NCBI RefSeq assembly: GCF_030758935.1
Contig: NZ_CP132333.1
Span: forward strand, 372,001 to 436,000
Reading direction: 5' to 3'
Source: Geothrix sp. PMB-07
GTDB taxonomy: Bacteria; Acidobacteriota; Holophagae; Holophagales; Holophagaceae
Length of the DNA: 64,000 nt
Shown here: positions 1 to 64,000 of the stretch, in pieces
How positions within the stretch are numbered: position 1 is the stretch's first letter
Layout of the letters: each line of letters opens with the position of its first letter
Made by a program: the position numbers and the translations under genes
Notes under the pieces: model-generated
The model's database searches: none
Seen by the model: the letters and a program-made list of their open reading frames with translations, nothing else
Told to the model about the DNA's origin: nothing

Positions 1-379
1 AGCCGGGCAGGGGGCGGATCACCCGATCACAGGCCAGCACCTCATCCTCGTACTGCTTCAGGGTGACGGCCTTCTCATTGAGATCCAGGTGGGTCACGGT
101 GTGGTTGCCGAGGGCGTGGCCCGCCTCGCCCCAGGCCCGGGCGAAGGCGAGGCCTTCGGGCTGGTCGGCCCCGTTGTTCAGCGTGACGAACAGGGCAGCC
201 TTGACGTGGTGCTTGGCCAGGGCGGCCAGCAGCGCCCCGTTGCGCTCCGCCGGGCTGAGGCGCGGTGTGGCAGCAAGTCGGGGGCCGTCGTCGAAGGTGA
301 AGGCCACGGACTGGGCGAAGCCGAGGGCGCTCAGGCCCAGTCCGGTGCAGAGGGTTTTGAGGAAGGTCATGGGGCGCAT
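1..379 (-). CDS. Polysaccharide deacetylase (NodB family), 3' end cut by window
   Basis: The minus-strand frame from the ATG at 379 begins with a short signal-like segment (MRPMTFLKTLCTGLGLSALG) and then shows the NodB hallmarks: the TFDDGP metal-binding motif near residue 28 and the HxxxH motif NHTVTH near residue 97. Family members remove acetyl groups from carbohydrates such as chitin oligomers, peptidoglycan or exopolysaccharide, usually with a divalent metal held by Asp-His-His. The reading frame is open to the window edge, so about 126 residues are seen and the rest of the catalytic domain is missing. An alternative start lies three codons in. A -10-like TATACT lies upstream at 438-433 without a convincing -35. 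The substrate cannot be told. Confidence 0.8.
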   Translation of the reverse strand, partial: MRPMTFLKTLCTGLGLSALGFAQSVAFTFDDGPRLAATPRLSPAERNGALLAALAKHHVKAALFVTLNNGADQPEGLAFARAWGEAGHALGNHTVTHLDLNEKAVTLKQYEDEVLACDRVIRPLPG

Positions 380-505
380 GGCGGGCCTCTTCGGGAAGAG
401 CGATTCGCTTGGCTGGGGGAGCCGGGATCAAAAGTATACAATCTTGTGTATTTCTGGAAACCCAATGATGCGCCCTGTCGCTTCACCCCTGGATCGCCTC
501 AATGT

Positions 506-829
506 CTAGCGGAATTCCGCCAGCAACTGGCCCTTGGTCACGGTGTCGCCGGGGGTGACATGGATGGTGTCGAGGGTGAGAGCATCGTGGGCCACGATGC
601 GGTTCTGCATCTTCATGGCCTCCAGCACCAGCAGGCTTTGGCCAGGCCGCACGGTGTCACCGGGGCGCACCAGGACTTCCAGAATAAGGCCAGGAATGAC
701 GGCCGTGAGGCGCCGGGGATCCTTCGGCGTGTAGGGCTTCCGGTTCGCGTACTTCTTGGTGAAGGTGGTCTCGTAGACGGTGTCGTTCAGTCGGATGATC
801 TGTCGGACGTGCTTCTTTGCTGAATTCAT
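506..829 (-). CDS. Biotinyl-domain (biotin carboxyl carrier) protein
   Basis: A 107-residue protein whose C-terminal 70 residues form a biotinyl/lipoyl domain with the biotinylation motif EAMKMQN (Lys near residue 72). The first 40 residues are basic and resemble the linker found in carriers that pair with acyl-CoA carboxyltransferases. It starts 51 bp after the carboxyltransferase gene on the same strand, so the two are very likely one operon and one enzyme complex. The carried carboxyl group would be handed to that carboxyltransferase. No biotin carboxylase or membrane decarboxylase subunit is present in the window, so whether the complex carboxylates propionyl-CoA or works as a decarboxylase or transcarboxylase cannot be decided. 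Confidence 0.85.
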   Translation of the reverse strand: MNSAKKHVRQIIRLNDTVYETTFTKKYANRKPYTPKDPRRLTAVIPGLILEVLVRPGDTVRPGQSLLVLEAMKMQNRIVAHDALTLDTIHVTPGDTVTKGQLLAEFR

Positions 830-880
830 GGCACCTCACACATCAAGGTCATGCTGCGCGCATCGCGGGACGGGGGCGGC

Positions 881-2422
881 TCAGAAGGGCGGAATGCCAT
901 GCTTCCGGTCGGGCCGCAGTTCCGCCTTGCCCTCGGAGATCTCAAGGGCGTGGAGGAGGAAATCCCGGGTCTGGTGCGGGGCGATGACGGCATCCACGTG
1001 CCCGTTGGCGGCGGCCACGTAGGGGCTGGCGAACTTCTCGGTGTACTCCTTCACCTTTTCTTTGCGGAACGCTTCGGGGTCCGCGGCAGCGGCGATTTCG
1101 CCCTTGAAGATGATGTTGGCGGCACCCTCGGGGCCCATGACGGCGATCTCGGCGCAGGGCCAGGCGAACACGAAGTCGGCCCCAAGATGCCGCGAGCACA
1201 TGGCGATGTAGCCGCCACCGTAGGCCTTGCGCAGGATCACGGTGATCTTGGGCACGGTGGCTTCGCTGTAGGCATAGAGCAGCTTGGCGCCGTGGCGGAT
1301 GACACCGGCGTGTTCCTGATCGATGCCCGGCAGGTAGCCCGGCAGATCCACGAAAGTGACCAGGGGGATCTGGAAGGCGTCGCAGAAGCGGATGAAGCGG
1401 GCCGCCTTGTCGGAGCTGTCCACGTCCAGCACACCCGCCAGCACCATGGGCTGATTGGCGACCATGCCCACGGTACGGCCATCCATGCGGGCAAAGCCCA
1501 CCACGATGTTGGAGGCCCAGAGGGCCTGCACTTCCATGAAATCAGAGCCGTCACATACAGCCTTGATCACGTCCCGAACATCGTAGGGCTTGTTGGATTC
1601 CGCCGGAATGATGCTTTCCAAGCCGATCTCGCTGCGGGAAGGGATGACACTGAAGGTGTCGGCCTTCTTGCGGTTGTTCCAGGGGATGTACGTGACGAGG
1701 CGCTTCACCTGCTCGAAGCACTCGGCCTCGCTCTGGGCGTAGAAATGGGCATTGCCGGTCATTTCGGCCTGCACCCGGGCGCCGCCCAGGTTTTCCATGG
1801 AGATTTCCTCACCCAGCACCGTCTTGATGACTTCGGGGCCTGTGATGAACATCTTGGAAATCTTGTCCACCACGAAGACGAAATCCGTGAGGGCGGGCGA
1901 GTACACCGCACCACCGGCGCAGGGGCCCAGGATGATGGACAGCTGGGGGATGACACCGGAGGCCAAGGTGTTGCGATAGAAGATCTCGCCGTAGCCCGCC
2001 AGGGAGTTCACGCCCTCCTGGATGCGGGCCCCACCGGAGTCGTTGATGCCGATGAGGGGAATGCCCAGCTTGATGGCGTGATCCATGATCTTGGTGATCT
2101 TGCGGGCGTGGGCCAGGCCCAGGGAGCCGCCCGCCACCGTGAAATCCTGGGCGAAGATGGCCACGGGGTGGCCCATGATGGTGCCCGTTCCGGTGATCAC
2201 CCCATCGCCGGGCAGCTGCTTCTTCTCCATGCCGAAGTCGAAGCACTTGTGCTCCACGAAGAGGTCGTATTCGTGGAAGGAATCCGCATCCAGGATGGCG
2301 GTGATGCGTTCCCGGGCCAGCAGCTTGCCCTGGGCCGCCTGCTTGGCGGCCGCCGCTGGATGGGGCTCCGTGGCTTCGGCGTGCTTGGTGGCGTGATCCT
2401 TCATCTTCTTCGGCAGGGACAT
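881..2422 (-). CDS. Acyl-CoA carboxylase / methylmalonyl-CoA decarboxylase carboxyltransferase subunit
   Basis: The 513-residue product has the size and two-lobed crotonase-like fold of the MmdA/PccB family. It shows an N-terminal KLLARERI segment, a first oxyanion region around GGARIQEGV and a C-terminal LPGYLPG...GGGYIAM stretch that binds biotin and CoA. These enzymes move a carboxyl group between carboxybiotin and an acyl-CoA, most often propionyl-CoA/methylmalonyl-CoA. The biotin carrier gene follows at once on the same strand. A -10-like TATTAT lies at 2477-2472, about 50 bp before the start, with no clear -35. The family is secure; the direction and exact substrate are inferred. Confidence 0.9.
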   Translation of the reverse strand: MSLPKKMKDHATKHAEATEPHPAAAAKQAAQGKLLARERITAILDADSFHEYDLFVEHKCFDFGMEKKQLPGDGVITGTGTIMGHPVAIFAQDFTVAGGSLGLAHARKITKIMDHAIKLGIPLIGINDSGGARIQEGVNSLAGYGEIFYRNTLASGVIPQLSIILGPCAGGAVYSPALTDFVFVVDKISKMFITGPEVIKTVLGEEISMENLGGARVQAEMTGNAHFYAQSEAECFEQVKRLVTYIPWNNRKKADTFSVIPSRSEIGLESIIPAESNKPYDVRDVIKAVCDGSDFMEVQALWASNIVVGFARMDGRTVGMVANQPMVLAGVLDVDSSDKAARFIRFCDAFQIPLVTFVDLPGYLPGIDQEHAGVIRHGAKLLYAYSEATVPKITVILRKAYGGGYIAMCSRHLGADFVFAWPCAEIAVMGPEGAANIIFKGEIAAAADPEAFRKEKVKEYTEKFASPYVAAANGHVDAVIAPHQTRDFLLHALEISEGKAELRPDRKHGIPPF

Positions 2423-2665
2423 GGAAAATCCTCGGGGGGCGTTTTAAGTAAACGCTAGGTCTGGCTTGAAGATAATAAGACGACTTTTGCGTCTTGAATA
2501 AGAAATGCCAGGGGCAGTTGAGGCATTCATCACGGATGGGGTGGACTTGGTCTCGGATTCACCCTGGCGGGATTTCGGCTTCGCCGTATAGTCATGACCA
2601 CGACTCTCATCGCCAAATCCATCCTTTAATCCCATTGTCGACCCGGACAAGCAGAGGAGGCTCCC

Positions 2666-3094
2666 ATGCGGCCACTGAAGCAGCTGATCGAAGGCAAACC
2701 ATCAACCGTAGCGGTGGGGCCTGATGATACCGTGCTGGCGGCCCTCACCCTGCTGGCCCAGTTCGACATCGGCGCCCTCCTGGTGCTGGAGCACGGCAAG
2801 CTGGTGGGCATCTTCTCCGAACGCGACTATGCCCGCAAGATCGTCCTCAAGGGGAAGGCCTCCAAGGACACTCCGGTGCGGGACATCATGAGTGACAAGG
2901 TGAGCTGCGTCACCCTGGACCAGAGTGTCGAAGAGTGCATGGCCCTCATGACCGACAAGCACATCCGCCACCTGCCCGTCATCGGCGCCCACAACGAGGT
3001 GTTGGGCATCGTCTCCATCGGCGACCTGGTGAAGGAAACCATCTCCGACCAGAAATTCACCATCGAGCAGCTGGTGTCGTACATCCAGAATTGA
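2666..3094 (+). CDS. CBS-domain pair protein
   Basis: A 142-residue stand-alone protein made of two CBS motifs (about residues 8-65 and 72-130), with the typical GIFSERDYARKI and IRHLPV/GIVSIGDL signatures. Such proteins bind adenosyl compounds in the cleft between the motifs and act as energy or redox sensors on partner proteins. A strong AGAGGAGG ribosome site at 2653-2660 fixes the start ATG at 2666. It stands alone, divergent from the carboxyltransferase gene, so the partner is not known. The region between them (2423-2665) holds a short inverted repeat AAGACG/CGTCTT around 2477-2497. Confidence 0.88.
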   Translation: MRPLKQLIEGKPSTVAVGPDDTVLAALTLLAQFDIGALLVLEHGKLVGIFSERDYARKIVLKGKASKDTPVRDIMSDKVSCVTLDQSVEECMALMTDKHIRHLPVIGAHNEVLGIVSIGDLVKETISDQKFTIEQLVSYIQN

Positions 3095-3176
3095 GAACAG
3101 CGGCGATTTGAGCCGCAGAAGGCCGGAACGGGCTGGTTTCTGGGCGCATAATCAGGGAGATTTCCCGGGAGTGTCC

Positions 3177-3653
3177 ATGAAGCGACTCGCTCTGCGTTCA
3201 GCACTGCTTCTGGCCTTGGCCATCGCGCCTGCCCAGGCGCAAGTCCACGTCCAGATCGAACTGGGCCTGCCGGTGGCGCCGCCCCTGGTGGTGATTCAGC
3301 CAGGCGTTCAGGTGGTGGAGGGCTTCGACGATGAGGTGTTCTTCCATGGAGGCTGGTACTGGTGCCGCCGCCACGATGGCTGGTACCGTGCGCGTTCGCC
3401 CCGCGCTCGTTTTGGCTGGGTGGAGGAACGGCGGGTGCCGCGTCTGCTGGTCGAGGTGCCCAGGGGCCACTATCGGAACTGGCACCACGACCGGGATCTC
3501 CGCCACACGGAACGCCGTGATGAACGGCGCCGAGAGGAATGGAGGGAAGAACGACGTGATGACCGTCGTGAACTGCGCCGGGAAGATCGCCGTGAGGAGC
3601 GCCATGACGACCGTGAGAGAGACCGGGAACGGGAACGTCGCCGGGACCATTAG
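3177..3653 (+). CDS. Secreted protein with long charged Arg/Glu/Asp tail
   Basis: The start ATG at 3177 follows GGGAG at 3167-3171. The first 21 residues are a clear signal peptide ending in APAQA. The mature part has a region with Trp/Tyr-rich segments (GGWYWCRRHDGWYRARS) seen in small periplasmic YXWXD-type proteins, and the last 55 residues are almost only Arg, Glu, Asp and His. Such a composition suggests a single long charged helix or a nucleic-acid or polyanion binding tail. The next gene begins 24 bp later. I do not recognise a function. Confidence 0.7.
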   Translation: MKRLALRSALLLALAIAPAQAQVHVQIELGLPVAPPLVVIQPGVQVVEGFDDEVFFHGGWYWCRRHDGWYRARSPRARFGWVEERRVPRLLVEVPRGHYRNWHHDRDLRHTERRDERRREEWREERRDDRRELRREDRREERHDDRERDRERERRRDH

Positions 3654-3677
3654 CCAGAGCCGGAGGCCACTTTGACC

Positions 3678-4151
3678 ATGTTCACCAGGGGCATCGGAGC
3701 TTGGGCCGCAGCGGCCTTGCTGGCGGCGCCCCTGGCCGCTCAGGAGAAGAAGCCCGTGGCTGCCGAAATGATCTGGCGCTATGAGGCGCCTCGGGGCTTT
3801 CGCCTGCCGGAGCCCGCCTATCGCTTTCCCACCCAGATCAAGCAGGCGCTGGTGGACTACGTGCAGCCATCGCCAGACCTGGTGCGAGCCTACGCGGACG
3901 TGTGCGGCGACAAACACCGCTTTGCCCAGTGGCTGCAGGGCCTGCTGCTGGAGCGCAAGAAGGGCATGGCCTCTGCTGCGGATGGAGGAGGCGCCACGGT
4001 GCTTTCCAGTCATCCCGCACGGATGGCGCCGGGACGTGGCGCCATCGTCCGTTCCACAGCCCGTGCCCCCCAGGGGCGGACCCGGGTGGCGCAGGAACTG
4101 GAAGCCATCGAGGACTATTTGATGGTGCTGAAACTCTGGGATCCCGAGTAG
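3678..4151 (+). CDS. Hypothetical secreted protein
   Basis: This 157-residue product begins with a signal peptide (MFTRGIGAWAAAALLAAPLAA, cleavage before QEKK). A TTG at 3672 in the same frame lies closer to the GGAGG at 3662-3666 and could be the start instead, which would add two residues. The mature protein has no motif I recognise; it is basic in its C-terminal half and ends with a predicted helix (VAQELEAIEDYLMVLKLW). It lies 24 bp after the charged secreted protein and probably shares its transcript. Its stop codon lies one base from the stop of the convergent epimerase-like gene. Confidence 0.6.
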   Translation: MFTRGIGAWAAAALLAAPLAAQEKKPVAAEMIWRYEAPRGFRLPEPAYRFPTQIKQALVDYVQPSPDLVRAYADVCGDKHRFAQWLQGLLLERKKGMASAADGGGATVLSSHPARMAPGRGAIVRSTARAPQGRTRVAQELEAIEDYLMVLKLWDPE

Positions 4152-4152
4152 G

Positions 4153-5280
4153 TCAGCCCTTGGCCTTGCTGGCTTCGCGCCAGGCGGCGATGAGCTTGGC
4201 CTCCTGCTCGGCACTGGGGCCTGCCAGCTTGTTGCGGCCCTTCTCCACCTTCTCCTGGGTCTTGAACCAGGTCAGGGTGTCCTTGACAGTGTCGAGGGCC
4301 GGGCGGAACTTCAAGCCCGCCTTCACGGCGCGGTCATTGCGCCAGGTGTGGAAGCCCTTGGTCTCGCCCGCATAGGGCGCCCAGATCGGGAACTCCAGGC
4401 CTTCCTGCTTGGCGACGAAGTCGGCTGGAATCCACAGGGGCTTGGCGTTCGGGTTGCCGACCTTCTGGCAGGCCTCCACCAGGGTGCCCCAGGCCAGGCG
4501 CTTTTCGGGGCCGCAGGCGTTGAAGACGCCGGTGGTGCCCTGTTCCACCAGGTGCACCAGCCAGGCGGCCAGGTCGCGCACGTCGATGATCTCCACGGGG
4601 TCGCTGGGCGCGCCGGGCACGGCGAGTTCACTGCCCTTGTCGAAGCGCACGGGCCAGTAGGTGAAGCGGCCGGTGGGATCGTCGGGCCCCACGATGTAGC
4701 CGGGGCGGATGATGGTGGCGCGGCCGGGCATGGCCTTCTGGGCGGCCTGTTCGCACAGGGCCTTGAGGCCGCCGTAGTTCTGGAATTCCTTCCCCATATC
4801 TTCCACGGTGGGATCGGCCAGCGTGGCGAGCGGCGCATCCTCAGTGCCGTTCTCGGGGTTGGGCTCCTTGTAGGCGCTGATGCTGGAGATGTAGATGTAC
4901 TGCTTGGCGAAGGGGGCCACCAGGGCCGCCGAGGCGCCGACCATGCGCGGGTAGTAGCCGCTGTTGTCGATGACGGCGTCCCACTTGCCGCCCTCCAGCG
5001 CCTTCAGTCCCTCGCCCTTCTTGGGGTCGCGGTCGCCGTGCAGTTTCTCGACACCGGGAAAGAGGTCGGGCCGCGTCTTCCCGCGGTTGAACATGGTCAC
5101 CTGGTGGCCGTGCGCCTGGGCGATCTCGATGGTGGCGGGGCCCAGGAAGCCGGTGCCGCCCAGAATGAGGATCTTCTTGGGGGCCACCTTGGCGGGTGCT
5201 GCGGAAAGGTCCAGGCCCGTGGCGGCCAGGGCGGTGGCTGCGGCGGACCACTGCATGAATTCACGACGGGACACGTTCAT
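4153..5280 (-). CDS. Tat-exported NAD-dependent epimerase/dehydratase-like protein
   Basis: The 375-residue product begins with a twin-arginine signal (SRREFMQW at residues 4-11, hydrophobic stretch to about 30). It continues into a Rossmann short-chain fold with GGTGFLG at about residue 43, the NAD-binding glycine motif of the extended SDR family. The usual YxxxK pair is replaced by a YGGLKALCE segment near residue 170, as in SDR proteins related to NmrA or isoflavone reductases. The ATG at 5280 is chosen because GGGAGG stands six bases upstream. An exported SDR is unusual and implies folding with cofactor in the cytoplasm before Tat export. The substrate is unknown. Confidence 0.8.
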   Translation of the reverse strand: MNVSRREFMQWSAAATALAATGLDLSAAPAKVAPKKILILGGTGFLGPATIEIAQAHGHQVTMFNRGKTRPDLFPGVEKLHGDRDPKKGEGLKALEGGKWDAVIDNSGYYPRMVGASAALVAPFAKQYIYISSISAYKEPNPENGTEDAPLATLADPTVEDMGKEFQNYGGLKALCEQAAQKAMPGRATIIRPGYIVGPDDPTGRFTYWPVRFDKGSELAVPGAPSDPVEIIDVRDLAAWLVHLVEQGTTGVFNACGPEKRLAWGTLVEACQKVGNPNAKPLWIPADFVAKQEGLEFPIWAPYAGETKGFHTWRNDRAVKAGLKFRPALDTVKDTLTWFKTQEKVEKGRNKLAGPSAEQEAKLIAAWREASKAKG

Positions 5281-5322
5281 GAGACCTCCCTTGGTGGCCA
5301 GGGTGTTGATGATGGACCTGGA

Positions 5323-5349
5323 TTGATACCTCGTGAATTGATATATACT
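5323..5349 (+). promoter_or_regulatory. Possible promoter for the transporter gene
   Basis: TTGATA at 5323-5328 and TATACT at 5344-5349 resemble -35 and -10 boxes but are only 15 bp apart. TTGATA is repeated at 5338-5343. The start of the transporter gene is 39 bp downstream. The spacing is short, so this is a weak call. Confidence 0.3.
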
Positions 5350-5387
5350 CCATTCCGGCCCCTCCGCAACCTCTTTCTGGATCACCC

Positions 5388-6662
5388 ATGACACCTGCCC
5401 GCCTGCTCCGTCGCCTGGTGCTGCTCGAGGAGGGCGAAGCCCCGGGGCTGCTCTGGTCCACCCTGTATTTCTTTCTTCTGTTCTTCGGCTTCTACCTGGT
5501 GCGCCCGGTGCGCGAAGCCATCGGCATCGCCCGGGGCGCGGACAAGCTGCCTTGGCTCATGACGGGCACCCTGCTGGCCATGGTGTTGGCCAATCCGGCC
5601 TTCGCCACCCTGGTGTCGAAGCTGCCGCGGCGGCGCTTCATCCCGCTGGCCTACCGCTTCTTCGCGGTGAACATGCTGGCGCTCTTCCTGGCCTTCCGTT
5701 TCCTGCCCAACCATGGCGGCGCCATCCTGGGCTACGGCTTCTACATCTGGCTCAGTGTCTTCAACCTCTTCGTGGTGTCGGTGTTCTGGGGCCTCATGTC
5801 CGATGTGTGGGCCGAAGGCCAGGGCAAGCGGCTCTTCGGCTTCATCGCCACCGGTGGCACCTTGGGCGCCATCGCGGGCGCGGCGCTCACGGGGGTGCTG
5901 ACCAAGGGTTTCGTCGTCGCCAGCTTTAAGGTGAAGGTGGATCCACTGTCGCTGCTGCTGGTTTCGGCGCTGACGCTGGAGGCGGCGGTGTTCTGCGTGA
6001 AACGGTTGATGGCCATCTTCCATGTGGGGGAAGAGACGCAAGGCACGAGGGAGCCGGGCCCCGGCCCTCTGGAAGGCCTGCGGCTCATCGCCACCTCGCG
6101 CTACCTCCAACTCATCTGCCTCTACATCCTGCTCTTCACCATCACCAGCACCCTGCTCTACCTGCAGCAGGGCAGCATCGTGGAGCGCACCTTTGCGGGC
6201 ACTGCCGCCCGCACAGCGGCCTTCGCCCGCATCGATCTCTGGGTGAACGTGCTCACGTTGGTGACGCAGGTGCTGCTCACGGGCCGCCTCATCACGGCCC
6301 TGGGCATTCCCGTGGTGCTGTCCATCCTGCCGGTGCTCACCCTCGTGGGCTTCGGCGCTCTTTGGATCTGGCCCACCTTCGCCGTCATGGCCCTGATCCA
6401 GGTGCTGCGCCGCGGTCTTCACTACGCGTTGGACCGTCCGGCCCGCGAGGTGCTCTACATTCCGCTGGGACCTGAGGAGCGCTACAAGGCAAAGCCCTTC
6501 ATCGACACCTTCATCTACCGCGGCGGCGACCTGCTGGGTGTCTGGGCTCCCACGGCGCTGGTGGCGTTGGCGATTCCCGTGGGTTTGGCCTCGCTGGGAT
6601 GTTCAGGCCTGTGGTGGGCCAGCAGCCTGGCTTTGGGGCGCCGGGTGCGATTGGGAGGTTGA
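5388..6662 (+). CDS. Polytopic membrane transporter (MFS or NTP/NDP exchanger-like)
   Basis: The 424-residue product has about 12 hydrophobic segments. The opening (EEGEAPGLLWSTLYFFLLFFGFYLVRPVREA, given here in part) resembles the ATP/ADP-translocase-like Tlc/Npt branch of the major facilitator fold, where a charged RPVRE follows the first membrane segment. A conserved GFIATGGTLGAIAGA segment lies near residue 155. Free-living bacteria often carry such genes without any link to nucleotide exchange, so the substrate is open. It is divergent from the Tat-exported epimerase-like gene. Its stop codon overlaps the -35 box of the downstream thr promoter. Confidence 0.65.
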   Translation: MTPARLLRRLVLLEEGEAPGLLWSTLYFFLLFFGFYLVRPVREAIGIARGADKLPWLMTGTLLAMVLANPAFATLVSKLPRRRFIPLAYRFFAVNMLALFLAFRFLPNHGGAILGYGFYIWLSVFNLFVVSVFWGLMSDVWAEGQGKRLFGFIATGGTLGAIAGAALTGVLTKGFVVASFKVKVDPLSLLLVSALTLEAAVFCVKRLMAIFHVGEETQGTREPGPGPLEGLRLIATSRYLQLICLYILLFTITSTLLYLQQGSIVERTFAGTAARTAAFARIDLWVNVLTLVTQVLLTGRLITALGIPVVLSILPVLTLVGFGALWIWPTFAVMALIQVLRRGLHYALDRPAREVLYIPLGPEERYKAKPFIDTFIYRGGDLLGVWAPTALVALAIPVGLASLGCSGLWWASSLALGRRVRLGG

Positions 6663-6687
6663 CCTTTTTTCCACCATCCCGGATGAT
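6659..6687 (+). promoter_or_regulatory. Promoter of the thr operon
   Basis: TTGACC at 6659-6664 (five of six consensus bases) and GATGAT at 6682-6687 (four of six) are separated by 17 bp. The -35 overlaps the stop codon of the transporter gene. The predicted transcript start, around 6694, falls at the leader-peptide start codon at 6695, so the leader may be translated as a leaderless message. Confidence 0.55.
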
Positions 6688-6694
6688 GGCGGAC

Positions 6695-6814
6695 ATGCGC
6701 TTTCCGTCGAACAGCTTCGCCATCGCCTCGCAGATCCCTGCGGTGGACGGCCTGCGCTCCTTCGGTATTACCTCCGGTACCACCACGACCAATACGGTCG
6801 CGCGGGGCACCTGA
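6695..6814 (+). CDS. Threonine operon leader peptide (thrL-like)
   Basis: A 39-codon reading frame sits between the transporter and thrA. Its end reads [16 protein letters not shown], with four consecutive Thr codons (ACC ACC ACG ACC, 6779-6790) and further Thr codons at 6770, 6794 and 6809, plus one Ile codon just before. This is the layout of a ribosome-stalling leader peptide for a threonine biosynthetic operon. In-frame ATGs at 6683 and 6686 are alternative starts; none has a good ribosome site. The stop codon at 6812-6814 lies 22 bases before the attenuator hairpin. Thr codon density and the pairing logic of the following hairpins are direct observations; the regulatory role is inferred. 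Confidence 0.8.
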
Positions 6815-6866
6815 CCTGATCAGCACACTCAGACTCAGCCCCGCGCCTCACACCGCGGGGCTTTTT
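6801..6866 (+). terminator. thr attenuator: terminator with competing antiterminator
   Basis: AGCCCCGCG (6837-6845) and CGCGGGGCT (6854-6862) form a perfect nine-pair stem with an eight-base loop, followed by a T run at 6862-6866: an intrinsic terminator before thrA. The octamer CGCGGGGC also occurs inside the leader peptide at 6801-6808, so the terminator's left arm (6838-6845) can pair with it instead. A ribosome stalled on the Thr codons at 6779-6790 leaves the octamer free to form the antiterminator. A ribosome reaching the stop at 6812 covers it and lets the terminator form. Confidence 0.85.
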
Positions 6867-6899
6867 CGTTTCGACCCAACCGTTGCCGGAGCGCTTCAG

Positions 6900-9395
6900 A
6901 TGCCTTCATCTTCCAGTCGGCCCCTCCCATCCATCCGCGTCATGAAATTCGGCGGCACCAGCCTCGCCGATGCGAATCGTTTCCGCAACGTGGCCGATCT
7001 GGTGGCCCAGGCCTGCGGCGATCACCGCATCTGCGTGGTGGCCTCGGCCATGGCGGGCGTCACCAACCTGCTGCTGCACGGTGGCCACGTGCCGAACCGC
7101 GAGGAAGCCGATCGGCTGCTGCTGGCCTTTCATGATCGCCATGCCCAGGTGGTGGCGGATCTGGCTGAGGCTCTGGGCGCGGAGATCGATGCGGTACGGG
7201 CCGAGCTGGAAACGCTGGAAACCGTGGGCCGCCGCCTGCTCCACGGCATGGCGCTGCTGGAGGAGGGCCCGCCCTCGGTGTTGGCCCAGGTCTCCAGCCT
7301 TGGCGAGCGGGCCTCCTGTGCCATTCTCACGGGCCTGTTGAAGGCCCGCGGACTGCAGCCACGGTTCCTGGACCCCACAGAGCATGTGCGCGTGGAGGGG
7401 GATCCCCTGCAGGCGCGGCCCCGCATGGCGGACATCGAGGCGCGCTTCGCCGAGGTGAAGGCCGGGCCGGAGAATCTCTGGGTGCTGCCGGGCTTCTTCG
7501 GCGGCGACGGCCAGGGCCGCATCCTCTCCCTGGGCCGCGGCGGGTCCGACCATAGCGCCGCCCTGGCCGCGGCGGCCCTGGGTGCCGACCTGCTGGAGAT
7601 CTGGACGGATGTGGCGGGCCTCTACAGCGCCGACCCCTCCCTGGTCCCCGACGCCTTCCCGCTGCCCGAAGCCAGTTTCGAGGAAGCCATGGAGCTTTCC
7701 TACTTCGGCGCCAAGGTGCTTCACCCGAAGACCATTCCGCCGGTGCGCGAGCGGGGCATTCCCGTGCGGGTGTGCAGCAGCTTCGATCCCCAGCACCCCG
7801 GCACGGTGATCCGCGAGGCGGTGCCGCCGCCGCCCAGCGGCGTGCGCGGCCTCTCCTTTCTGCGCGACCTCTCGGTGGTGAACCTCACGGGCCCGGGCAT
7901 GCCCGGTGTGCCGGGCATCGCGGGCCGCGTGTTCGGCGCCCTGGCCCGCAAGGGCATCTCCGTGGTGCTCATCACCCAGAGCTCGTCGGAGCTCTCCATC
8001 TGCTTTGCCGTGCGGCGGGCGGATGGCCCAGCCGCGGTGGAGGCCATTCAGGAAGCCTTCCCCGCGGAGTTGTCCGCAGGCTTCATCGATCCCGTGGACC
8101 TGCGCCCAGGTTTGGCTGTGCTTAGCATTGTGGGCGACGGCATGCGCACCCGGCCCGGCATCGCGGGCACCTTCTTCGATGCCCTTTCGGAAGTGGGCTG
8201 CAACGTGGTGGCCATCGCCCAGGGCGCCAGCGAGCGCATCATTTCCGCCGTGGTGGACGAGGCCGACGGCGCCCGCGCCATGGCCCACATCCACCGCCGT
8301 TTCTTCCAGGCCAGGGTGCTGCTGGACGTCCACCTGTTGGGCGCAGGCAACGTGGGCGGCAGCCTACTGGGGCAGATCCAGCGCCAACACGCCAACCTGC
8401 TGGCCCAGGGGTTGGATCTGCGCGTGGCCACCGTGGCCACCAGCCGCCGCATGCACATCGACACCCACGGCATCGACCTCGAACATTGGCGCGAAGCCCT
8501 GGCCCAGGGCGGGCCGACCGATTTGGACCACCTGCTGGACAGGGTCCGCAGTGGCCCGCCGTCCATGTCTGTTCTGGTGGATTGCAGCACCAGCGGGGAT
8601 CTCGCCGCCCGCTATCTCGACATCTTCGACGCGGGTTTCCACGTGGTGGCCGCCAACAAGAAGGCCAACAGCAGCACCCAGGCTTTCCATCATGCGCTGC
8701 GGGAACACGCCACCCGCAAAGGCCTGCGCTTCCTCTACGAAGCCAACGTGGGCGCGGGCCTGCCCATCATCGACACGGTGAAGAACCTGGTCATGACCGG
8801 TGACCGCGTGCTGCGGGCCGAGGGCATTCTATCGGGCTCCATGTCGTACATCCTGGGCCTGCTGGGCGAAGGCGTGGCGCTTTCGGAAGCGGTGAACCGG
8901 GCCAAGGAAAGCGGCTTCACGGAGCCCGATCCCCGCGACGATCTGAGCGGCATGGACGTGGCGCGCAAGCTGCTCATCCTGGCCCGGGAGATGGGCATGG
9001 AACTCGAACTGGAGGACGTGGTGGTGGAGGGTCTGCTGCCGCCGGATTTTGATGCCACCGGCAGCATCGATGCCTTCATGGCCCGGTTGCCCCAGCTGGA
9101 TGCGCCCTTCCAGGCGCGGCTGGCGGCGCTGAAGGCCGAAGGGAAAACCCTGCGCTACGTGGGTTCGCTTTCAGACAGTGGTTGTCGCGTGGGCCTGCTG
9201 CCCGTGGACGCGGAGCATCCCCTGCTGGTCATCAAGGGCGGCGAGAACGCCCTCACCCTGCTCACGGAGCGCTACCAGCCCCATCCCATGGTCATTCGCG
9301 GCTACGGCGCCGGGGCCGAAGTCACCGCCGCGGGGGTGCTGGCGGACATCCTGCGCCTGGTGCCCCCCGGGGCCCGGCCCGCGAGGAGGCTGTGA
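6900..9395 (+). CDS. thrA: Bifunctional aspartokinase / homoserine dehydrogenase
   Basis: The 831-residue product carries, in order, an aspartokinase domain with the KFGGTS motif at residues 16-21, two ACT regulatory segments at about 310-460 ([27 protein letters not shown]), and a homoserine dehydrogenase domain starting at the NAD-binding GAGNVGG near residue 482. It phosphorylates aspartate and reduces aspartate semialdehyde to homoserine, the first and third steps toward threonine. Its length matches the enterobacterial ThrA (about 820). The gene lies directly behind the thr attenuator and overlaps thrB by one base (TGATG), so it is translationally coupled. ACT domains suggest feedback inhibition by threonine, in addition to attenuation. 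Confidence 0.97.
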
Positions 9396-10411
9396 TGGCG
9401 GGCCTTTCGGAGGAAGCTTCAAAGGGGCTGGTGGCCTATGCCCCCGCCAGCATCGGCAACGTGGCCGCGGGTTTCGACCTGCTGGGCGCGGCGCTGGCGC
9501 CCCTGGACGGCACGCTGCTGGGCGATCTGGTGCAGGTGGTTCCTGCCGAAGCGAACAGCTTCACCATGACCGGCCCCTTCGCCTCCGCCCTGGCCGATGA
9601 CAGCCGCCCCAACCTGGCGCTGCGGGCCCGGGATCTGTTCATCGAAGCGGTGCAGGCCGGTGGCGGCGAGGTGGGTTCCTTCGCCATCACCCTGGAAAAG
9701 CGGCTGCCCGTGGCCAGCGGCCTGGGCTCCAGCGCCAGTTCCATCGTGGCCACCCTTGTGGCCCTGCAGGCCCTTTGCGGTGATCCCCTGAGTGGATCGG
9801 ACCTGCTGGACCTGGCGGGCAGGGCTGAGGGCCTGACCAGCGGCGGACGGCACCTGGACAACGTCGCGCCCTCCTTGCTGGGTGGGCTGCAGCTCTTGGT
9901 GCCGGGCCGCGAGGGCGCGCCCGCCACGCGGCGCCTGCCCTGGCCCTCGGAGCTGCTGCTGGTGGTGGTGCACCCGGAATTCTGGCTGTCCACGGCGCAG
10001 AGCCGCGGTGTGCTGCCGGAGCGACCGGGCTGGTCCGAAGCCATCGATTTCGCGGGCAACCTCGCCAGCCTGGTGCAGGCCCTGCACAGCGGCGACCGGG
10101 CCCTGCTGGCCCGCTGCCTGCGCGATCCCATCGTGGAGGCCCATCGTGCGCCCTTGGTGCCGGGCTTTGGCACGGTGAAGGCCGCGGCCCTCGGACTCGG
10201 CGCCCTGGGCTGCAGCCTGTCGGGTTCGGGCCCCTCGGTGTTCGCGGTGGCGGAGGACGAGGCCCAGGCCGAAGCCCTCCGCGATGCCATGCGCGCCGCC
10301 TTCGCGAAGGCCGGTTTGGAGAGCCAGGGCTGGGTTTGCGCCCTGGATCCCGAAGGAGCCCGCGTGCTCACCCCTGGTTCACGACACCCCTGGCGGGAGG
10401 CCCATCCATGA
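9395..10411 (+). CDS. thrB: Homoserine kinase
   Basis: A 338-residue GHMP kinase. The N-terminal substrate-binding segment reads APASIGNVAAGFDLLG, the ATP-binding motif LPVASGLGSSASS is near residue 103-115, and the C-terminal motif LGCSLSGSGPSVFA is near residue 268. It phosphorylates homoserine to O-phosphohomoserine. The start ATG shares one base with the stop of thrA and is preceded by GAGGAGG at 9383-9389. Its own stop overlaps the start of thrC (ATGA). The tight coupling of three genes indicates a single thrABC transcript. Confidence 0.96.
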   Translation: MAGLSEEASKGLVAYAPASIGNVAAGFDLLGAALAPLDGTLLGDLVQVVPAEANSFTMTGPFASALADDSRPNLALRARDLFIEAVQAGGGEVGSFAITLEKRLPVASGLGSSASSIVATLVALQALCGDPLSGSDLLDLAGRAEGLTSGGRHLDNVAPSLLGGLQLLVPGREGAPATRRLPWPSELLLVVVHPEFWLSTAQSRGVLPERPGWSEAIDFAGNLASLVQALHSGDRALLARCLRDPIVEAHRAPLVPGFGTVKAAALGLGALGCSLSGSGPSVFAVAEDEAQAEALRDAMRAAFAKAGLESQGWVCALDPEGARVLTPGSRHPWREAHP

Positions 10412-11676
10412 AGCTCGTCAGCACACGCACGCCAACCCTTAGCGCCACCTTCCAGGAGGCGGTCCAGGCCGGTCTGGCCCCAGATGGCGGGCTCTTCGTC
10501 CCGGTGACCCCCCCCCATTTCGATGATGTCCCCGATTTGCTAAGGGCTGACTTTGCTTCGCGTTCCGTGGAAATCCTCTATCGGCTACTGGGTGACGAGC
10601 TCTCCCGGTCGGTGGTTGAAGATCTGACGCGATCCGCCTTTACCTTCCCGGCCCCGCTGGTGAGGGTGGATGGGCGGATCTCCGCGCTGGAGCTGTTCCA
10701 CGGTCCCACCCTGGCCTTCAAGGATTTTGGCGCCCGCTTCCTGGCGCGGGTGCTGGCCCTGGGCGCAGGTGGTCAGCCGCGCACCGTGCTGACGGCCACC
10801 TCGGGCGATACCGGCGCCGCCGTGGCCAGCGCCTTCCATGGCCTGCCCGGCGTGCAGGTGGTGGTGCTCTACCCGGCCGGGCGCGTGTCGCCCATGCAGG
10901 AGCGGCAATTCGCCACCTGCGGCGGCAACGTCCTGGCCTTGGCCGTGGAGGGCGCCTTCGATGATTGCCAGCGCCTGGTGAAGGGGGCCTTCGAGGATGT
11001 CGAGCTGGTGGCGCGGCTGGGACTCACCTCCGCCAACAGCATCAACATCGCCCGCCTGCTGGCCCAGACCCTCTACTACTTCGAGGCCGCAGCCCAGGCG
11101 GAACCGGGCCAGCCACTGGTGGTGTCGGTGCCCAGCGGCAATTTCGGCAACCTCACCGCGGGCCTCTGGGCCCAGAGAATGGGCGCGCCCATCCAGGCCT
11201 TCGTGGCGGCCACCAACGCCAACCGCGTGGTGCCCGACTACCTGGACTCCGGCACCTACCAGCCGCGGCCCTCGGTGGCCACGCTCTCCAACGCCATGGA
11301 TGTGGGTTCGCCCAGCAACTGGGAACGCATTTTCGCGTTGTTCAGGGGCGATCACGGCGCCATGGCCGCGGCGCTGCGCTGGGGCAGCTGCACCGACGCG
11401 GAAACCGAACAGGTGGTCATCGACCTCGACCGCACGGGCTACCTGGCGGATCCCCACGGTGCCGTGGCCTACCAGGTGCTGCGGTCCAACCTGCGCGAGG
11501 GGGAGCAGGGCATCTTCCTGGCCACGGCCCATCCGGCCAAGTTCCGCGAATCCCTGGCCCCGGCCCTGGGCCGCGAGATCCCGCTGCCGAAGGCCCTCCG
11601 CGATCTGGAGGCGCTGCCCCTGCTTAATGAATCTCTGGCGGTGGATCAGGCAGCGCTGAGGCGGCGGCTGCTGTGA
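10408..11676 (+). CDS. thrC: Threonine synthase
   Basis: The 422-residue product is a fold-type II PLP enzyme. It starts MKLVSTRTPT, contains the PLP-lysine motif LAFKDFGARF near residue 105 and the phosphate-cup glycine motif TSGDTGAAVASAF near residue 130. It converts O-phosphohomoserine to threonine. The start is fixed by the ATGA overlap with thrB and by GGGAGG at 10394-10399. It closes the threonine operon under control of the upstream attenuator. Confidence 0.96.
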   Translation: MKLVSTRTPTLSATFQEAVQAGLAPDGGLFVPVTPPHFDDVPDLLRADFASRSVEILYRLLGDELSRSVVEDLTRSAFTFPAPLVRVDGRISALELFHGPTLAFKDFGARFLARVLALGAGGQPRTVLTATSGDTGAAVASAFHGLPGVQVVVLYPAGRVSPMQERQFATCGGNVLALAVEGAFDDCQRLVKGAFEDVELVARLGLTSANSINIARLLAQTLYYFEAAAQAEPGQPLVVSVPSGNFGNLTAGLWAQRMGAPIQAFVAATNANRVVPDYLDSGTYQPRPSVATLSNAMDVGSPSNWERIFALFRGDHGAMAAALRWGSCTDAETEQVVIDLDRTGYLADPHGAVAYQVLRSNLREGEQGIFLATAHPAKFRESLAPALGREIPLPKALRDLEALPLLNESLAVDQAALRRRLL

Positions 11677-11692
11677 ACCAGGGGGCTTCCTC

Positions 11693-12052
11693 ATGACCCC
11701 TCGCGATCTGGTGACCGCCTGGGTGGCGGCCTTCAACCGGGCCGATGCGGAAGCCCTGGCCGCCTTCTATGCCGAGGACGCCATCAACCACCAGGTGGCA
11801 GAAGGCCCTGTGCAGGGCAGGACGGCCATCCATGCCATGTTCGAGCAGGGTTTCGCCGCCGCCAAGATGGTCTGCCTCGTGGAAAACCTCTTCGAGGACG
11901 GCGAGTGGGTCATCCTCGAATGGCGTGACCCGCTTGGGCTGCGGGGCTGTGGCTTCTTCCGCGTCGTAGGAGGAAAGATCATCTTCCAGCGGGGCTACTG
12001 GGACAAGCTCAGCTTCCTGCGCCAGCAAGGCCTTCCCATCCCGCCCGAGTAG
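11693..12052 (+). CDS. SnoaL/NTF2-like protein
   Basis: A 119-residue protein with the cone-shaped NTF2/SnoaL pattern: an N-terminal helix (VTAWVAAFNRADAEALAAFYAEDA) followed by strands ending in IIFQRGYWDKLSFLRQQG. Family members act as small isomerases, hydrolases or stress proteins; no catalytic residue set can be named with certainty here. It lies 16 bp behind thrC on the same strand and may be read from the thr transcript, though a functional link to threonine synthesis is not apparent. Confidence 0.75.
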   Translation: MTPRDLVTAWVAAFNRADAEALAAFYAEDAINHQVAEGPVQGRTAIHAMFEQGFAAAKMVCLVENLFEDGEWVILEWRDPLGLRGCGFFRVVGGKIIFQRGYWDKLSFLRQQGLPIPPE

Positions 12053-12065
12053 GCGGGAAGGATGT

Positions 12066-12725
12066 CTAGATGCTATCCGCGATGAGCACGGCCGGGGTGA
12101 AGGGCAGGCCCGCGGCTTCGGCCGGGGTGGCCATGCCCCACAGGGCCAGGCGCTGGGCGTAGGGGGCCCACAGCTCGGGCCGGGCCTTCACGGCCTTGAG
12201 GGGCGGGTGCAGCCACAGGGCCTCGGGCAGGTCGGCCAGTTCTTCGGCGCTGAGGTCCATGGCTTCGTCGGTTTCCCAAAGGAAGCCGCAGCGGGCGGTT
12301 TCGCAGGCAGCCCAGAGCTGCAGCACCTCGCTGTGCTCGAAGCTGCTGAAGAGCACGCGGTCCAGGGCCTCGGCGGCCTCCACGGTGGCCAGGGCCTGCT
12401 GCCAGCCCGGCTCGCCCTTCAGTTCGACGTTGATGAGCTTGGCGGGCAGGTCGAGCACGTCCGCCAGGCGGGGCAGGGGTTCTCCGTTCTTCAGGGCGGG
12501 CAATTCCGCGGCCTTCATCTGGCGGAGGAGGCCGCTGCCGTTGGCGGTGCGGCCCAGATCCTCGTCGTGCAGTACCAGGCACACGCCATCGCGGGTGGGC
12601 TGCACGTCCAGCTCGAAGCCGTCCATGCCCGCGGTCAGGGCGGCCCGGAAAGCCTCCATGGAATTCTCCAGGTGTTTCGCCGACAGGCCGCGGTGGCCGA
12701 GCAGAAGGGAACGGGCGGCGGACAT
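12066..12725 (-). CDS. Glycerophosphodiester phosphodiesterase family protein
   Basis: The 219-residue product has the GDPD TIM-barrel signature: LGHRGLSAKHLENSMEAF near residues 9-26 (catalytic HRG and the ENS metal/phosphate segment), then FELDVQPTRDGVCLVLHDE with the E-x-D and second histidine. Such enzymes split glycerophosphodiesters to glycerol-3-phosphate and an alcohol. It lacks a signal peptide, so it acts in the cytoplasm. The start is chosen for the GGGAG ribosome site just upstream on the minus strand; longer open frames upstream have no such site. It is somewhat shorter than the usual 240-250 residues. Confidence 0.85.
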   Translation of the reverse strand: MSAARSLLLGHRGLSAKHLENSMEAFRAALTAGMDGFELDVQPTRDGVCLVLHDEDLGRTANGSGLLRQMKAAELPALKNGEPLPRLADVLDLPAKLINVELKGEPGWQQALATVEAAEALDRVLFSSFEHSEVLQLWAACETARCGFLWETDEAMDLSAEELADLPEALWLHPPLKAVKARPELWAPYAQRLALWGMATPAEAAGLPFTPAVLIADSI

Positions 12726-12861
12726 GGGGTCTCCCAGGTGAAACCTTGATTCTGACTGGAATCGGGCCCGCCGAGGGGCGCCCGACCACAGGACTCGACT
12801 TTTCGGCCAAGGGACCGATACAAGGGGCCTGTGGCCTAACAGCCTGGTGGAGGCAGACGAC

Positions 12862-14058
12862 ATGCGGGTTCTGCTGGTGGATGGAAACGGAGAGCTGCTG
12901 CAGGAGCTGCGGCGGGCTTTCTGGAAGCGCCATCGTCAGTGGGAGGTGGTCCTCGCCCAGAGCGGCGCCGAGGCCCTCCAGGCCCTCACGCGGGATCCCG
13001 TGGACATCGTGGTGGTGGATCTGGCGCTGACCGACATGGACAGCACCGCCCTGATCCACCAGGTTCGCGAAGTGCAGCCAGGGGCGGTGCGGATCGCCCT
13101 GGCCGACCGCGCCCAGGCCCAGTGGCAGGAGGAGGTGGAGGGCGACCTGCACCGGCTCTTCCTCAAGCCCGTGGAGGCCGAATTCCTCATTGGCGCCATT
13201 GAAAGTCTGGACATCGAGGATGACGAAACGAACGTGCGGGCCATCCGGGCCTTCGTAGGAGGACTCGGGCGCATCCCCAGCCTGCCCAGCCTCTACTCGG
13301 AGCTGGTGGCCCTGCTGCAGCGGGAAGACGCCGGGATGGGCGAGGTGGCCCGGCTCATCCGCCACGACCTCGGGGTGGCCAGCCAGGTGCTCAAGCTGGC
13401 CAATTCCGTGCACAGCGGATCGAACCGGCCCGTGTCAGAGCTGGGCCAGGCCGTGGCCATGCTGGGGGTGGATTCCCTGCGCTCGCTGGTGCTCTTCCGG
13501 GGGCTGATCTCTGGCTTCAACACGCCCAAGCCTCAGGGATTGGACCTGGAGATGCTGTGGCTGCACTCCTTCCATGTGGCCACGGGCGTGCGCAAACTGG
13601 CGGTGCTCGAAGGAGAGACGCGACTGGCAGACCTGGCCTTCTCCGCCGGGCTGTTGCACGACGTGGGCATGGTGGTGTTCGCCACGGATCCGGCGGGCCG
13701 CTACCACGCGGTGCTGGACCAGGCCCAGCACAGCCGCGTGCCCCTGTCGGTGCTGGAACACGAGGTCTATGGCGTGGATCACGCGCAGGTGGGCGCCCAC
13801 CTGCTGAGCCTCTGGGGCCTGCCGCCGGTCTTCTGCCGCCCCGTGCGCGAGCATCATGCGCCTCCCGCGGGCGGTGAGGGGTTCCCCCTTTCCGTGGCGC
13901 TGCACTTCTCCGATGCCCGCCATGGCGGTGGCGCGCTGGCCGGCATCTTCGCCGATGGACGCTGGGGGCTGCATCCCCGGGCCCTTGAGGACCCGGAGCG
14001 TCTCGCCCGCTGGAAGGCCTGCCTGGATGACGGCAGTGAATCTGGTCCGAACGCATAG
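12862..14058 (+). CDS. Response regulator with HDOD output domain
   Basis: The 398-residue product begins with a receiver domain (residues 1-115), with the phospho-acceptor in VVVDLALTDMD near residue 52 and a KP pair near 105. An HDOD domain follows (about 145-340), marked by LPSLYSEL, the LLHDVGMVVF stretch and EHEVYGVDHAQVGAHLL. HDOD proteins are metal-free relatives of HD phosphohydrolases and work in signalling, motility or stress. GGAGG at 12849-12853 is eight bases before the ATG at 12862, which favours this start over the GTG at 12847. The partner kinase is not evident; the next kinase is 1.5 kb away. Confidence 0.85.
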   Translation: MRVLLVDGNGELLQELRRAFWKRHRQWEVVLAQSGAEALQALTRDPVDIVVVDLALTDMDSTALIHQVREVQPGAVRIALADRAQAQWQEEVEGDLHRLFLKPVEAEFLIGAIESLDIEDDETNVRAIRAFVGGLGRIPSLPSLYSELVALLQREDAGMGEVARLIRHDLGVASQVLKLANSVHSGSNRPVSELGQAVAMLGVDSLRSLVLFRGLISGFNTPKPQGLDLEMLWLHSFHVATGVRKLAVLEGETRLADLAFSAGLLHDVGMVVFATDPAGRYHAVLDQAQHSRVPLSVLEHEVYGVDHAQVGAHLLSLWGLPPVFCRPVREHHAPPAGGEGFPLSVALHFSDARHGGGALAGIFADGRWGLHPRALEDPERLARWKACLDDGSESGPNA

Positions 14059-14132
14059 AGCAATCGCAACAGCTGACCGCGAAAAGCGGGGATGACCTGG
14101 ATTCCACCTCGCCTTCTGCAGGGCCTTATCGA

Positions 14133-14185
14133 CGTGGATGAACGCCTGATGCATTTTGATCCGTGTCCATCTGCGTTCATCCGTG
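14133..14185. repeat. Imperfect palindromic intergenic repeat
   Basis: GGATGAACGC at 14136-14145 and its exact complement GCGTTCATCC at 14173-14182 flank a 27-base middle with further partial complementarity. The wording (TGATCCGTGTCCATCTGCG) is like short dispersed intergenic repeats I know from other environmental bacterial genomes. It lies in a 156-base gap between convergent genes, where a bidirectional stem could help end transcription. No T-run is present. Confidence 0.55.
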
Positions 14186-14214
14186 GCGAACCCGCTGTTG
14201 CGGTCCCCCGGGGT

Positions 14215-15552
14215 TCAGATCACTTTGCCGGGATTGAAGATTCCCTGCGGATCCATGGCCTGCTTGAGGGCACGGAGGGCGTGGATGTGCGCGGGGTCGC
14301 TGAGGGCGAGGAAGGCGTCGCGCTTGGCGAGGCCAATGCCGTGCTCGCCGCTGAGGGTGCCGCCCAGGCTCACGGAAAGGCGGAACAGCTCCATGACCTG
14401 GCGTTCCAGCAGGGCCGGTTCCGTTTCACCGGCCGCCAAGAGGTTCACATGCAGGTTGCCGTCGCCCAGATGGCCGTAGGTCACGGTGGGGCCGCCGAGT
14501 TTGTCGAGCCCTGCAAAGAATTCCCGCAATCGGCTGCGGGGCACGACGATGTCTTCGCTCACCTTTTTCGGGTGTCGCTCCTTGAGGAAGGCGCTGGTCA
14601 TGCGCCGCACGGCCCAGATGTTCTCGCGCTGTCGCTCGTCGGAGGCCAGTTCAAGCCCCTCGGCCACGGGCCCCAGCAGGTCCAGCAGGCCTTCGAGAAA
14701 GGTTTCGGAGGCGCAGCCCCGTTCGTCGAACTCGAGGATGGCCAGGGCCTCGCCGGGCAGGCGCCGCGCCGTTTCCGGCCCGTGGGCGCGGAGTTCCGCC
14801 AGCACTGCCGGATCGAAGAACTCGAAGGCGCTGGGCAGGTAGCCCGCGCCGCAGAGGCGGCCGGGCAGATCCAGAAGATCCTCCCAGCGCTTCACGGGCA
14901 GCAGCAGGGTGGTGTGTTCCCGGGGCATGGGCGTGAGCCGCAGCGTGGCACCCACGATGAACCCGAAGAGGCCCTCGCTGCCGATGAACAGCTGGCCGAG
15001 GGCCGGGCCCGCGTTGGCCTTCACACTGCTGATGCCGAAGCGGTGGATGTCGCCATCCTCCAGGAGGACATCCACGGCCAGCACCCAGTGGCGGGTCATG
15101 CCGTACTTGCAGGCATTGGGCCCGCCCGCATTGGTGGCCAGGGTGCCGCCCAGGGCGCAGCTCTCCCAGGAGTTGGGGTCCGGCGGATAGAACAGCCCCT
15201 GGGCCGCAGCCGCCGCTTTGACCTCGCGCAGCGGCGCGCTCACCGGGGCGCTGAGGCAGAGATCCTGGGGCGAAACCTGAATCTCGCCGGGCCACTGGGA
15301 GAAGTCCACCACCACGCTGCGCGCCGTGGGCAGGCAGCCGCCGGCCTTGCCGGTGCCCGCGCCCCGGGGGACGAGGCCGAAGCCCTCGGCCTTGGCCAGC
15401 CGCACCAGCTCCCGCAGGGCCACCGGGCCGTGGGGTTTCACCACGGCCAGGGGCGGGCGGCCCACCACATGGGATTCGTCGCGGAGGAAGGGCTCCAGGT
15501 CGCTGGGGTCGTGGATGACGGTGGCTTCGGGCAGGCCCTTGAGTGCGTCCAT
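14215..15552 (-). CDS. FAD-linked oxidase, glycolate/D-lactate dehydrogenase type (GlcD-like)
   Basis: The 445-residue product has an N-terminal PCMH-type FAD-binding domain with PRGAGTGKAGGCLP near residue 62 and the FAD-contacting segment GGTLATNAGGPNACKYG near residue 133. The C-terminal domain carries the conserved TYGHLGDGNLHVN and SGEHGIG motifs of the VAO family. These enzymes oxidise 2-hydroxy acids such as D-lactate or glycolate. No iron-sulfur partner subunit is adjacent, so it could be a single-subunit D-lactate dehydrogenase. It is divergent from the hybrid kinase gene with 46 bp between starts. Confidence 0.9.
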   Translation of the reverse strand: MDALKGLPEATVIHDPSDLEPFLRDESHVVGRPPLAVVKPHGPVALRELVRLAKAEGFGLVPRGAGTGKAGGCLPTARSVVVDFSQWPGEIQVSPQDLCLSAPVSAPLREVKAAAAAQGLFYPPDPNSWESCALGGTLATNAGGPNACKYGMTRHWVLAVDVLLEDGDIHRFGISSVKANAGPALGQLFIGSEGLFGFIVGATLRLTPMPREHTTLLLPVKRWEDLLDLPGRLCGAGYLPSAFEFFDPAVLAELRAHGPETARRLPGEALAILEFDERGCASETFLEGLLDLLGPVAEGLELASDERQRENIWAVRRMTSAFLKERHPKKVSEDIVVPRSRLREFFAGLDKLGGPTVTYGHLGDGNLHVNLLAAGETEPALLERQVMELFRLSVSLGGTLSGEHGIGLAKRDAFLALSDPAHIHALRALKQAMDPQGIFNPGKVI

Positions 15553-15598
15553 GGTTCCAGTGTGACGGAAGGCGGCTCACCCAGGTAAGCTGGCCACC

Positions 15599-18127
15599 AT
15601 GCCTCCGTCCCAGCCACAGTCCCCCCGGGCCCGCCGGAGAAAGATGTTCCACCTGCTTGGCCATGCCGCGCCCTGGATGGTGCTCTTCCTGGGCCTCGCC
15701 GGCACCCTCTGGGCCTGGCGCGCCCTGGATCTGCAGGAACAGGCCTTCCGCGCGGGCCGCCTGGACGGGGCCATGGCCCAGACGCGCGAGGCAGTGGATC
15801 ACCGCGTCGAGGAACAGACCAAGCTGCTGATTGCGGCCAAGGGGTTCGTTCTGGGCCGGTCGCGGGTGACCTCGGAGGACTGGCGGATCTTCAACGCGGG
15901 CCTGGAGCCGCGGCGGCTGTCGCCCGGAACCCGCGTGATGGGCTATCTCTCCCGGGAGGTGTTGGAAGGGCGCAAGGACGCGCTGCCGCTGCTGGAGCCC
16001 GAAATCGACGCTTCGTTGCTGGGACCCCAAGGGAGCGGCCTCCTGCGCCATCCGGCTTTCCTCGATGCGGCGACCCGCGCCCGGGACCGGGGCGAATTCG
16101 CTGTGAGCGGCTGTCTGGTGCTCCCCGGGGAGCAGGCGCCCTCTGTGGCCTTCCTGCTCCCGGTCTTCCGGGAGGGCCTGGTTCCCAATACCACGGCCGC
16201 CCGCCAAGGGGCCTTCCAGGGGCTGGTGCTTCTGCTCGCCGGTGGGAAGGACTTGTTCCGCACCATGTATGGGGCCATCCCCATCGCGGATCTGGACGTG
16301 GAGATCTACGACGATCCCTCCTGCCGGGAGGATGGCCTGATCTATGATCGTGCGCTCTGCCATGCGGGCAGGGGCCCGGCCATGGCGGTGCGCCACGAGG
16401 GTCGGCACATGCCCTTGAGGGTTGGGGGACGCCAGTGGGATCTGGTGGCGGGTTTTGTCCCGGGGGTGGCGGGCTTTCGGGAAAGCAGACCGACCATGGT
16501 GGCTCTGGGCGGCGCGGCCTTGAGCCTGCTGGCCTTTGGACTGACCCTCTTCTTGGCCTACAGCCGCTCTCGACTTGAGGCCATGGCCCACCAGCTGCGC
16601 GAAAGCGAGGCGCGGTTCCGATCCGTGGCCGAGACCGCCTCCTGCGCCATCTTCATCTATGCCGATCACATCGAGTACATGAACGAGGCAGGCACACGCA
16701 TCACCGGTTTCTCCCTGGAGGAGATCCTCGGCCACTCGCTGCTGAACCTGGTGCACCCCGATGACCGAGAACTGGTGCGCTCCCGGGCACGGGCGCGGCT
16801 CCGCGGAGATACCGTGCCTTTGCGCTACGAGTTCCGCCTCCAGACCAAGAGCGGCGAAGTGCGCTGGATTGACTTCGCTGCCGGAACGGTGGTGCTGGGA
16901 GATAGGGTGCTTGGGCTGGGCACGGCCTTCGATGTGACGGAGCGGGTGAAGGCCAACGAGGCGCGCCTGAAGGCGGAGCGCAAGCTGATGGGCGCGCAGA
17001 AGCTCGAGAGCCTGGGACTGCTCGCCGGTGGCGTGGCCCACGACTTCAACAACCTGCTCACGGTCATCCAGGGAAACGCAGGCATGCTGCGCGATGCCAT
17101 GGATGAGCCGGAGATGGCCCAGACCTGCCTGCGCAACATCGAGGAGACCTGCCGCCGGGCCGCGGGTCTGGTGGGCCAGATGCTCGCCTATTCAGGCCGG
17201 GGCAGGGGCCAGGTCCACCTGCTGGACTTGAACCGGCTCATCCAGGAAATCGCGCAACTGTTGAGCGTCTCCATTCCGAAGGCCATCAGCATCCAGTACC
17301 GGCTGACGGACCCCCTACCTCCCATCCTGGGTGACCCGGCCCAGCTCCAACAGGTGGTGATGAATCTGGTGACCAATGCGGCCGAGGCCATTGGCGAGAC
17401 GGAAGGCCGCATCACCCTGGGCTCCGGTTTCCAGGTGTTGGGCGAGACGGACGCGACGGGTCTCCGCGTGGCCGAGGGCCTGGATTCCGGCCCCTTCGTG
17501 TTCTTCGAAGTGGAGGATACCGGCGCCGGCATGGATGCAGCCACCTTGGCCCGGATCTTCGATCCGTTCTTCACCACCAAGTTCACGGGCCGGGGCCTTG
17601 GTCTTGCGGCCATGCAGGGCATCGTGCGGGGGCACGGCGGGGGCGTGGAAATCCAGAGCAGCCCAGGCGTGGGCACCACTTTCCGTGTCTACCTGCCCGC
17701 CCGCAGCGGCAGCGTCCTGCCTGGTGCCGACGAACCTCGGGGCGCGGCCCTGCCGTTGAGCGGCGAGGGCCTGGTGCTGGTGGCGGATGATGAGCCGGGC
17801 ATCCGTGACTTCGTGCAACAGGTCATGGTGCGCGCAGGCTTCGAGGTGATCGTGGCGGCGGATGGGGTGGATGCCGTCGAGCAGGTGCGAGCGCATCATC
17901 GGGAACTGCGGCTGGTGCTGCTGGATCTCACCATGCCGCGCTTGGGAGGGGACGAGGCCCTGGTGGATATCCGGGCACTGGGCTACAGCGGCCCCGTCAT
18001 CCGCTGGAGCGGGTACGCGCTGACGGACGCCACGCCCGATCCCCGCGCCGCCTTCCTGCGTAAACCCTTCAGTGCGGAAGAACTGCTTGCCCTGGTCGCC
18101 AAGGCCCTCAGCCCATCGGTCAGTTGA
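15599..18127 (+). CDS. Membrane hybrid histidine kinase (CHASE-PAS-HisKA-HATPase-REC)
   Basis: The 842-residue product has a transmembrane helix near residues 24-40, an extracytoplasmic CHASE-like sensor to about 295, a second helix at 300-320, a PAS domain (about 335-450), and a kinase core with [12 protein letters not shown] (His481). An ATPase domain follows with the N box [11 protein letters not shown] and the G2 region GRGLGLAA, then a receiver ending the protein with LLDLTMP (Asp776). A start at codon 16, behind GGAG, is also possible. The layout matches the kinase at 54559-57168. Its stop overlaps the convergent pyrH stop by eight bases. The ligand is unknown. Confidence 0.9.
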
Positions 18128-18824
18128 CGAGCGTGCCCACGGCCTCGCCGTTGACGGCGGCCACGAGGTTGCCGGGCTTGTTCATGTCGAAGACCAGGAT
18201 GGGCAGCTTGTTGTCCATGCAGAGCGCAATCGCCGGAGCATCCATGACCTTCAGCCCCTTCTCGAGCACATCCTGGAAGCTGATGTGGTCGAAGCGGGTG
18301 GCGCTGGGATCCTTCTTGGGATCGGCGGTGTAGATGCCATCGACATTGGTGGCCTTCATGACCACCTCAGCGTTGATCTCGTTGCCGCGCAGGGCCGCGG
18401 CGGTGTCGGTGCTGAAGTAGGGATTGCCGGTGCCAGCGCCGAAGATGACCACGCGGCCCTTCTCCAGGTGGCGGGTGGCGCGGCGGCGGATGTAGGTCTC
18501 GGTGACCTTGGGCATTTCGAGGCCGGACAGGGTGCGGGTGTGCACGCCCTTGTGCTCCAGGGCGTCCTGCAGGGCCAGGGCGTTGATCATGGTGGCCAGC
18601 ATGCCCATGTGGTCGGCGGTGGTGCGATCCATGCCCTTGGTGGCGCCCGCGACGCCGCGGAAGATGTTGCCGCCGCCGATGACGAGGGCCACTTCCACGC
18701 CCATCTCCCGGATGGCCTTCACCTGATCGGCGATCATGGACACCACGGCGGGATCGATGCCGCCCTTCTGCTCGCCCATGAGGGCTTCGCCGGAGAGTTT
18801 CAGGAGGATGCGCTTGAACTTCAT
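18120..18824 (-). CDS. pyrH: UMP kinase
   Basis: The 234-residue product is a full-length bacterial UMP kinase of the amino-acid-kinase fold: [14 protein letters not shown] at the start, the GGGNIFRG nucleotide motif near residue 50, [15 protein letters not shown] near residue 72 and a C-terminal [16 protein letters not shown]. It makes UDP from UMP for pyrimidine nucleotide synthesis and is essential in most bacteria. It follows rpsB and tsf in the order common to many genomes, but a terminator stands between tsf and pyrH, so part of its transcription may be separate or by read-through. Confidence 0.97.
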
Positions 18825-18870
18825 GGGGACCTCGGGGCGGTAGGAACAGGCTAGCGTGCGGACTTAAAAA

Positions 18871-18894
18871 AGGGGCGGCACGAATGCCGCCCCT
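18871..18894 (-). terminator. Intrinsic terminator behind tsf
   Basis: AGGGGCGGCA and TGCCGCCCCT form a perfect ten-pair stem with a four-base loop (18881-18884). On the minus strand the stem is followed by a run of five T, then AAG. It lies 19 bases after the tsf stop and 46 bases before the pyrH start. Confidence 0.9.
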
Positions 18895-18912
18895 GTTCAG
18901 AAGGTGGAAACC

Positions 18913-19563
18913 TTACTTGGCGGCGGCCACTTCGGCAGCGAAGTTCTCGCTGCGCTTCTCGAGGCCCTCTCCCATGATGTACTTGGTGAAGCGGCGGATG
19001 CTCAGCTTCTCGCCGATCTCCGCGGTCTTCTGGGACAGGTACTGCTGGATGGTGAGGTCGGGGTTCATGATGAAGGGCTGCTCAAGAAGGCAGACCTCCT
19101 TGAAGATGCTGTTCATCTTCCCTTCGACGATGCGCTCGACGATGTTGGCGGGCTTGCCGGTGGCCAGGGCCTGCTCGGTGGCGATGCGCTTCTCGGTGTC
19201 GAGGAAGTCCTGGGTGACCTCTTCCTTGGTGACGAAGCGGGGCGCGGGGTCAGCGGCCGCGATGTGCATCGCGATCTCTTTCACGAGGCGCTGGAAGGCC
19301 TCGTTGCGGGCCACGAAGTCGGTCTCGGAGTTCACTTCCACCAGCACGCCGACGCGGCCGCCGGGGTGGATGTAGGCTTCCACGATGCCTTCAGCGGCGA
19401 TGCGGTCAGCCTTCTTGGCGGAAGCGGCGAGGCCCTTCTTGCGCAGCCACTCGTTGGCGGCTTCCATGTCGCCGTTGCTCTCTTCCAGGGCCTTCTTGCA
19501 GTCCATCATGCCGAGGCCGGTCTTCTCGCGCAGGGTCTTCACGTCTTGGGCGGTAAATGCCAT
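18913..19563 (-). CDS. tsf: Translation elongation factor Ts
   Basis: The 216-residue product shows the EF-Ts opening: [21 protein letters not shown], a UBA-like domain, then the [10 protein letters not shown] core motif near residue 80 that contacts EF-Tu. It exchanges GDP for GTP on EF-Tu. At 216 residues it is the short form, lacking the longer C-terminal dimerisation part of the E. coli protein (283 residues), as in Thermus and many other phyla. It follows rpsB by 85 bp on the same strand, the usual arrangement. GGAG stands just before the start. Confidence 0.97.
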
Positions 19564-19598
19564 GGGTCATCTCCTGAATCATGGGGGATTCAAACCAT

Positions 19599-19629
19599 CA
19601 GCCATCAGCGGGCGGACCACTGATGGCTG
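19599..19629 (-). repeat. Inverted repeat between rpsB and tsf
   Basis: CAGCCATCAG (19599-19608) and CTGATGGCTG (19620-19629) are exact complements with an 11-base loop. No T-run follows on the minus strand, so this looks like a processing or stability hairpin between two cotranscribed genes and not a terminator. Confidence 0.6.
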
Positions 19630-19648
19630 ACGAATGGTGTGAAAGGGT

Positions 19649-20401
19649 CTAGCCTTCGACTTCCATCTTTTCGGCCATCATCTTCTTCATGTCCTCGCTG
19701 TCGCCCTTGTCGCGGAAGGACTGGCGGCCCTCGAGGATCGAGTCGGCCACGCGCTCGGAGAAGAGCAGGATGGAGCGGATCGCGTCGTCATTGGCGGGGA
19801 TCACGTAATCCACCATGTCGGGATCGCAGTTGGTGTCGACGATGCCGACGACCTTGATGCCGAGCTTCTTGGCCTCGGTGACGGCGATGTCTTCGCGATG
19901 GGGATCGATGACGAAGATGACATCGGGCAGCGCGCGCATGTCGCGGATGCCGTGGAAGCTGGCTTCCAGCTTCAGGCGGGTGCGGTTCAGCGTGAGCAGT
20001 TCCTTCTTGGAGAGCAGGGCCGTGCGGGCGGGATCCGCCAGGGTGGCTTCGATCTCGCGGAACTTCTCGAGGCTCTTCTTGATGGTGGAGAAGTTGGTCA
20101 GCATGCCGCCCAGCCAGCGGTTGTTGACGTAGAAGGCGCCGCAGCGGCCGGCCTGCTCGGCGATGAGCTCCTGGGCCTGGGGCTTGGTGGCCACGAAGAG
20201 GAAGTTCTTGCCTTCGCCAGCGGCCTTCGTGAGGAAATTGGCGGCGGTGTTCCAGAGGCGCAGGGTCTTCTGGAGGTCGATGATGTAGATGCTGTTGCGG
20301 GCGCCGAAGATGAACTTCTTCATCTTCGGGTTCCAACGCTTGGTCTGGTGTCCGAAGTGGGCACCGGCTTCAAGAAGTTCCTTCATCTGGATGGCAGCCA
20401 T
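19649..20401 (-). CDS. rpsB: Ribosomal protein S2
   Basis: The 250-residue product matches S2 throughout: MKELLEAGAHFGHQTKRWNP at residues 6-25, FIYGARN-like FIFGARNSIYIIDLQKT, and the C-terminal GIVDTNCDPDMVDYVIPANDDA. It binds the 30S body and is needed for S1 binding. The ATG at 20401 is chosen because it gives the family's usual N-terminus and has GGGAGG five bases upstream on the minus strand. It is followed by tsf. It is separated from rpsI by a strong terminator, so it should have its own promoter within 20402-20510. Confidence 0.97.
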   Translation of the reverse strand: MAAIQMKELLEAGAHFGHQTKRWNPKMKKFIFGARNSIYIIDLQKTLRLWNTAANFLTKAAGEGKNFLFVATKPQAQELIAEQAGRCGAFYVNNRWLGGMLTNFSTIKKSLEKFREIEATLADPARTALLSKKELLTLNRTRLKLEASFHGIRDMRALPDVIFVIDPHREDIAVTEAKKLGIKVVGIVDTNCDPDMVDYVIPANDDAIRSILLFSERVADSILEGRQSFRDKGDSEDMKKMMAEKMEVEG

Positions 20402-20514
20402 GCTGGCCTCCCTGGTCAAGCGGCGAATCGAAGGTGCCGCGGGTGGGATGAAAGGCTTGGGGTTGGTTCCCTTCGCCCGAATCGTCCACGGAGTCCCGTG
20501 GACCGGAAAAACAG

Positions 20515-20540
20515 AAGGGGGAACCGAGTGGTTCCCCCTT
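20515..20540 (-). terminator. Intrinsic terminator behind rpsI
   Basis: AAGGGGGAACC (20515-20525) and GGTTCCCCCTT (20530-20540) form an 11-pair perfect stem with a GAGT loop. On the minus strand it is followed by CTGTTTTTCC. It lies 11 bases behind the rpsI stop and ends the rplM-rpsI transcript. Confidence 0.92.
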
Positions 20541-20551
20541 CCAGAGACAGA

Positions 20552-20944
20552 CTAGCGCTTGCTGAACTGGAAGCGACGACGGGCGGCCTTGCGACCGGGC
20601 TTCTTGCGTTCCTTCATGCGGGGATCGCGGGTCAGGAGGCCGGCGCCGCGCAGGAGGGACTTCAGCTGCTCGTTGTAGCCCAGCAGCGCACGGGAGATGC
20701 CCATGCGGATGGCCGAGGCCTGGCCGGCGGGGCCGCCACCAGTGACGCTGATGACCATGTCGAACTTGCCGTCGAGATCGGCCAGCACCAGGGGCTGGTG
20801 GACCATCATGCGGAGCACGGCATTGGGGAAGTAGCTTTCGAGGCTGCGACCGTTGACGGTGATCTTGCCGGTGCCGGGGCGCAGGAAGGCGCGAGCGGCC
20901 GCGCTCTTGCGGCGACCGGTTCCGTAGTTCTGGGAAATGGCCAT
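20552..20944 (-). CDS. rpsI: Ribosomal protein S9
   Basis: The 130-residue product has the S9 landmarks: [19 protein letters not shown] at the start, [20 protein letters not shown] in the middle, and the basic tail ending RRRFQFSKR, whose last arginine reaches the P-site tRNA anticodon loop in known ribosomes. It follows rplM by 13 bp, the near-universal bacterial pair, and ends at a strong terminator. Confidence 0.97.
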
Positions 20945-20957
20945 GGGGTCCTCGCCT

Positions 20958-21392
20958 CTACTTCTGGATGGTCAGGATCTGGGGCTGCTGGGCGGACTGC
21001 TCGTGCTCGGGGCCCGCGTAGACCTTGAGCTTGCGATACATCGCCCGGCCGAGGGGGCCCTTGGGCAGCATGCCCTTGACGGCGCTCTCGATGATGCGCT
21101 CGGGGAAGGTGGCCTGCATCACTTCGGCGCGGACTTCCTTCATGGAGCCGGGCTGGGTGGTGGTGCGGCGGTAGAACTTCTGCACGCCCTTCTTGCCGGT
21201 GAGGATGGCCTTCTCGGCGTTGATGACGACGACGTGATCGCCGGTGTCGAGGAAGGGGGTCCAGGTCGGCTTGTTCTTGCCGGAGAGGACATCCGCGACG
21301 GCGGTGCTCAGGCGGCCCACGGGAATCCCGGTGGCGTCCACCAGGAACCACTGGCGCTTGAGATCATTGGCTTTCGGGAAGTACGTGCTCAT
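20958..21392 (-). CDS. rplM: Ribosomal protein L13
   Basis: The 144-residue product is a full-length L13: [24 protein letters not shown] near the start, [17 protein letters not shown], and the highly conserved [20 protein letters not shown] near residue 112. It is an early-assembling 50S protein. The ATG at 21392 has a GGAG ribosome site upstream; the open frame runs 20 codons further but lacks both a site and the family N-terminus. The rplM-rpsI pair is transcribed from the promoter overlapping the end of the PseG-like gene. Confidence 0.97.
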
Positions 21393-21463
21393 GGCCTGCT
21401 CCGGAATCACAATCGCGCAGCAAAGACACCACCCCAGGGGCGGCGAATTCACAGAAGGGAAAG

Positions 21464-21490
21464 CTTATCGTTGAGCGGCCGGGGGGTCAA
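21464..21490 (-). promoter_or_regulatory. Candidate promoter of rplM-rpsI
   Basis: On the minus strand TTGACC (21490-21485) is followed after 15 bp by GATAAG (21469-21464). The -35 overlaps the stop of the upstream PseG-like gene. Spacing is a little short, so the call is moderate. Confidence 0.4.
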
Positions 21491-22566
21491 GCCGGGATTT
21501 CAGAAAGCCGCCACAACTCCTGGGCAATGCGCGAGGCCGCCATGCCATCCACCAGGGCCATGCCGTCGCGGACCTGCTCCTGGCGGTTGTCCTGGCCCTC
21601 CGGGCCCAGCCATTGGGCGAGGGCCTCCCGCGTCATCACCAGATCCGCCTCGGGGCCTTCGCCCAGGTCGAAGCAGCCGTTGGCCAGGGCCAGGTCGGCC
21701 AGCAGGCCGTGCTGGCGCTCGTTCTGCCCCCACACTGCGGCAGGGATGCCCATGCACAGCGCTTCGGCCAGCGTGACGCCCGCAGAGCACCAGAGCGCGT
21801 CGAAATCCGGCATGCGGCGGGTGAGAGCCGGCAGCCCGCGAAGCACAGTGCAACCGGGGAAGGGCTCGCCCTGGATGCCATTGGGCGCCAGCAGGGTGCA
21901 GCTGCCGCGCCAGCGGTCTTCGGCCACCAGGGCCGCCAGCGCATCGAAGGCCTTCTGGGCCAGGTTGGGACCATCGCTGCCGCCGAAGGTGACCAGCAGC
22001 TTGTGCACCGCCAGCGGCTGGAGGGGCATGCGCTTGGGCCGCAGGTCCAGAGCCGTTTTGTCGACCACGATGAAGTTCGAACCGCGGAGCACACGGCAGG
22101 CACCGGAAGTGGTCTCGAAGGGCCGCACCTTGTGGCCGTTCACCACCTTCACCGGATGGTCGGGCCACCTCACGCCTTCCAGGTAGGGCTGGAAGAGGAG
22201 GTCGGCCGTTTCGTGGGCGTCGGTGTCGTCCTCCATGACCGCCACTTTGAGGGGGCGCAGGGCCTGAAGGAAGGCGGTGGTGGTGTCCCACTGATCGACG
22301 AGCACCAGGGCGGCGCGGGAGGCGAGCTCCTTCGGCAACGGCGTGTGCAGGTCGGCACCGAGATAGGCGGCCTCGCAGGGCAGGGCCTGGTCCAGGAAGG
22401 GATGGGTGCCGCCGCCCACCCGGCGGGCGCGGTCATCCCCGGAGATGGCGATGCAGGCCTGGCCGCCCAGGGCGCGCCAGGCTTCTTGAAGGGCCAGGGC
22501 CCGGGCGACATGGCCCAGCCCAAGACGCAGATCGGCGTGAACGCGGAGAATCAGCAGCGGGGACAT
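21487..22566 (-). CDS. PseG-like nucleotide-sugar hydrolase / glycosyltransferase-fold protein
   Basis: The 359-residue product resembles PseG, the UDP-2,4-diacetamido-trideoxy-altropyranose hydrolase of pseudaminic acid synthesis. It opens with LRVHADLRLGLGHVARALAL (compare the RxDxSxxxGxGHxxR pattern), has VLVDQWD near residue 90, and a GT-B type C-terminal part with VTFGGSDGPN and a late AAVWGQNERQ. The aspartate in LRVHAD and the GxGH histidine of the known active site are both present. No other pseudaminic acid gene is in the window, so the sugar and pathway are unproven. It lies upstream of the rplM operon on the same strand. Confidence 0.6.
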   Translation of the reverse strand: MSPLLILRVHADLRLGLGHVARALALQEAWRALGGQACIAISGDDRARRVGGGTHPFLDQALPCEAAYLGADLHTPLPKELASRAALVLVDQWDTTTAFLQALRPLKVAVMEDDTDAHETADLLFQPYLEGVRWPDHPVKVVNGHKVRPFETTSGACRVLRGSNFIVVDKTALDLRPKRMPLQPLAVHKLLVTFGGSDGPNLAQKAFDALAALVAEDRWRGSCTLLAPNGIQGEPFPGCTVLRGLPALTRRMPDFDALWCSAGVTLAEALCMGIPAAVWGQNERQHGLLADLALANGCFDLGEGPEADLVMTREALAQWLGPEGQDNRQEQVRDGMALVDGMAASRIAQELWRLSEIPA

Positions 22567-22669
22567 GATCGGGAAAGTCTACCCGTCCCCGCAAGCCATG
22601 GGGAGGGGGGATGATCATGGCGGATTCTCCCGGGTCTGTGGAATCCTGATTCCCTACCCGGGAGTGAAC

Positions 22670-23428
22670 ATGTCCGATCCATATCTGTCACAGGCGCCAG
22701 GCGGCCTGATTCCGGCACCGGGCGCGAAGGCCGCCAAGGTCTGCGGCATCCTCGCCATCGTGTTGGCACTCACCTGCGCGGGCATTCCCATTGCCATCAT
22801 CCTGGGGATCGTGGCCCTGGTGCAGCAGGGCAAGGCCAAGCGCCTGGCCAAGGCCCAGCCCGAAGTCTATGCGCCCGTGTCAGCCACGGGCCTGGTGACG
22901 GGCATCATCGGCCTGGTGCTGCCCGTGCTGATGATTCCCTTTGTGGGTATCGTCAGCGCCGTGGCCATTCCGGCCCTGCTGGTGCAGCGTGAGCGCGCCC
23001 GTGAGGTGGCGGTGCAGTCGAACCTGAACGTGGCCCGTGCCCGGGCCGAGGCCGCCTTGCAGGCCATCCACGCCAAGGCCCCCGGACAGGTGCCCTCCCA
23101 GGACGCGATCATTCAGGCTCTGGCCCAGGATCCCCTCGTCCAGGCCCTCAAGAACCCCCTGACGCCGGGCGCTCCAGCCCTGCAGCGCGGCACCACGGGC
23201 CCTCTCGGCACGGTGATGGTCTTCAGCGACCAGGAGCAAGAAGGCGGCGTCACCACCTGGACCCTGCAGTTCCGCGCCACGGTCAAGCTGGCCGGGCAGG
23301 AAAAGATCCTGCAGGAGGAACTGGTGACCCACACCCAGGAGCAGGTGCAGGGCCGCACGGAGGATGGCTGGGAGGTGGTGCAGCCGGCGCCGGAAGCCCC
23401 CGCGCCGACGCCCGCCCCTCAACAGTAG
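22670..23428 (+). CDS. DUF4190-type small membrane protein with a pilin-like segment
   Basis: The 252-residue product has two membrane helices near residues 22-48 and 65-100, the layout of DUF4190 proteins. The second helix reads VGIVSAVAIPALLVQRERAR and is followed by an amphipathic helix VAVQSNLNVARARAEAALQAI, which is strikingly like a type IV pilin N-terminal helix, though no prepilin peptidase site precedes it. The C-terminal 120 residues are a soluble domain ending in a Pro/Ala-rich tail (PAPEAPAPTPAPQQ). The start has GGGAG upstream at 22659-22663. Function unknown. Confidence 0.65.
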   Translation: MSDPYLSQAPGGLIPAPGAKAAKVCGILAIVLALTCAGIPIAIILGIVALVQQGKAKRLAKAQPEVYAPVSATGLVTGIIGLVLPVLMIPFVGIVSAVAIPALLVQRERAREVAVQSNLNVARARAEAALQAIHAKAPGQVPSQDAIIQALAQDPLVQALKNPLTPGAPALQRGTTGPLGTVMVFSDQEQEGGVTTWTLQFRATVKLAGQEKILQEELVTHTQEQVQGRTEDGWEVVQPAPEAPAPTPAPQQ

Positions 23429-23431
23429 GCC

Positions 23432-24013
23432 TCAGGGATAGGGATGCCCCTCGGCGAAGCCAGGCCGGGGGGCATCGATCACCGGTGCTTCGGCCACGGG
23501 CCAGCCATCGGCGAAGTAGGCCTCTTTGTAGCGGACGTAGCGGGTCCAGACACTGGCCGCCAGTTCACGTTGCTTGTCGCTGAGAGGCCCCTTCACGTGG
23601 GCGGGCCAACCGGCCACGAGGCTGTGGGGCGGGGCCTTGAAGCCCTCGCGCACCAGGCTGCCCGCGGCCACGAGGCAGCCCTCGCCGATCTCGGCGCCAT
23701 CCATGATGGTGGTGCTCATGCCGATGAGGGCATTCCTGCGGATGGTGCAGCCATGCAGCATCACGTTGTGGGCGATGCTCACCTCCTCCTCGATGAGCAG
23801 GGGATGCTTCTCGTTGGTGACATGCAGGCAGCAGGCATCCTGGATGTTGGTGCGCGCGCCGATGCGGATCCAGTTCACGTCGCCGCGGATGGCGCAGTTG
23901 AACCAGATGCTGGCGTCGTCGCCGATCGCGACGTCGCCGAGGATCAGCGCGCTGTCCGGCACGAACACGCGGGAACCGATCCTGGGAACCATGCCTTGGA
24001 AGGGGCGGATCAT
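23432..24013 (-). CDS. Gamma-carbonic-anhydrase family hexapeptide protein
   Basis: The 193-residue product is a left-handed beta-helix protein with repeated hexapeptides. It keeps the metal-binding pattern of the gamma class: RGDVNWIRIGARTNIQD, a histidine in CCLHV, and AHNVMLHGCTI with two histidines spaced five residues apart. Active carbonic anhydrase is possible, but many family members (YrdA, PaaY type) have other or unknown activities. The ATG at 24013 is preferred over the one at 24019 because GGAG then stands six bases upstream. A C-terminal extension of about 30 residues follows the helix cap. Confidence 0.85.
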   Translation of the reverse strand: MIRPFQGMVPRIGSRVFVPDSALILGDVAIGDDASIWFNCAIRGDVNWIRIGARTNIQDACCLHVTNEKHPLLIEEEVSIAHNVMLHGCTIRRNALIGMSTTIMDGAEIGEGCLVAAGSLVREGFKAPPHSLVAGWPAHVKGPLSDKQRELAASVWTRYVRYKEAYFADGWPVAEAPVIDAPRPGFAEGHPYP

Positions 24014-24034
24014 GGGCATCTCCAGCGGGTGAGT

Positions 24035-25021
24035 CTACCTCACAGGGAGCGGGCCCACCGCGAGCAGGCCGAGCTTCACGGCGCCCCAGCCCAGGGACCC
24101 GGCCATCAGCCAGAGCAGCAGGCCCTGGAAGAAGGGGCGGGGGCCGACCTCACGCAAAGCCTCGCGGCTGAGGCTGGCGCCGATGAGGAACAGGGTCAGC
24201 ACCAGCGCCCGCCGGGCGGCGAAGGCGACGACGTGGCCTGAAGCCCGCAGCGAAGGGATGAAGGTCACCAAGGCAGCGGCGACCAGGAAACCGACGATGA
24301 ACCAGGGCCGCTTCACGGGCGGCGCGTCGGGGTTGGCTTCGCCCCGTCGTGCCGCCAGCCAGCCGATGCCCAAAGTGAGGGGCACGATCCAGAGCGCCCG
24401 GGCCAGCTTCACCGTGGTGGCCACTTCCAGGGCCCGCGGCCCATAGGCCAGGCCCGCACCCACCACGGAGCTGGTGTCATGGATGGCCAGGGCCGACCAG
24501 AGGCCGAAGGCCTCCTGCCCCAATCCAGTGGCGTGGCCGATGGCTGGGAAAATCACCAGGGCCACGGCATTGAGGAGGAACACCGTGGCCAAGGCCACCG
24601 AGATCTCGTGTTCCTTGCTGCGCAGCACCGGCGCCACGGCGGCGATGGCGCTGCCGCCGCAGATGGCGGTGCCCACGGAGATGAGCAGACCCGTGTCCCG
24701 GGGCACTTTCAGCAGGCGGGCGAGGCTCCAGCCCAGGGCCAGCACGATGGCGATGCTGAGGGCGGTGTAGCCCAGTCCGTGCTGGCCGGCCCGCGCCACG
24801 GCGCGCAGATCCATGTCGGCCCCCAGGCCCACCACGGACAGCGGCAGCAGCCGGTGGGTCCAGGTTTGGACCTGCCTGGGCCAGGGTTGGCCCAGGGCCA
24901 GGGCCAGCAGAGCGCCAACCACCAGGGCCGCGGCGGAGGAGGTGAAGGGTGCCAGAGCGAACAGGGCGCCGAGGATCAGCAGGACCTTTGAAATTCGCTG
25001 GAGGGGCGCGGACGTGCTCAT
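24035..25021 (-). CDS. UPF0324 (YeiH-type) putative sulfate exporter family membrane protein
   Basis: The 328-residue product has about ten hydrophobic segments and the conserved family stretches AICGGSAIAAVAPVL near residue 120 and AIHDTSSVVGAG near residue 178. Named as putative sulfate exporters, the transported substrate has been tested in few members. The start ATG at 25021 is chosen because the protein then begins with a short polar segment before the first membrane helix; the open frame runs longer. It is divergent from the aminotransferase gene, 22 bp apart. Confidence 0.85.
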   Translation of the reverse strand: MSTSAPLQRISKVLLILGALFALAPFTSSAAALVVGALLALALGQPWPRQVQTWTHRLLPLSVVGLGADMDLRAVARAGQHGLGYTALSIAIVLALGWSLARLLKVPRDTGLLISVGTAICGGSAIAAVAPVLRSKEHEISVALATVFLLNAVALVIFPAIGHATGLGQEAFGLWSALAIHDTSSVVGAGLAYGPRALEVATTVKLARALWIVPLTLGIGWLAARRGEANPDAPPVKRPWFIVGFLVAAALVTFIPSLRASGHVVAFAARRALVLTLFLIGASLSREALREVGPRPFFQGLLLWLMAGSLGWGAVKLGLLAVGPLPVR

Positions 25022-25043
25022 GGCTTCAGGGTACCCTGGAAGA

Positions 25044-26261
25044 ATGACCGCCCAGCTCATTCCCACCCGACGCAGCTTTCCGGCGGATGATCCCATCTTC
25101 GCCCTCAACGCCGAAGCCAACACCCGGAAGGCGGCGGGTGAATCCGTGCTGAATGCCACCGTGGGCGCGCTGCTGGATGAATCCGGGCAGTTGGTGGTGC
25201 TGGATTCCGTCATGGAGCTTTGGCGTGGGCTGGGCACCATGGAGGTGGCACCTTATGCGCCCATCGCAGGCGATCCCGCCTTCCTGAAAGCCCTGGTGCG
25301 GCGCCACTGGCCGCAGCTTGCTGCGGCAGGCGCCGCGTGCACCACACCGGGTGGCAGTGGGGCCCTGGCCCTGTCCCTGCGGAACTTTCTGGAACCCGGT
25401 CAGAGCCTGCTCACCACGGCACCGTTCTGGGGGCCCTACGCCACCCTGGCGGCGGAGAATGGCATGGGGCTGGTGACGGCGCCCTGGCCCGGAGTGGGTG
25501 AGCCCTTGAATGCCGCAGCCTGGGACGGAGCCTTGCGCCACCTCATGACGCGCCAGGGCCGTGTGCTGCTGTGGCTCAACGACCCCTGCCACAACCCCAC
25601 GGGACGCAGCCTCAGCGCAGCGGACCGCGCGGTTCTCCTGGATCTGCTGCGCCAGGTTTCGGCCCTGGGCCCGGTCACGCTGCTGCTGGATTTCGCCTAC
25701 CTGGACTACACGCGGGAACCAGAGGCGGTGGAAGCGGCGCTGCGGGATTACGCGGCCTTCGGCACCGAGGGGCGGGTGCTGGTGGGGGCCTCCCTGTCGC
25801 TCTCGAAATCCATGACGCTCTACGGCGCACGCTGCGGCGCCATCGCCTTTCCGTGGTGTGCCGAACCGGCCCTGCAGGCCGCGCTGACCCAGTCCTGCCG
25901 CGGCACCTGGTCCAACTGCGCCAAGGCGCCGCAATCCCTCCTGCTGAGGCTGGAGCAGGACGGCAAGGCCCAGGCCAGGTTGACGGCGGAGCACCGGCAC
26001 TGGTCGGAGGTGCTCTCCGCCCGCGCCCAGGCGCTGGATGCCGCCCTGGTGGCCGAGGGCATGAAGCCGTTGCACTGGCAGGGTGGCTTCTTTGTGACCG
26101 TCGCCACCGCCGAGCCCGAAGCGGTTTGTGTGCGATTGAAGGCCGAAGGCGTGTTCACGGTGCCCCTGCCGGAAGGGCTGCGGGTGGGCATCTGCGGCAT
26201 GCGGGCGGCCGATGCGCCACGGTTCGCCCAGGCGTTGCACCGGGTTCTGGCCCGCCCCTGA
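25044..26261 (+). CDS. Class I aminotransferase (aromatic/aspartate type)
   Basis: The 405-residue product is a fold-type I PLP enzyme. It has NDPCHNPTGRSLS near residue 178 (the substrate-carboxylate asparagine region), LLLDFAYLDY near 215 with the PLP-pyridine Asp and Tyr, and the SLSKSMTLYGARCG lysine motif near residue 257, where the PLP Schiff base forms. The pattern is nearest the aspartate/aromatic aminotransferase branch. It could feed aryl-pyruvates to IorAB encoded 11 kb away, but this is a guess. GGAAGA stands just upstream of the ATG. Confidence 0.8.
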   Translation: MTAQLIPTRRSFPADDPIFALNAEANTRKAAGESVLNATVGALLDESGQLVVLDSVMELWRGLGTMEVAPYAPIAGDPAFLKALVRRHWPQLAAAGAACTTPGGSGALALSLRNFLEPGQSLLTTAPFWGPYATLAAENGMGLVTAPWPGVGEPLNAAAWDGALRHLMTRQGRVLLWLNDPCHNPTGRSLSAADRAVLLDLLRQVSALGPVTLLLDFAYLDYTREPEAVEAALRDYAAFGTEGRVLVGASLSLSKSMTLYGARCGAIAFPWCAEPALQAALTQSCRGTWSNCAKAPQSLLLRLEQDGKAQARLTAEHRHWSEVLSARAQALDAALVAEGMKPLHWQGGFFVTVATAEPEAVCVRLKAEGVFTVPLPEGLRVGICGMRAADAPRFAQALHRVLARP

Positions 26262-26268
26262 TTCAGGC

Positions 26269-26297
26269 TTGGAAAAGCCCCGATCCTGAGGTATTCT
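26269..26297 (+). promoter_or_regulatory. Promoter of tRNA-Val
   Basis: TTGGAA at 26269-26274 and TATTCT at 26292-26297 are 17 bp apart. The tRNA begins 11 bases behind the -10 box, a normal distance for a tRNA precursor start. Confidence 0.55.
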
Positions 26298-26307
26298 GTT
26301 CGACCGC

Positions 26308-26382
26308 GGGCGTATAACTCAGCGGTAGAGTGCTACCTTCACACGGTAGAAGTCCCAGGTTCGAATCCTGGTACGCCCACCA
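26308..26382 (+). tRNA. tRNA-Val (anticodon CAC)
   Basis: The sequence folds into a full cloverleaf: acceptor GGGCGTA/TACGCCC, D stem ACTC/GAGT, anticodon stem CTACC/GGTAG with loop TTCACAC (anticodon CAC, reading GUG valine codons), T stem CCAGG/CCTGG with the TTCGAAT loop. The 3' CCA is encoded (26380-26382). GUG is a frequent valine codon in this GC-rich genome. A terminator follows ten bases later. Confidence 0.97.
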
Positions 26383-26391
26383 CTCCAAGCC

Positions 26392-26420
26392 AAGGCCCTG
26401 ATCGTGATCGGGGCCTTTTC
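26392..26420 (+). terminator. Intrinsic terminator behind tRNA-Val
   Basis: AAGGCCCTGATC (26392-26403) pairs with GATCGGGGCCTT (26406-26417), with one G-T pair, and is followed by TTC. It separates the tRNA transcript from efp, or lets a fraction read through. Confidence 0.75.
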
Positions 26421-26457
26421 TTCTTCAGAACCTTCCCCTTCCCTCCGGGAGTTTCCC

Positions 26458-27024
26458 ATGCCCTTCATCAACGCCACCCAGGTTCGCGCCGGGATGATCG
26501 TCAACTTCGAGAACGAGCTCTGCCGCGTCATCAGCGTCGAGCACCAGACGCCCGGCAACCTGCCGGCCCGCGTGGTGGTGAAGATGAAGCGCCTGAAAGA
26601 CGGCATCAACCGTGAGAACCGCTTCGGCAGCGCCGACAAGGTGGACAAGGCCAGCCTTGAGCAGCACATGCTCGAGTACCTCTATGAGGATGGCAACAAC
26701 CTCGTCTTCATGAACAACGAGACCTACGAACAACTGGAAGTGAACAAAGAAATCCTGGGCGACGACCTGGTCTTCCTCGAGCCCAACATGCAGGTCGAGA
26801 TCGAGTTCTACGAGGGCCAGGCCATGAGCGCCACCCTGCCTCCCAGCGTGGTGCTGGAGATCGTTGAGACCGATCCCGTCATGAAGAATGCCAATGCCAC
26901 CGGTTCCTACAAGCCCGCCAAGCTCGACAACGGCATCACCGTGGGCGTGCCCCCCTACATGGAAGCAGGCCAGAAGATCCGGGTGAACACGGTGGATCGA
27001 ACCTTCATGGAGCGGGTGAAGTAG
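26458..27024 (+). CDS. efp: Translation elongation factor P
   Basis: The 188-residue product has three beta-barrel domains in the EF-P order (KOW-like N domain, central OB, C-terminal OB ending GQKIRVNTVDRTFMERVK). It relieves ribosome stalls at polyproline runs. The loop that reaches the peptidyl-transferase centre reads HQTPGNLPAR, with Asn34 in place of the Lys34 that E. coli modifies; so the lysylation pathway would not apply. GGGAG stands eight bases before the ATG at 26458. It follows tRNA-Val and its terminator. Confidence 0.96.
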   Translation: MPFINATQVRAGMIVNFENELCRVISVEHQTPGNLPARVVVKMKRLKDGINRENRFGSADKVDKASLEQHMLEYLYEDGNNLVFMNNETYEQLEVNKEILGDDLVFLEPNMQVEIEFYEGQAMSATLPPSVVLEIVETDPVMKNANATGSYKPAKLDNGITVGVPPYMEAGQKIRVNTVDRTFMERVK

Positions 27025-27149
27025 GCAGGCCCTGAGGTCCGTTCCTGGGGGCGTTTCAGCGGACATCGAGAGGGTCTGTCTGGATGTCCAGATTCTTTCA
27101 ATGGCACGCCTGGGACAAACTTCACGATCCGCGAATCAATACCGATGAA

Positions 27150-27176
27150 ACCCCGGTAGGCAGATGCCGCCGGGGT
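27150..27176 (+). terminator. Possible terminator behind efp
   Basis: ACCCCGG (27150-27156) and CCGGGGT (27170-27176) enclose a smaller GGCA/TGCC stem. The following CTTGTCTT is only weakly T-rich. The distance from the efp stop is 125 bases; it is the only stem I see in this gap. Confidence 0.45.
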
Positions 27177-27249
27177 CTTGTCTTGCGTGAATTCCGCCAG
27201 ACGAAATTCCAACCTCGCGGTAAAGTACTGGTCGCTAGGTTCCCGGGTG

Positions 27250-27265
27250 CGTGACCGAGGTCACA
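27250..27265 (+). promoter_or_regulatory. CRP-type operator upstream of the Crp/Fnr gene
   Basis: CGTGA-CCGAGG-TCACA is a near-perfect dyad with six-base spacing, containing the exact inverted repeat GTGACC/GGTCAC. It is followed by AG, giving TCACAAG. It lies 49 bases before the regulator's start, as expected for autoregulation. The same half site and AG extension recur at 38761, 45627 and 51612. Confidence 0.65.
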
Positions 27266-27314
27266 AGAAACGGGAAACATGAGATAACAGTCCCAATCTC
27301 TCCGGTGGAGCCCC

Positions 27315-27989
27315 ATGCCTCAAGCAGTCCTCAATCTGAGACGGATCGAGTTCCTGGCCGGGCTGCCAATGAACGCAGCCGAAGAATTGGCCAGCATCGC
27401 GGAACTTCGACGTTTCCCCGATGGGGCCCGCGTCTACACGCAGGGCGATTCCATTCCCGGGGTCTACGTCGTGGTGAAGGGCGGCCTCAAGGTCTTCCGC
27501 ACCGATGGGCGGGGCCGTGTTCAGGTGCTCCAGTTCCTCAAGGTGGGCGACTGCGTGGGCGAAGTGTCCGTCTTCGACGGCGCCTCCTCTGCCTCCAGCG
27601 CGGAATCCCACGGCGAGACCGAGTGCTGGATGATCCCCTCCGCGCCCCTGCGCCAGATCGTCCATCGCCACCCGGAAGTGGCCGAGATGATCATCCATCA
27701 CTTCACGGCCAAGGTGCGCCACCTGGTGACCCTGGTGGAGACCCTCAGCCTGCACAGCGTGCCTGAGCGCGTGGCGCAGCTGCTGCTTGAGGCCCACGAA
27801 GCCAATCCCATGCGCTCCCTGGTGGAGTTCCAGGAGACGCAGGAAGACCTGGCCCAGTGCATTGGCGCCAGCCGCGAAGCCTTCAGCCGCGCCCTGCGCC
27901 TGCTCACCGACCTCGGGCTCATCCAGAGCACCTTCCCGGTGGTGCGCATCCTCGACCTGGGTAAGCTGCAGCGCTACGCCAAGGGGTGA
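27315..27989 (+). CDS. Crp/Fnr-family transcriptional regulator
   Basis: The 224-residue product has a cyclic-nucleotide-binding-like beta roll (about residues 15-125), a long dimer helix (about 125-150) and a winged helix at the C-terminus. The recognition helix reads GASREAFSRALRLL, keeping the Arg-Glu...Arg pattern that CRP uses to read GTGA. The region that binds the cAMP phosphate in CRP reads GEVSVFDGASSASSA and lacks the usual arginine. There is no N-terminal cysteine cluster as in FNR. It may sense another ligand or state. A GTGA-N6-TCAC operator precedes it, and similar sites precede ferredoxin-linked genes elsewhere in the window. A strong terminator follows. Confidence 0.9.
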   Translation: MPQAVLNLRRIEFLAGLPMNAAEELASIAELRRFPDGARVYTQGDSIPGVYVVVKGGLKVFRTDGRGRVQVLQFLKVGDCVGEVSVFDGASSASSAESHGETECWMIPSAPLRQIVHRHPEVAEMIIHHFTAKVRHLVTLVETLSLHSVPERVAQLLLEAHEANPMRSLVEFQETQEDLAQCIGASREAFSRALRLLTDLGLIQSTFPVVRILDLGKLQRYAKG

Positions 27990-28006
27990 TCTCTTCACTT
28001 CCATTG

Positions 28007-28036
28007 AACGCCCCCGGAGGCCCCGGGGGCGTTTTA
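28007..28036 (+). terminator. Intrinsic terminator behind the Crp/Fnr gene
   Basis: AACGCCCCCGG (28007-28017) pairs with CCGGGGGCGTT (28023-28033), followed by TTATTT. It lies 17 bases behind the regulator's stop, against the end of the convergent propeller-GGDEF gene. Confidence 0.92.
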
Positions 28037-31000
28037 TTTGGAGGGCTCCGGATCCGTCTCCCAGTGGATGGGGCCTGGAAGTGAGCTGATGACGGGCAGC
28101 AGGCCCTGTGCCACCAGCTCTGCCAGTCGCGCGGGCAGATCGTTGGGCGGCATGTCCGGCAGGTTGACCGCATCAGCCACGATGCCCACCCAGGCATTGC
28201 GCCCGTTGCGCTTGGCGGCATAGAGGCAGGCGTCGGCCACGGCGACCACGTGCTCCCAGGCGAAGCCCTCCACGTTGTTGCGAATGAAGGGGAAGGCGCT
28301 GAAGCCGATGGAGCCGGTTTTGAACAGCGGTTCCGGCTTGTCCACATCAAAGGGATGGGCCTCGATGGCCGTGCGGATGCGTTCCGGCAGGATCGCCGCA
28401 TCGGCCCTGGCGGTATTCCGGGTCACGATGAGGAATTCCTCTCCGCCCCAGCGCACCACCGTGTCGGAGGTGCGCACGACCCTGCGCAGGATGTCGCCCA
28501 CCTGCTCCAGCACACGGTCGCCGGCATGGTGGCCATGGACATCGTTGACCTGCTTGAAGAAATCCAGGTCGACCATGATGAAGAGCATGTCGATGTTGGC
28601 CACGTTGCGGGTGGCCCTGCCCTGGGCGATGTCATGCTGCATCCGCGCCACCTGGGCGACATCCTTGGGCAGGCTTTCCGCGAGGAAACGCCGGTTCCTG
28701 AGCCCCGTCAGGGGGTCCGTCAGGCTCATGTTCCGGACTTCCTCCATGGCCTCGGCCAGCTCGGTGGTGCGCCGCTGGACCATGTGCTCGAGCAGCGCAT
28801 TCCGTGTCTTCAGGGCCGCCAGGCGGAGCCGGACAATGGTGAGGGCGAGGCCACCGAGGGTGAGCCCGAGGAAGGTGGTGAACCACCAGGTTTTGTACCA
28901 GGGCGGCAGCACGCGGATGGGGATGGAGAGGCCCGCGGCGTTCTGCTGGCCATCGCAGTTGGAACCGCGGATCCTCAAGACGTACGACCCTGGCGGCAGG
29001 GTGGTGTAGGTGATGAACCGCCGATTCCCATTGGCGTGCCAGTCCGTGTCCAGCCCTTCCAGCTTGTAGCTGTATTCGTTCTTGTCCGGAGCCACAAAAT
29101 GCAGGGCTGCGAACTCGAAGGACACCATGGTGTCTTTGGGGCGAAGCTGCAATTCTCCCCGCGAGTCCATCCGTTCATGCAAAGGAAGAGGGGTTCCAGC
29201 GATCTGGAAATCGGTGAGGACAATGGGCGGCAGGGCGGTGTTGTAGGACAGTTTGTCCGGGGCGAACAGGTAGAACCCGTTGTTGCTGCCGAAGAGCAGC
29301 TCGCCGCTGCCGCAGAGAAAGGCCGAATTCTTGACGAACTCCGGCTTCCGGAGGGATTCCTGCCACGCGAAGGGTGAAGCGATGCCGACCTTCGGATCGA
29401 AGCGGCACAGACCACGGTTCGTGCTGATCCAGAACTGGCCATGGCTGTCTTCGACGATGGCGTTCACCGTGTTGCTGGGGAGGCCATGGCGGACGTCGTA
29501 GCGCGTGAAGCGGGGCGCCGCATCCCAGGACGGAACCTCGCAACGGTAGAGCCCGCCTGCATCCGTGCCCACCCAAAGGGTCTTGGCGGAATCCAGGAAG
29601 AGGGTGCGGATGAGGCCGTCTCCCAGCTTTTCAGGGCCTCCCGGAAAGAAGCTCTGCACCTTGCCCGTGCCAGGATTGATCCGGTTCAGGCCGTCCAGGG
29701 TGCCCACCCAGACCATGTCGTACGCGTCCATGGCCAGGCAGAAAATGTTGCCGCTGCTGAGGCCGTTCGCGCCTGGACGGTAGCTCTTCACCACCTTGCC
29801 CGTGGCCGGATCGAATACATCCAGGCCGCCGCCATCATCGTGGCCGAGCCACAACCTGTGGGCGCGGTCTTCCCGGATGGCCCAGATGAAATTGTTCCGC
29901 AGGCTGGTGGTGTCCTTCGGGTCATGGCGGAAATGCCTGAAGCGCGGGGTTCCCGCCGGGCTGTCCTGCTCCACCCGCACCAGCCCACCCTGGTAGGTGC
30001 CGAACCAGAGGCGCTGGGCGCTGTCCCGGAACGCGGTGGTGATGACATCGTCCTGAAGGCTGCCTGCGACGCCTGGTTGGTGGCGGAACGCTTCAAAGTG
30101 CAGGGGCTGGCCAGGCTTCCCTGGGCGCAGTGCGCGATCCAGGCCATGCCCGTCGGTGCCGATCCACAGGTTTCCGAAGCGATCCTCCACGAAGGCGTTC
30201 ACCACGTTGCCGCTGAGGCTGTCGGCCACGGCCACGTTGTGCTGGTAGTGGAAGAGGGCCGACGTTTCACGCGAGACGGCCTTGGCGGGATTGAGCACCA
30301 GCTTGTTCAAGCCCATCTGGTAGCTGGACACCCACAACACGCCGGAGGTGTCCTCGTAGAGCGCTTCGATGGCGTCGCTCGAGAGGCTGTTGGGATCTCT
30401 GGGGTCGCTGCGGATGCGGCGGAAGCGCGGAGCATTCTCCTCTCCTCCGGGAAGCATGAGGCTGAGGCCGCCCCCATCGTGCCCCACCCATAGCGCGCCG
30501 GTCCGGTCGAGGTAGAGCCGGTACACCAGCCCTTCCGCCAGGCTGGAGGGATCTTTGCGCTGATGCGTGAAGGTGCGGATCAGGCCGTTGGAGGGGAGGC
30601 AGGTGAGCCCTGAGGGGCTGGCCATCCACAGGCGGCTGCTGCGATCCTGCACCATGGCCGTGACGCCGCCAGGGCCGCCGGGGACGGGCTCGAAGAGCGG
30701 CGCCTGCCAGGGCGCATAGTGATCGACACGGCGGATGGCCGCCTCTCGCATGCCGATCCAGGAGGCGCCGCGCGCATCGACGAAAAGGGAGGCGATGGCG
30801 CTGTTGGGAAGGCCCTTGGGATCCCTCGGCGTGGCGGGAACCCGGTGGAAGCGTGGGTTCTCCTTGCCGGTCTCCGCGGCGGGCAGCACGATCAATCCGC
30901 CGCCCTCGACGGCGATCCAGAGGTTTCCGGCCCGGTCTTCTGCCAGGGTATTGAGCACATCCGAAGTGAGGGAATCTTGCCGGGCCGAGGCCCTGAAGGT

Positions 31001-31459
31001 CCGCAGCTTCCCGGATGGATCCATGCGGCTGAGGCCGCCGCCATTGGTGCCGATCCAGATGCGTCCCTCACGGTCTTCCAGCAAACTCGTGATCCAGTTG
31101 GATCGGAGGGCGTTTGGGTCGGAGGCATCCGGGCGGAGCACCTTGAAGCGCTGGCCGTCGTACCGGTTCAGCCCGCCTTCGGTGCCGAACCAGAGGAATC
31201 CATTCCGGTCCTGGAGGATGGCGTGGACGATGCTCTGGGAGAGGCCCTGATCCACGGAGATGTGCTCGAACACTGGCGGATTGGCGCTCTCCGTCCAGTG
31301 GGTCGGGCCTTCCCCGGATCGGGTTCCGCCTGCACGCAGCGTGGCCATGCTCAGGCAAAGTCCGAGGAGGGCCAGGGCTCGTCCCAAGCCGCGAGCTGAG
31401 CGGGCGGGGGAGCGTTGCGGCAGGGAAAGGCTCGGGGCGGAGGTTGCGGGGGCTCTCAT
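28034..31459 (-). CDS. Two-component-propeller sensor with GGDEF diguanylate cyclase output
   Basis: The 1141-residue product has a signal peptide (hydrophobic stretch near residues 27-42), then about 14 propeller repeats of the type DRNGFLWFGTEGGLNRYD (residues 65-730). A Y_Y_Y domain follows at about 780-850 (YKLEGLDTDWHANG), then one membrane helix near 870 and a coiled linker. The C-terminal GGDEF domain has the signature GGEEF and, five residues before it, the RTSD inhibitory-site motif RxxD. It would make cyclic-di-GMP in response to a periplasmic cue, with product inhibition. Most proteins with this sensor end in a histidine kinase, so the cyclase output is less usual. Confidence 0.9.
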   Translation of the reverse strand: MRAPATSAPSLSLPQRSPARSARGLGRALALLGLCLSMATLRAGGTRSGEGPTHWTESANPPVFEHISVDQGLSQSIVHAILQDRNGFLWFGTEGGLNRYDGQRFKVLRPDASDPNALRSNWITSLLEDREGRIWIGTNGGGLSRMDPSGKLRTFRASARQDSLTSDVLNTLAEDRAGNLWIAVEGGGLIVLPAAETGKENPRFHRVPATPRDPKGLPNSAIASLFVDARGASWIGMREAAIRRVDHYAPWQAPLFEPVPGGPGGVTAMVQDRSSRLWMASPSGLTCLPSNGLIRTFTHQRKDPSSLAEGLVYRLYLDRTGALWVGHDGGGLSLMLPGGEENAPRFRRIRSDPRDPNSLSSDAIEALYEDTSGVLWVSSYQMGLNKLVLNPAKAVSRETSALFHYQHNVAVADSLSGNVVNAFVEDRFGNLWIGTDGHGLDRALRPGKPGQPLHFEAFRHQPGVAGSLQDDVITTAFRDSAQRLWFGTYQGGLVRVEQDSPAGTPRFRHFRHDPKDTTSLRNNFIWAIREDRAHRLWLGHDDGGGLDVFDPATGKVVKSYRPGANGLSSGNIFCLAMDAYDMVWVGTLDGLNRINPGTGKVQSFFPGGPEKLGDGLIRTLFLDSAKTLWVGTDAGGLYRCEVPSWDAAPRFTRYDVRHGLPSNTVNAIVEDSHGQFWISTNRGLCRFDPKVGIASPFAWQESLRKPEFVKNSAFLCGSGELLFGSNNGFYLFAPDKLSYNTALPPIVLTDFQIAGTPLPLHERMDSRGELQLRPKDTMVSFEFAALHFVAPDKNEYSYKLEGLDTDWHANGNRRFITYTTLPPGSYVLRIRGSNCDGQQNAAGLSIPIRVLPPWYKTWWFTTFLGLTLGGLALTIVRLRLAALKTRNALLEHMVQRRTTELAEAMEEVRNMSLTDPLTGLRNRRFLAESLPKDVAQVARMQHDIAQGRATRNVANIDMLFIMVDLDFFKQVNDVHGHHAGDRVLEQVGDILRRVVRTSDTVVRWGGEEFLIVTRNTARADAAILPERIRTAIEAHPFDVDKPEPLFKTGSIGFSAFPFIRNNVEGFAWEHVVAVADACLYAAKRNGRNAWVGIVADAVNLPDMPPNDLPARLAELVAQGLLPVISSLPGPIHWETDPEPSK

Positions 31460-31595
31460 CCCTTGGGGCTCCCTTGGATGGGGGGTGCGCTTTCTTGGGA
31501 GCTAGTGTGCAGTAAATTCCCTGTACGGTCATGCCCGGGTCGCACGCTTTCCTGCTGCGAAGGTCGACCTTGGGACTTGGATGCGAGGCGAGGGT

Positions 31596-32735
31596 TTACA
31601 GAATCGCCAAGTACCTCGTTTTGGCGCCTGTCTCCAGCCCGCCCTGATCGATCCAGGCGAAGGCATCGGCATGGCCCAGGGTGACCAGGTCGGCGGAGCC
31701 TTTGCCCGGCAGGGGTTCCAGGCGGCCCTCCACCAGGCGACAGGGGTGCAGCAGGGGACGGTCACCTTTGTTCTTCACGGGCCCCAGCAGGCGGCCGCGT
31801 CGCCAGGGATCGGGTGCGGCTCGCCCCTCCAGGCGGGCCAGGGCCTGCGAAAGGAAGAGCAGCCCATTGACGTAGGCGGAAACCGGGTTGCCGGGCAGGC
31901 CCAGGATGAGCAGGTCGCCCAGCAGGGCCGCCAGCATGGGCTTGCCAGGTTTGAGGCGGATCTTGTGGAAGAGGATGGTGGCGCCCAGCTCCCGCAGCAC
32001 CGCAGGCAGATGGTCGTGATCGCCCATGCTCACGCCGCCGGAAGTGAGGAGGATGCGGATGCCCTGGGTGCTCTGCAGGGCCGCTGCCAGGGCCGGCGGA
32101 TCGTCGGGCAGGGCCGGGCGCAAGGTGGCCTCGGCGCCGAGCGAGTGAGCCAGGGCGGCGAGCATGGGGCCGTTGGAATCGCGGATCTGGTGCGGCGCGG
32201 GATCGGCGACCAGTTCATCGCCCGTGGACGCGATGCCCACGCGGATGCGCGTCAGCGGGGGAACCGGGGCCCCCTCCTGTGCCCGCAGGCCCATGCGCGC
32301 GGCGCTGAGGGGCGTTCCCGCAGGCAGCAGCAGGTCGCCGCGCCGGGCCTGGTCGCCTCGCACGCGAACGTGATCACCCGCCTCGGGAGTCGCCGTGGGG
32401 CGCACAGTGGTTTCAGCGGTCTCCAGTTGTTCCACGGGCACGATGGCGTCGGCCCCCGCAGGCAGCGCCGCACCCGTCATGATGCGCACGGCGGTGCCGG
32501 GCAGCACCGTGAAGGCCGCCGGATCGCTGCCGGCATAGAGGGTGCCCAGCAGCTGGCGCGGGGAGCGACCCTCCGCGGCCCGCAAGGCCACACCGTCCAT
32601 GCTGGCCCGGTCCGTGGCGGGGTCATCACGATCAGCCCGCAGTTCAGGCAGGCTTGGCGCAGGCAGGGCGTCCCAGAGGCGGCGCAGGGCCTCTTCCAGG
32701 GGCAGCAGGTCGGGGTGGTCGCAGCTCATGGCCAT
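31596..32735 (-). CDS. moeA: Molybdopterin molybdenumtransferase
   Basis: The 379-residue product matches MoeA: DRASMDGVALRA near residue 41, PVRIMTGAALPAGADAIVPVEQ-like segment near 80-100, the STGDEL and LTSGGVSMGDHD motifs of the MoCF domain, and LPGNPVSAYV near residue 290. It inserts molybdate into adenylylated molybdopterin. The ATG at 32735 is used, with another at 32729; the open frame runs 31 codons further, but those codons come from a 24-bp tandem repeat and have no ribosome site. The gene is downstream of an Rrf2 regulator; moaA is found 29 kb away. Confidence 0.92.
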   Translation of the reverse strand: MAMSCDHPDLLPLEEALRRLWDALPAPSLPELRADRDDPATDRASMDGVALRAAEGRSPRQLLGTLYAGSDPAAFTVLPGTAVRIMTGAALPAGADAIVPVEQLETAETTVRPTATPEAGDHVRVRGDQARRGDLLLPAGTPLSAARMGLRAQEGAPVPPLTRIRVGIASTGDELVADPAPHQIRDSNGPMLAALAHSLGAEATLRPALPDDPPALAAALQSTQGIRILLTSGGVSMGDHDHLPAVLRELGATILFHKIRLKPGKPMLAALLGDLLILGLPGNPVSAYVNGLLFLSQALARLEGRAAPDPWRRGRLLGPVKNKGDRPLLHPCRLVEGRLEPLPGKGSADLVTLGHADAFAWIDQGGLETGAKTRYLAIL

Positions 32736-32762
32736 GCTCGATGCTACGCCGGTCAGCCTAAC

Positions 32763-32834
32763 TTCAAAGGCGCTTCGCGCCAGGCGTTCAGAAGCGCTTC
32801 GCGCCAGGCCTTCAAAGGCGCTTTGCACCGCGCC
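32763..32834. repeat. Three tandem copies of a 24-bp unit
   Basis: Units at 32763-32786, 32787-32810 and 32811-32834 share the core TTCAAAGGCGCTTCGCGCC, with a few changes in units 2 and 3. The first two fill the gap between the Rrf2 gene and moeA; the third covers the last codons of the Rrf2 gene. Each unit holds the small palindrome GGCGCTTCGCGCC. Confidence 0.8.
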
Positions 32835-33255
32835 CTTCGGCTTCCTTCAAATGGCGGATGTCCATGAGCTGCAGGTCGCGGATGGTGGCTTCGGTCATGG
32901 AACTGGTCACCTGCGTTTTCACGGCGCCCCAGGCGTCGTGCAGGGGGCAGGGATGGTCGCCGCCGCAGCTAGGGAAGCCCATGATGCAGCCCTCCATGGC
33001 ATCGGGGCCTTCCAGGGCCGTGACCACCTCGCCCACGGTGATTCGATGGGAGGGCCGCGTGAGGCGGAAGCCACCCTTGGGGCCGCGAACGGATTCAAGA
33101 ATGTCGCCCTGCACCAGGCCCTGGAGGATCTTCGCCAGGTACGGGCCCGGGAGGTTCAGCTTCGAGGACAGATCCTTCGCCAGGCTGTAGCTCCCGTCCT
33201 CGGGGAGGGCCGCGAGGGCGCGAAGCGCATAACCGGTGGCAGTGGAGAAGAGCAT
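32812..33255 (-). CDS. Rrf2-family transcriptional regulator
   Basis: The 147-residue product has an N-terminal winged helix (TGYALRALAALPEDGSYSLA, LPGPYLAKILQGLVQGDILESVRGPKGGFRL) and three cysteines in GCIMGFPSCGGDHPC, a C-X6-C-X5-C spacing like that which holds iron-sulfur clusters in IscR and NsrR. Family members sense nitric oxide, iron-sulfur status or cysteine. It is flanked on the same strand by a YwiC-like gene upstream and moeA downstream. The last codons overlap the third copy of a 24-bp tandem repeat. Two further Rrf2 genes with the same cysteine spacing lie near 46 kb. Confidence 0.88.
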   Translation of the reverse strand: MLFSTATGYALRALAALPEDGSYSLAKDLSSKLNLPGPYLAKILQGLVQGDILESVRGPKGGFRLTRPSHRITVGEVVTALEGPDAMEGCIMGFPSCGGDHPCPLHDAWGAVKTQVTSSMTEATIRDLQLMDIRHLKEAEGRGAKRL

Positions 33256-33338
33256 TCCAGAATCCTTTGCAGGTTTTAGAATCAGGCCCGAGGATTTCGG
33301 AGTCCAGCCCCATTGTGACCAATGTGGGGTGGTCGGCT

Positions 33339-34106
33339 TCAGAGCAGGGCGCGCCAGAGCAGGACCAGGCCAAGGACGCTCAGGGCCCCTTCCCGCCAAC
33401 CCAGGCGGCGGGCGGGCATGGGCCGATAGGGCGCCAGGGCCCGCAGGTAGAGCAGGAACGTCCAGGCTGTCCACAGGGCTCCGGCCTGGTTCCGTGTGGC
33501 CAAAAGCAGGAAGGAGGCCACGAGCAGCAGAAGGTGGAGGACATGGACAGGGATGCGCCGCTGTCGCAGCTCCGCGGCAGACATGCCGTGCGCCTGGGCC
33601 AGGAAGCGCCGCACGTAAGCCAGGTTGGCCGCGCCCACCAGGGTGACGAGGAGCCAGGCACGGCCTGCGGAGGCCAAGGTATCGCCCCCCGCCGCGAGCA
33701 TGGATGCCGCCAGCCCGGCGAAGGCGCCCTGGGCCGCGATCTCCACGGACAGGGATCGCACCGCGCGGTCCAGATCCGCCCTCAGAGCCAGGAAAACCAA
33801 GGGTGAAATGCCGCTCAAAGGAATCAGGAATTTAAAATCTGAAAAAATCCAGGTGGCTATTCCCATCCCGAGCGCCAGGCTTCCCAGCAGCAGGAGGGCC
33901 CGAAGCTGCGCGGGATCCTTCTGGCCATTCAATACCCGCCGGAGGGCCGGGCGGCTCAGGAAGAAGGCCGCCGCCGCCAGGCCCAGGCACAGGCTGGCGA
34001 TGCTGGGCCTCAGCAGAAGCCCAAGCACCAACGGGAAGCCCAGCATGAACCAGGTTCCGTGCTCGGCAGGCAGCAGGGTGCGCAGGGGTGGCAGGAGTCG
34101 GGTCAT
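33339..34106 (-). CDS. YwiC-like membrane protein
   Basis: The 255-residue product has about eight to nine hydrophobic segments and begins with LLPAEHGTWFMLGFPLVLGL, the conserved PAEHG motif of the YwiC family. In Bacillus, ywiC is next to the fnr and nitrate reductase genes; the function is not established. A TTG four codons upstream is an alternative start; the ATG at 34106 is preferred. Here it precedes an Rrf2 regulator and moeA on the same strand, consistent with an anaerobic or molybdoenzyme link. Confidence 0.75.
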   Translation of the reverse strand: MTRLLPPLRTLLPAEHGTWFMLGFPLVLGLLLRPSIASLCLGLAAAAFFLSRPALRRVLNGQKDPAQLRALLLLGSLALGMGIATWIFSDFKFLIPLSGISPLVFLALRADLDRAVRSLSVEIAAQGAFAGLAASMLAAGGDTLASAGRAWLLVTLVGAANLAYVRRFLAQAHGMSAAELRQRRIPVHVLHLLLLVASFLLLATRNQAGALWTAWTFLLYLRALAPYRPMPARRLGWREGALSVLGLVLLWRALL

Positions 34107-34168
34107 TTCGGTATCCAAAGTCCGAAATAGAGTCTGACCCGGTTCCGAACCTCACGCCATGCGCTGGA

Positions 34169-36322
34169 TCACACCTCGGAGGCGATGAGGCGCAGGCCTT
34201 CCAGGGCTTCTTCCATGGTGAGGAAGACGGGCAGGTTGGCGGCGCGGAGGCCCTGGCGGTAGAGGTCGAAGAGGGGACCACCCTCCACGGCGACACCCAC
34301 CCACTTGCCCGAGGCCTGGGCCAGCCGTGACAGCTCGGTGGCGAAGGCGGTGATGGCCTCGAGATCCGTGGTGTTGAGGCGCACGGTGAGGGGCACCAGG
34401 CCCACGACCACCGCATCGGCTTCCGAGGCCAGCAGCAGCTTGGCCGTGGCCAAGTAGGCCGCTTCGTTGGCCATGGGCGTGAGATCGAGGGGCAGACGGG
34501 CGCTCACAAGGCCCGTGAGCCCTTGCGCCTCGATGGTGGCGGCCAGGGCGGTGGTTTCGGCTTCCGTCAGCTTCGAGCCGCGGAAGGGACCGGTGAGGAG
34601 GTCCGCCGAGGCCACGGACTCAAAGCCCGCGTTGGTCATGATGGCCACGGTCTTGGGGGAGCCGCTGGGGTAGGCACCCAGCCAGGCCAGGGCCGCGTCG
34701 AAGGTCTCCATGCGCTCGGCGAGCAGCACACCGGCCTGGCGCAGCACCGCGGCCTGCAGCGCGTGGTCGCCCGCGAGGGCGCCCGTGTGGCTGCTGGCGG
34801 CGGCCATGCCCTCCTGGCTGCGGCCACCCTTATAAAGGAGCACGCGGCGGCCGGAGGCGCGCAGGGTCTTGGCGGCTTCCGCCGTGGCTTTCAGATCCCC
34901 GGGGGCGAAGCCCTCCAGGTAGGCGCCCACCACTTTCACGGCGGGATCGGAGGCGAACCCGCGGAAGAAGTCCGAGCAGCGCAAATCCATCTGGTTGCCG
35001 ATGGCGACCGCGGCCCGCAGGCCCAGCTCGGCGCGGCGGCTGAGGCGCGTGATAAGGAAGGCGCCGCTCTGGCTCACCAGGGCCAGGTGGCCGGGCTTGG
35101 CGGTGAGGGGCAGCTTCACGCCGGGGATGAAGAGCGTGTTCAGCGCCTGGTCGGGGCTGAAGAGGCCCAGGCCGTTGGGACCCACGATGGCGGGCGTCCA
35201 CTTGCCCGCGCGGCGGTGTTCGTCCAGGCAGGCCACGAGACGCTTGCCCAGGCCTTCGGTGTCGGCACCATCGCCCAGGCCACCGGCCACGAGGTAGACC
35301 ACCGTGGCGCCGCCGCCCTGGCGGCAGAGCTGCTCGACGACTTCGAGCGTCTGCGGTGCGGGCAGCGAAAGGATGAGCTGATCCGCCGGAGCGGACGCCA
35401 GCTCTGCGACGGACGCGAGGCAGGGCAGGCCCAGGAACTCCGCGGACCCCGGCTTGATGAGGCGCAGCGAGGTTTCGGGCAGCTTCGACTTCCGCACGTT
35501 CTCGAGGATGATGCGGCCCACGGTGCCTTCACGGCTCGAGACCCCCGCGATGACGAGCTGCTGGGGGTTCACCAGGGCCTGGTACCAGGCGGGGTCCGGC
35601 GAAGCCACCGGCGCTGAGGTGTCAGCGGCCAGGGTGCCCACACCATCCAGGGCCGTGGGCAGGCCCTCGCTGTCGAGGACGATGGGATTGAGCTCCAGCA
35701 GCGTCACGCCTTCGCGCTCCAGCCCTGCCACGGCCCGCCAGAGGCCCTGCAGGAAGGCCAGGAGCTTGGTTTCGTCGGTGAGCGCCTCGGTGCCCCGCTG
35801 GTGACCCAACCAGGTCCGGCCCAGCCAGTGGGCGCGCAGATCCGCGAGGGCCTGCTCGGGCGAGATGAGGGCGATGGGCCAGATCATGGGCGGCGCCATG
35901 GGGGCCCAGGCATCCGCCTGCAGACCGCCGATGCCGAAGACGATGAGCCAGCCCGCATCGGGATCACGCTTGAGGGAGACCAGCGCTTCCGTGGGCAGGC
36001 CCGAGAGCTTCTTGAAGGCGACCTTCTCGCAGACGAGGCCGCCGATCCAAGGATGCTCGGGCACCCGCCGCTTCATGGCCGCGGCTTCTGCCTTGAGAGC
36101 CTCGACATCGAAGGTGCCGAAATGCACGGCGCCTTTGTCGGACTTGTGCCACAGCTCGTCGGCGATGCCTTTCAGCACGATGGGCTCGCCGGGCGCAAAG
36201 GGCAGGCTGCCGTTCCCGCTGAGGGCTCCATCGATGAAGGCATGGCGAGGCACGCGAAGGCCCGCGGCGGCGAGCAGGCCGTAGGCCCGCCCCTCGTGGA
36301 GGAATCCCGTTGTGGCGCTCAT
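34169..36322 (-). CDS. ADP-forming acyl-CoA synthetase (acetate--CoA ligase family)
   Basis: The 717-residue product fuses both subunits of the nucleoside-diphosphate-forming acyl-CoA synthetases. The ATP-grasp part comes first (about residues 5-225, IVLKGIADELWHKSDKGAVH and LELNPIVL), then the CoA-binding Rossmann part (about 240 on, VIAGVSSREGTVGR) and succinyl-CoA-synthetase-like domains with the phospho-histidine motif SSHTGALAGD near residue 512. This beta-alpha order is the reverse of many fused enzymes. It would convert acyl-CoA, ADP and phosphate to acid, CoA and ATP. It is one base behind iorB in the same operon, so aryl-acetyl-CoA from IorAB is the likely substrate. Confidence 0.9.
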   Translation of the reverse strand: MSATTGFLHEGRAYGLLAAAGLRVPRHAFIDGALSGNGSLPFAPGEPIVLKGIADELWHKSDKGAVHFGTFDVEALKAEAAAMKRRVPEHPWIGGLVCEKVAFKKLSGLPTEALVSLKRDPDAGWLIVFGIGGLQADAWAPMAPPMIWPIALISPEQALADLRAHWLGRTWLGHQRGTEALTDETKLLAFLQGLWRAVAGLEREGVTLLELNPIVLDSEGLPTALDGVGTLAADTSAPVASPDPAWYQALVNPQQLVIAGVSSREGTVGRIILENVRKSKLPETSLRLIKPGSAEFLGLPCLASVAELASAPADQLILSLPAPQTLEVVEQLCRQGGGATVVYLVAGGLGDGADTEGLGKRLVACLDEHRRAGKWTPAIVGPNGLGLFSPDQALNTLFIPGVKLPLTAKPGHLALVSQSGAFLITRLSRRAELGLRAAVAIGNQMDLRCSDFFRGFASDPAVKVVGAYLEGFAPGDLKATAEAAKTLRASGRRVLLYKGGRSQEGMAAASSHTGALAGDHALQAAVLRQAGVLLAERMETFDAALAWLGAYPSGSPKTVAIMTNAGFESVASADLLTGPFRGSKLTEAETTALAATIEAQGLTGLVSARLPLDLTPMANEAAYLATAKLLLASEADAVVVGLVPLTVRLNTTDLEAITAFATELSRLAQASGKWVGVAVEGGPLFDLYRQGLRAANLPVFLTMEEALEGLRLIASEV

Positions 36323-36323
36323 A

Positions 36324-36935
36324 TCAAACTCCAACCGATTCCTGGACGAGGCCGCGACCCGCCTGGAAGGCTTCAATGTTCTTCTCGGTGACGGCAGCGC
36401 CCTTGGTTTCAAAACGCTGGCGGATGACGTCGAACCAGACCTCGTCGGAGACGGGCAGGAACTTGGAGGCCATGCCCAGGAGGGCCATGCCACCGGCCTG
36501 CTTGTGCTTGAGCTTGCGCGCCAGATCCTCCGTGTCGATCAGGTGGGCGCCGCGCACGGCCTTGAGGGCCGCATAAACATCCTCGATGGGCGGGTAGGCC
36601 TCCATGTTCACCTGGGGCTCCTCGGACACCACCAGGTGGCCGTCCATGCGCAGCATGGAGACGTAGCGCAGGGCCTCGAGGGGCTCGAGGGCGATGAGCA
36701 GGTCGGCCGACCCCTCGTCGATGATGGGCGAGGTGAGCGGCACCTGCGAGAAGCAGACCATGGCGTGGACGCTGCCGCCCCGTTGGCTCATGCCGTGAAT
36801 TTCGGATTGCAGGGCATGGAGGCCACTGCGGCGCAGGGCTTCGAGGACGATCTGGGCGAGGGAGAGCACGCCCTGCCCGCCGACGCCGGACAGGACGATG
36901 CCGTGGATGCGGCTATTGGTGCGGGGATCGCTCAT
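36324..36935 (-). CDS. iorB: Indolepyruvate ferredoxin oxidoreductase, beta subunit
   Basis: The 203-residue product is the gamma-domain subunit of 2-oxoacid:ferredoxin oxidoreductases: it has GIVLSGVGGQGVLSLAQIV near residue 12 and EIHGMSQRGGSVHAMV near residue 45. With IorA it oxidatively decarboxylates aryl-pyruvates (from Trp, Phe, Tyr) to aryl-acetyl-CoA, reducing ferredoxin. Its start overlaps the iorA stop by four bases (ATGA) and the synthetase gene follows after one base, so all three are translated together. Confidence 0.93.
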   Translation of the reverse strand: MSDPRTNSRIHGIVLSGVGGQGVLSLAQIVLEALRRSGLHALQSEIHGMSQRGGSVHAMVCFSQVPLTSPIIDEGSADLLIALEPLEALRYVSMLRMDGHLVVSEEPQVNMEAYPPIEDVYAALKAVRGAHLIDTEDLARKLKHKQAGGMALLGMASKFLPVSDEVWFDVIRQRFETKGAAVTEKNIEAFQAGRGLVQESVGV

Positions 36936-38611
36936 GGGCGGGCCTCCGAAGTGGCGCTGGCGGTTTCGCTGCAGCAGGCCTGCTCCGCGCAGGCTTTGAG
37001 TTCACGGTCATGTTCCTTCAGAACGCCCCGGCGCATGGACTGGATGCATTCGCGCCGGAAGATGACCACCGAGGGGCCCTGATGTTGTAGGGCGTGTTCC
37101 ATGGCTTTGACGTTGGCGTCGTGGAGCCGGGGCAGGGGCGTGAGCATCTGGACCTGGCTTTCGGGGATGCCCATGCCCAGCACCATGCGCTCCACCTGGT
37201 CGAGAGCCTTGCTGGGCTGCTGGCCGGTCATGCCCACCACACGGTTGTCGAGGATGATGACCGTGACGTTCACGTTGGAATCGGCGGCGGTGAGCAGGGC
37301 GGGCAGACCGCTGTGACCGAAGGTGGAATCGCCGATGACGGCCACGGAGGGCGTCTGGCCCGCCATGGCGGCGCCCACGGCCATGCTGATGCTGGCGCCC
37401 ATCTCCACCACGGCGTGGATGGCGCCCATGGGCTCCTGGGCGGCCAGGGTGTAGCAGCCGATGTCGCCGAAGACGCGAGCTTCGGGCACGCCGACATTCC
37501 TGAGAGCTTCCTGCATGGCCTCGTAGGCATCCACGTGTCCGCAACCTTCACAGAAGCGGGGGGCCCGGGGCGGCAGGTCGAGGGTGATGGCCTCCTTGCT
37601 TTCAGAAGCGATGAGGCTCAGGGCGTTCTTGAGCTGACGGGGAGTCAGTTCGCCGGTGCGGGGCACGGCGCCATCCAGGCGCCCGTGCACCTTGGCGGTG
37701 CCGCGCAGGCTCAGCCGCTCTTCCAGCACCGGGTAGTCCTCTTCAAAGACGAAGACTTCATCGACCTGGGCCAGGAAGGCCAGTTCCAGCTGAGGGTCCA
37801 CCGGGTAGGCGGCCACTTCCAGGCGGGGCAGGGTGGTCAGAGCCGGGTATTCCAGCAGCAACTGGTCGAAGTAGGCGCGGCCCATGCCGGCCACGGCCAC
37901 GCCCTGGCGGCTGGTGCCGGGGACGAGCCGGTTCATGGCGGAGAGATCCTCGACCAGGCGCGGTTGCTTGGCCAGGAGATCCAGGTAACGGCGGCGGGCG
38001 TTGGAGGGGATCAGCACCCAGTCCTGGATGGTGTTCTTCGGCGCGACGCCCAGGCCCGTGGGGGCCAGGATCGGGCGGCGGCGCAGGGCGGCGCGGCAGT
38101 GGGCCAGGCGGGTCACCAGACGGATCATCACCGGCACCTGCAGGGCCTCGGACAGCTCGAAGGCCTTCCAGGTGAAGTCGTAGCACTCCTGGACGGTGCT
38201 GGGTTCCAAGCAGGGCAGCCAGGCGAATTCGGCCAGCTTGCGACTGTCCTGCTCGTTCTGGCTGCTGTGCATGCCAGGGTCGTCGGCCACGAGCAACACC
38301 AGGCCGCCGCGAACCCCAGTCAGGGCCGAGTTGGCATAGGCGTCCATGGCCACGTTCAGGCCCACATGCTTCATGGTGACGAGGGTGCGGTGTCCGGCGT
38401 AGCTGACGCCCATGGCCAGGTCGTAGGCCACCTTCTCATTGGCGGCCCAGTGGGCCACCCGGCCTTCCGGCGCCGCATGGATCATGGCTTCGACGAACTC
38501 GAATCCCTCGGTGGATGGCGTGCCGGGATACCCGAACGCCCCCTTGATGCCCGCGTCGAAGGCGGCGCAGCCGATCGCCTCCACCCCGAGGGCCAACGTG
38601 CTCTGATCCAT
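36932..38611 (-). CDS. iorA: Indolepyruvate ferredoxin oxidoreductase, alpha subunit, without ferredoxin domain
   Basis: The 559-residue product has the pyrimidine-binding domain first (GYPGTPSTEGFEFVE near residue 27) and the thiamine-diphosphate domain later (FCEGCGHVDAYEA near 362, and GDIGCYTLAAQEPMGA with the GDS...NN-like GDSTFGHSGLPALLTAADSNVNV near 440). Typical IorA ends with a ferredoxin domain holding two 4Fe-4S clusters; here no CxxCxxCxxxCP motif is present and the protein stops after a short tail with CAEQACC. A strong GGAGG stands before the ATG at 38611. It heads the ior-synthetase operon; a CRP-type dyad lies 150 bp upstream. Confidence 0.9.
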   Translation of the reverse strand: MDQSTLALGVEAIGCAAFDAGIKGAFGYPGTPSTEGFEFVEAMIHAAPEGRVAHWAANEKVAYDLAMGVSYAGHRTLVTMKHVGLNVAMDAYANSALTGVRGGLVLLVADDPGMHSSQNEQDSRKLAEFAWLPCLEPSTVQECYDFTWKAFELSEALQVPVMIRLVTRLAHCRAALRRRPILAPTGLGVAPKNTIQDWVLIPSNARRRYLDLLAKQPRLVEDLSAMNRLVPGTSRQGVAVAGMGRAYFDQLLLEYPALTTLPRLEVAAYPVDPQLELAFLAQVDEVFVFEEDYPVLEERLSLRGTAKVHGRLDGAVPRTGELTPRQLKNALSLIASESKEAITLDLPPRAPRFCEGCGHVDAYEAMQEALRNVGVPEARVFGDIGCYTLAAQEPMGAIHAVVEMGASISMAVGAAMAGQTPSVAVIGDSTFGHSGLPALLTAADSNVNVTVIILDNRVVGMTGQQPSKALDQVERMVLGMGIPESQVQMLTPLPRLHDANVKAMEHALQHQGPSVVIFRRECIQSMRRGVLKEHDRELKACAEQACCSETASATSEARP

Positions 38612-39058
38612 GTCAAACCTCCAGCCATGCCAAGCCGGAAGTATGGTGGCCACGGGCAGTGGCAGGGATCACACGGGGGGCTTTTGCTGGCCGGTGTGCG
38701 CCCAGTCACAGGCGGGCCGGTCCAGGGAAAAAAACCGGGAATGTTCCGGGAACCTTTTGCAGTGCCCCAAGTCACAAGTTTGTCTGAACTGGGACTTTTT
38801 GAAGAGATCAATATTTTCATCAATGCCTTATTTTTACACTTAAACTCAAACATAAAATATGAAAATAAGATTGATACAAAACCAACCCAATTGTCACGAA
38901 TAAGTACATTCCGTGTTCTCATCAATCATTCGAACGTGTGGACTTGTGCATTCTCTCTCTTGAGGTCAGCTAATTTCGGGCCTAGTGTCGTTCCTGACTC
39001 AAGCATCAGATGTTCGCTTTCGATGCCATTCCCATCACCTGCCTTCAGGAGGTTCCGC
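38612..39058. promoter_or_regulatory. Long control region between iorA and the cytochrome cluster
   Basis: This divergent gap is the longest gene-free stretch in the window. Its middle, about 38780-38950, is markedly AT-rich against a GC-rich genome. It holds a CRP-type dyad at 38761-38776, the palindrome GGAATGTTCC near 38738, and a weak promoter pair TTGAGG (38960-38965) and TAGTGT (38983-38988) pointing to the porin gene. No RNA gene or long coding frame of its own is visible. Confidence 0.6.
38761..38776 (-). promoter_or_regulatory. CRP-type dyad in the ior/cytochrome control region
   Basis: AGTGC-CCCAAG-TCACA followed by AG matches the site before the Crp/Fnr gene in its right half (TCACAAG) and four of five bases on the left (GTG). 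It is 150 bp before iorA and 386 bp before the porin gene, so either or both could be controlled. Confidence 0.5.
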
Positions 39059-39121
39059 ATGACCCCAAGCGACACCGGTAGGAATCCCCGACACGGCTCC
39101 CCAGCACCACTCGTCTTCTAA
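39059..39121 (+). CDS. Possible 20-residue upstream peptide
   Basis: An ATG at 39059 stands five bases behind a perfect AGGAGG (39048-39053) and opens a 20-codon frame (MTPSDTGRNPRHGSPAPLVF) ending with TAA at 39119-39121. It ends 40 bases before the porin start. The ribosome site is better than the porin's own. It could be a translated leader for the cytochrome operon or a chance frame. It is not rich in any one amino acid and I see no terminator hairpin after it. Confidence 0.4.
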   Translation: MTPSDTGRNPRHGSPAPLVF

Positions 39122-39161
39122 TACGGCCCAGCGCACAGCGCATTGCGAGATGAGGCGAAAC

Positions 39162-40544
39162 ATGAAACGACACACCTATGTGGCCCTGCTTGCCACCCTG
39201 ATGTCTGCCTCCGCCTGGGGCCAGGAGGTCAGCCTTTATGGCACGACCATGGCCCAGATGTGGAAGCAGGAGACCCCGGGGTTCGACAAGAGCACCTACA
39301 CGCCGGCGACCCAGTACCTGGGCATCGACGCCACGAAGCTGGGCAGTGACAACCTGTCGCTGCATCTCTTCGGGTGGGGCCGGACCGATTTGAGCGACGC
39401 CAGCAACTTCGATGGCTCGAAGTCCTCCGGCTACCTCAACTACGGCTACCTCCAGTACCGGTTCAACCAGGCCAATGCCGAGATCAAGGCGGGCCGGTTC
39501 ACCACGAACCAGAGCACCGGTTTCGAGCAGATCGACGGTGTCAGCGTCCGCACCGATCTCCGCGGTGGCTTCACTTTCTCCGCCTTCGGCGGCAAGCCGG
39601 TCCTCTACAAGGTGGTGGATCCCCGCGACCAGTACGACCTCGATTTCCAGCAGGACATGATCTTCGGCACCCGCTTCGGCTGGCGCATGCCCAAGGTGGG
39701 CGAGATCGGCGTGAGCTACCTCCAGGACGGCTCCAAAGCCGCCAAGGACCTGACCATTCCCATGCCGGTGGACTACACCCGCAAGCAGGTGGGCATGGAC
39801 ATCCTCATCGCCCCTGTTTCAGCCTTCAACCTGTCGGGCCGCACGGTGCTCGATGTGGCGAAGCACCCTGATCAGGCCCCTGGTTCGCCTTCGCGTTCCA
39901 AGATCGCCGAGCACGATTACACCGCCACGGTGAAGGTGAACGATCAGGTGAGCGTGTCGGGCAATTTCGCCGAGCGGAACTTCTTCGCCTACTTCGCCGG
40001 GACCAACCTGCCTTCCCTGTTCCGCCAGAACGACAACGACATGTTCAAGGGCTGGGGCGGAAACGTCACGTGGAACACCACGGCCTCCTTCCAGCTGGTG
40101 GCCGACTACCGCCACATGCACCGCGAAACCTTCGGCGACGTGAACCGCGCCGGTGGCGAGATGCGCTGGTCCTTCAACGACAAGGCCGTGCTGCTGGGCG
40201 TGGGCGCCCACTGGGCGAACGCGCTGGACACCAAGTTCGTGGATCCCGCCGCGCCTTCCCGCAGCCTGAGCCACAAGGAAGCCCGCATCTGGACCATGGC
40301 CACCAAGGGCAAGTTCACGGCGAGCCTGGATGGCATCCTGCAGCGCTACGAAAGCGGGAACCCCTACCTGGCCGGCATGCGCAACGTCTGGGAGACCGTG
40401 GCCTCGCTCGGCTACCAGGCCACCAACAACATCAAGGTGTCCGGCGACGTGAGCTACGGCAGCACCCCCATCGCCAAGCATGAAACGCGGGCACTGCTGC
40501 GGGCCGAATATCGCTTTGGCTTCGCTAAGAAGGGAGGCAAGTAA
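39162..40544 (+). CDS. Outer-membrane beta-barrel of a multiheme cytochrome cluster
   Basis: The 460-residue product has a signal peptide (MKRHTYVALLATLMSASAWG, cleavage before QEVSLYG). The mature part has the alternating pattern and turn-rich layout of a beta-barrel (for example SGYLNYGYLQYRFNQANAEIKAGR), ending in an aromatic-rich last strand LLRAEYRFGF followed by AKKGGK. No heme motif is present. It is followed with a one-base overlap by a pentaheme cytochrome gene. It is smaller than MtrB (about 700 residues), near the Geobacter conduit porins in size. The ATG at 39162 has GAGG seven bases upstream; an ATG at 39150 is in frame. Role as the barrel of an electron conduit is inferred. Confidence 0.75.
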   Translation: MKRHTYVALLATLMSASAWGQEVSLYGTTMAQMWKQETPGFDKSTYTPATQYLGIDATKLGSDNLSLHLFGWGRTDLSDASNFDGSKSSGYLNYGYLQYRFNQANAEIKAGRFTTNQSTGFEQIDGVSVRTDLRGGFTFSAFGGKPVLYKVVDPRDQYDLDFQQDMIFGTRFGWRMPKVGEIGVSYLQDGSKAAKDLTIPMPVDYTRKQVGMDILIAPVSAFNLSGRTVLDVAKHPDQAPGSPSRSKIAEHDYTATVKVNDQVSVSGNFAERNFFAYFAGTNLPSLFRQNDNDMFKGWGGNVTWNTTASFQLVADYRHMHRETFGDVNRAGGEMRWSFNDKAVLLGVGAHWANALDTKFVDPAAPSRSLSHKEARIWTMATKGKFTASLDGILQRYESGNPYLAGMRNVWETVASLGYQATNNIKVSGDVSYGSTPIAKHETRALLRAEYRFGFAKKGGK

Positions 40545-41017
40545 TGGTCCGGAAGTCCGTTCTGCAGATTCTTGGCGCCGTGCTGGGTCTTGGGATGCTC
40601 ATGGCCTGCGGCCTGGTCTCTCCCGAGGCGAGCTTCGCGGCGACCCATCCTGATGGTGTCGGCGCTGGCCGCCCCGTGTGCTCCGAGTGCCACAGCAATG
40701 ATGTGGCCAAGGGCGCCCTCAAGCCCTACGCGTCCTTCGACCACACGCCCACCTTCGTGAAGGACCACAAGTTCCAGGCGAACCAGGATCGCAACACCTG
40801 CGCCTCCTGCCACGCCCCGTCCTTCTGCGTGGACTGCCACGGTGGCAAGGTGCCCGTGAAGCCCGCCACCCGGCTGAGCGACAGCCCGGATCGGCTGGCC
40901 CCCCACCGCGGCGATTTCATGACCCTGCACCGCATCGAAGGCAAGCTGGATCCCTCCAGCTGCTATGCGTGCCACGGCCGCGCCAACAACGACAAGTGCC
41001 GCGCTTGTCATCGGTAG
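40544..41017 (+). CDS. Exported pentaheme c-type cytochrome
   Basis: The 157-residue product carries five CXXCH heme sites: CSECH, CASCH, CVDCH, CYACH and CRACH. The N-terminus is a secretion signal; LMAC at residues 19-22 could be a lipobox, but cleavage at SFA-ATH is also possible. Spare histidines (FDHTP, KDHKF, LHRIEG) suggest bis-His ligation. It begins at the last base of the porin stop codon behind GGGAGG, so it is coupled to the porin. It likely sits in the periplasm or within the barrel, passing electrons between the inner membrane pool and the surface cytochrome. Confidence 0.9.
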   Translation: MVRKSVLQILGAVLGLGMLMACGLVSPEASFAATHPDGVGAGRPVCSECHSNDVAKGALKPYASFDHTPTFVKDHKFQANQDRNTCASCHAPSFCVDCHGGKVPVKPATRLSDSPDRLAPHRGDFMTLHRIEGKLDPSSCYACHGRANNDKCRACHR

Positions 41018-41046
41018 TCATCCGCTGAATGTCGAAGGGGAACACC

Positions 41047-41673
41047 ATGAGCAAACTCAAATGGATGGCGGGTAGCTGCTTCGCGATGGCCCTCGGGCTC
41101 CTCGCCATTGGCTGCGCCGGGAAGGCCGGGGATGCCGTTTCCCTGAGCCCCTCCAAGGCCCAGCACGCAGCTGACTGGGTGCCGACCCACTACGCCGAAT
41201 ACGTGAAGAAGCCGGATCAGTGCCTCAGCTGCCATGGCTCCACCAGTGATCCCGCCCAGGCAGGTGGCATCTCGAAGGTGAGCTGCTTTGACTGCCACAC
41301 GGCGGTCAACCATCCGGCCAACTGGGCCGATCCCGCGCAGCATGGCCGCCTGGGTGCCCAGCTTCCGCCCAGCGCAGATCCCAAGGCCATGGCTGGCTTC
41401 GCCCACTGCGCCAAGTGCCACGGGGATGATTACTCCGGCGGCATCGCCAAGGTCTCCTGCACAGGCTGTCACACCAAGGCACCGCACCCCGACAAGCCCT
41501 GGCATGGAACCACGGCGAGCAAGACGAACCACACCGCCGCCAACTACAACAACGCCCCCGAGTGCTACAAGTGCCACAAGGATGGCGCCAACTCGACCGT
41601 CAAGCCCCTCGCGGCGCCCGCCGCCGGAGCACAGCCTGGCTGCTTCAACAACACCATGTGCCACGCCTCATAG
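41047..41673 (+). CDS. Pentaheme c-type cytochrome lipoprotein with a possible sixth, atypical heme site
   Basis: The 208-residue product has a lipoprotein-type signal (LLAIGC, Cys23) followed by AGKAG. Five CXXCH sites follow: CLSCH, CFDCH, CAKCH, CTGCH and CYKCH. The protein ends with CFNNTMCHAS, a C-X5-CH pattern that is not a standard heme site but has the right order of residues. The start at 41047 has GGGGA upstream; an ATG-like start at 41029 is less likely. It is 29 bp behind the first pentaheme gene and 141 bp before the decaheme gene, whose lipobox shares the GCxGKAG sequence. Together the two pentaheme proteins bring ten hemes, as many as MtrA. Confidence 0.9.
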   Translation: MSKLKWMAGSCFAMALGLLAIGCAGKAGDAVSLSPSKAQHAADWVPTHYAEYVKKPDQCLSCHGSTSDPAQAGGISKVSCFDCHTAVNHPANWADPAQHGRLGAQLPPSADPKAMAGFAHCAKCHGDDYSGGIAKVSCTGCHTKAPHPDKPWHGTTASKTNHTAANYNNAPECYKCHKDGANSTVKPLAAPAAGAQPGCFNNTMCHAS

Positions 41674-41814
41674 TGCCTTGCCTGGGCCCGCTCACTTCAG
41701 GGCGGGCTCTGGCAGCCAGGACATCACACAGGAGGTGGATATCTGGCGAACCGAACCCACTCTTATCCTCCACAGCCCTCAAACGCTTCACCCACTAACC
41801 ATGGAGATTGGAAT

Positions 41815-44800
41815 ATGAAGCATCGTCCTCTGAAACAGCTCTGCGGGCTATTAGCCTCCGCAGCGATCGCCCTGGTGCTGATCGGTTGTAACGGGAAGGC
41901 CGGCCAGAACGGCACGAACGGAACAAACGGCACCCCGGGCACGCCTGGCGCCAGCTACGCCGCTGACATCACCACGTATTCGGCGGATGACTGGGCCGCT
42001 CTCACCCTCAAGGGCACCATCACCAAGGTCACCACGGGCGCTCAGACCGTCGTGAACTTCACGGTCACCGATGGCCACAACGTGCCCGTCAAGGGCTTCG
42101 GCCAGTGGACTTCCAAAGCCAGCACGGCGCTGTATGCCAGCTACCCGAACCTTGGCTTCTCCATTGCGAAGCTGGTTCCCGGAACGGCCAACAGCCCCGA
42201 CCGCTGGGTCAACTACATCGTGACCACGGTTCCCACGGTTGCAGCCCCCACCGCCTGGAACCCCACCAAGCCCACCACCGACAACACCGGCACCCTGGTG
42301 GACAACGGCGATGGCACCTACGTCTACACCTTCCGCCACGACATCACCCAGGCCACGGCCCAGCTGGCCGCCTATGCCTACACGGGCAACAACGTGCAGG
42401 CCGACCTGGATGACGTGAGCTATCAGCCCACCCTCACCCACCGGGTCACCTTGTATGTGGGTGGTGTGGCCCGCAACACCGGTTCCGCCCTCGCCGGCGA
42501 CCGCTCCTTCAACACCGCCGATGGTTCCGACAGCGGCGTGGGTGGCGTCTACATCCTCAACCCCGCCAACGACGTCTATGACTTTGTCCCGGGCACCACT
42601 GGCGCCGGGGCGGAATTGGCCACGTCCGGTAAGGAAATCACCTCCGTCGACAAGTGCTTCACCTGCCATGCGAAGTTCGAGTTCCATGCGGGCGGTCGCC
42701 AGGACACCCGCTACTGCGTGGTCTGCCATACCGACCAGCGCAAGTACGGCATCAAGGATGCCACCGTCACCGTGACAGCCGGTGCCGCTGCTGACCACTC
42801 CCAGGACACCATCACCACCATCGTGTCTGGCAAGTCCACCGAGAGTGGCAAGTTCCGCGGTCGTGCCACGGGCGACTTCACCAGCTTCATCCACCGCCTC
42901 CACCGGGGCGAGGATCTGGCTGTCACGGGCTATGGATACGCCAGCCTCGCCTTTGATGCCACGTATCCCCAGGATCAGCGCAACTGCGTGAAGTGCCACA
43001 CCAATTCCACCGCCACCCCCCAGGGTGACAACTGGTTCAACAAGCCCAGCCGCATGGCCTGTGGCGGCTGCCACGACAAGATCGACTTCGCGACCGGCTA
43101 CGGTCACTGGGCCGGCACTGGCGGCGCTGCGGCTCCCCAGGTCGATGACACCAACTGTGCGGGCTGCCACTCGGCCGCCTACATCAAGGCCGACCACGTG
43201 CCCTTGGTCGCCCCCAACCCCAACAACTCTTGGTTGGTGAGCGGCGGCAACGCCAACACCAACGCTTCCTTCGTGGCTGCTTTCCCCAATGCCCTGCCGG
43301 CCCCGGCCAAGTACATCACCTGGGACCTCAGCAGCGTGACCATCAACGCCAGCCAGCAGCCGGTCATCAAGTTCCGGTTCATGGACAGCACGCCCACTCT
43401 CGCTGCCACCCCTGGCCCCGCTGTGCCCATCGTTTTCAACGCCCAGCCTGCGGCTGCTGACAACACAGTGGAACTCTTCACTCTGCCTGACGGTACCCAG
43501 TTCGTGGGCGGCCCTAGCCTCTACCTTTCCTTCGCCATGCCCCAGGATGGCATCGCCACCCCGGCGGATCCGAACGCCACGGTCAGCATCTACCTCCGCA
43601 ATGCTTGGAATAAGACGGCTACTGCGCCTGGTGTCGCCACGTTCACTTTCGATGCAGCCTCCGGCTACTACACCGCTACGTTGACCGGCTATAAGATCCC
43701 GACCAACGCCAGCCTGATTTCCGGTGGCATCGGCTACACCTATGGCTTGACCAGCACCCAGCCCCTCACCCAGATCAGCAACCTCAGTGCCGGGTTGCCG
43801 CCCTGGATGACCCACATGTTTGACTACATCCCCAAGACCGCGGCCCTCGGCACCGGCCAGGGTGGACTCTCTGTGCCTCCGCCCAATGTCTGGAAAGTCA
43901 TCGCCAGCCTGCCCACAGGCTTCCCTCAGACGGGTGTTGATTCCAAGAATAATCCCGTGGGTCCGGCGAATACTCCCCGTCGCAAGATCGTGGATGATGC
44001 CAAGTGCAACGCCTGCCACGGCAAGCTCGGTGTGTTTACCTCCAAGGTCTTCCACGCGGGTCAGCGCAACAACTCCGACACCTGCGTCTGGTGCCACAAC
44101 ACTGACCGCGTCAACAGCGGTTGGGGCGTGAACATCAAGGATGCTGTGCACGCGATTCACGGCGCCGGCAAGCGGATGAACAAGTACTCATGGGAAGCCA
44201 CCGCTGGGGATAAGTACTGGAACACGACCTACCCCAGCCCGCTCAACAACTGCGAAATCTGCCACGTGGCCGGGTCCTACGACTTTGCCAACGCTCTGGT
44301 CGGTTCCACCAACGGCCTGCCCGCGGTTCTGCCCAACCTGCTCTGGACCACCGTTGCAACGTCGGACAATGTCAACCTGCTCCCCAACAGCACCACTCTG
44401 AACATGGCTGCTGGCAAGGCTCCCGTTGGCTACCCTGCACTGAGCGCCACGACCTATGTCATCAAGACGGGGAATGAGACTGTGCTCCCGACCGACAAGG
44501 TTCTGTCGCCCTTCGTGACCCCTGGCACTGACTATGGCATTGGCTTCATCGCCAACTACGCCGCAGCGAATGTCACAGCGGTAACCGTTCAGGCTGCCGG
44601 AACCACGCTGGTGAACTCGCCCTACGTGGGCGCCTGCACCGGTTGCCACGACAGCAACGTCGCTCTGGACCACATGCGCGCCATGGGTGGTTCCTTCTAC
44701 GTCACCCGTAGCTCTGTCATCGACCCTGCCACCAGCACCTTCGATGTCAAGAAGCAGGAACAGTGCTTCATCTGCCACGGTTCCGGCAAGGTTGCGGATG

Positions 44801-44829
44801 TGCAGAAGGTCCACATGAACTTCAAGTGA
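41815..44829 (+). CDS. OmcA/MtrC-family decaheme c-type cytochrome lipoprotein
   Basis: The 1004-residue product has a classic lipobox (VLIGC, Cys25), then seven collagen-like GXX triplets (residues 27-47), then beta-rich domains alternating with two heme groups. Ten CXXCH sites are present: CFTCH, CVVCH, CVKCH, CGGCH, CAGCH in the first pentaheme domain and CNACH, CVWCH, CEICH, CTGCH, CFICH in the second. This split-pentaheme plan is that of MtrC/OmcA, extracellular terminal reductases for iron oxides and electrodes. It is larger than those (about 670-735). The CX8C disulfide known in MtrC is absent. It closes the porin-cytochrome cluster and is followed by a terminator. Confidence 0.93.
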   Translation: MKHRPLKQLCGLLASAAIALVLIGCNGKAGQNGTNGTNGTPGTPGASYAADITTYSADDWAALTLKGTITKVTTGAQTVVNFTVTDGHNVPVKGFGQWTSKASTALYASYPNLGFSIAKLVPGTANSPDRWVNYIVTTVPTVAAPTAWNPTKPTTDNTGTLVDNGDGTYVYTFRHDITQATAQLAAYAYTGNNVQADLDDVSYQPTLTHRVTLYVGGVARNTGSALAGDRSFNTADGSDSGVGGVYILNPANDVYDFVPGTTGAGAELATSGKEITSVDKCFTCHAKFEFHAGGRQDTRYCVVCHTDQRKYGIKDATVTVTAGAAADHSQDTITTIVSGKSTESGKFRGRATGDFTSFIHRLHRGEDLAVTGYGYASLAFDATYPQDQRNCVKCHTNSTATPQGDNWFNKPSRMACGGCHDKIDFATGYGHWAGTGGAAAPQVDDTNCAGCHSAAYIKADHVPLVAPNPNNSWLVSGGNANTNASFVAAFPNALPAPAKYITWDLSSVTINASQQPVIKFRFMDSTPTLAATPGPAVPIVFNAQPAAADNTVELFTLPDGTQFVGGPSLYLSFAMPQDGIATPADPNATVSIYLRNAWNKTATAPGVATFTFDAASGYYTATLTGYKIPTNASLISGGIGYTYGLTSTQPLTQISNLSAGLPPWMTHMFDYIPKTAALGTGQGGLSVPPPNVWKVIASLPTGFPQTGVDSKNNPVGPANTPRRKIVDDAKCNACHGKLGVFTSKVFHAGQRNNSDTCVWCHNTDRVNSGWGVNIKDAVHAIHGAGKRMNKYSWEATAGDKYWNTTYPSPLNNCEICHVAGSYDFANALVGSTNGLPAVLPNLLWTTVATSDNVNLLPNSTTLNMAAGKAPVGYPALSATTYVIKTGNETVLPTDKVLSPFVTPGTDYGIGFIANYAAANVTAVTVQAAGTTLVNSPYVGACTGCHDSNVALDHMRAMGGSFYVTRSSVIDPATSTFDVKKQEQCFICHGSGKVADVQKVHMNFK

Positions 44830-44884
44830 TGTCTCCTCCAGAGCGCGGTTCGCCGCGCACTGGAACGCTCTGAACAGAAGTACG

Positions 44885-44920
44885 AAACGACCCCGATGCC
44901 TCTGGTGCCGGGGTCGTTTT
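44885..44920 (+). terminator. Intrinsic terminator behind the decaheme gene
   Basis: AAACGACCCCG (44885-44895) pairs with CGGGGTCGTTT (44909-44919), ending in a T run. It closes the porin-cytochrome transcript 55 bases after the stop codon. Confidence 0.88.
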
Positions 44921-45020
44921 CTTGGGGCTCCAGGTTGCCATTCACATGTGACGGGAGTGGCGAAGCCCTGTGCGAACATGAATGATGCTGAACATGAAGG
45001 AACCATTGACGAGGTGCATG

Positions 45021-45536
45021 ATGTCCCGCTTCCCCATCAAGCCCATCCTGGTGATGGCGACCCTGCTGCTGGCTTCTGGCCACGGGCTGTGGGCCCAGGA
45101 ATCCAAGCAAACGGAGGGGCTCCCCAAGGCGGCGCCCCAGGACGCTAAGCCCAAGAAGGCGGCCAAAGAGACTCCGGCTTCGAGCAAGGGCTCGAAAGCC
45201 ACAGACAAGAAACCGGCTAAGCCCAAGGCGAATTACAACGTGGGTGAGGCACCGGCGCCCGTGAAGCCCGCGCCCAAGGAAGCCAAGCCCGCAACCAGGC
45301 CGCGCAGGCCCTCCGCCAAGCCCCCTATGGGCCAGCGTGTGGACATCAACACTGCCAGCAAAGAAGAACTGATGAAGCTTCCGGGTATTTTTGAGGCCGA
45401 AGCGAACAAGATCATCGCCCACCGTCCGTACCGGAGCAAAGCGGGCCTTCTGGTGGATGCGGGTTTGACCGGGGCCCAGTATTTTGGGATCAAGGACCGT
45501 GTCCTGGCGGGTGGAGCGGTGCCTCCAAAGAAGTAA
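45021..45536 (+). CDS. Secreted helix-hairpin-helix (ComEA-like) protein
   Basis: The 171-residue product has a signal peptide (to about residue 26, GLWAQ), a long Lys/Pro/Ala-rich linker (about 27-100), and a C-terminal helix-hairpin-helix domain starting VDINTASKEELMKLPGI, the ComEA signature for DNA binding in competence. GAGG at 45011-45014 favours the ATG at 45021. No other competence gene is nearby; it follows the cytochrome cluster after a terminator and has its own terminator. Binding of extracellular DNA at the cell surface is possible but inferred. Confidence 0.8.
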   Translation: MSRFPIKPILVMATLLLASGHGLWAQESKQTEGLPKAAPQDAKPKKAAKETPASSKGSKATDKKPAKPKANYNVGEAPAPVKPAPKEAKPATRPRRPSAKPPMGQRVDINTASKEELMKLPGIFEAEANKIIAHRPYRSKAGLLVDAGLTGAQYFGIKDRVLAGGAVPPKK

Positions 45537-45570
45537 GGGCCATCATTTCTATTCGTAAAACAAACATTGG

Positions 45571-45597
45571 GAAGCCCCTGTGGGGGCTTTCTTTTTT
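45571..45597 (+). terminator. Intrinsic terminator behind the ComEA-like gene
   Basis: AAGCCCC (45572-45578) and GGGGCTT (45583-45589) with a TGTG loop are followed by TCTTTTTT. It lies 35 bases behind the stop codon. Confidence 0.9.
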
Positions 45598-45626
45598 ACC
45601 AGCGGACACGACTTTAGCCCTGGCAT

Positions 45627-45642
45627 GGTGACGCGCATCACA
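45627..45642 (+). promoter_or_regulatory. CRP-type dyad before the plus-strand Rrf2 gene
   Basis: GGTGA-CGCGCA-TCACA followed by AG keeps both half sites of the NGTGA-N6-TCACAAG pattern. It is 79 bases before the Rrf2 start. A TTGACT lies eight bases further on (45651-45656) as a possible -35, without a clear -10. Confidence 0.6.
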
Positions 45643-45720
45643 AGGCGGTTGACTCGTTAGATTACCGGAGCATCTTCATTGATAAGCTTTGTCATGGCTT
45701 GATCTTTCATGGAGGTTTCG

Positions 45721-46215
45721 ATGCTCCCACTGTCCCAGACCACGGGCTATGCAGTGCGAGCTTTGCGCTGCCTCCAGGAGCCTGGCGGCCACCCTGTGCT
45801 GGTGGAGGAAGTGGCCGAATACACGGGCATTCCCCGCTCGTATCTGTCGAAGCTCATCCACAAGCTGGCCAAGAGGGGCCTGGTGGTGGCCCGGCGTGGG
45901 CACCATGGCGGGGTGGTGCTGGCGCGGCCTTCCACGGAAATCACCCTGGAGGATCTTTCGGAGGCCATCGATGGTGTGGCGTGGCGCAAGCGCTGCCTCA
46001 TGGGCCTGCTGGGCTGCACGGACCACACGCCCTGTGTGCTGCACGAGTTCTGGCACGAGACGCTGGAGCAGATCCTGGCCCGGCTGCGCTCGGTGTCGTT
46101 GGCGGACCTGGCGCAGAACCCGGATCCCGGCGTGGAACGGTTCCGCACCGATCATGGCCTCCTGAACCGAAAGTACCCGGCGGTCGAAGAACGCATGCAC
46201 GCTGGCGTGAACTGA
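45721..46215 (+). CDS. Rrf2-family regulator A
   Basis: The 164-residue product opens MLPLSQTTGYAVRALRCL and has the winged helix PRSYLSKLIHKLAKRGLVVARRGHHGGVVL. Three cysteines in KRCLMGLLGCTDHTPCV (C-X6-C-X5-C) could bind an iron-sulfur cluster. The ATG at 45721 is chosen because GGAGG stands five bases upstream; the ATG at 45709 has none. It faces a close paralogue at 46279-46815 across a shared stem-loop. It lies between the cytochrome cluster and the nifJ operon, so regulation of one of these is plausible. Its promoter region has a CRP-type dyad. Confidence 0.88.
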   Translation: MLPLSQTTGYAVRALRCLQEPGGHPVLVEEVAEYTGIPRSYLSKLIHKLAKRGLVVARRGHHGGVVLARPSTEITLEDLSEAIDGVAWRKRCLMGLLGCTDHTPCVLHEFWHETLEQILARLRSVSLADLAQNPDPGVERFRTDHGLLNRKYPAVEERMHAGVN

Positions 46216-46232
46216 AGGCTGATCGATGAAAA

Positions 46233-46264
46233 GCCAAGAGGCCGCCTTCGGGCGGCCTCTTGGC
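46233..46264 (-). terminator. Strong stem between the two Rrf2 genes
   Basis: GCCAAGAGGCCGCC (46233-46246) and GGCGGCCTCTTGGC (46251-46264) form a 14-pair perfect stem with a stable TTCG loop. On the minus strand it is followed by TTTTC, so it ends the minus-strand Rrf2 gene; on the plus strand no T-run follows. Confidence 0.85.
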
Positions 46265-46278
46265 GTCTGGAAGGGCCT

Positions 46279-46815
46279 TTAAAGGACCTTCTTGACGGGG
46301 GCCTTTCTGGGGGCGGCGGGCTTCTTGGCAGCGGGTTTGGCGGCCTTCTTGGCCCGGGGCTTGGCCTTCCGCTCGGGCAGGGCATCGGCCAGGCGCCAGG
46401 TGCGGCTGTTCTGCTCGAAGGTGCGGATCTCTTCGAGGGAGATATCCTTCAAGCAGCGGTGGATGTGGTCGCGCTCAGCTTTCCAGAAGGTGTGCGAGGG
46501 GCAGGCGCGCTCATCGGAGCAGTCCTTGAAGCCGAGCAGACACTGGTTGCGCCACTCAGAGCCATCCACGGCCTCGGCGATGAGATCGAGCGTGATCTCC
46601 TTGGCGGCCAAGGCCAGCACCACGCCGCCCTTGTTGCCGCGCTTCGCCATGACCAGACCGACTTTCGCGAGCTTGTGGATCATCTTTGAAAGATAGGGCC
46701 GGGGGAAACCGGTGCGGGCGGCCACGTCAACCACGAGTGTGGGTTTGCCGCCTGGATCTTCGAGGCAGCTCATGGCCAGAACCGCATAACCGGAGGACTG
46801 GGACAATGGAAGCAT
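46279..46815 (-). CDS. Rrf2-family regulator B with histone-H1-like tail
   Basis: The 178-residue product is a paralogue of regulator A: MLPLSQSSGYAVLAMSCL, RPYLSKMIHKLAKVGLVMAKRGNKGGVVL, and cysteines in NQCLLGFKDCSDERACP with the same C-X6-C-X5-C spacing. It differs by a C-terminal extension of about 32 residues made of Lys, Ala, Pro and Arg (AKKAAKPAAKKPAAPRK), like bacterial histone-H1-type tails that bind DNA without sequence choice. AGGTGA precedes the ATG at 46815. The palindrome GACGATCGTC lies 48 bases upstream and may be its operator. Confidence 0.87.
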   Translation of the reverse strand: MLPLSQSSGYAVLAMSCLEDPGGKPTLVVDVAARTGFPRPYLSKMIHKLAKVGLVMAKRGNKGGVVLALAAKEITLDLIAEAVDGSEWRNQCLLGFKDCSDERACPSHTFWKAERDHIHRCLKDISLEEIRTFEQNSRTWRLADALPERKAKPRAKKAAKPAAKKPAAPRKAPVKKVL

Positions 46816-46862
46816 GGTCACCTGCACAGATGGATTTAGGGGGATAGTTGCTACAAATGATA

Positions 46863-46872
46863 GACGATCGTC
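46863..46872. promoter_or_regulatory. Palindrome before Rrf2 regulator B
   Basis: GACGATCGTC is a perfect ten-base palindrome 48 bases before the gene, followed on the minus strand side by TTGACC at 46880-46875. It is a candidate operator for one of the Rrf2 proteins. Confidence 0.35.
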
Positions 46873-46914
46873 AGGTCAATCACATCCAAAGACTGTGATT
46901 TCACGCACAATAAG

Positions 46915-46942
46915 CAAGACCCCCAGTCGCCCGGGGGTCTTG
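46915..46942 (-). terminator. Stem-loop behind the DHOD-like gene
   Basis: CAAGACCCCC (46915-46924) and GGGGGTCTTG (46933-46942) pair perfectly over ten bases with an eight-base loop. On the minus strand it lies 17 bases behind the stop of the DHOD-like gene; the following CTTATTG is only weakly T-rich. Confidence 0.7.
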
Positions 46943-46959
46943 TGTGAAAAAAAAGCGTG

Positions 46960-47952
46960 TCAGGGCTTCCATCCGTTGAGGATCCGCATGTAGTTGGCGC
47001 GGGTGAAGGCCTGGGGGTTGGGGGACTTCAAAAGGCTCATGCTGCCCTTGGCCTGGGCCAGGGATTCGTACTCATGCTCTTCCAGCCACTCGGTGAGGGT
47101 GGCGAGGGTCTGAGCGAGACGCTCGGGCCCGTGGATCAGCAGCGCCGACACCATCTGCACGGCATCCGCACCGGCCATCACAGCCTTGAGCGCGCCGATG
47201 CCATCATGCACGCCGCCGGTGACGGCGAGGCTGCCCTTGACGTGGCCGTGCAGCACCGCCAACCAGCGCAGGCGGAGCAGCAGGTCCGAGGGGCCGGACA
47301 GCTGCAGGCTGGGCTCAGCCAGCAGCTCTTCCACGTTGATGTCGGGCTGGAAGAAGCGGTTGAAGAGCACCAGGCCATCGGCGCCCGCCGCTTCCAGCTC
47401 CACGGCGAAATGCGCCAGGGCGGAGAAGAAGGGCGAGAGCTTCACGGCGACGGGAATCTTCACTTCGGACTTCACGGCCTTGACGATGTCGAGCGTGTGC
47501 TTTTCCACGTCGGCGGCGGATTCCTTCGCCTCGGTGGGGATGTAGTAGACGTTGAGCTCGAGGGCGTCGGCGCCGGCATCCTGCAGGAGCTTGGCGTAGT
47601 GCAGCCAGCCGCCGGGTGTGGTGCCGTTCAGCGAGGCGATGACGGGCACCGCCACCGCCTGCTTGATGCGGCGGACCTGCTCCAGATACTTGTCCGGGCC
47701 CAGGCGGAAATCATCGGGGGCGGGGAAGTAGGAGAGGGCCTCGGCGCTGGTGTTGGAAGACAGCGCCATGTCCATGATGGTGCCCTGCTCTTCGCGGGTG
47801 ATCTGCTCCTCGAAGAGGCTGTGCATGACGATGGCTGAGGCGCCGGCGTCTTCGAGGCGCTTCACCATGCCCATGTCGTCAACCATGGGGGAGGCGCCCG
47901 CCATCAGGGGGTGCTTGAGCTTGAGGCCGAGGTAGGTGGTCGAGAGTTTCAT
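46960..47952 (-). CDS. Dihydroorotate-dehydrogenase-like flavoprotein
   Basis: The 330-residue product is a TIM-barrel of the PyrD class: LKLKHPLMAGASPM at the start, VPVIASLNG near 110, DALELNVYY near 135 and AVTGGVHDGIGALKAVMAGADAVQMVSALL near 245-275. This branch, often found beside nifJ, is distinct from true dihydroorotate dehydrogenase, and its substrate is not known. The ATG at 47952 is chosen with AAGGTGA upstream. It is 17 bp behind nifJ on the same strand, so it is probably the last gene of the Nfn-fusion/nifJ operon. Confidence 0.85.
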   Translation of the reverse strand: MKLSTTYLGLKLKHPLMAGASPMVDDMGMVKRLEDAGASAIVMHSLFEEQITREEQGTIMDMALSSNTSAEALSYFPAPDDFRLGPDKYLEQVRRIKQAVAVPVIASLNGTTPGGWLHYAKLLQDAGADALELNVYYIPTEAKESAADVEKHTLDIVKAVKSEVKIPVAVKLSPFFSALAHFAVELEAAGADGLVLFNRFFQPDINVEELLAEPSLQLSGPSDLLLRLRWLAVLHGHVKGSLAVTGGVHDGIGALKAVMAGADAVQMVSALLIHGPERLAQTLATLTEWLEEHEYESLAQAKGSMSLLKSPNPQAFTRANYMRILNGWKP

Positions 47953-47969
47953 GGTCGTCACCTTCAGCT

Positions 47970-51524
<3,555 letters not shown>

Positions 51525-51611
51525 GGTTCACTCCTTCCGGGGATCCTCGGGACCTTGCCGGCAATGGGCATCAGGGCAGGAAACACGTCAATACATGATA
51601 CGGGATGGTCG

Positions 51612-51627
51612 GGTCACTTTCGTCACA
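51612..51627 (-). promoter_or_regulatory. CRP-type dyad before nifJ
   Basis: GGTCA-CTTTCG-TCACA followed by AG keeps the right half TCACAAG exactly; the left half is GGTCA in place of NGTGA. It stands in the 117-base gap between the Nfn-fusion stop and the nifJ start. Confidence 0.45.
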
Positions 51628-51641
51628 AGGCGGGCCAGTGG

Positions 51642-54416
51642 TCAGACCACCGGCTGGGCTTCGCCCATGAGGCGCTGGTGGATGGCGGCGGCGGCCCGGC
51701 GGCCCTGACCCATGGCCAGAATGACCGTGGCGCCGCCCGTGATGACATCGCCCCCGGCAAAAACGCCCGGGATGGAGGTCTCGCCCGTTTCGTTGTCCAC
51801 CACAACCACCCCGCCCTTGAGGGTCTTCAGGCCTTTGTCGGTCATGGCGATGAGGGGGTTCACGTCGAAGCCCAGGGCGACCACGAGGGTGTCGCAGGGG
51901 ATCATGATGCGCTCGTCGGTCATCTTGGGGCTGCGGCGACCATCGGGGCCCGGTTCGCCCAGCTCCATGACGGCGCACTCGGCGTGCGTCATCCAGCCCT
52001 TGTCATTGCCGTGCAGCTGGACGGGCGTGCAGAGGAACTTGAACTCCACGCCCTCCTCGTGGGCGTGCTCCAGCTCCTCCTTGCGGGCCGTGGATTCCTT
52101 GATGGTGCGCCGGTAGACCACGGTCACATGCTCCGCGCCCATGCGGCGGGCGGCGCGGGCGGCATCCATGGCCGTGTTGCCCGCGCCCACGATGATGACG
52201 TGCTTGCCGACGGTCACCGGGGTGCCGTAGTTGGGGAAGAGGTCGGCGCGCATGAGGTTGATGCGGGTGAGGAATTCATTGGCGGTGTAGACGCCCTTGT
52301 ACTCCTCGCCGGGAATGCCCATCATCTTGGGCAGGCCGGCGCCGGTGCCCATGAAGATGGCATCGTTCTCCTTGCGCAGATCCTCCAGCGTCATGCTGCG
52401 GCCCACGAGGGTGTTCATGACGAAGGTGACGCCCAGGCCGCGCAGGGTGGAGACTTCCTGATCCACGATGGCGTTGGGCAGGCGGAACTCGGGGATGCCG
52501 TAGAGCATCACGCCGCCGGGCTTGTGGAAGGCGTCGTAGACCGTGACCTGGTGGCCCTTCTTCACCAGCTCGCCCGCCACGGTGAGGCCTGCGGGGCCCG
52601 CGCCGATGACGGCCACCTTCTTGCCTGTGGCGGCTTCCACGGGAGGCAGTTCGTCAGAGCCCAGCATCGAGTCGCTGGCGTAGCGCTCCAGGCGGCCGAT
52701 GGAGACGGGCAGGCCCTTGATGCCCACCACGCACTTGATCTCGCACTGCTTCTCCTGGGGGCAGACGCGGCCGCAGACCGAGCCCAGCGAGGAGCTCTCC
52801 TTGATGATGCGGGCGGCGGCCTTGGGGTCGTCGTTGACGATCTGCTGGAGGAATGCCGGGATGTTGATGCTCACCGGGCAGCCCTCGATGCAGGCCGGAT
52901 GCTTGCACATGATGCAGCGGGCGGCCTCCAGCTTGGCCTGCTCGGGCGAGAGGCCCAGGCTCACCTCGTCGAAGTTGCACACGCGCAGGTCGGGCGGCTG
53001 GCAGGCCATCTCCTGGCGGGGGATCTTCATCTTCTGGCTGGGCTTGATGGCGCCCAGGTCGAGGGTCTGCCAGTCGGCCAGGTCGGTGACGGGGGCGTTC
53101 AGGTACTGCGAGTAGTCCACGGGGCCCGTGGCGGCCACACGGCCGATCTTGCACTCGCTCGGATCGCACTGCTCTTCGGCCTTGTACCAGTCGGAGCGCA
53201 TGCGCAGCATGTTGAAGTCCACCTGGTGGCCGTCGAAGTCGGGGCCGTCGAAGCAGGCGAACTTGGTCTGGCCGCCCACGGTGACGCGGCAGCCGCCGCA
53301 CATGCCGGTGCCGTCCACCATGAGGGCATTGAGGCTCACCAGGGTGAAGATGCCGTGCGGTTTCGTCAGGTCGGAGACGGCGCGCATCATGGGCAGGGGG
53401 CCCACGGCGACCACTTCAGCGATGGGCTCGCGGGCGATGACATCCTTGAGGGCGTCGGTCACCAGGCCCTTGCGGCCCAGGGTGCCGTCATCGGTGGTGA
53501 CGATCAGCTCGGCGGACGCCGCGCCCAGCTCGTCGGCCAGCAGCACGCGCTCCTTGCTGCGGCCGCCCAGGATGGTGATGACGCGGCGGCCCTTGGCGTG
53601 CAGCTCCTCGGCGGCGGGCAGGATGGCGGCGCTGCCATAGCCGCCAGCCATCAGCACGATGGTGCCTTCCTCCACCAGCTCCGTCGGCGTGCCCATGGGG
53701 CCGGCCACGGCGTAGAGTCGATCCCCCGCACTGAGCTTGCCCATGGCCTGGGTGGTGGCGCCCACTTCCTGCATGATGAAGTGGATGTAGCCCTTGCGCG
53801 CGTCACCGCCCGCCAGCGTGAGGGGGATGCGCTCACTCTCGGGGAAGGGGGCCACCATGAAGAACTGGCCCGGCTTGCGGCCGCGGGCCACCTGGGGCGC
53901 CTGTACGATGAAGGACCAGGTTTCGGGCGCGATGAGCTTCTTCTCGAGGATGAGGTAGCCGTCCTGGGTCTCGGCATCGGAGGCATAGAGCGACTTGCCC
54001 TTGAGCAGGGGCAGCATGAGGTGCTCTTCCGCCTCGATGTGATCGCGGATGAGATCCACCAGGCGCTGGCCCAGCAGGGTGAGTGAACGCGGTGCGCGCA
54101 CTTGTCCTTCAGTGATCTCCGCCAGCAGTTGCAGCGTGAGATCCCACATCTGGCGGTGGTCCTCATGCAGCCGCTGGTGGAGGGCCTCGGCGCCGATCTC
54201 TTCCAGCAGGGGGAACAGTTCGCGCTCCTCGGCCTCGTTGTGGGGGCGCAGCACCTCGTAAATCCACTTGGCGCCGAGATCCACACCTTTCCAGTCACCG
54301 GTGCCGAGGGCTTCGGCCATCCGCGTCAGCCGACTCTGGGCCTCCTCGTGGGTGGCGTGCCAGTTCGGCGTGGGCAGATTGCCGGAGCTGATCAGCGGTG
54401 TGATCGAATCGGACAT
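51642..54416 (-). CDS. Hemerythrin-NfnA-NfnB three-part fusion (NADPH:ferredoxin oxidoreductase-like)
   Basis: The 924-residue product joins three units. Residues 1-140 form a hemerythrin HHE domain with His20/23, H59xxxE63, H84/H87 and H126xxxE130, fit to bind a di-iron oxygen centre. Residues 150-430 match the NfnA/ferredoxin-NADP reductase alpha subunit, with FAD/NAD parts and the 2Fe-2S motif TGMCGGCRV...FACFDGPDFDG. Residues 450-924 match NfnB/small glutamate-synthase-type flavoprotein, with CIMCKHPACIEGCP, CGRVCPQEKQCEIKC and GAGPAGLTVAGEL. Nfn links ferredoxin, NADH and NADPH by electron bifurcation. The gene heads the nifJ operon; the oxygen-binding domain may tell or shield an oxygen-sensitive enzyme. 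A CRP-type dyad lies 76 bp upstream. Confidence 0.9.
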   Translation of the reverse strand: MSDSITPLISSGNLPTPNWHATHEEAQSRLTRMAEALGTGDWKGVDLGAKWIYEVLRPHNEAEERELFPLLEEIGAEALHQRLHEDHRQMWDLTLQLLAEITEGQVRAPRSLTLLGQRLVDLIRDHIEAEEHLMLPLLKGKSLYASDAETQDGYLILEKKLIAPETWSFIVQAPQVARGRKPGQFFMVAPFPESERIPLTLAGGDARKGYIHFIMQEVGATTQAMGKLSAGDRLYAVAGPMGTPTELVEEGTIVLMAGGYGSAAILPAAEELHAKGRRVITILGGRSKERVLLADELGAASAELIVTTDDGTLGRKGLVTDALKDVIAREPIAEVVAVGPLPMMRAVSDLTKPHGIFTLVSLNALMVDGTGMCGGCRVTVGGQTKFACFDGPDFDGHQVDFNMLRMRSDWYKAEEQCDPSECKIGRVAATGPVDYSQYLNAPVTDLADWQTLDLGAIKPSQKMKIPRQEMACQPPDLRVCNFDEVSLGLSPEQAKLEAARCIMCKHPACIEGCPVSINIPAFLQQIVNDDPKAAARIIKESSSLGSVCGRVCPQEKQCEIKCVVGIKGLPVSIGRLERYASDSMLGSDELPPVEAATGKKVAVIGAGPAGLTVAGELVKKGHQVTVYDAFHKPGGVMLYGIPEFRLPNAIVDQEVSTLRGLGVTFVMNTLVGRSMTLEDLRKENDAIFMGTGAGLPKMMGIPGEEYKGVYTANEFLTRINLMRADLFPNYGTPVTVGKHVIIVGAGNTAMDAARAARRMGAEHVTVVYRRTIKESTARKEELEHAHEEGVEFKFLCTPVQLHGNDKGWMTHAECAVMELGEPGPDGRRSPKMTDERIMIPCDTLVVALGFDVNPLIAMTDKGLKTLKGGVVVVDNETGETSIPGVFAGGDVITGGATVILAMGQGRRAAAAIHQRLMGEAQPVV

Positions 54417-54491
54417 GGATGCCTCCAGATCCGTTCAGCATGCTCTGGAGATGGCCTGAATTCTGTGTCTAAAAACCTAAATGGGACCAGT

Positions 54492-54507
54492 TGTGATCCA
54501 TGCCACA
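54492..54507 (-). promoter_or_regulatory. Weak CRP-type dyad before the Nfn fusion
   Basis: TGTGA-TCCATG-CCACA has the CRP spacing and an exact TGTGA half, with one change in the right half; it lacks the AAG extension seen at the other sites (AGG here). It is 76 bp before the start, in an AT-rich gap. Confidence 0.4.
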
Positions 54508-54558
54508 GGACGTTGGCATCGCAAGGACTTAGCTAAAGTTTTTTATATTCCATGTTGT

Positions 54559-57168
<2,610 letters not shown>

Positions 57169-57230
57169 CTGTGGGCTCGGAATCCTTTTATGGTAACGGT
57201 CTTTGACCGCTTCCGGGAGGAAGGCCGGAG

Positions 57231-57728
57231 GTGCCCCGAATTCTGGCCTGCGGTAGGGTGAAGGAAGCCGGAGGATGCCGCTTGGAACAGATCGAGGAAT
57301 TTCTGCCCTATGCCCAGAGCTGCCTGCGCCATCCCTCGGAGCGGGCGCGGCTGGCGGCCATCCTCAACCTCTGGGCGGCCAAGTGGAAGGGCAAGCACCG
57401 ACTCTTCGACTATTCCCGCAGCCACCATGGTGCCTTCCTCCATTTCAACCAGCTCATGGATGGGAAGTGGGTGCAGGCCTTCACCTTCGTGGCCACGAAG
57501 CGGGAGGGCGTCTGCCTGCGCGGTCCCGAGCCTGACCGCGTGCGCAAAGCCCACAAGTTCCGCCACAACCCCCTCGATTCCGCGCCCTTGGATGCCCTCT
57601 TTGAAGCCTGGTCGGCGCATCCCGAACACCGGCCCTGCGGCCATGCCGTGGAATTCTTCCTGGAAGAAACGCCCGACGACACCTGGGCCGCCTGCCTGCA
57701 GGAAGTGCTGATTCACCTGGGCGCCTGA
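57231..57728 (+). CDS. Hypothetical protein
   Basis: A 165-residue soluble protein with a GTG start behind GGGAGG (57215-57220), ten bases away; a second GTG at 57258 is an alternative. No membrane segment or signal is seen. It has several Cys and His (CLRHPSERARL, SRSHHGAFLHF, HPEHRPCGHAVEF) but no set pattern that I can name. Codon use fits the neighbours. It is divergent from the hybrid kinase gene. I do not recognise its family. Confidence 0.6.
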   Translation: MPRILACGRVKEAGGCRLEQIEEFLPYAQSCLRHPSERARLAAILNLWAAKWKGKHRLFDYSRSHHGAFLHFNQLMDGKWVQAFTFVATKREGVCLRGPEPDRVRKAHKFRHNPLDSAPLDALFEAWSAHPEHRPCGHAVEFFLEETPDDTWAACLQEVLIHLGA

Positions 57729-57743
57729 CGACCGCAAAACGTG

Positions 57744-57808
57744 AACCGCGAATGTCGCGATTGCACGCGAATAAAAAACAAGAGCTCGGTGGGTGTTCAT
57801 TCGCGGTT
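57744..57808. repeat. Inverted repeat of the intergenic GCGAAT type
   Basis: AACCGCGAATG (57744-57754) and its exact complement CATTCGCGGTT (57798-57808) flank a middle with further GCGAT and GCGAAT words. It resembles short dispersed elements common in intergenic regions of environmental bacteria. It lies between the hypothetical gene and the phe leader. Confidence 0.6.
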
Positions 57809-57868
57809 AGCTGTTTTCACAACCCTCTTGCGGAAGCGCTCGGGTTCAGGCATGGTTTCAGGACTGCC

Positions 57869-57937
57869 ATGCTGACCTCCCGCTTCTATTTCGCCTTTAG
57901 CTTTCGCACCTCGGGTGCGAGGGTAGGCGGCGTCTAG
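57869..57937 (+). CDS. Phenylalanine operon leader peptide (pheL-like)
   Basis: A 22-residue frame reading MLTSRFYFAFSFRTSGARVG and GV. Four Phe codons at positions 6, 8, 10 and 12, with a Tyr between, give the run FYFAFSF. AGGA in CAGGACTGCC stands a few bases before the ATG. The frame ends at TAG 57935-57937, 23 bases before an intrinsic terminator that precedes pheA. This is the plan of a ribosome-stalling Phe leader, as in E. coli PheL (which has FFFAFFF). Confidence 0.85.
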   Translation: MLTSRFYFAFSFRTSGARVGGV

Positions 57938-57989
57938 ATCCGGAACCGCTTCGACCATCGCCCCCGAGACCTTACGGCTCGGGGGTTTT
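57905..57989 (+). terminator. phe attenuator: terminator with competing antiterminator
   Basis: CCCCCGAG (57961-57968) and CTCGGGGG (57978-57985) form the terminator stem, followed by TTTT (57986-57989). Inside the leader, CGCACC/GGTGCG (57905-57910 and 57914-57919) forms a pause hairpin. The segment CTCGGGTGCG (57910-57919) can instead pair with CGCCCCCGAG (57959-57968) in nine of ten positions, which blocks the terminator. A ribosome stalled on the Phe codons (57884-57904) would melt the first hairpin and favour the antiterminator. Confidence 0.85.
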
Positions 57990-58006
57990 CGCATGTAGGA
58001 GAACCC

Positions 58007-59113
58007 ATGACTCAGACGGATCCGACCCCACTCGCGCAGCTGCGCCAGGGCATCGATGCGGTGGATGACCAGGTGCTGGCCCTGCTCAACCGGCGCGCGG
58101 CCCTGGCCGCCGAAGTGGGGAGGCTGAAGGCGGAGGTGGCGCCCTCGGCGCTGTTCCATGTGCCCAAGCGGGAGCGGGAAATCCTGGCCCGGCTGGAAGC
58201 GGCCAACGCCGGTCCCTTTCCGGATGCCGCCGTGCGCACCATCTTCCAGGAAATCATGAGCGCCTGCCTCAGCCTGGAGAAGCCGCTGCGCGTGGCCTTC
58301 CTGGGGCCCGAAGGCACCTTCACGCACTTGGCGGCCCGGCAGCAGTTCGGCGGCTCCAGTCAGGCGCTGCCCCAGGGCACCATCCAGGCCGTGTTCCAGG
58401 CGGTGGAGCGGGCCCGGGCGGACTACGGCGTGGTGCCCGTGGAAAACGCCACGGAAGGCGCGGTGGATTCCACCCTGGATGCCTTCCTCGACAGCCCCCT
58501 GCGCATCTGCGCGGAGATCCTGCTGCCCGTGGATCAGGCCCTGCTCCTGAGGCCCGAGCTGGATCTGGGCGGCGTTCGGCGCGTGTACTCACATCCCCAG
58601 GCCCTGGGCCAATGCCGCAAGTGGCTGGAAGTCCACCTCCCCGGGGCGGATCGCATCGAGGCGCCCTCCACTTCGGAGGCTGCGCGGCTGGCGCGTGAGG
58701 ATGCCGAGGGTGCCGCCATCGCTTCCGAACTGGCGGCGGAACTCTTCGGCCTGCGCGTGGCCGAGGCGCGCATCCAGGATCTGGCCGCCAACGCCACCCG
58801 CTTCGTGGTGCTGGGCCCTAAGGCCGCCGAGCCCACGGGCCGCGACCGCACCACCTTGGTGGCCATGGCTCAGGATGGCCCGGGCGCGCTGCTGCGGTTG
58901 CTCGAGCCCCTGGCCCGCCGCGGCCTGAACCTGAGCCGCATCCAGAGCCGCCCCACGCGGCGCAAGCTCTGGGAGTATGCCTTCTTCCTGGATGTGGAAG
59001 GCCACGCCGAGGATCCAGCCATGGCCGAGGCCCTGGTCGAACTTCAATCCGCCTGCGCCTCGCTGAAGGTGCTGGGCAGCTACCCGCAAGCAAGCATGGA
59101 AGGTGCGCGATGA
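58007..59113 (+). CDS. pheA: Bifunctional chorismate mutase / prephenate dehydratase
   Basis: The 368-residue product has an N-terminal AroQ-type chorismate mutase (LRQGIDAVDDQVLALLNRRAALA, then KREREILARLE) to about residue 88. A prephenate dehydratase domain follows (FLGPEGTFTHLAA near 98, VPVENATEGAV near 143, the NATRFVVLG end near 262). An ACT domain lies from about 280, with LSRIQSRPTRRKLWEYAFFLD, the site that binds phenylalanine for feedback control. AGGAG stands before the ATG. It lies directly behind the phe attenuator and overlaps the DAHP synthase gene by four bases. Confidence 0.96.
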   Translation: MTQTDPTPLAQLRQGIDAVDDQVLALLNRRAALAAEVGRLKAEVAPSALFHVPKREREILARLEAANAGPFPDAAVRTIFQEIMSACLSLEKPLRVAFLGPEGTFTHLAARQQFGGSSQALPQGTIQAVFQAVERARADYGVVPVENATEGAVDSTLDAFLDSPLRICAEILLPVDQALLLRPELDLGGVRRVYSHPQALGQCRKWLEVHLPGADRIEAPSTSEAARLAREDAEGAAIASELAAELFGLRVAEARIQDLAANATRFVVLGPKAAEPTGRDRTTLVAMAQDGPGALLRLLEPLARRGLNLSRIQSRPTRRKLWEYAFFLDVEGHAEDPAMAEALVELQSACASLKVLGSYPQASMEGAR

Positions 59114-60450
59114 AGGCCATCATGAACACCACGTTGAACACTTGGCAGCCCAACTCCTGGCGGAATCTTCCCGCGGCTCAGCAGCCCGTCTACCGAGACG
59201 CGGCGGCGGTCAACACGGTGTTGGCCGAGCTGGCCGAACTGCCGCCCCTGGTGGTGGCCGAAGAGGTGGATTCCCTGCAACACCTGCTGGCGGAGGCTGC
59301 CGAGGGCAAGCGCTTCCTGCTGCAGGGCGGGGACTGCGCCGAGGCCTTCGCCGATTGTCGCGGCGCCATCATCCAGGACAAGCTGCGCGTGCTGCTGCAG
59401 ATGTCCGTGCTCATCACCCACGGCGGCCGTACCGGTGTCATCCACCTGGGGCGCATCGCAGGCCAGTACGCCAAGCCCCGCAGTGGCACCACGGAGCGCA
59501 TCGATGGCCGCGAGGTGCCGGTCTACCGCGGCGACCTCATCAATGGCCTCGCACCCGATCAACGCGAAGCCGATCCGAATCGTTTATTGGAGGCCTACCA
59601 CCGCGCCGCCGCCACCCTGAACCACCTGCGGGCCCTGGTGGATGGTGGGTTTGCGGACCTTCAGCATCCCGAACACTGGGATCTCAGCTGGAGCCGTGAG
59701 GATGCGGGCCACTACCTCGAAACCCTCGACCAGGTGCAGAACTCCCTGAACTTCGTCCAGCGCCTGGGCGGGCTGCCCGAACACCTGCGCACAGGCGAAC
59801 TCTTCACCAGCCACGAGGCGCTGCACCTCCCCTTCGAGACCGCGCTCACGCGTTTCGTGCCCGAGTACAACCGCCACTACAACCTGGGCGCCCATTTCCT
59901 GTGGGTGGGGGAACGCACCCGTCAGTTGGATGGCGCCCACCTGGAGTACCTCCGCGGCATCGCCAATCCCATCGGCCTGAAGGTGGGTGCCTCCATGACG
60001 CCGGACACCCTGCGCCAGGTGCTGTCCAAGCTGGATCCAGAGCGTCGTCCCGGGCGCCTCACCCTCATCACGCGCTTCGGCGCCGACAAGGCCGAGGCGG
60101 TGTTGCCTGCCCTGATCGAAGCGGCTCGGGCCGAAGGCCATCCCGTGCTCTGGAGCTGCGACCCCATGCACGGCAACGGCCGCACGGCGGCAGGCGGGAT
60201 TAAGACCCGCGCCTTCGGGGACATCCTCCAGGAGCTGCAGGAAGTGGCGGCCCTCCACCGCGCCCATGGTTCCCGCATGGGCGCCGTCCACTTCGAGCTC
60301 ACCGGCGAACCCGTGACCGAATGCACCGGCGGCATGGAGGGGCTGGATGAAGCCAGCCTGCAGCGGGCCTACCGCAGCGGCTGCGACCCCCGCCTCAACC
60401 GCAGCCAGAGTCTGGAGATGGCGTTTCTCATCGCACAGATGATCCGCTGA
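59110..60450 (+). CDS. Type II 3-deoxy-7-phosphoheptulonate (DAHP) synthase
   Basis: The 446-residue product is a class II (plant/mycobacterial-type) DAHP synthase: WRNLPAAQQPVY near residue 17, FLLQGGDCAEAF near 75, GRIAGQYAKPRS near 115, VGERTRQLDGAHLEYLRGI near 273, and the metal/substrate segment CDPMHGNGR near 357. It makes DAHP from phosphoenolpyruvate and erythrose-4-phosphate, the first shikimate step. The start overlaps the pheA stop (ATGA), so both are controlled by the phe attenuator; this ties the entry of the shikimate pathway to phenylalanine supply. Confidence 0.95.
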   Translation: MKAIMNTTLNTWQPNSWRNLPAAQQPVYRDAAAVNTVLAELAELPPLVVAEEVDSLQHLLAEAAEGKRFLLQGGDCAEAFADCRGAIIQDKLRVLLQMSVLITHGGRTGVIHLGRIAGQYAKPRSGTTERIDGREVPVYRGDLINGLAPDQREADPNRLLEAYHRAAATLNHLRALVDGGFADLQHPEHWDLSWSREDAGHYLETLDQVQNSLNFVQRLGGLPEHLRTGELFTSHEALHLPFETALTRFVPEYNRHYNLGAHFLWVGERTRQLDGAHLEYLRGIANPIGLKVGASMTPDTLRQVLSKLDPERRPGRLTLITRFGADKAEAVLPALIEAARAEGHPVLWSCDPMHGNGRTAAGGIKTRAFGDILQELQEVAALHRAHGSRMGAVHFELTGEPVTECTGGMEGLDEASLQRAYRSGCDPRLNRSQSLEMAFLIAQMIR

Positions 60451-60511
60451 CTTCCGGCGGCTGAATCCTCATGGCGTCGGCAGGCTCGTCGAAAGGAGGG
60501 GAGGAGCCGTC

Positions 60512-60802
60512 ATGCGTCGCCGGGATGTCGTTTCACTGTGCCTGATCTGGGGCCTCGTGCTGGCGGCCCTGGCCTGGGCCCTGTCCACGCAGTTCCGCTG
60601 GGTGCAGGAAGCCAAGCCCATTCAGGTGCAGCGGCCATCGGCACCGGAGAAGGGCGAGGGGGCGGAACCTCCACCGGCCTCGGCCACCGGTGTCATCGGC
60701 ACCATCGACGACGACACCCGGGCGGCGTTGGCGAAGGGACTGGGCGGAGTGCCCGCGGAACCTCCGAAGGTCAAGCCCTCCGGCACGAAGAAGGGGCGCT
60801 GA
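60512..60802 (+). CDS. Small membrane-anchored protein
   Basis: A 96-residue protein with one N-terminal membrane helix (VVSLCLIWGLVLAALAWAL) and a Pro/Ala/Gly-rich remainder (APEKGEGAEPPPASA), ending with Lys and Arg. A very strong AGGAGGGGAGGAG region stands before the ATG. It lies 61 bp behind the DAHP synthase gene on the same strand. No function can be named; its stop lies close to the convergent asparaginase gene. Confidence 0.65.
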   Translation: MRRRDVVSLCLIWGLVLAALAWALSTQFRWVQEAKPIQVQRPSAPEKGEGAEPPPASATGVIGTIDDDTRAALAKGLGGVPAEPPKVKPSGTKKGR

Positions 60803-60806
60803 TCGC

Positions 60807-61811
60807 CTACTTCGCCACGCTCCAGGCCATCTGGTGGCGGTAGTCCTTCACGAAGGCTTTCTGCTCGGCGGAGTAGTTGCAGCCGCCGCCTGTGCTGTCG
60901 GGGCCCACGGCCACAATGCCCAGATCGATGCGCGCGGGAAAGGCCGCCAGGGCCCGATCCACGGCCTTCTGCGCAGAATAGCCTTTGGCCAGCAGGTCGT
61001 AGGTGGTTTTGGCCACCAGGTGCTTGACGATGTCCTCGCCGTTGCCGGTGCAGGCCACGGCGCCCTTGGGCCCGGCGTAGATGCCCGCGCCGTACATGGG
61101 CACGTCGCCCACGCGGCCGTAGAAGGTGATGGTGGTGCCGCCGGTGCTGATGGCGGCGGCGAAGCGGCCCTTGGCGTCCCGCGTGACGCAGCCCACGGTG
61201 TCGGGGGTGCCCAGGGCCTCCTTGAGCGGCGTGGGGAAGTTCCAGCCCTTCTTCCAGTCGTAGCGCTTCCAGGCTTCGATCTGGCGGGGATCCTCGCCCT
61301 TGAGGATGCTCTGCACCTTCTGGAAGCGGGCCAGGTTCTCGGCGCAGGTGGGATCGTAATCGGCGAAGCCCATGGCCCGGGCGAAACGGGTGGCCCCTTC
61401 GCCCACGATGAGGATGTGGGGGGTGTCCATGACCTTCCGGGCCACCAGCACGGGGTTCTTCACGCGCTCGATGGCGGCCACGGCGCCGAAGCCTCCGGTG
61501 GCGCCATCCATGCAGGCGGCGTCCATCTGGATGGTCTTGCCGTCGAGGCGGATGTTGGCGCCGGTGCCCGCGTTGAAGCGCGGGTCATCTTCCATGACCA
61601 CCACCCCCGCCAGGGCCGCCTCCAGGGCCTCGGCCCCGGTGCTGAGTGTGGCCAGGGCCTTGGCCGCGGCCTTGTCGGTGCCATCCATGCGGCTGCGGGG
61701 GCTGCCGGCGCCGCCGTGGACCACCGCTGCGGGTGGGGCGGGCTGGGCGGCGGAAAGCCCGGCGGCCAGGGTGAGCAGCAGGAGGGAAAGGATGCGGTTT
61801 ATGCGGTTCAT
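60807..61811 (-). CDS. Exported isoaspartyl peptidase / type 2 asparaginase
   Basis: The 334-residue product has a signal peptide (MNRINRILSLLLLTLAAGLS, cleavage near AAQP). It is an Ntn-hydrolase: VVHGGAGSPRSR near residue 30, MEDDPRFNAGTGANIR near 73, and the self-cleavage site with nucleophile Thr in PDTVGCVTRDAKGRFAAAIST near residue 204. Family members hydrolyse isoaspartyl dipeptides and asparagine. GAGGAG precedes the ATG at 61811. It is 13 bp behind moaA on the same strand, likely cotranscribed, without an evident functional tie. Confidence 0.9.
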   Translation of the reverse strand: MNRINRILSLLLLTLAAGLSAAQPAPPAAVVHGGAGSPRSRMDGTDKAAAKALATLSTGAEALEAALAGVVVMEDDPRFNAGTGANIRLDGKTIQMDAACMDGATGGFGAVAAIERVKNPVLVARKVMDTPHILIVGEGATRFARAMGFADYDPTCAENLARFQKVQSILKGEDPRQIEAWKRYDWKKGWNFPTPLKEALGTPDTVGCVTRDAKGRFAAAISTGGTTITFYGRVGDVPMYGAGIYAGPKGAVACTGNGEDIVKHLVAKTTYDLLAKGYSAQKAVDRALAAFPARIDLGIVAVGPDSTGGGCNYSAEQKAFVKDYRHQMAWSVAK

Positions 61812-61824
61812 GGGACTCCTCGGA

Positions 61825-62829
61825 TCAACCGCCGATGTGGGACATCTCCACCTTGGGCAGGCCGGGCGTGTCAGCGCGCCGCAGTTCGGAGTAGCGGTCT
61901 TCGCGGCGCTTCCAGTGCGAAGCCAGCAGCGAGGCCAGGTCGGCGTCGCTGTGGCCCGCCCGCAGGAAGGCCTTGAGATCGAGGCCCTGCCCGGCGAAGA
62001 GGCAGGTGTAGAGGTGGCCGTCGGCGGACAGCCGCGCCCGGTCGCAGTCGCGGCAGAAGGGCATCGTGACCGAGGCGATGAGTCCCACGCCGCCCTTGCC
62101 GTCGACGTAGCGCCAATCGCGGGCCACGGCCCCGGCCGAAGCCGGGACGGGCTCCAGGGGCCACTGGCCATGGAGGATGCGGTGCACTTCGTCGGCGGGC
62201 ACCACGGCCTCCAGGCGCCAGCCATTGGTGGTGCCCACGTCCATGAATTCGATGAAGCGCAAGGTGTGGCCCGCTTCCCGGGCGAAGGCCGCCAGATCGA
62301 GGATCTCGTCCTCGTTGACGCCCCGCTGCAGCACACAGTTGAGCTTGAGGGGGCCGTAGCCTGCGGCGCGGGCGGCTTCGATGCCTGCAAGCACATGGGA
62401 CAGTGGCAGCTCCGTGTCGCTGAGGGCGCGGAAGCGATCCGGACGAAGGGTGTCCAGGCTCACGGTCATCCGCTTCAAACCCGCTTCCCGCAGGGCCGGA
62501 GCCTGCTCAGGAAGCAGCACGCCGTTGGTGGTGAGGGCCAGATCCTCCAGGCCGGGGAGCGCGGCCAGCATGCGGACAAGGGCTGGCAGCTCCCGGCGGA
62601 GCAGGGGCTCGCCGCCGGTGAGGCGCACCTTGCTGACGCCCAGGCCGGTGAAGATCCGCACCAGTCGCGTGAGTTCCTCGAAGGTGAGCAGGGCCTCCCG
62701 CGGCAGGAAGGGGTGGTCAGGCCCGAAGACCTCCTTGGGCATGCAGTAGCCGCAGCGGAAGTTGCACCGGTCGGTGACCGAAATGCGGAGGGCCTTGAGG
62801 GGCCGGGCCAAGGTGTCGGACGGCTGCAT
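61825..62829 (-). CDS. moaA: GTP 3',8-cyclase
   Basis: The 334-residue product is a radical SAM enzyme with the cluster motif CNFRCGYC near residues 23-30, TGGEPLLR near 72, a second 4Fe-4S motif CRDCDRARLSADGHLYTC near 253-270, and the C-terminal GG that completes the MoaA active site. It turns GTP into the first molybdopterin intermediate together with MoaC. ATG at 62829 is used; a TTG at 62838 in the same frame has GGAGG nine bases upstream and may be the true start. No other moa gene is adjacent; moeA is at 31.6 kb. Confidence 0.95.
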   Translation of the reverse strand: MQPSDTLARPLKALRISVTDRCNFRCGYCMPKEVFGPDHPFLPREALLTFEELTRLVRIFTGLGVSKVRLTGGEPLLRRELPALVRMLAALPGLEDLALTTNGVLLPEQAPALREAGLKRMTVSLDTLRPDRFRALSDTELPLSHVLAGIEAARAAGYGPLKLNCVLQRGVNEDEILDLAAFAREAGHTLRFIEFMDVGTTNGWRLEAVVPADEVHRILHGQWPLEPVPASAGAVARDWRYVDGKGGVGLIASVTMPFCRDCDRARLSADGHLYTCLFAGQGLDLKAFLRAGHSDADLASLLASHWKRREDRYSELRRADTPGLPKVEMSHIGG

Positions 62830-62890
62830 ATCCCACAAGCATAATTGCCTCCGAGCGGTCACAATGGATTGTTTGGATGGACTAGCAGAT

Positions 62891-64000
62891 ATGGGCTTTT
62901 TTGACCGATTCCGCTCCCGCGCCGACGAGGCGCCCCTGCCGAGCCTTGCGGCCCTGCTGGAAGCCCGGGGCCTGTCCCCGGATCTGCCGGGCCTGAAGGC
63001 ACTGGAGCCGGGCTTCGAAGCGCACCGCAAAGCGGACGAGCGGGAAGCCTGGGCGGATGCGGTGGCCGAGACCGTGGCCCTGGGGCTGGCACTGCCCGAA
63101 CCCTGGCTTGATGCTCAGGACCATGTGCTGCCGGAGGTCGTGCCCACCTGGCAGTCCGAGCGGGAAGGCCGCTGGAGCCGCGGCTTCATCGATGGTCTGA
63201 ACCAACGCATCCGCGTGGGCCGCGCTGCAGACCAGGCAGGAGACAGCGTGGTGATGCCCGCCGCCTGGCTGAAGCTCTGGGATCAGACCGCCGACGAAGT
63301 GCTGGATCTGGCCCTGGACCATCTGCGCCACCGCAGCGAAGGCGCCTTCGAGCGGTTGCCCTCCGGTGCCTACCGAAGCCCCTGGCGCGATGGGGCCGAC
63401 GCGGCCCGTCTGCTGCTGCCCGAGGTGTGGCAGGGCCTCTTCAAGGACCAGCACCCCTTCCTGGCCATTCCCTCCGCCGACACCCTGCTGGCGGCGCCCC
63501 AGATTCTGCTGCCCAAGCTCATGGAAGAGGTGGGTCGCAGCGTGCAATCCGGTGGACGGCCTCTGCAGCTCGCAGTCATCGAGCGTATCGGCGAGAAGCT
63601 GATGACCGCCCGGCTGCAGGATCCGCATCCCATGGCTGCGCCCCAGAAAGAGATGAAGCACATGGATCTCCTGGAGGCCCTGCGGCATCAGGAGAAGGAC
63701 CTCGATCCCGCCCTTGGCCTCGCCGCCACCGTGAGCCTGGTGAAGACCAACCAGGGCAAGCCGCTGACCCTGGCCCTGTGGACTGAAGGGGCCCCGGTGC
63801 TATTGCCCGAGACGGATCTCATCGCCTTCTCAGCCCGGAATGGCGAGGCCCTGGGCATCTTCGCCCGCCAGACACTGCCCCGCATCCATGAGCTGCGCAG
63901 CGAATCCGTATCCATCTGGGGCCCCCGCCGGGTGCGGTACGACGGCTTCCCCACCGCCGAGCAGTTGTCTCGACTGGAGCGCTTCGCCACGGCAGAGCAG
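62891..64000 (+). CDS. Hypothetical protein, 3' end cut by window
   Basis: The frame is open from the ATG at 62891 to the window end, 370 codons, starting MGFFDRFRSRADEAPLPSLA. An in-frame ATG at 62864 would add nine residues. No signal or membrane segment is seen; the protein is rich in Leu, Ala and Glu, with segments such as QILLPKLMEEVGRSVQSGG and AATVSLVKTNQGKPLTLALW. I do not recognise the family. It is divergent from moaA. Codon use fits the genome. Confidence 0.65.
   Translation, partial: MGFFDRFRSRADEAPLPSLAALLEARGLSPDLPGLKALEPGFEAHRKADEREAWADAVAETVALGLALPEPWLDAQDHVLPEVVPTWQSEREGRWSRGFIDGLNQRIRVGRAADQAGDSVVMPAAWLKLWDQTADEVLDLALDHLRHRSEGAFERLPSGAYRSPWRDGADAARLLLPEVWQGLFKDQHPFLAIPSADTLLAAPQILLPKLMEEVGRSVQSGGRPLQLAVIERIGEKLMTARLQDPHPMAAPQKEMKHMDLLEALRHQEKDLDPALGLAATVSLVKTNQGKPLTLALWTEGAPVLLPETDLIAFSARNGEALGIFARQTLPRIHELRSESVSIWGPRRVRYDGFPTAEQLSRLERFATAEQ

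Follow-up and report, generated by a model that had tools for sequence, protein, structure and literature searches.

We found that the operon of pheA and a class II DAHP synthase in the genome of a Geothrix soil bacterium is very probably controlled by the charging of tRNA-Phe through a ribosome-mediated transcription attenuator. The element lies in the window (the whole stretch of 64,000 nucleotides that was analyzed), which was placed in Geothrix, Holophagaceae, Acidobacteriota by named database loci. A switch of this type, tuned each time to another amino acid, is also predicted before at least five more amino-acid genes in the genome (G000).

The promoter candidates, the leader, its helices, and both genes are on the + strand. 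The leader peptide ORF (MLTSRFYFAFSFRTSGARVGGV; 57869..57937) comprises 22 codons, with Phe at codons 6, 8, 10, and 12 and an F-Y-F-A-F-S-F run. It is followed by pheA (58007..59113), which encodes chorismate mutase type II, prephenate dehydratase, and an ACT domain, and by the class II DAHP synthase gene (59110..60450), which overlaps pheA, as initially annotated; the overlap with the pheA stop is an ATGA. The upstream same-strand gene ends at 57728. A scan of both strands recovered the pheA leader as the sole Phe-rich short ORF with a terminator in the window, and the fold of the 168-nt leader had a z of -4.2. When the intergenic region was dinucleotide-shuffled 5000 times, a Phe-rich ORF (10-40 aa, at least 4 Phe in 7 codons) arose in 19 of the shuffles, a count that refers to the ORF alone, with hairpins not yet required; on this basis, a chance Phe-rich ORF was rejected.

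The pause or protector hairpin 1:2 (57891..57930; -24.8 kcal/mol) has the Phe codons in or just before its 5' arm. The antiterminator 2:3 spans 57911..57967 (57911-57935 with 57942-57967), and the intrinsic terminator 3:4 occupies 57960..57989, with a stem at 57960-57986 (GCCCCCGAGACC/GGCTCGGGGGT) followed by TTTT. Bases 57960-57967 are common to 2:3 and 3:4, so these pairings are mutually exclusive. The terminator segment was estimated at -22.9 kcal/mol, against -28.0 kcal/mol for the full 2:3 helix of 21 pairs. Phe codons 10 and 12 (57896-57904) are directly 5' of the arm at 57905-57910, the placement for a ribosome which, given its footprint, would lie over arm 1 when stalled, and the stop codon (57935) is at the end of segment 2. 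The initial annotation had described the 22-codon leader, the FYFAFSF run, the hairpin, and the terminator with TTTT, all of which lie where it put them; the antiterminator that it proposed exists as well, although the nine of ten pairs assigned to it cover too little of the helix. The U-tract has only four U, and the terminator was absent from the output of a strict terminator scan. The T-tail differs among relatives, reading CTTCGCTTT in L030, L057, and L058. With such a short U-tract, termination may be weak.

To assess conservation, 40 distinct leaders were aligned; three belong to other Holophagaceae genera and the remaining 37 to Geothrix or its very close relatives. Hairpin 1:2 had 90% of cells paired and four pairs changed on both sides, and antiterminator 2:3 had 89% of cells paired and five pairs changed on both sides. 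The covariation score was matched by 6 of 500 shuffled controls for 1:2 and 3 of 500 for 2:3, a signal kept modest by the relatedness of the sequences. Terminator 3:4 was paired in 99% of cells and nearly invariant; as its stem hardly varies, it is uninformative by covariation. Additionally, folding of 39 leaders predicted for every one of them a 2:3 helix, of -21 to -32 kcal/mol, in competition with the terminator.

The reading frame is conserved along with the structure. The ORF, with its start, stop, and Phe codons, is kept in each of the 30 Geothrix pheA loci that were read, counting that of the window, so the leader is a short ORF rich in the cognate amino acid and retained in relatives, as in an attenuator. 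Twenty-eight of these leaders have the FSF motif, and the remaining two read RFFAFRFR and RPFTSAFR. Among the 31 leaders of 22 codons, Phe occupies codon 12 in all 31 and codons 10 and 8 in 30 each. At codon 9, A, F, L, P, and V all occur, and TTT and TTC are swapped at codons 7, 8, and 10. Variation of this kind next to near-invariant Phe codons 10 and 12 is expected if the amino acid that is read matters. The Phe-specific leader-peptide attenuator initially proposed before the pheA-DAHP synthase operon thus recurs in every Geothrix pheA locus inspected, and the loss of leader and stems in close relatives, which would have spoken against it, did not occur.

A promoter candidate of the form TTG-N17-CAAGGT is kept across Geothrix about 12 nt 5' of the leader ATG. 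In the window, the candidate -35 box is TTGCGG (57828..57833), separated by a 17-nt spacer from the candidate -10 box CATGGT (57851..57856); nearly all Geothrix leaders have TTGNNN at the former, and a CAAGGT- or TAAGGT-like hexamer takes the place of the latter. These boxes match the consensus weakly and were absent from the output of the strict scan. From their position we infer a transcription start near 57863 and a 5' UTR of about 6 nt.

In the proposed mechanism, RNA polymerase would start a few bases 5' of the leader ATG. With ample Phe-tRNA, the ribosome would reach the UAG at 57935 and cover segment 2, blocking 2:3, and segment 3 would then pair with segment 4, ending transcription at 57986-57989. 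The terminated short RNA would end just past the CTCGGGGG stem. When Phe-tRNA is short, the ribosome would stall at Phe codon 10 or 12, cover arm 1 (57905-57910), and break 1:2; the freed segment 2 would take segment 3 into the 21-pair antiterminator, allowing read-through into pheA and the DAHP synthase gene. The enzymes of this Phe-synthesis operon are probably made only when Phe-charged tRNA runs low.

A translated ORF could also serve a general sensor of translation or uncoupling (e.g., of Rho or ribosome supply) without specificity for Phe. The weak terminator tail would suit such a sensor, and an almost leaderless mRNA could make the leader sensitive to the general initiation rate. Nevertheless, Phe codons 10 and 12 hardly vary, and the leaders of other pathways are built on different residues that correspond to the respective gene product, which makes this explanation improbable. 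The 5' UTR of this amino-acid operon is structured and conserved, as would equally be expected if a riboswitch or T-box bound Phe or tRNA-Phe directly and the ORF were incidental. The Rfam search of the leader, at gathering and relaxed thresholds, returned no relevant family, T-box and amino-acid riboswitches included, whereas conservation extends to the frame and its Phe codons, and the structure falls within the coding frame. We therefore rejected this candidate, given the lack of an Rfam match and the conserved reading frame, as very improbable.

The same-strand gene that ends upstream and the quality of the stem as a terminator might suggest an ordinary terminator of that gene, with a Phe-rich frame present by chance. 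This is hardly credible, as the leader and the 1:2 and 2:3 helices are conserved in the 40 sequences, the element precedes pheA or the DAHP synthase gene in several gene arrangements, and so few of the shuffles contained even the Phe-rich ORF alone.

To follow the element beyond the window, a covariance model of the leader was searched in 77 genomes of the family. Most Geothrix genomes had one strong match (greater than 120 bits), which was located at pheA in every case checked. Geothrix fermentans DSM 14018 is among the strains that carry the element. Scores of 81-89 bits were obtained in three genomes of the family outside Geothrix; in these, the leader is 5' of a pheA/DAHP synthase pair (L083) or of pheA with no adjacent DAHP synthase gene (L087 and L088). 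In two genomes of genus g8 (L174 and L184), it is a stand-alone class II DAHP synthase gene that follows a Phe leader (TFFYYFGFRT, SFYYFGFRT), and the g8 pheA loci that were read, from other genomes (L084 and L085), have no leader. Across the related genera g4 and g8, pheA was found without any such leader in L084-L086, and the pheA loci read outside the family but within the same class also lacked it. In genera g2 and g9, Phe-rich leaders of different sequence, with terminators, precede fused chorismate mutase-prephenate dehydratase-DAHP synthase genes (L097, L098, and L101). In these three loci, one frame of about 700 aa apparently joins chorismate mutase and prephenate dehydratase to a DAHP synthase of another class, a fusion read from the downstream translation only. 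The Phe element thus follows the pathway through gene rearrangement rather than a fixed position, which fits control by Phe.

Two Geothrix genomes that are 99% complete (G009 and G019) gave no full-length matches to pheA, thrA, asnB, proB, or ilvA at the cut-offs used; they are possibly multiple auxotrophs.

The initial annotation had placed entry into the shikimate pathway as a whole under Phe control. This would hold for the class II DAHP synthase, but G000 encodes a second DAHP synthase of class I-beta (L138; NCBIfam NF006421 and TIGR01361 over cut-off), near which no Phe leader was detected, and so pathway entry is only partly under the Phe attenuator. A KDO-8-P synthase is also encoded in G000 (L139).

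A Thr attenuator had also been annotated in the window, and it was recovered at 6695-6866, before thrA (aspartokinase-homoserine dehydrogenase, 6900-9395). Its leader has 39 residues and its terminator is GCCCCGCG..CGCGGGGC-TTTTT. Most of the 22 genomes have a Thr leader in the same place before thrA, with few Thr codons in some (L146 and L148). The expectation that attenuation would be widespread in the genome was borne out, as G000 carries Thr, Trp, Asn, Pro, and Ile leaders that are conserved in relatives.

All six Geothrix genomes (G000 L124; L119-L123) have a Trp leader before trpE, with WWW or a related Trp cluster (an AWWWR-type run) and a terminator 46-48 nt after the leader stop. An Asn-rich leader (RxNRNxNRxPRA[ND]RAWAG; for example, MTLSLQRFNRNTNRLPRADRAWAGEGLS) with a terminator precedes asnB, the asparagine synthetase gene, in all 22 loci for which upstream sequence was available (G000 L199; L187-L208), and promoter-like boxes of the form TTGACG-N18-TAAGGT lie about 15 nt before the ATG of asnB leaders. 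Before proB (glutamate 5-kinase), a Pro-rich leader (NPRPSHP or NPPPSQP; for example, MIPVATLNPPPSQPTSGAPAGGI) with a terminator was present in 16 of 17 loci (G000 L225; L210-L226). Most of the 19 ilvA (threonine deaminase) loci have an Ile-rich leader (e.g., MNPFRLPIIPIGIAIITSREGA) with a terminator (G000 L236; L227-L245), which is less clear in L233 and L234. Alternative antiterminator folds were predicted in G000 for asnB (-32.7) and proB (-25.5).

A His leader (SRHHASHHVAHR) precedes hisG in the sister genus g6 of the family, where the His-rich leader SRHHASHHVAHRVTGAAF was found in L178, L180, and L185. No leader was found within 1.5 kb of Geothrix hisG and ilvB; hisG is apparently inside an operon there. 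The Phe model matched the Pro, Asn, His, and Ile leaders weakly, owing to the likeness of their terminators and hairpins. The reading of the pheA leader as a Phe attenuator is supported because the leader residue matches the gene product for Thr/thrA, Trp/trpE, Asn/asnB, Pro/proB, and Ile/ilvA. Beyond this genome, we lean towards the view that much of amino-acid synthesis in Holophagaceae is under leader-peptide attenuators with nearly leaderless ORFs, asparagine and proline specificities included.

In Escherichia coli, the pheA attenuator consists of a Phe-rich leader ORF and of protector, antiterminator, and terminator hairpins before a fused chorismate mutase-prephenate dehydratase gene. 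The Geothrix element shares with this enterobacterial system (pheL) the Phe-rich leader ORF, the three hairpins, and the position upstream of such a fused gene. It differs in the sequence of both peptide and RNA, in the predicted near absence of a 5' UTR, and in an operon that also carries a class II DAHP synthase gene. The Rfam family Phe_leader, whose accession we take to be RF01859, gave no match to the Geothrix leader at the gathering threshold or up to E = 10.

Attenuators of this kind are known for trp in Corynebacterium and Streptomyces (PMC1262725) and for his in Bacilli (PMC2965389). They share with the Geothrix Phe element the ORF of cognate codons and the alternative antiterminator and terminator helices, but they serve other amino acids in other phyla. 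In 2010, hardly any attenuator predicted in Acidobacteria had a function associated with it; the authors of that survey knew leader-peptide systems only from Proteobacteria and Actinobacteria and extended them to Firmicutes (PMC2965389). In the open literature searched, we found no paper on asnB or asparagine-synthetase leader peptides, and none on proline or proB leaders, for which the matches were mostly to unrelated words ('probability') and carry little weight. The novelty of the Asn and Pro leaders is accordingly tentative.

Acidobacteriota thus gain a well-conserved, testable Phe attenuator, in a genome that seems to reuse the same logic for at least six amino acids. Its presence across split, overlapped, and fused aromatic genes would be a case of regulation following a pathway through rearrangement, and the leaders for Asn and Pro would extend the range of amino acids to which ribosome-mediated attenuation responds. 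Set against the known systems, the Phe element resembles the classical pheA attenuator in its mode of action and carries the testable features of a leader-peptide system, whereas the Asn and Pro leaders are less expected.
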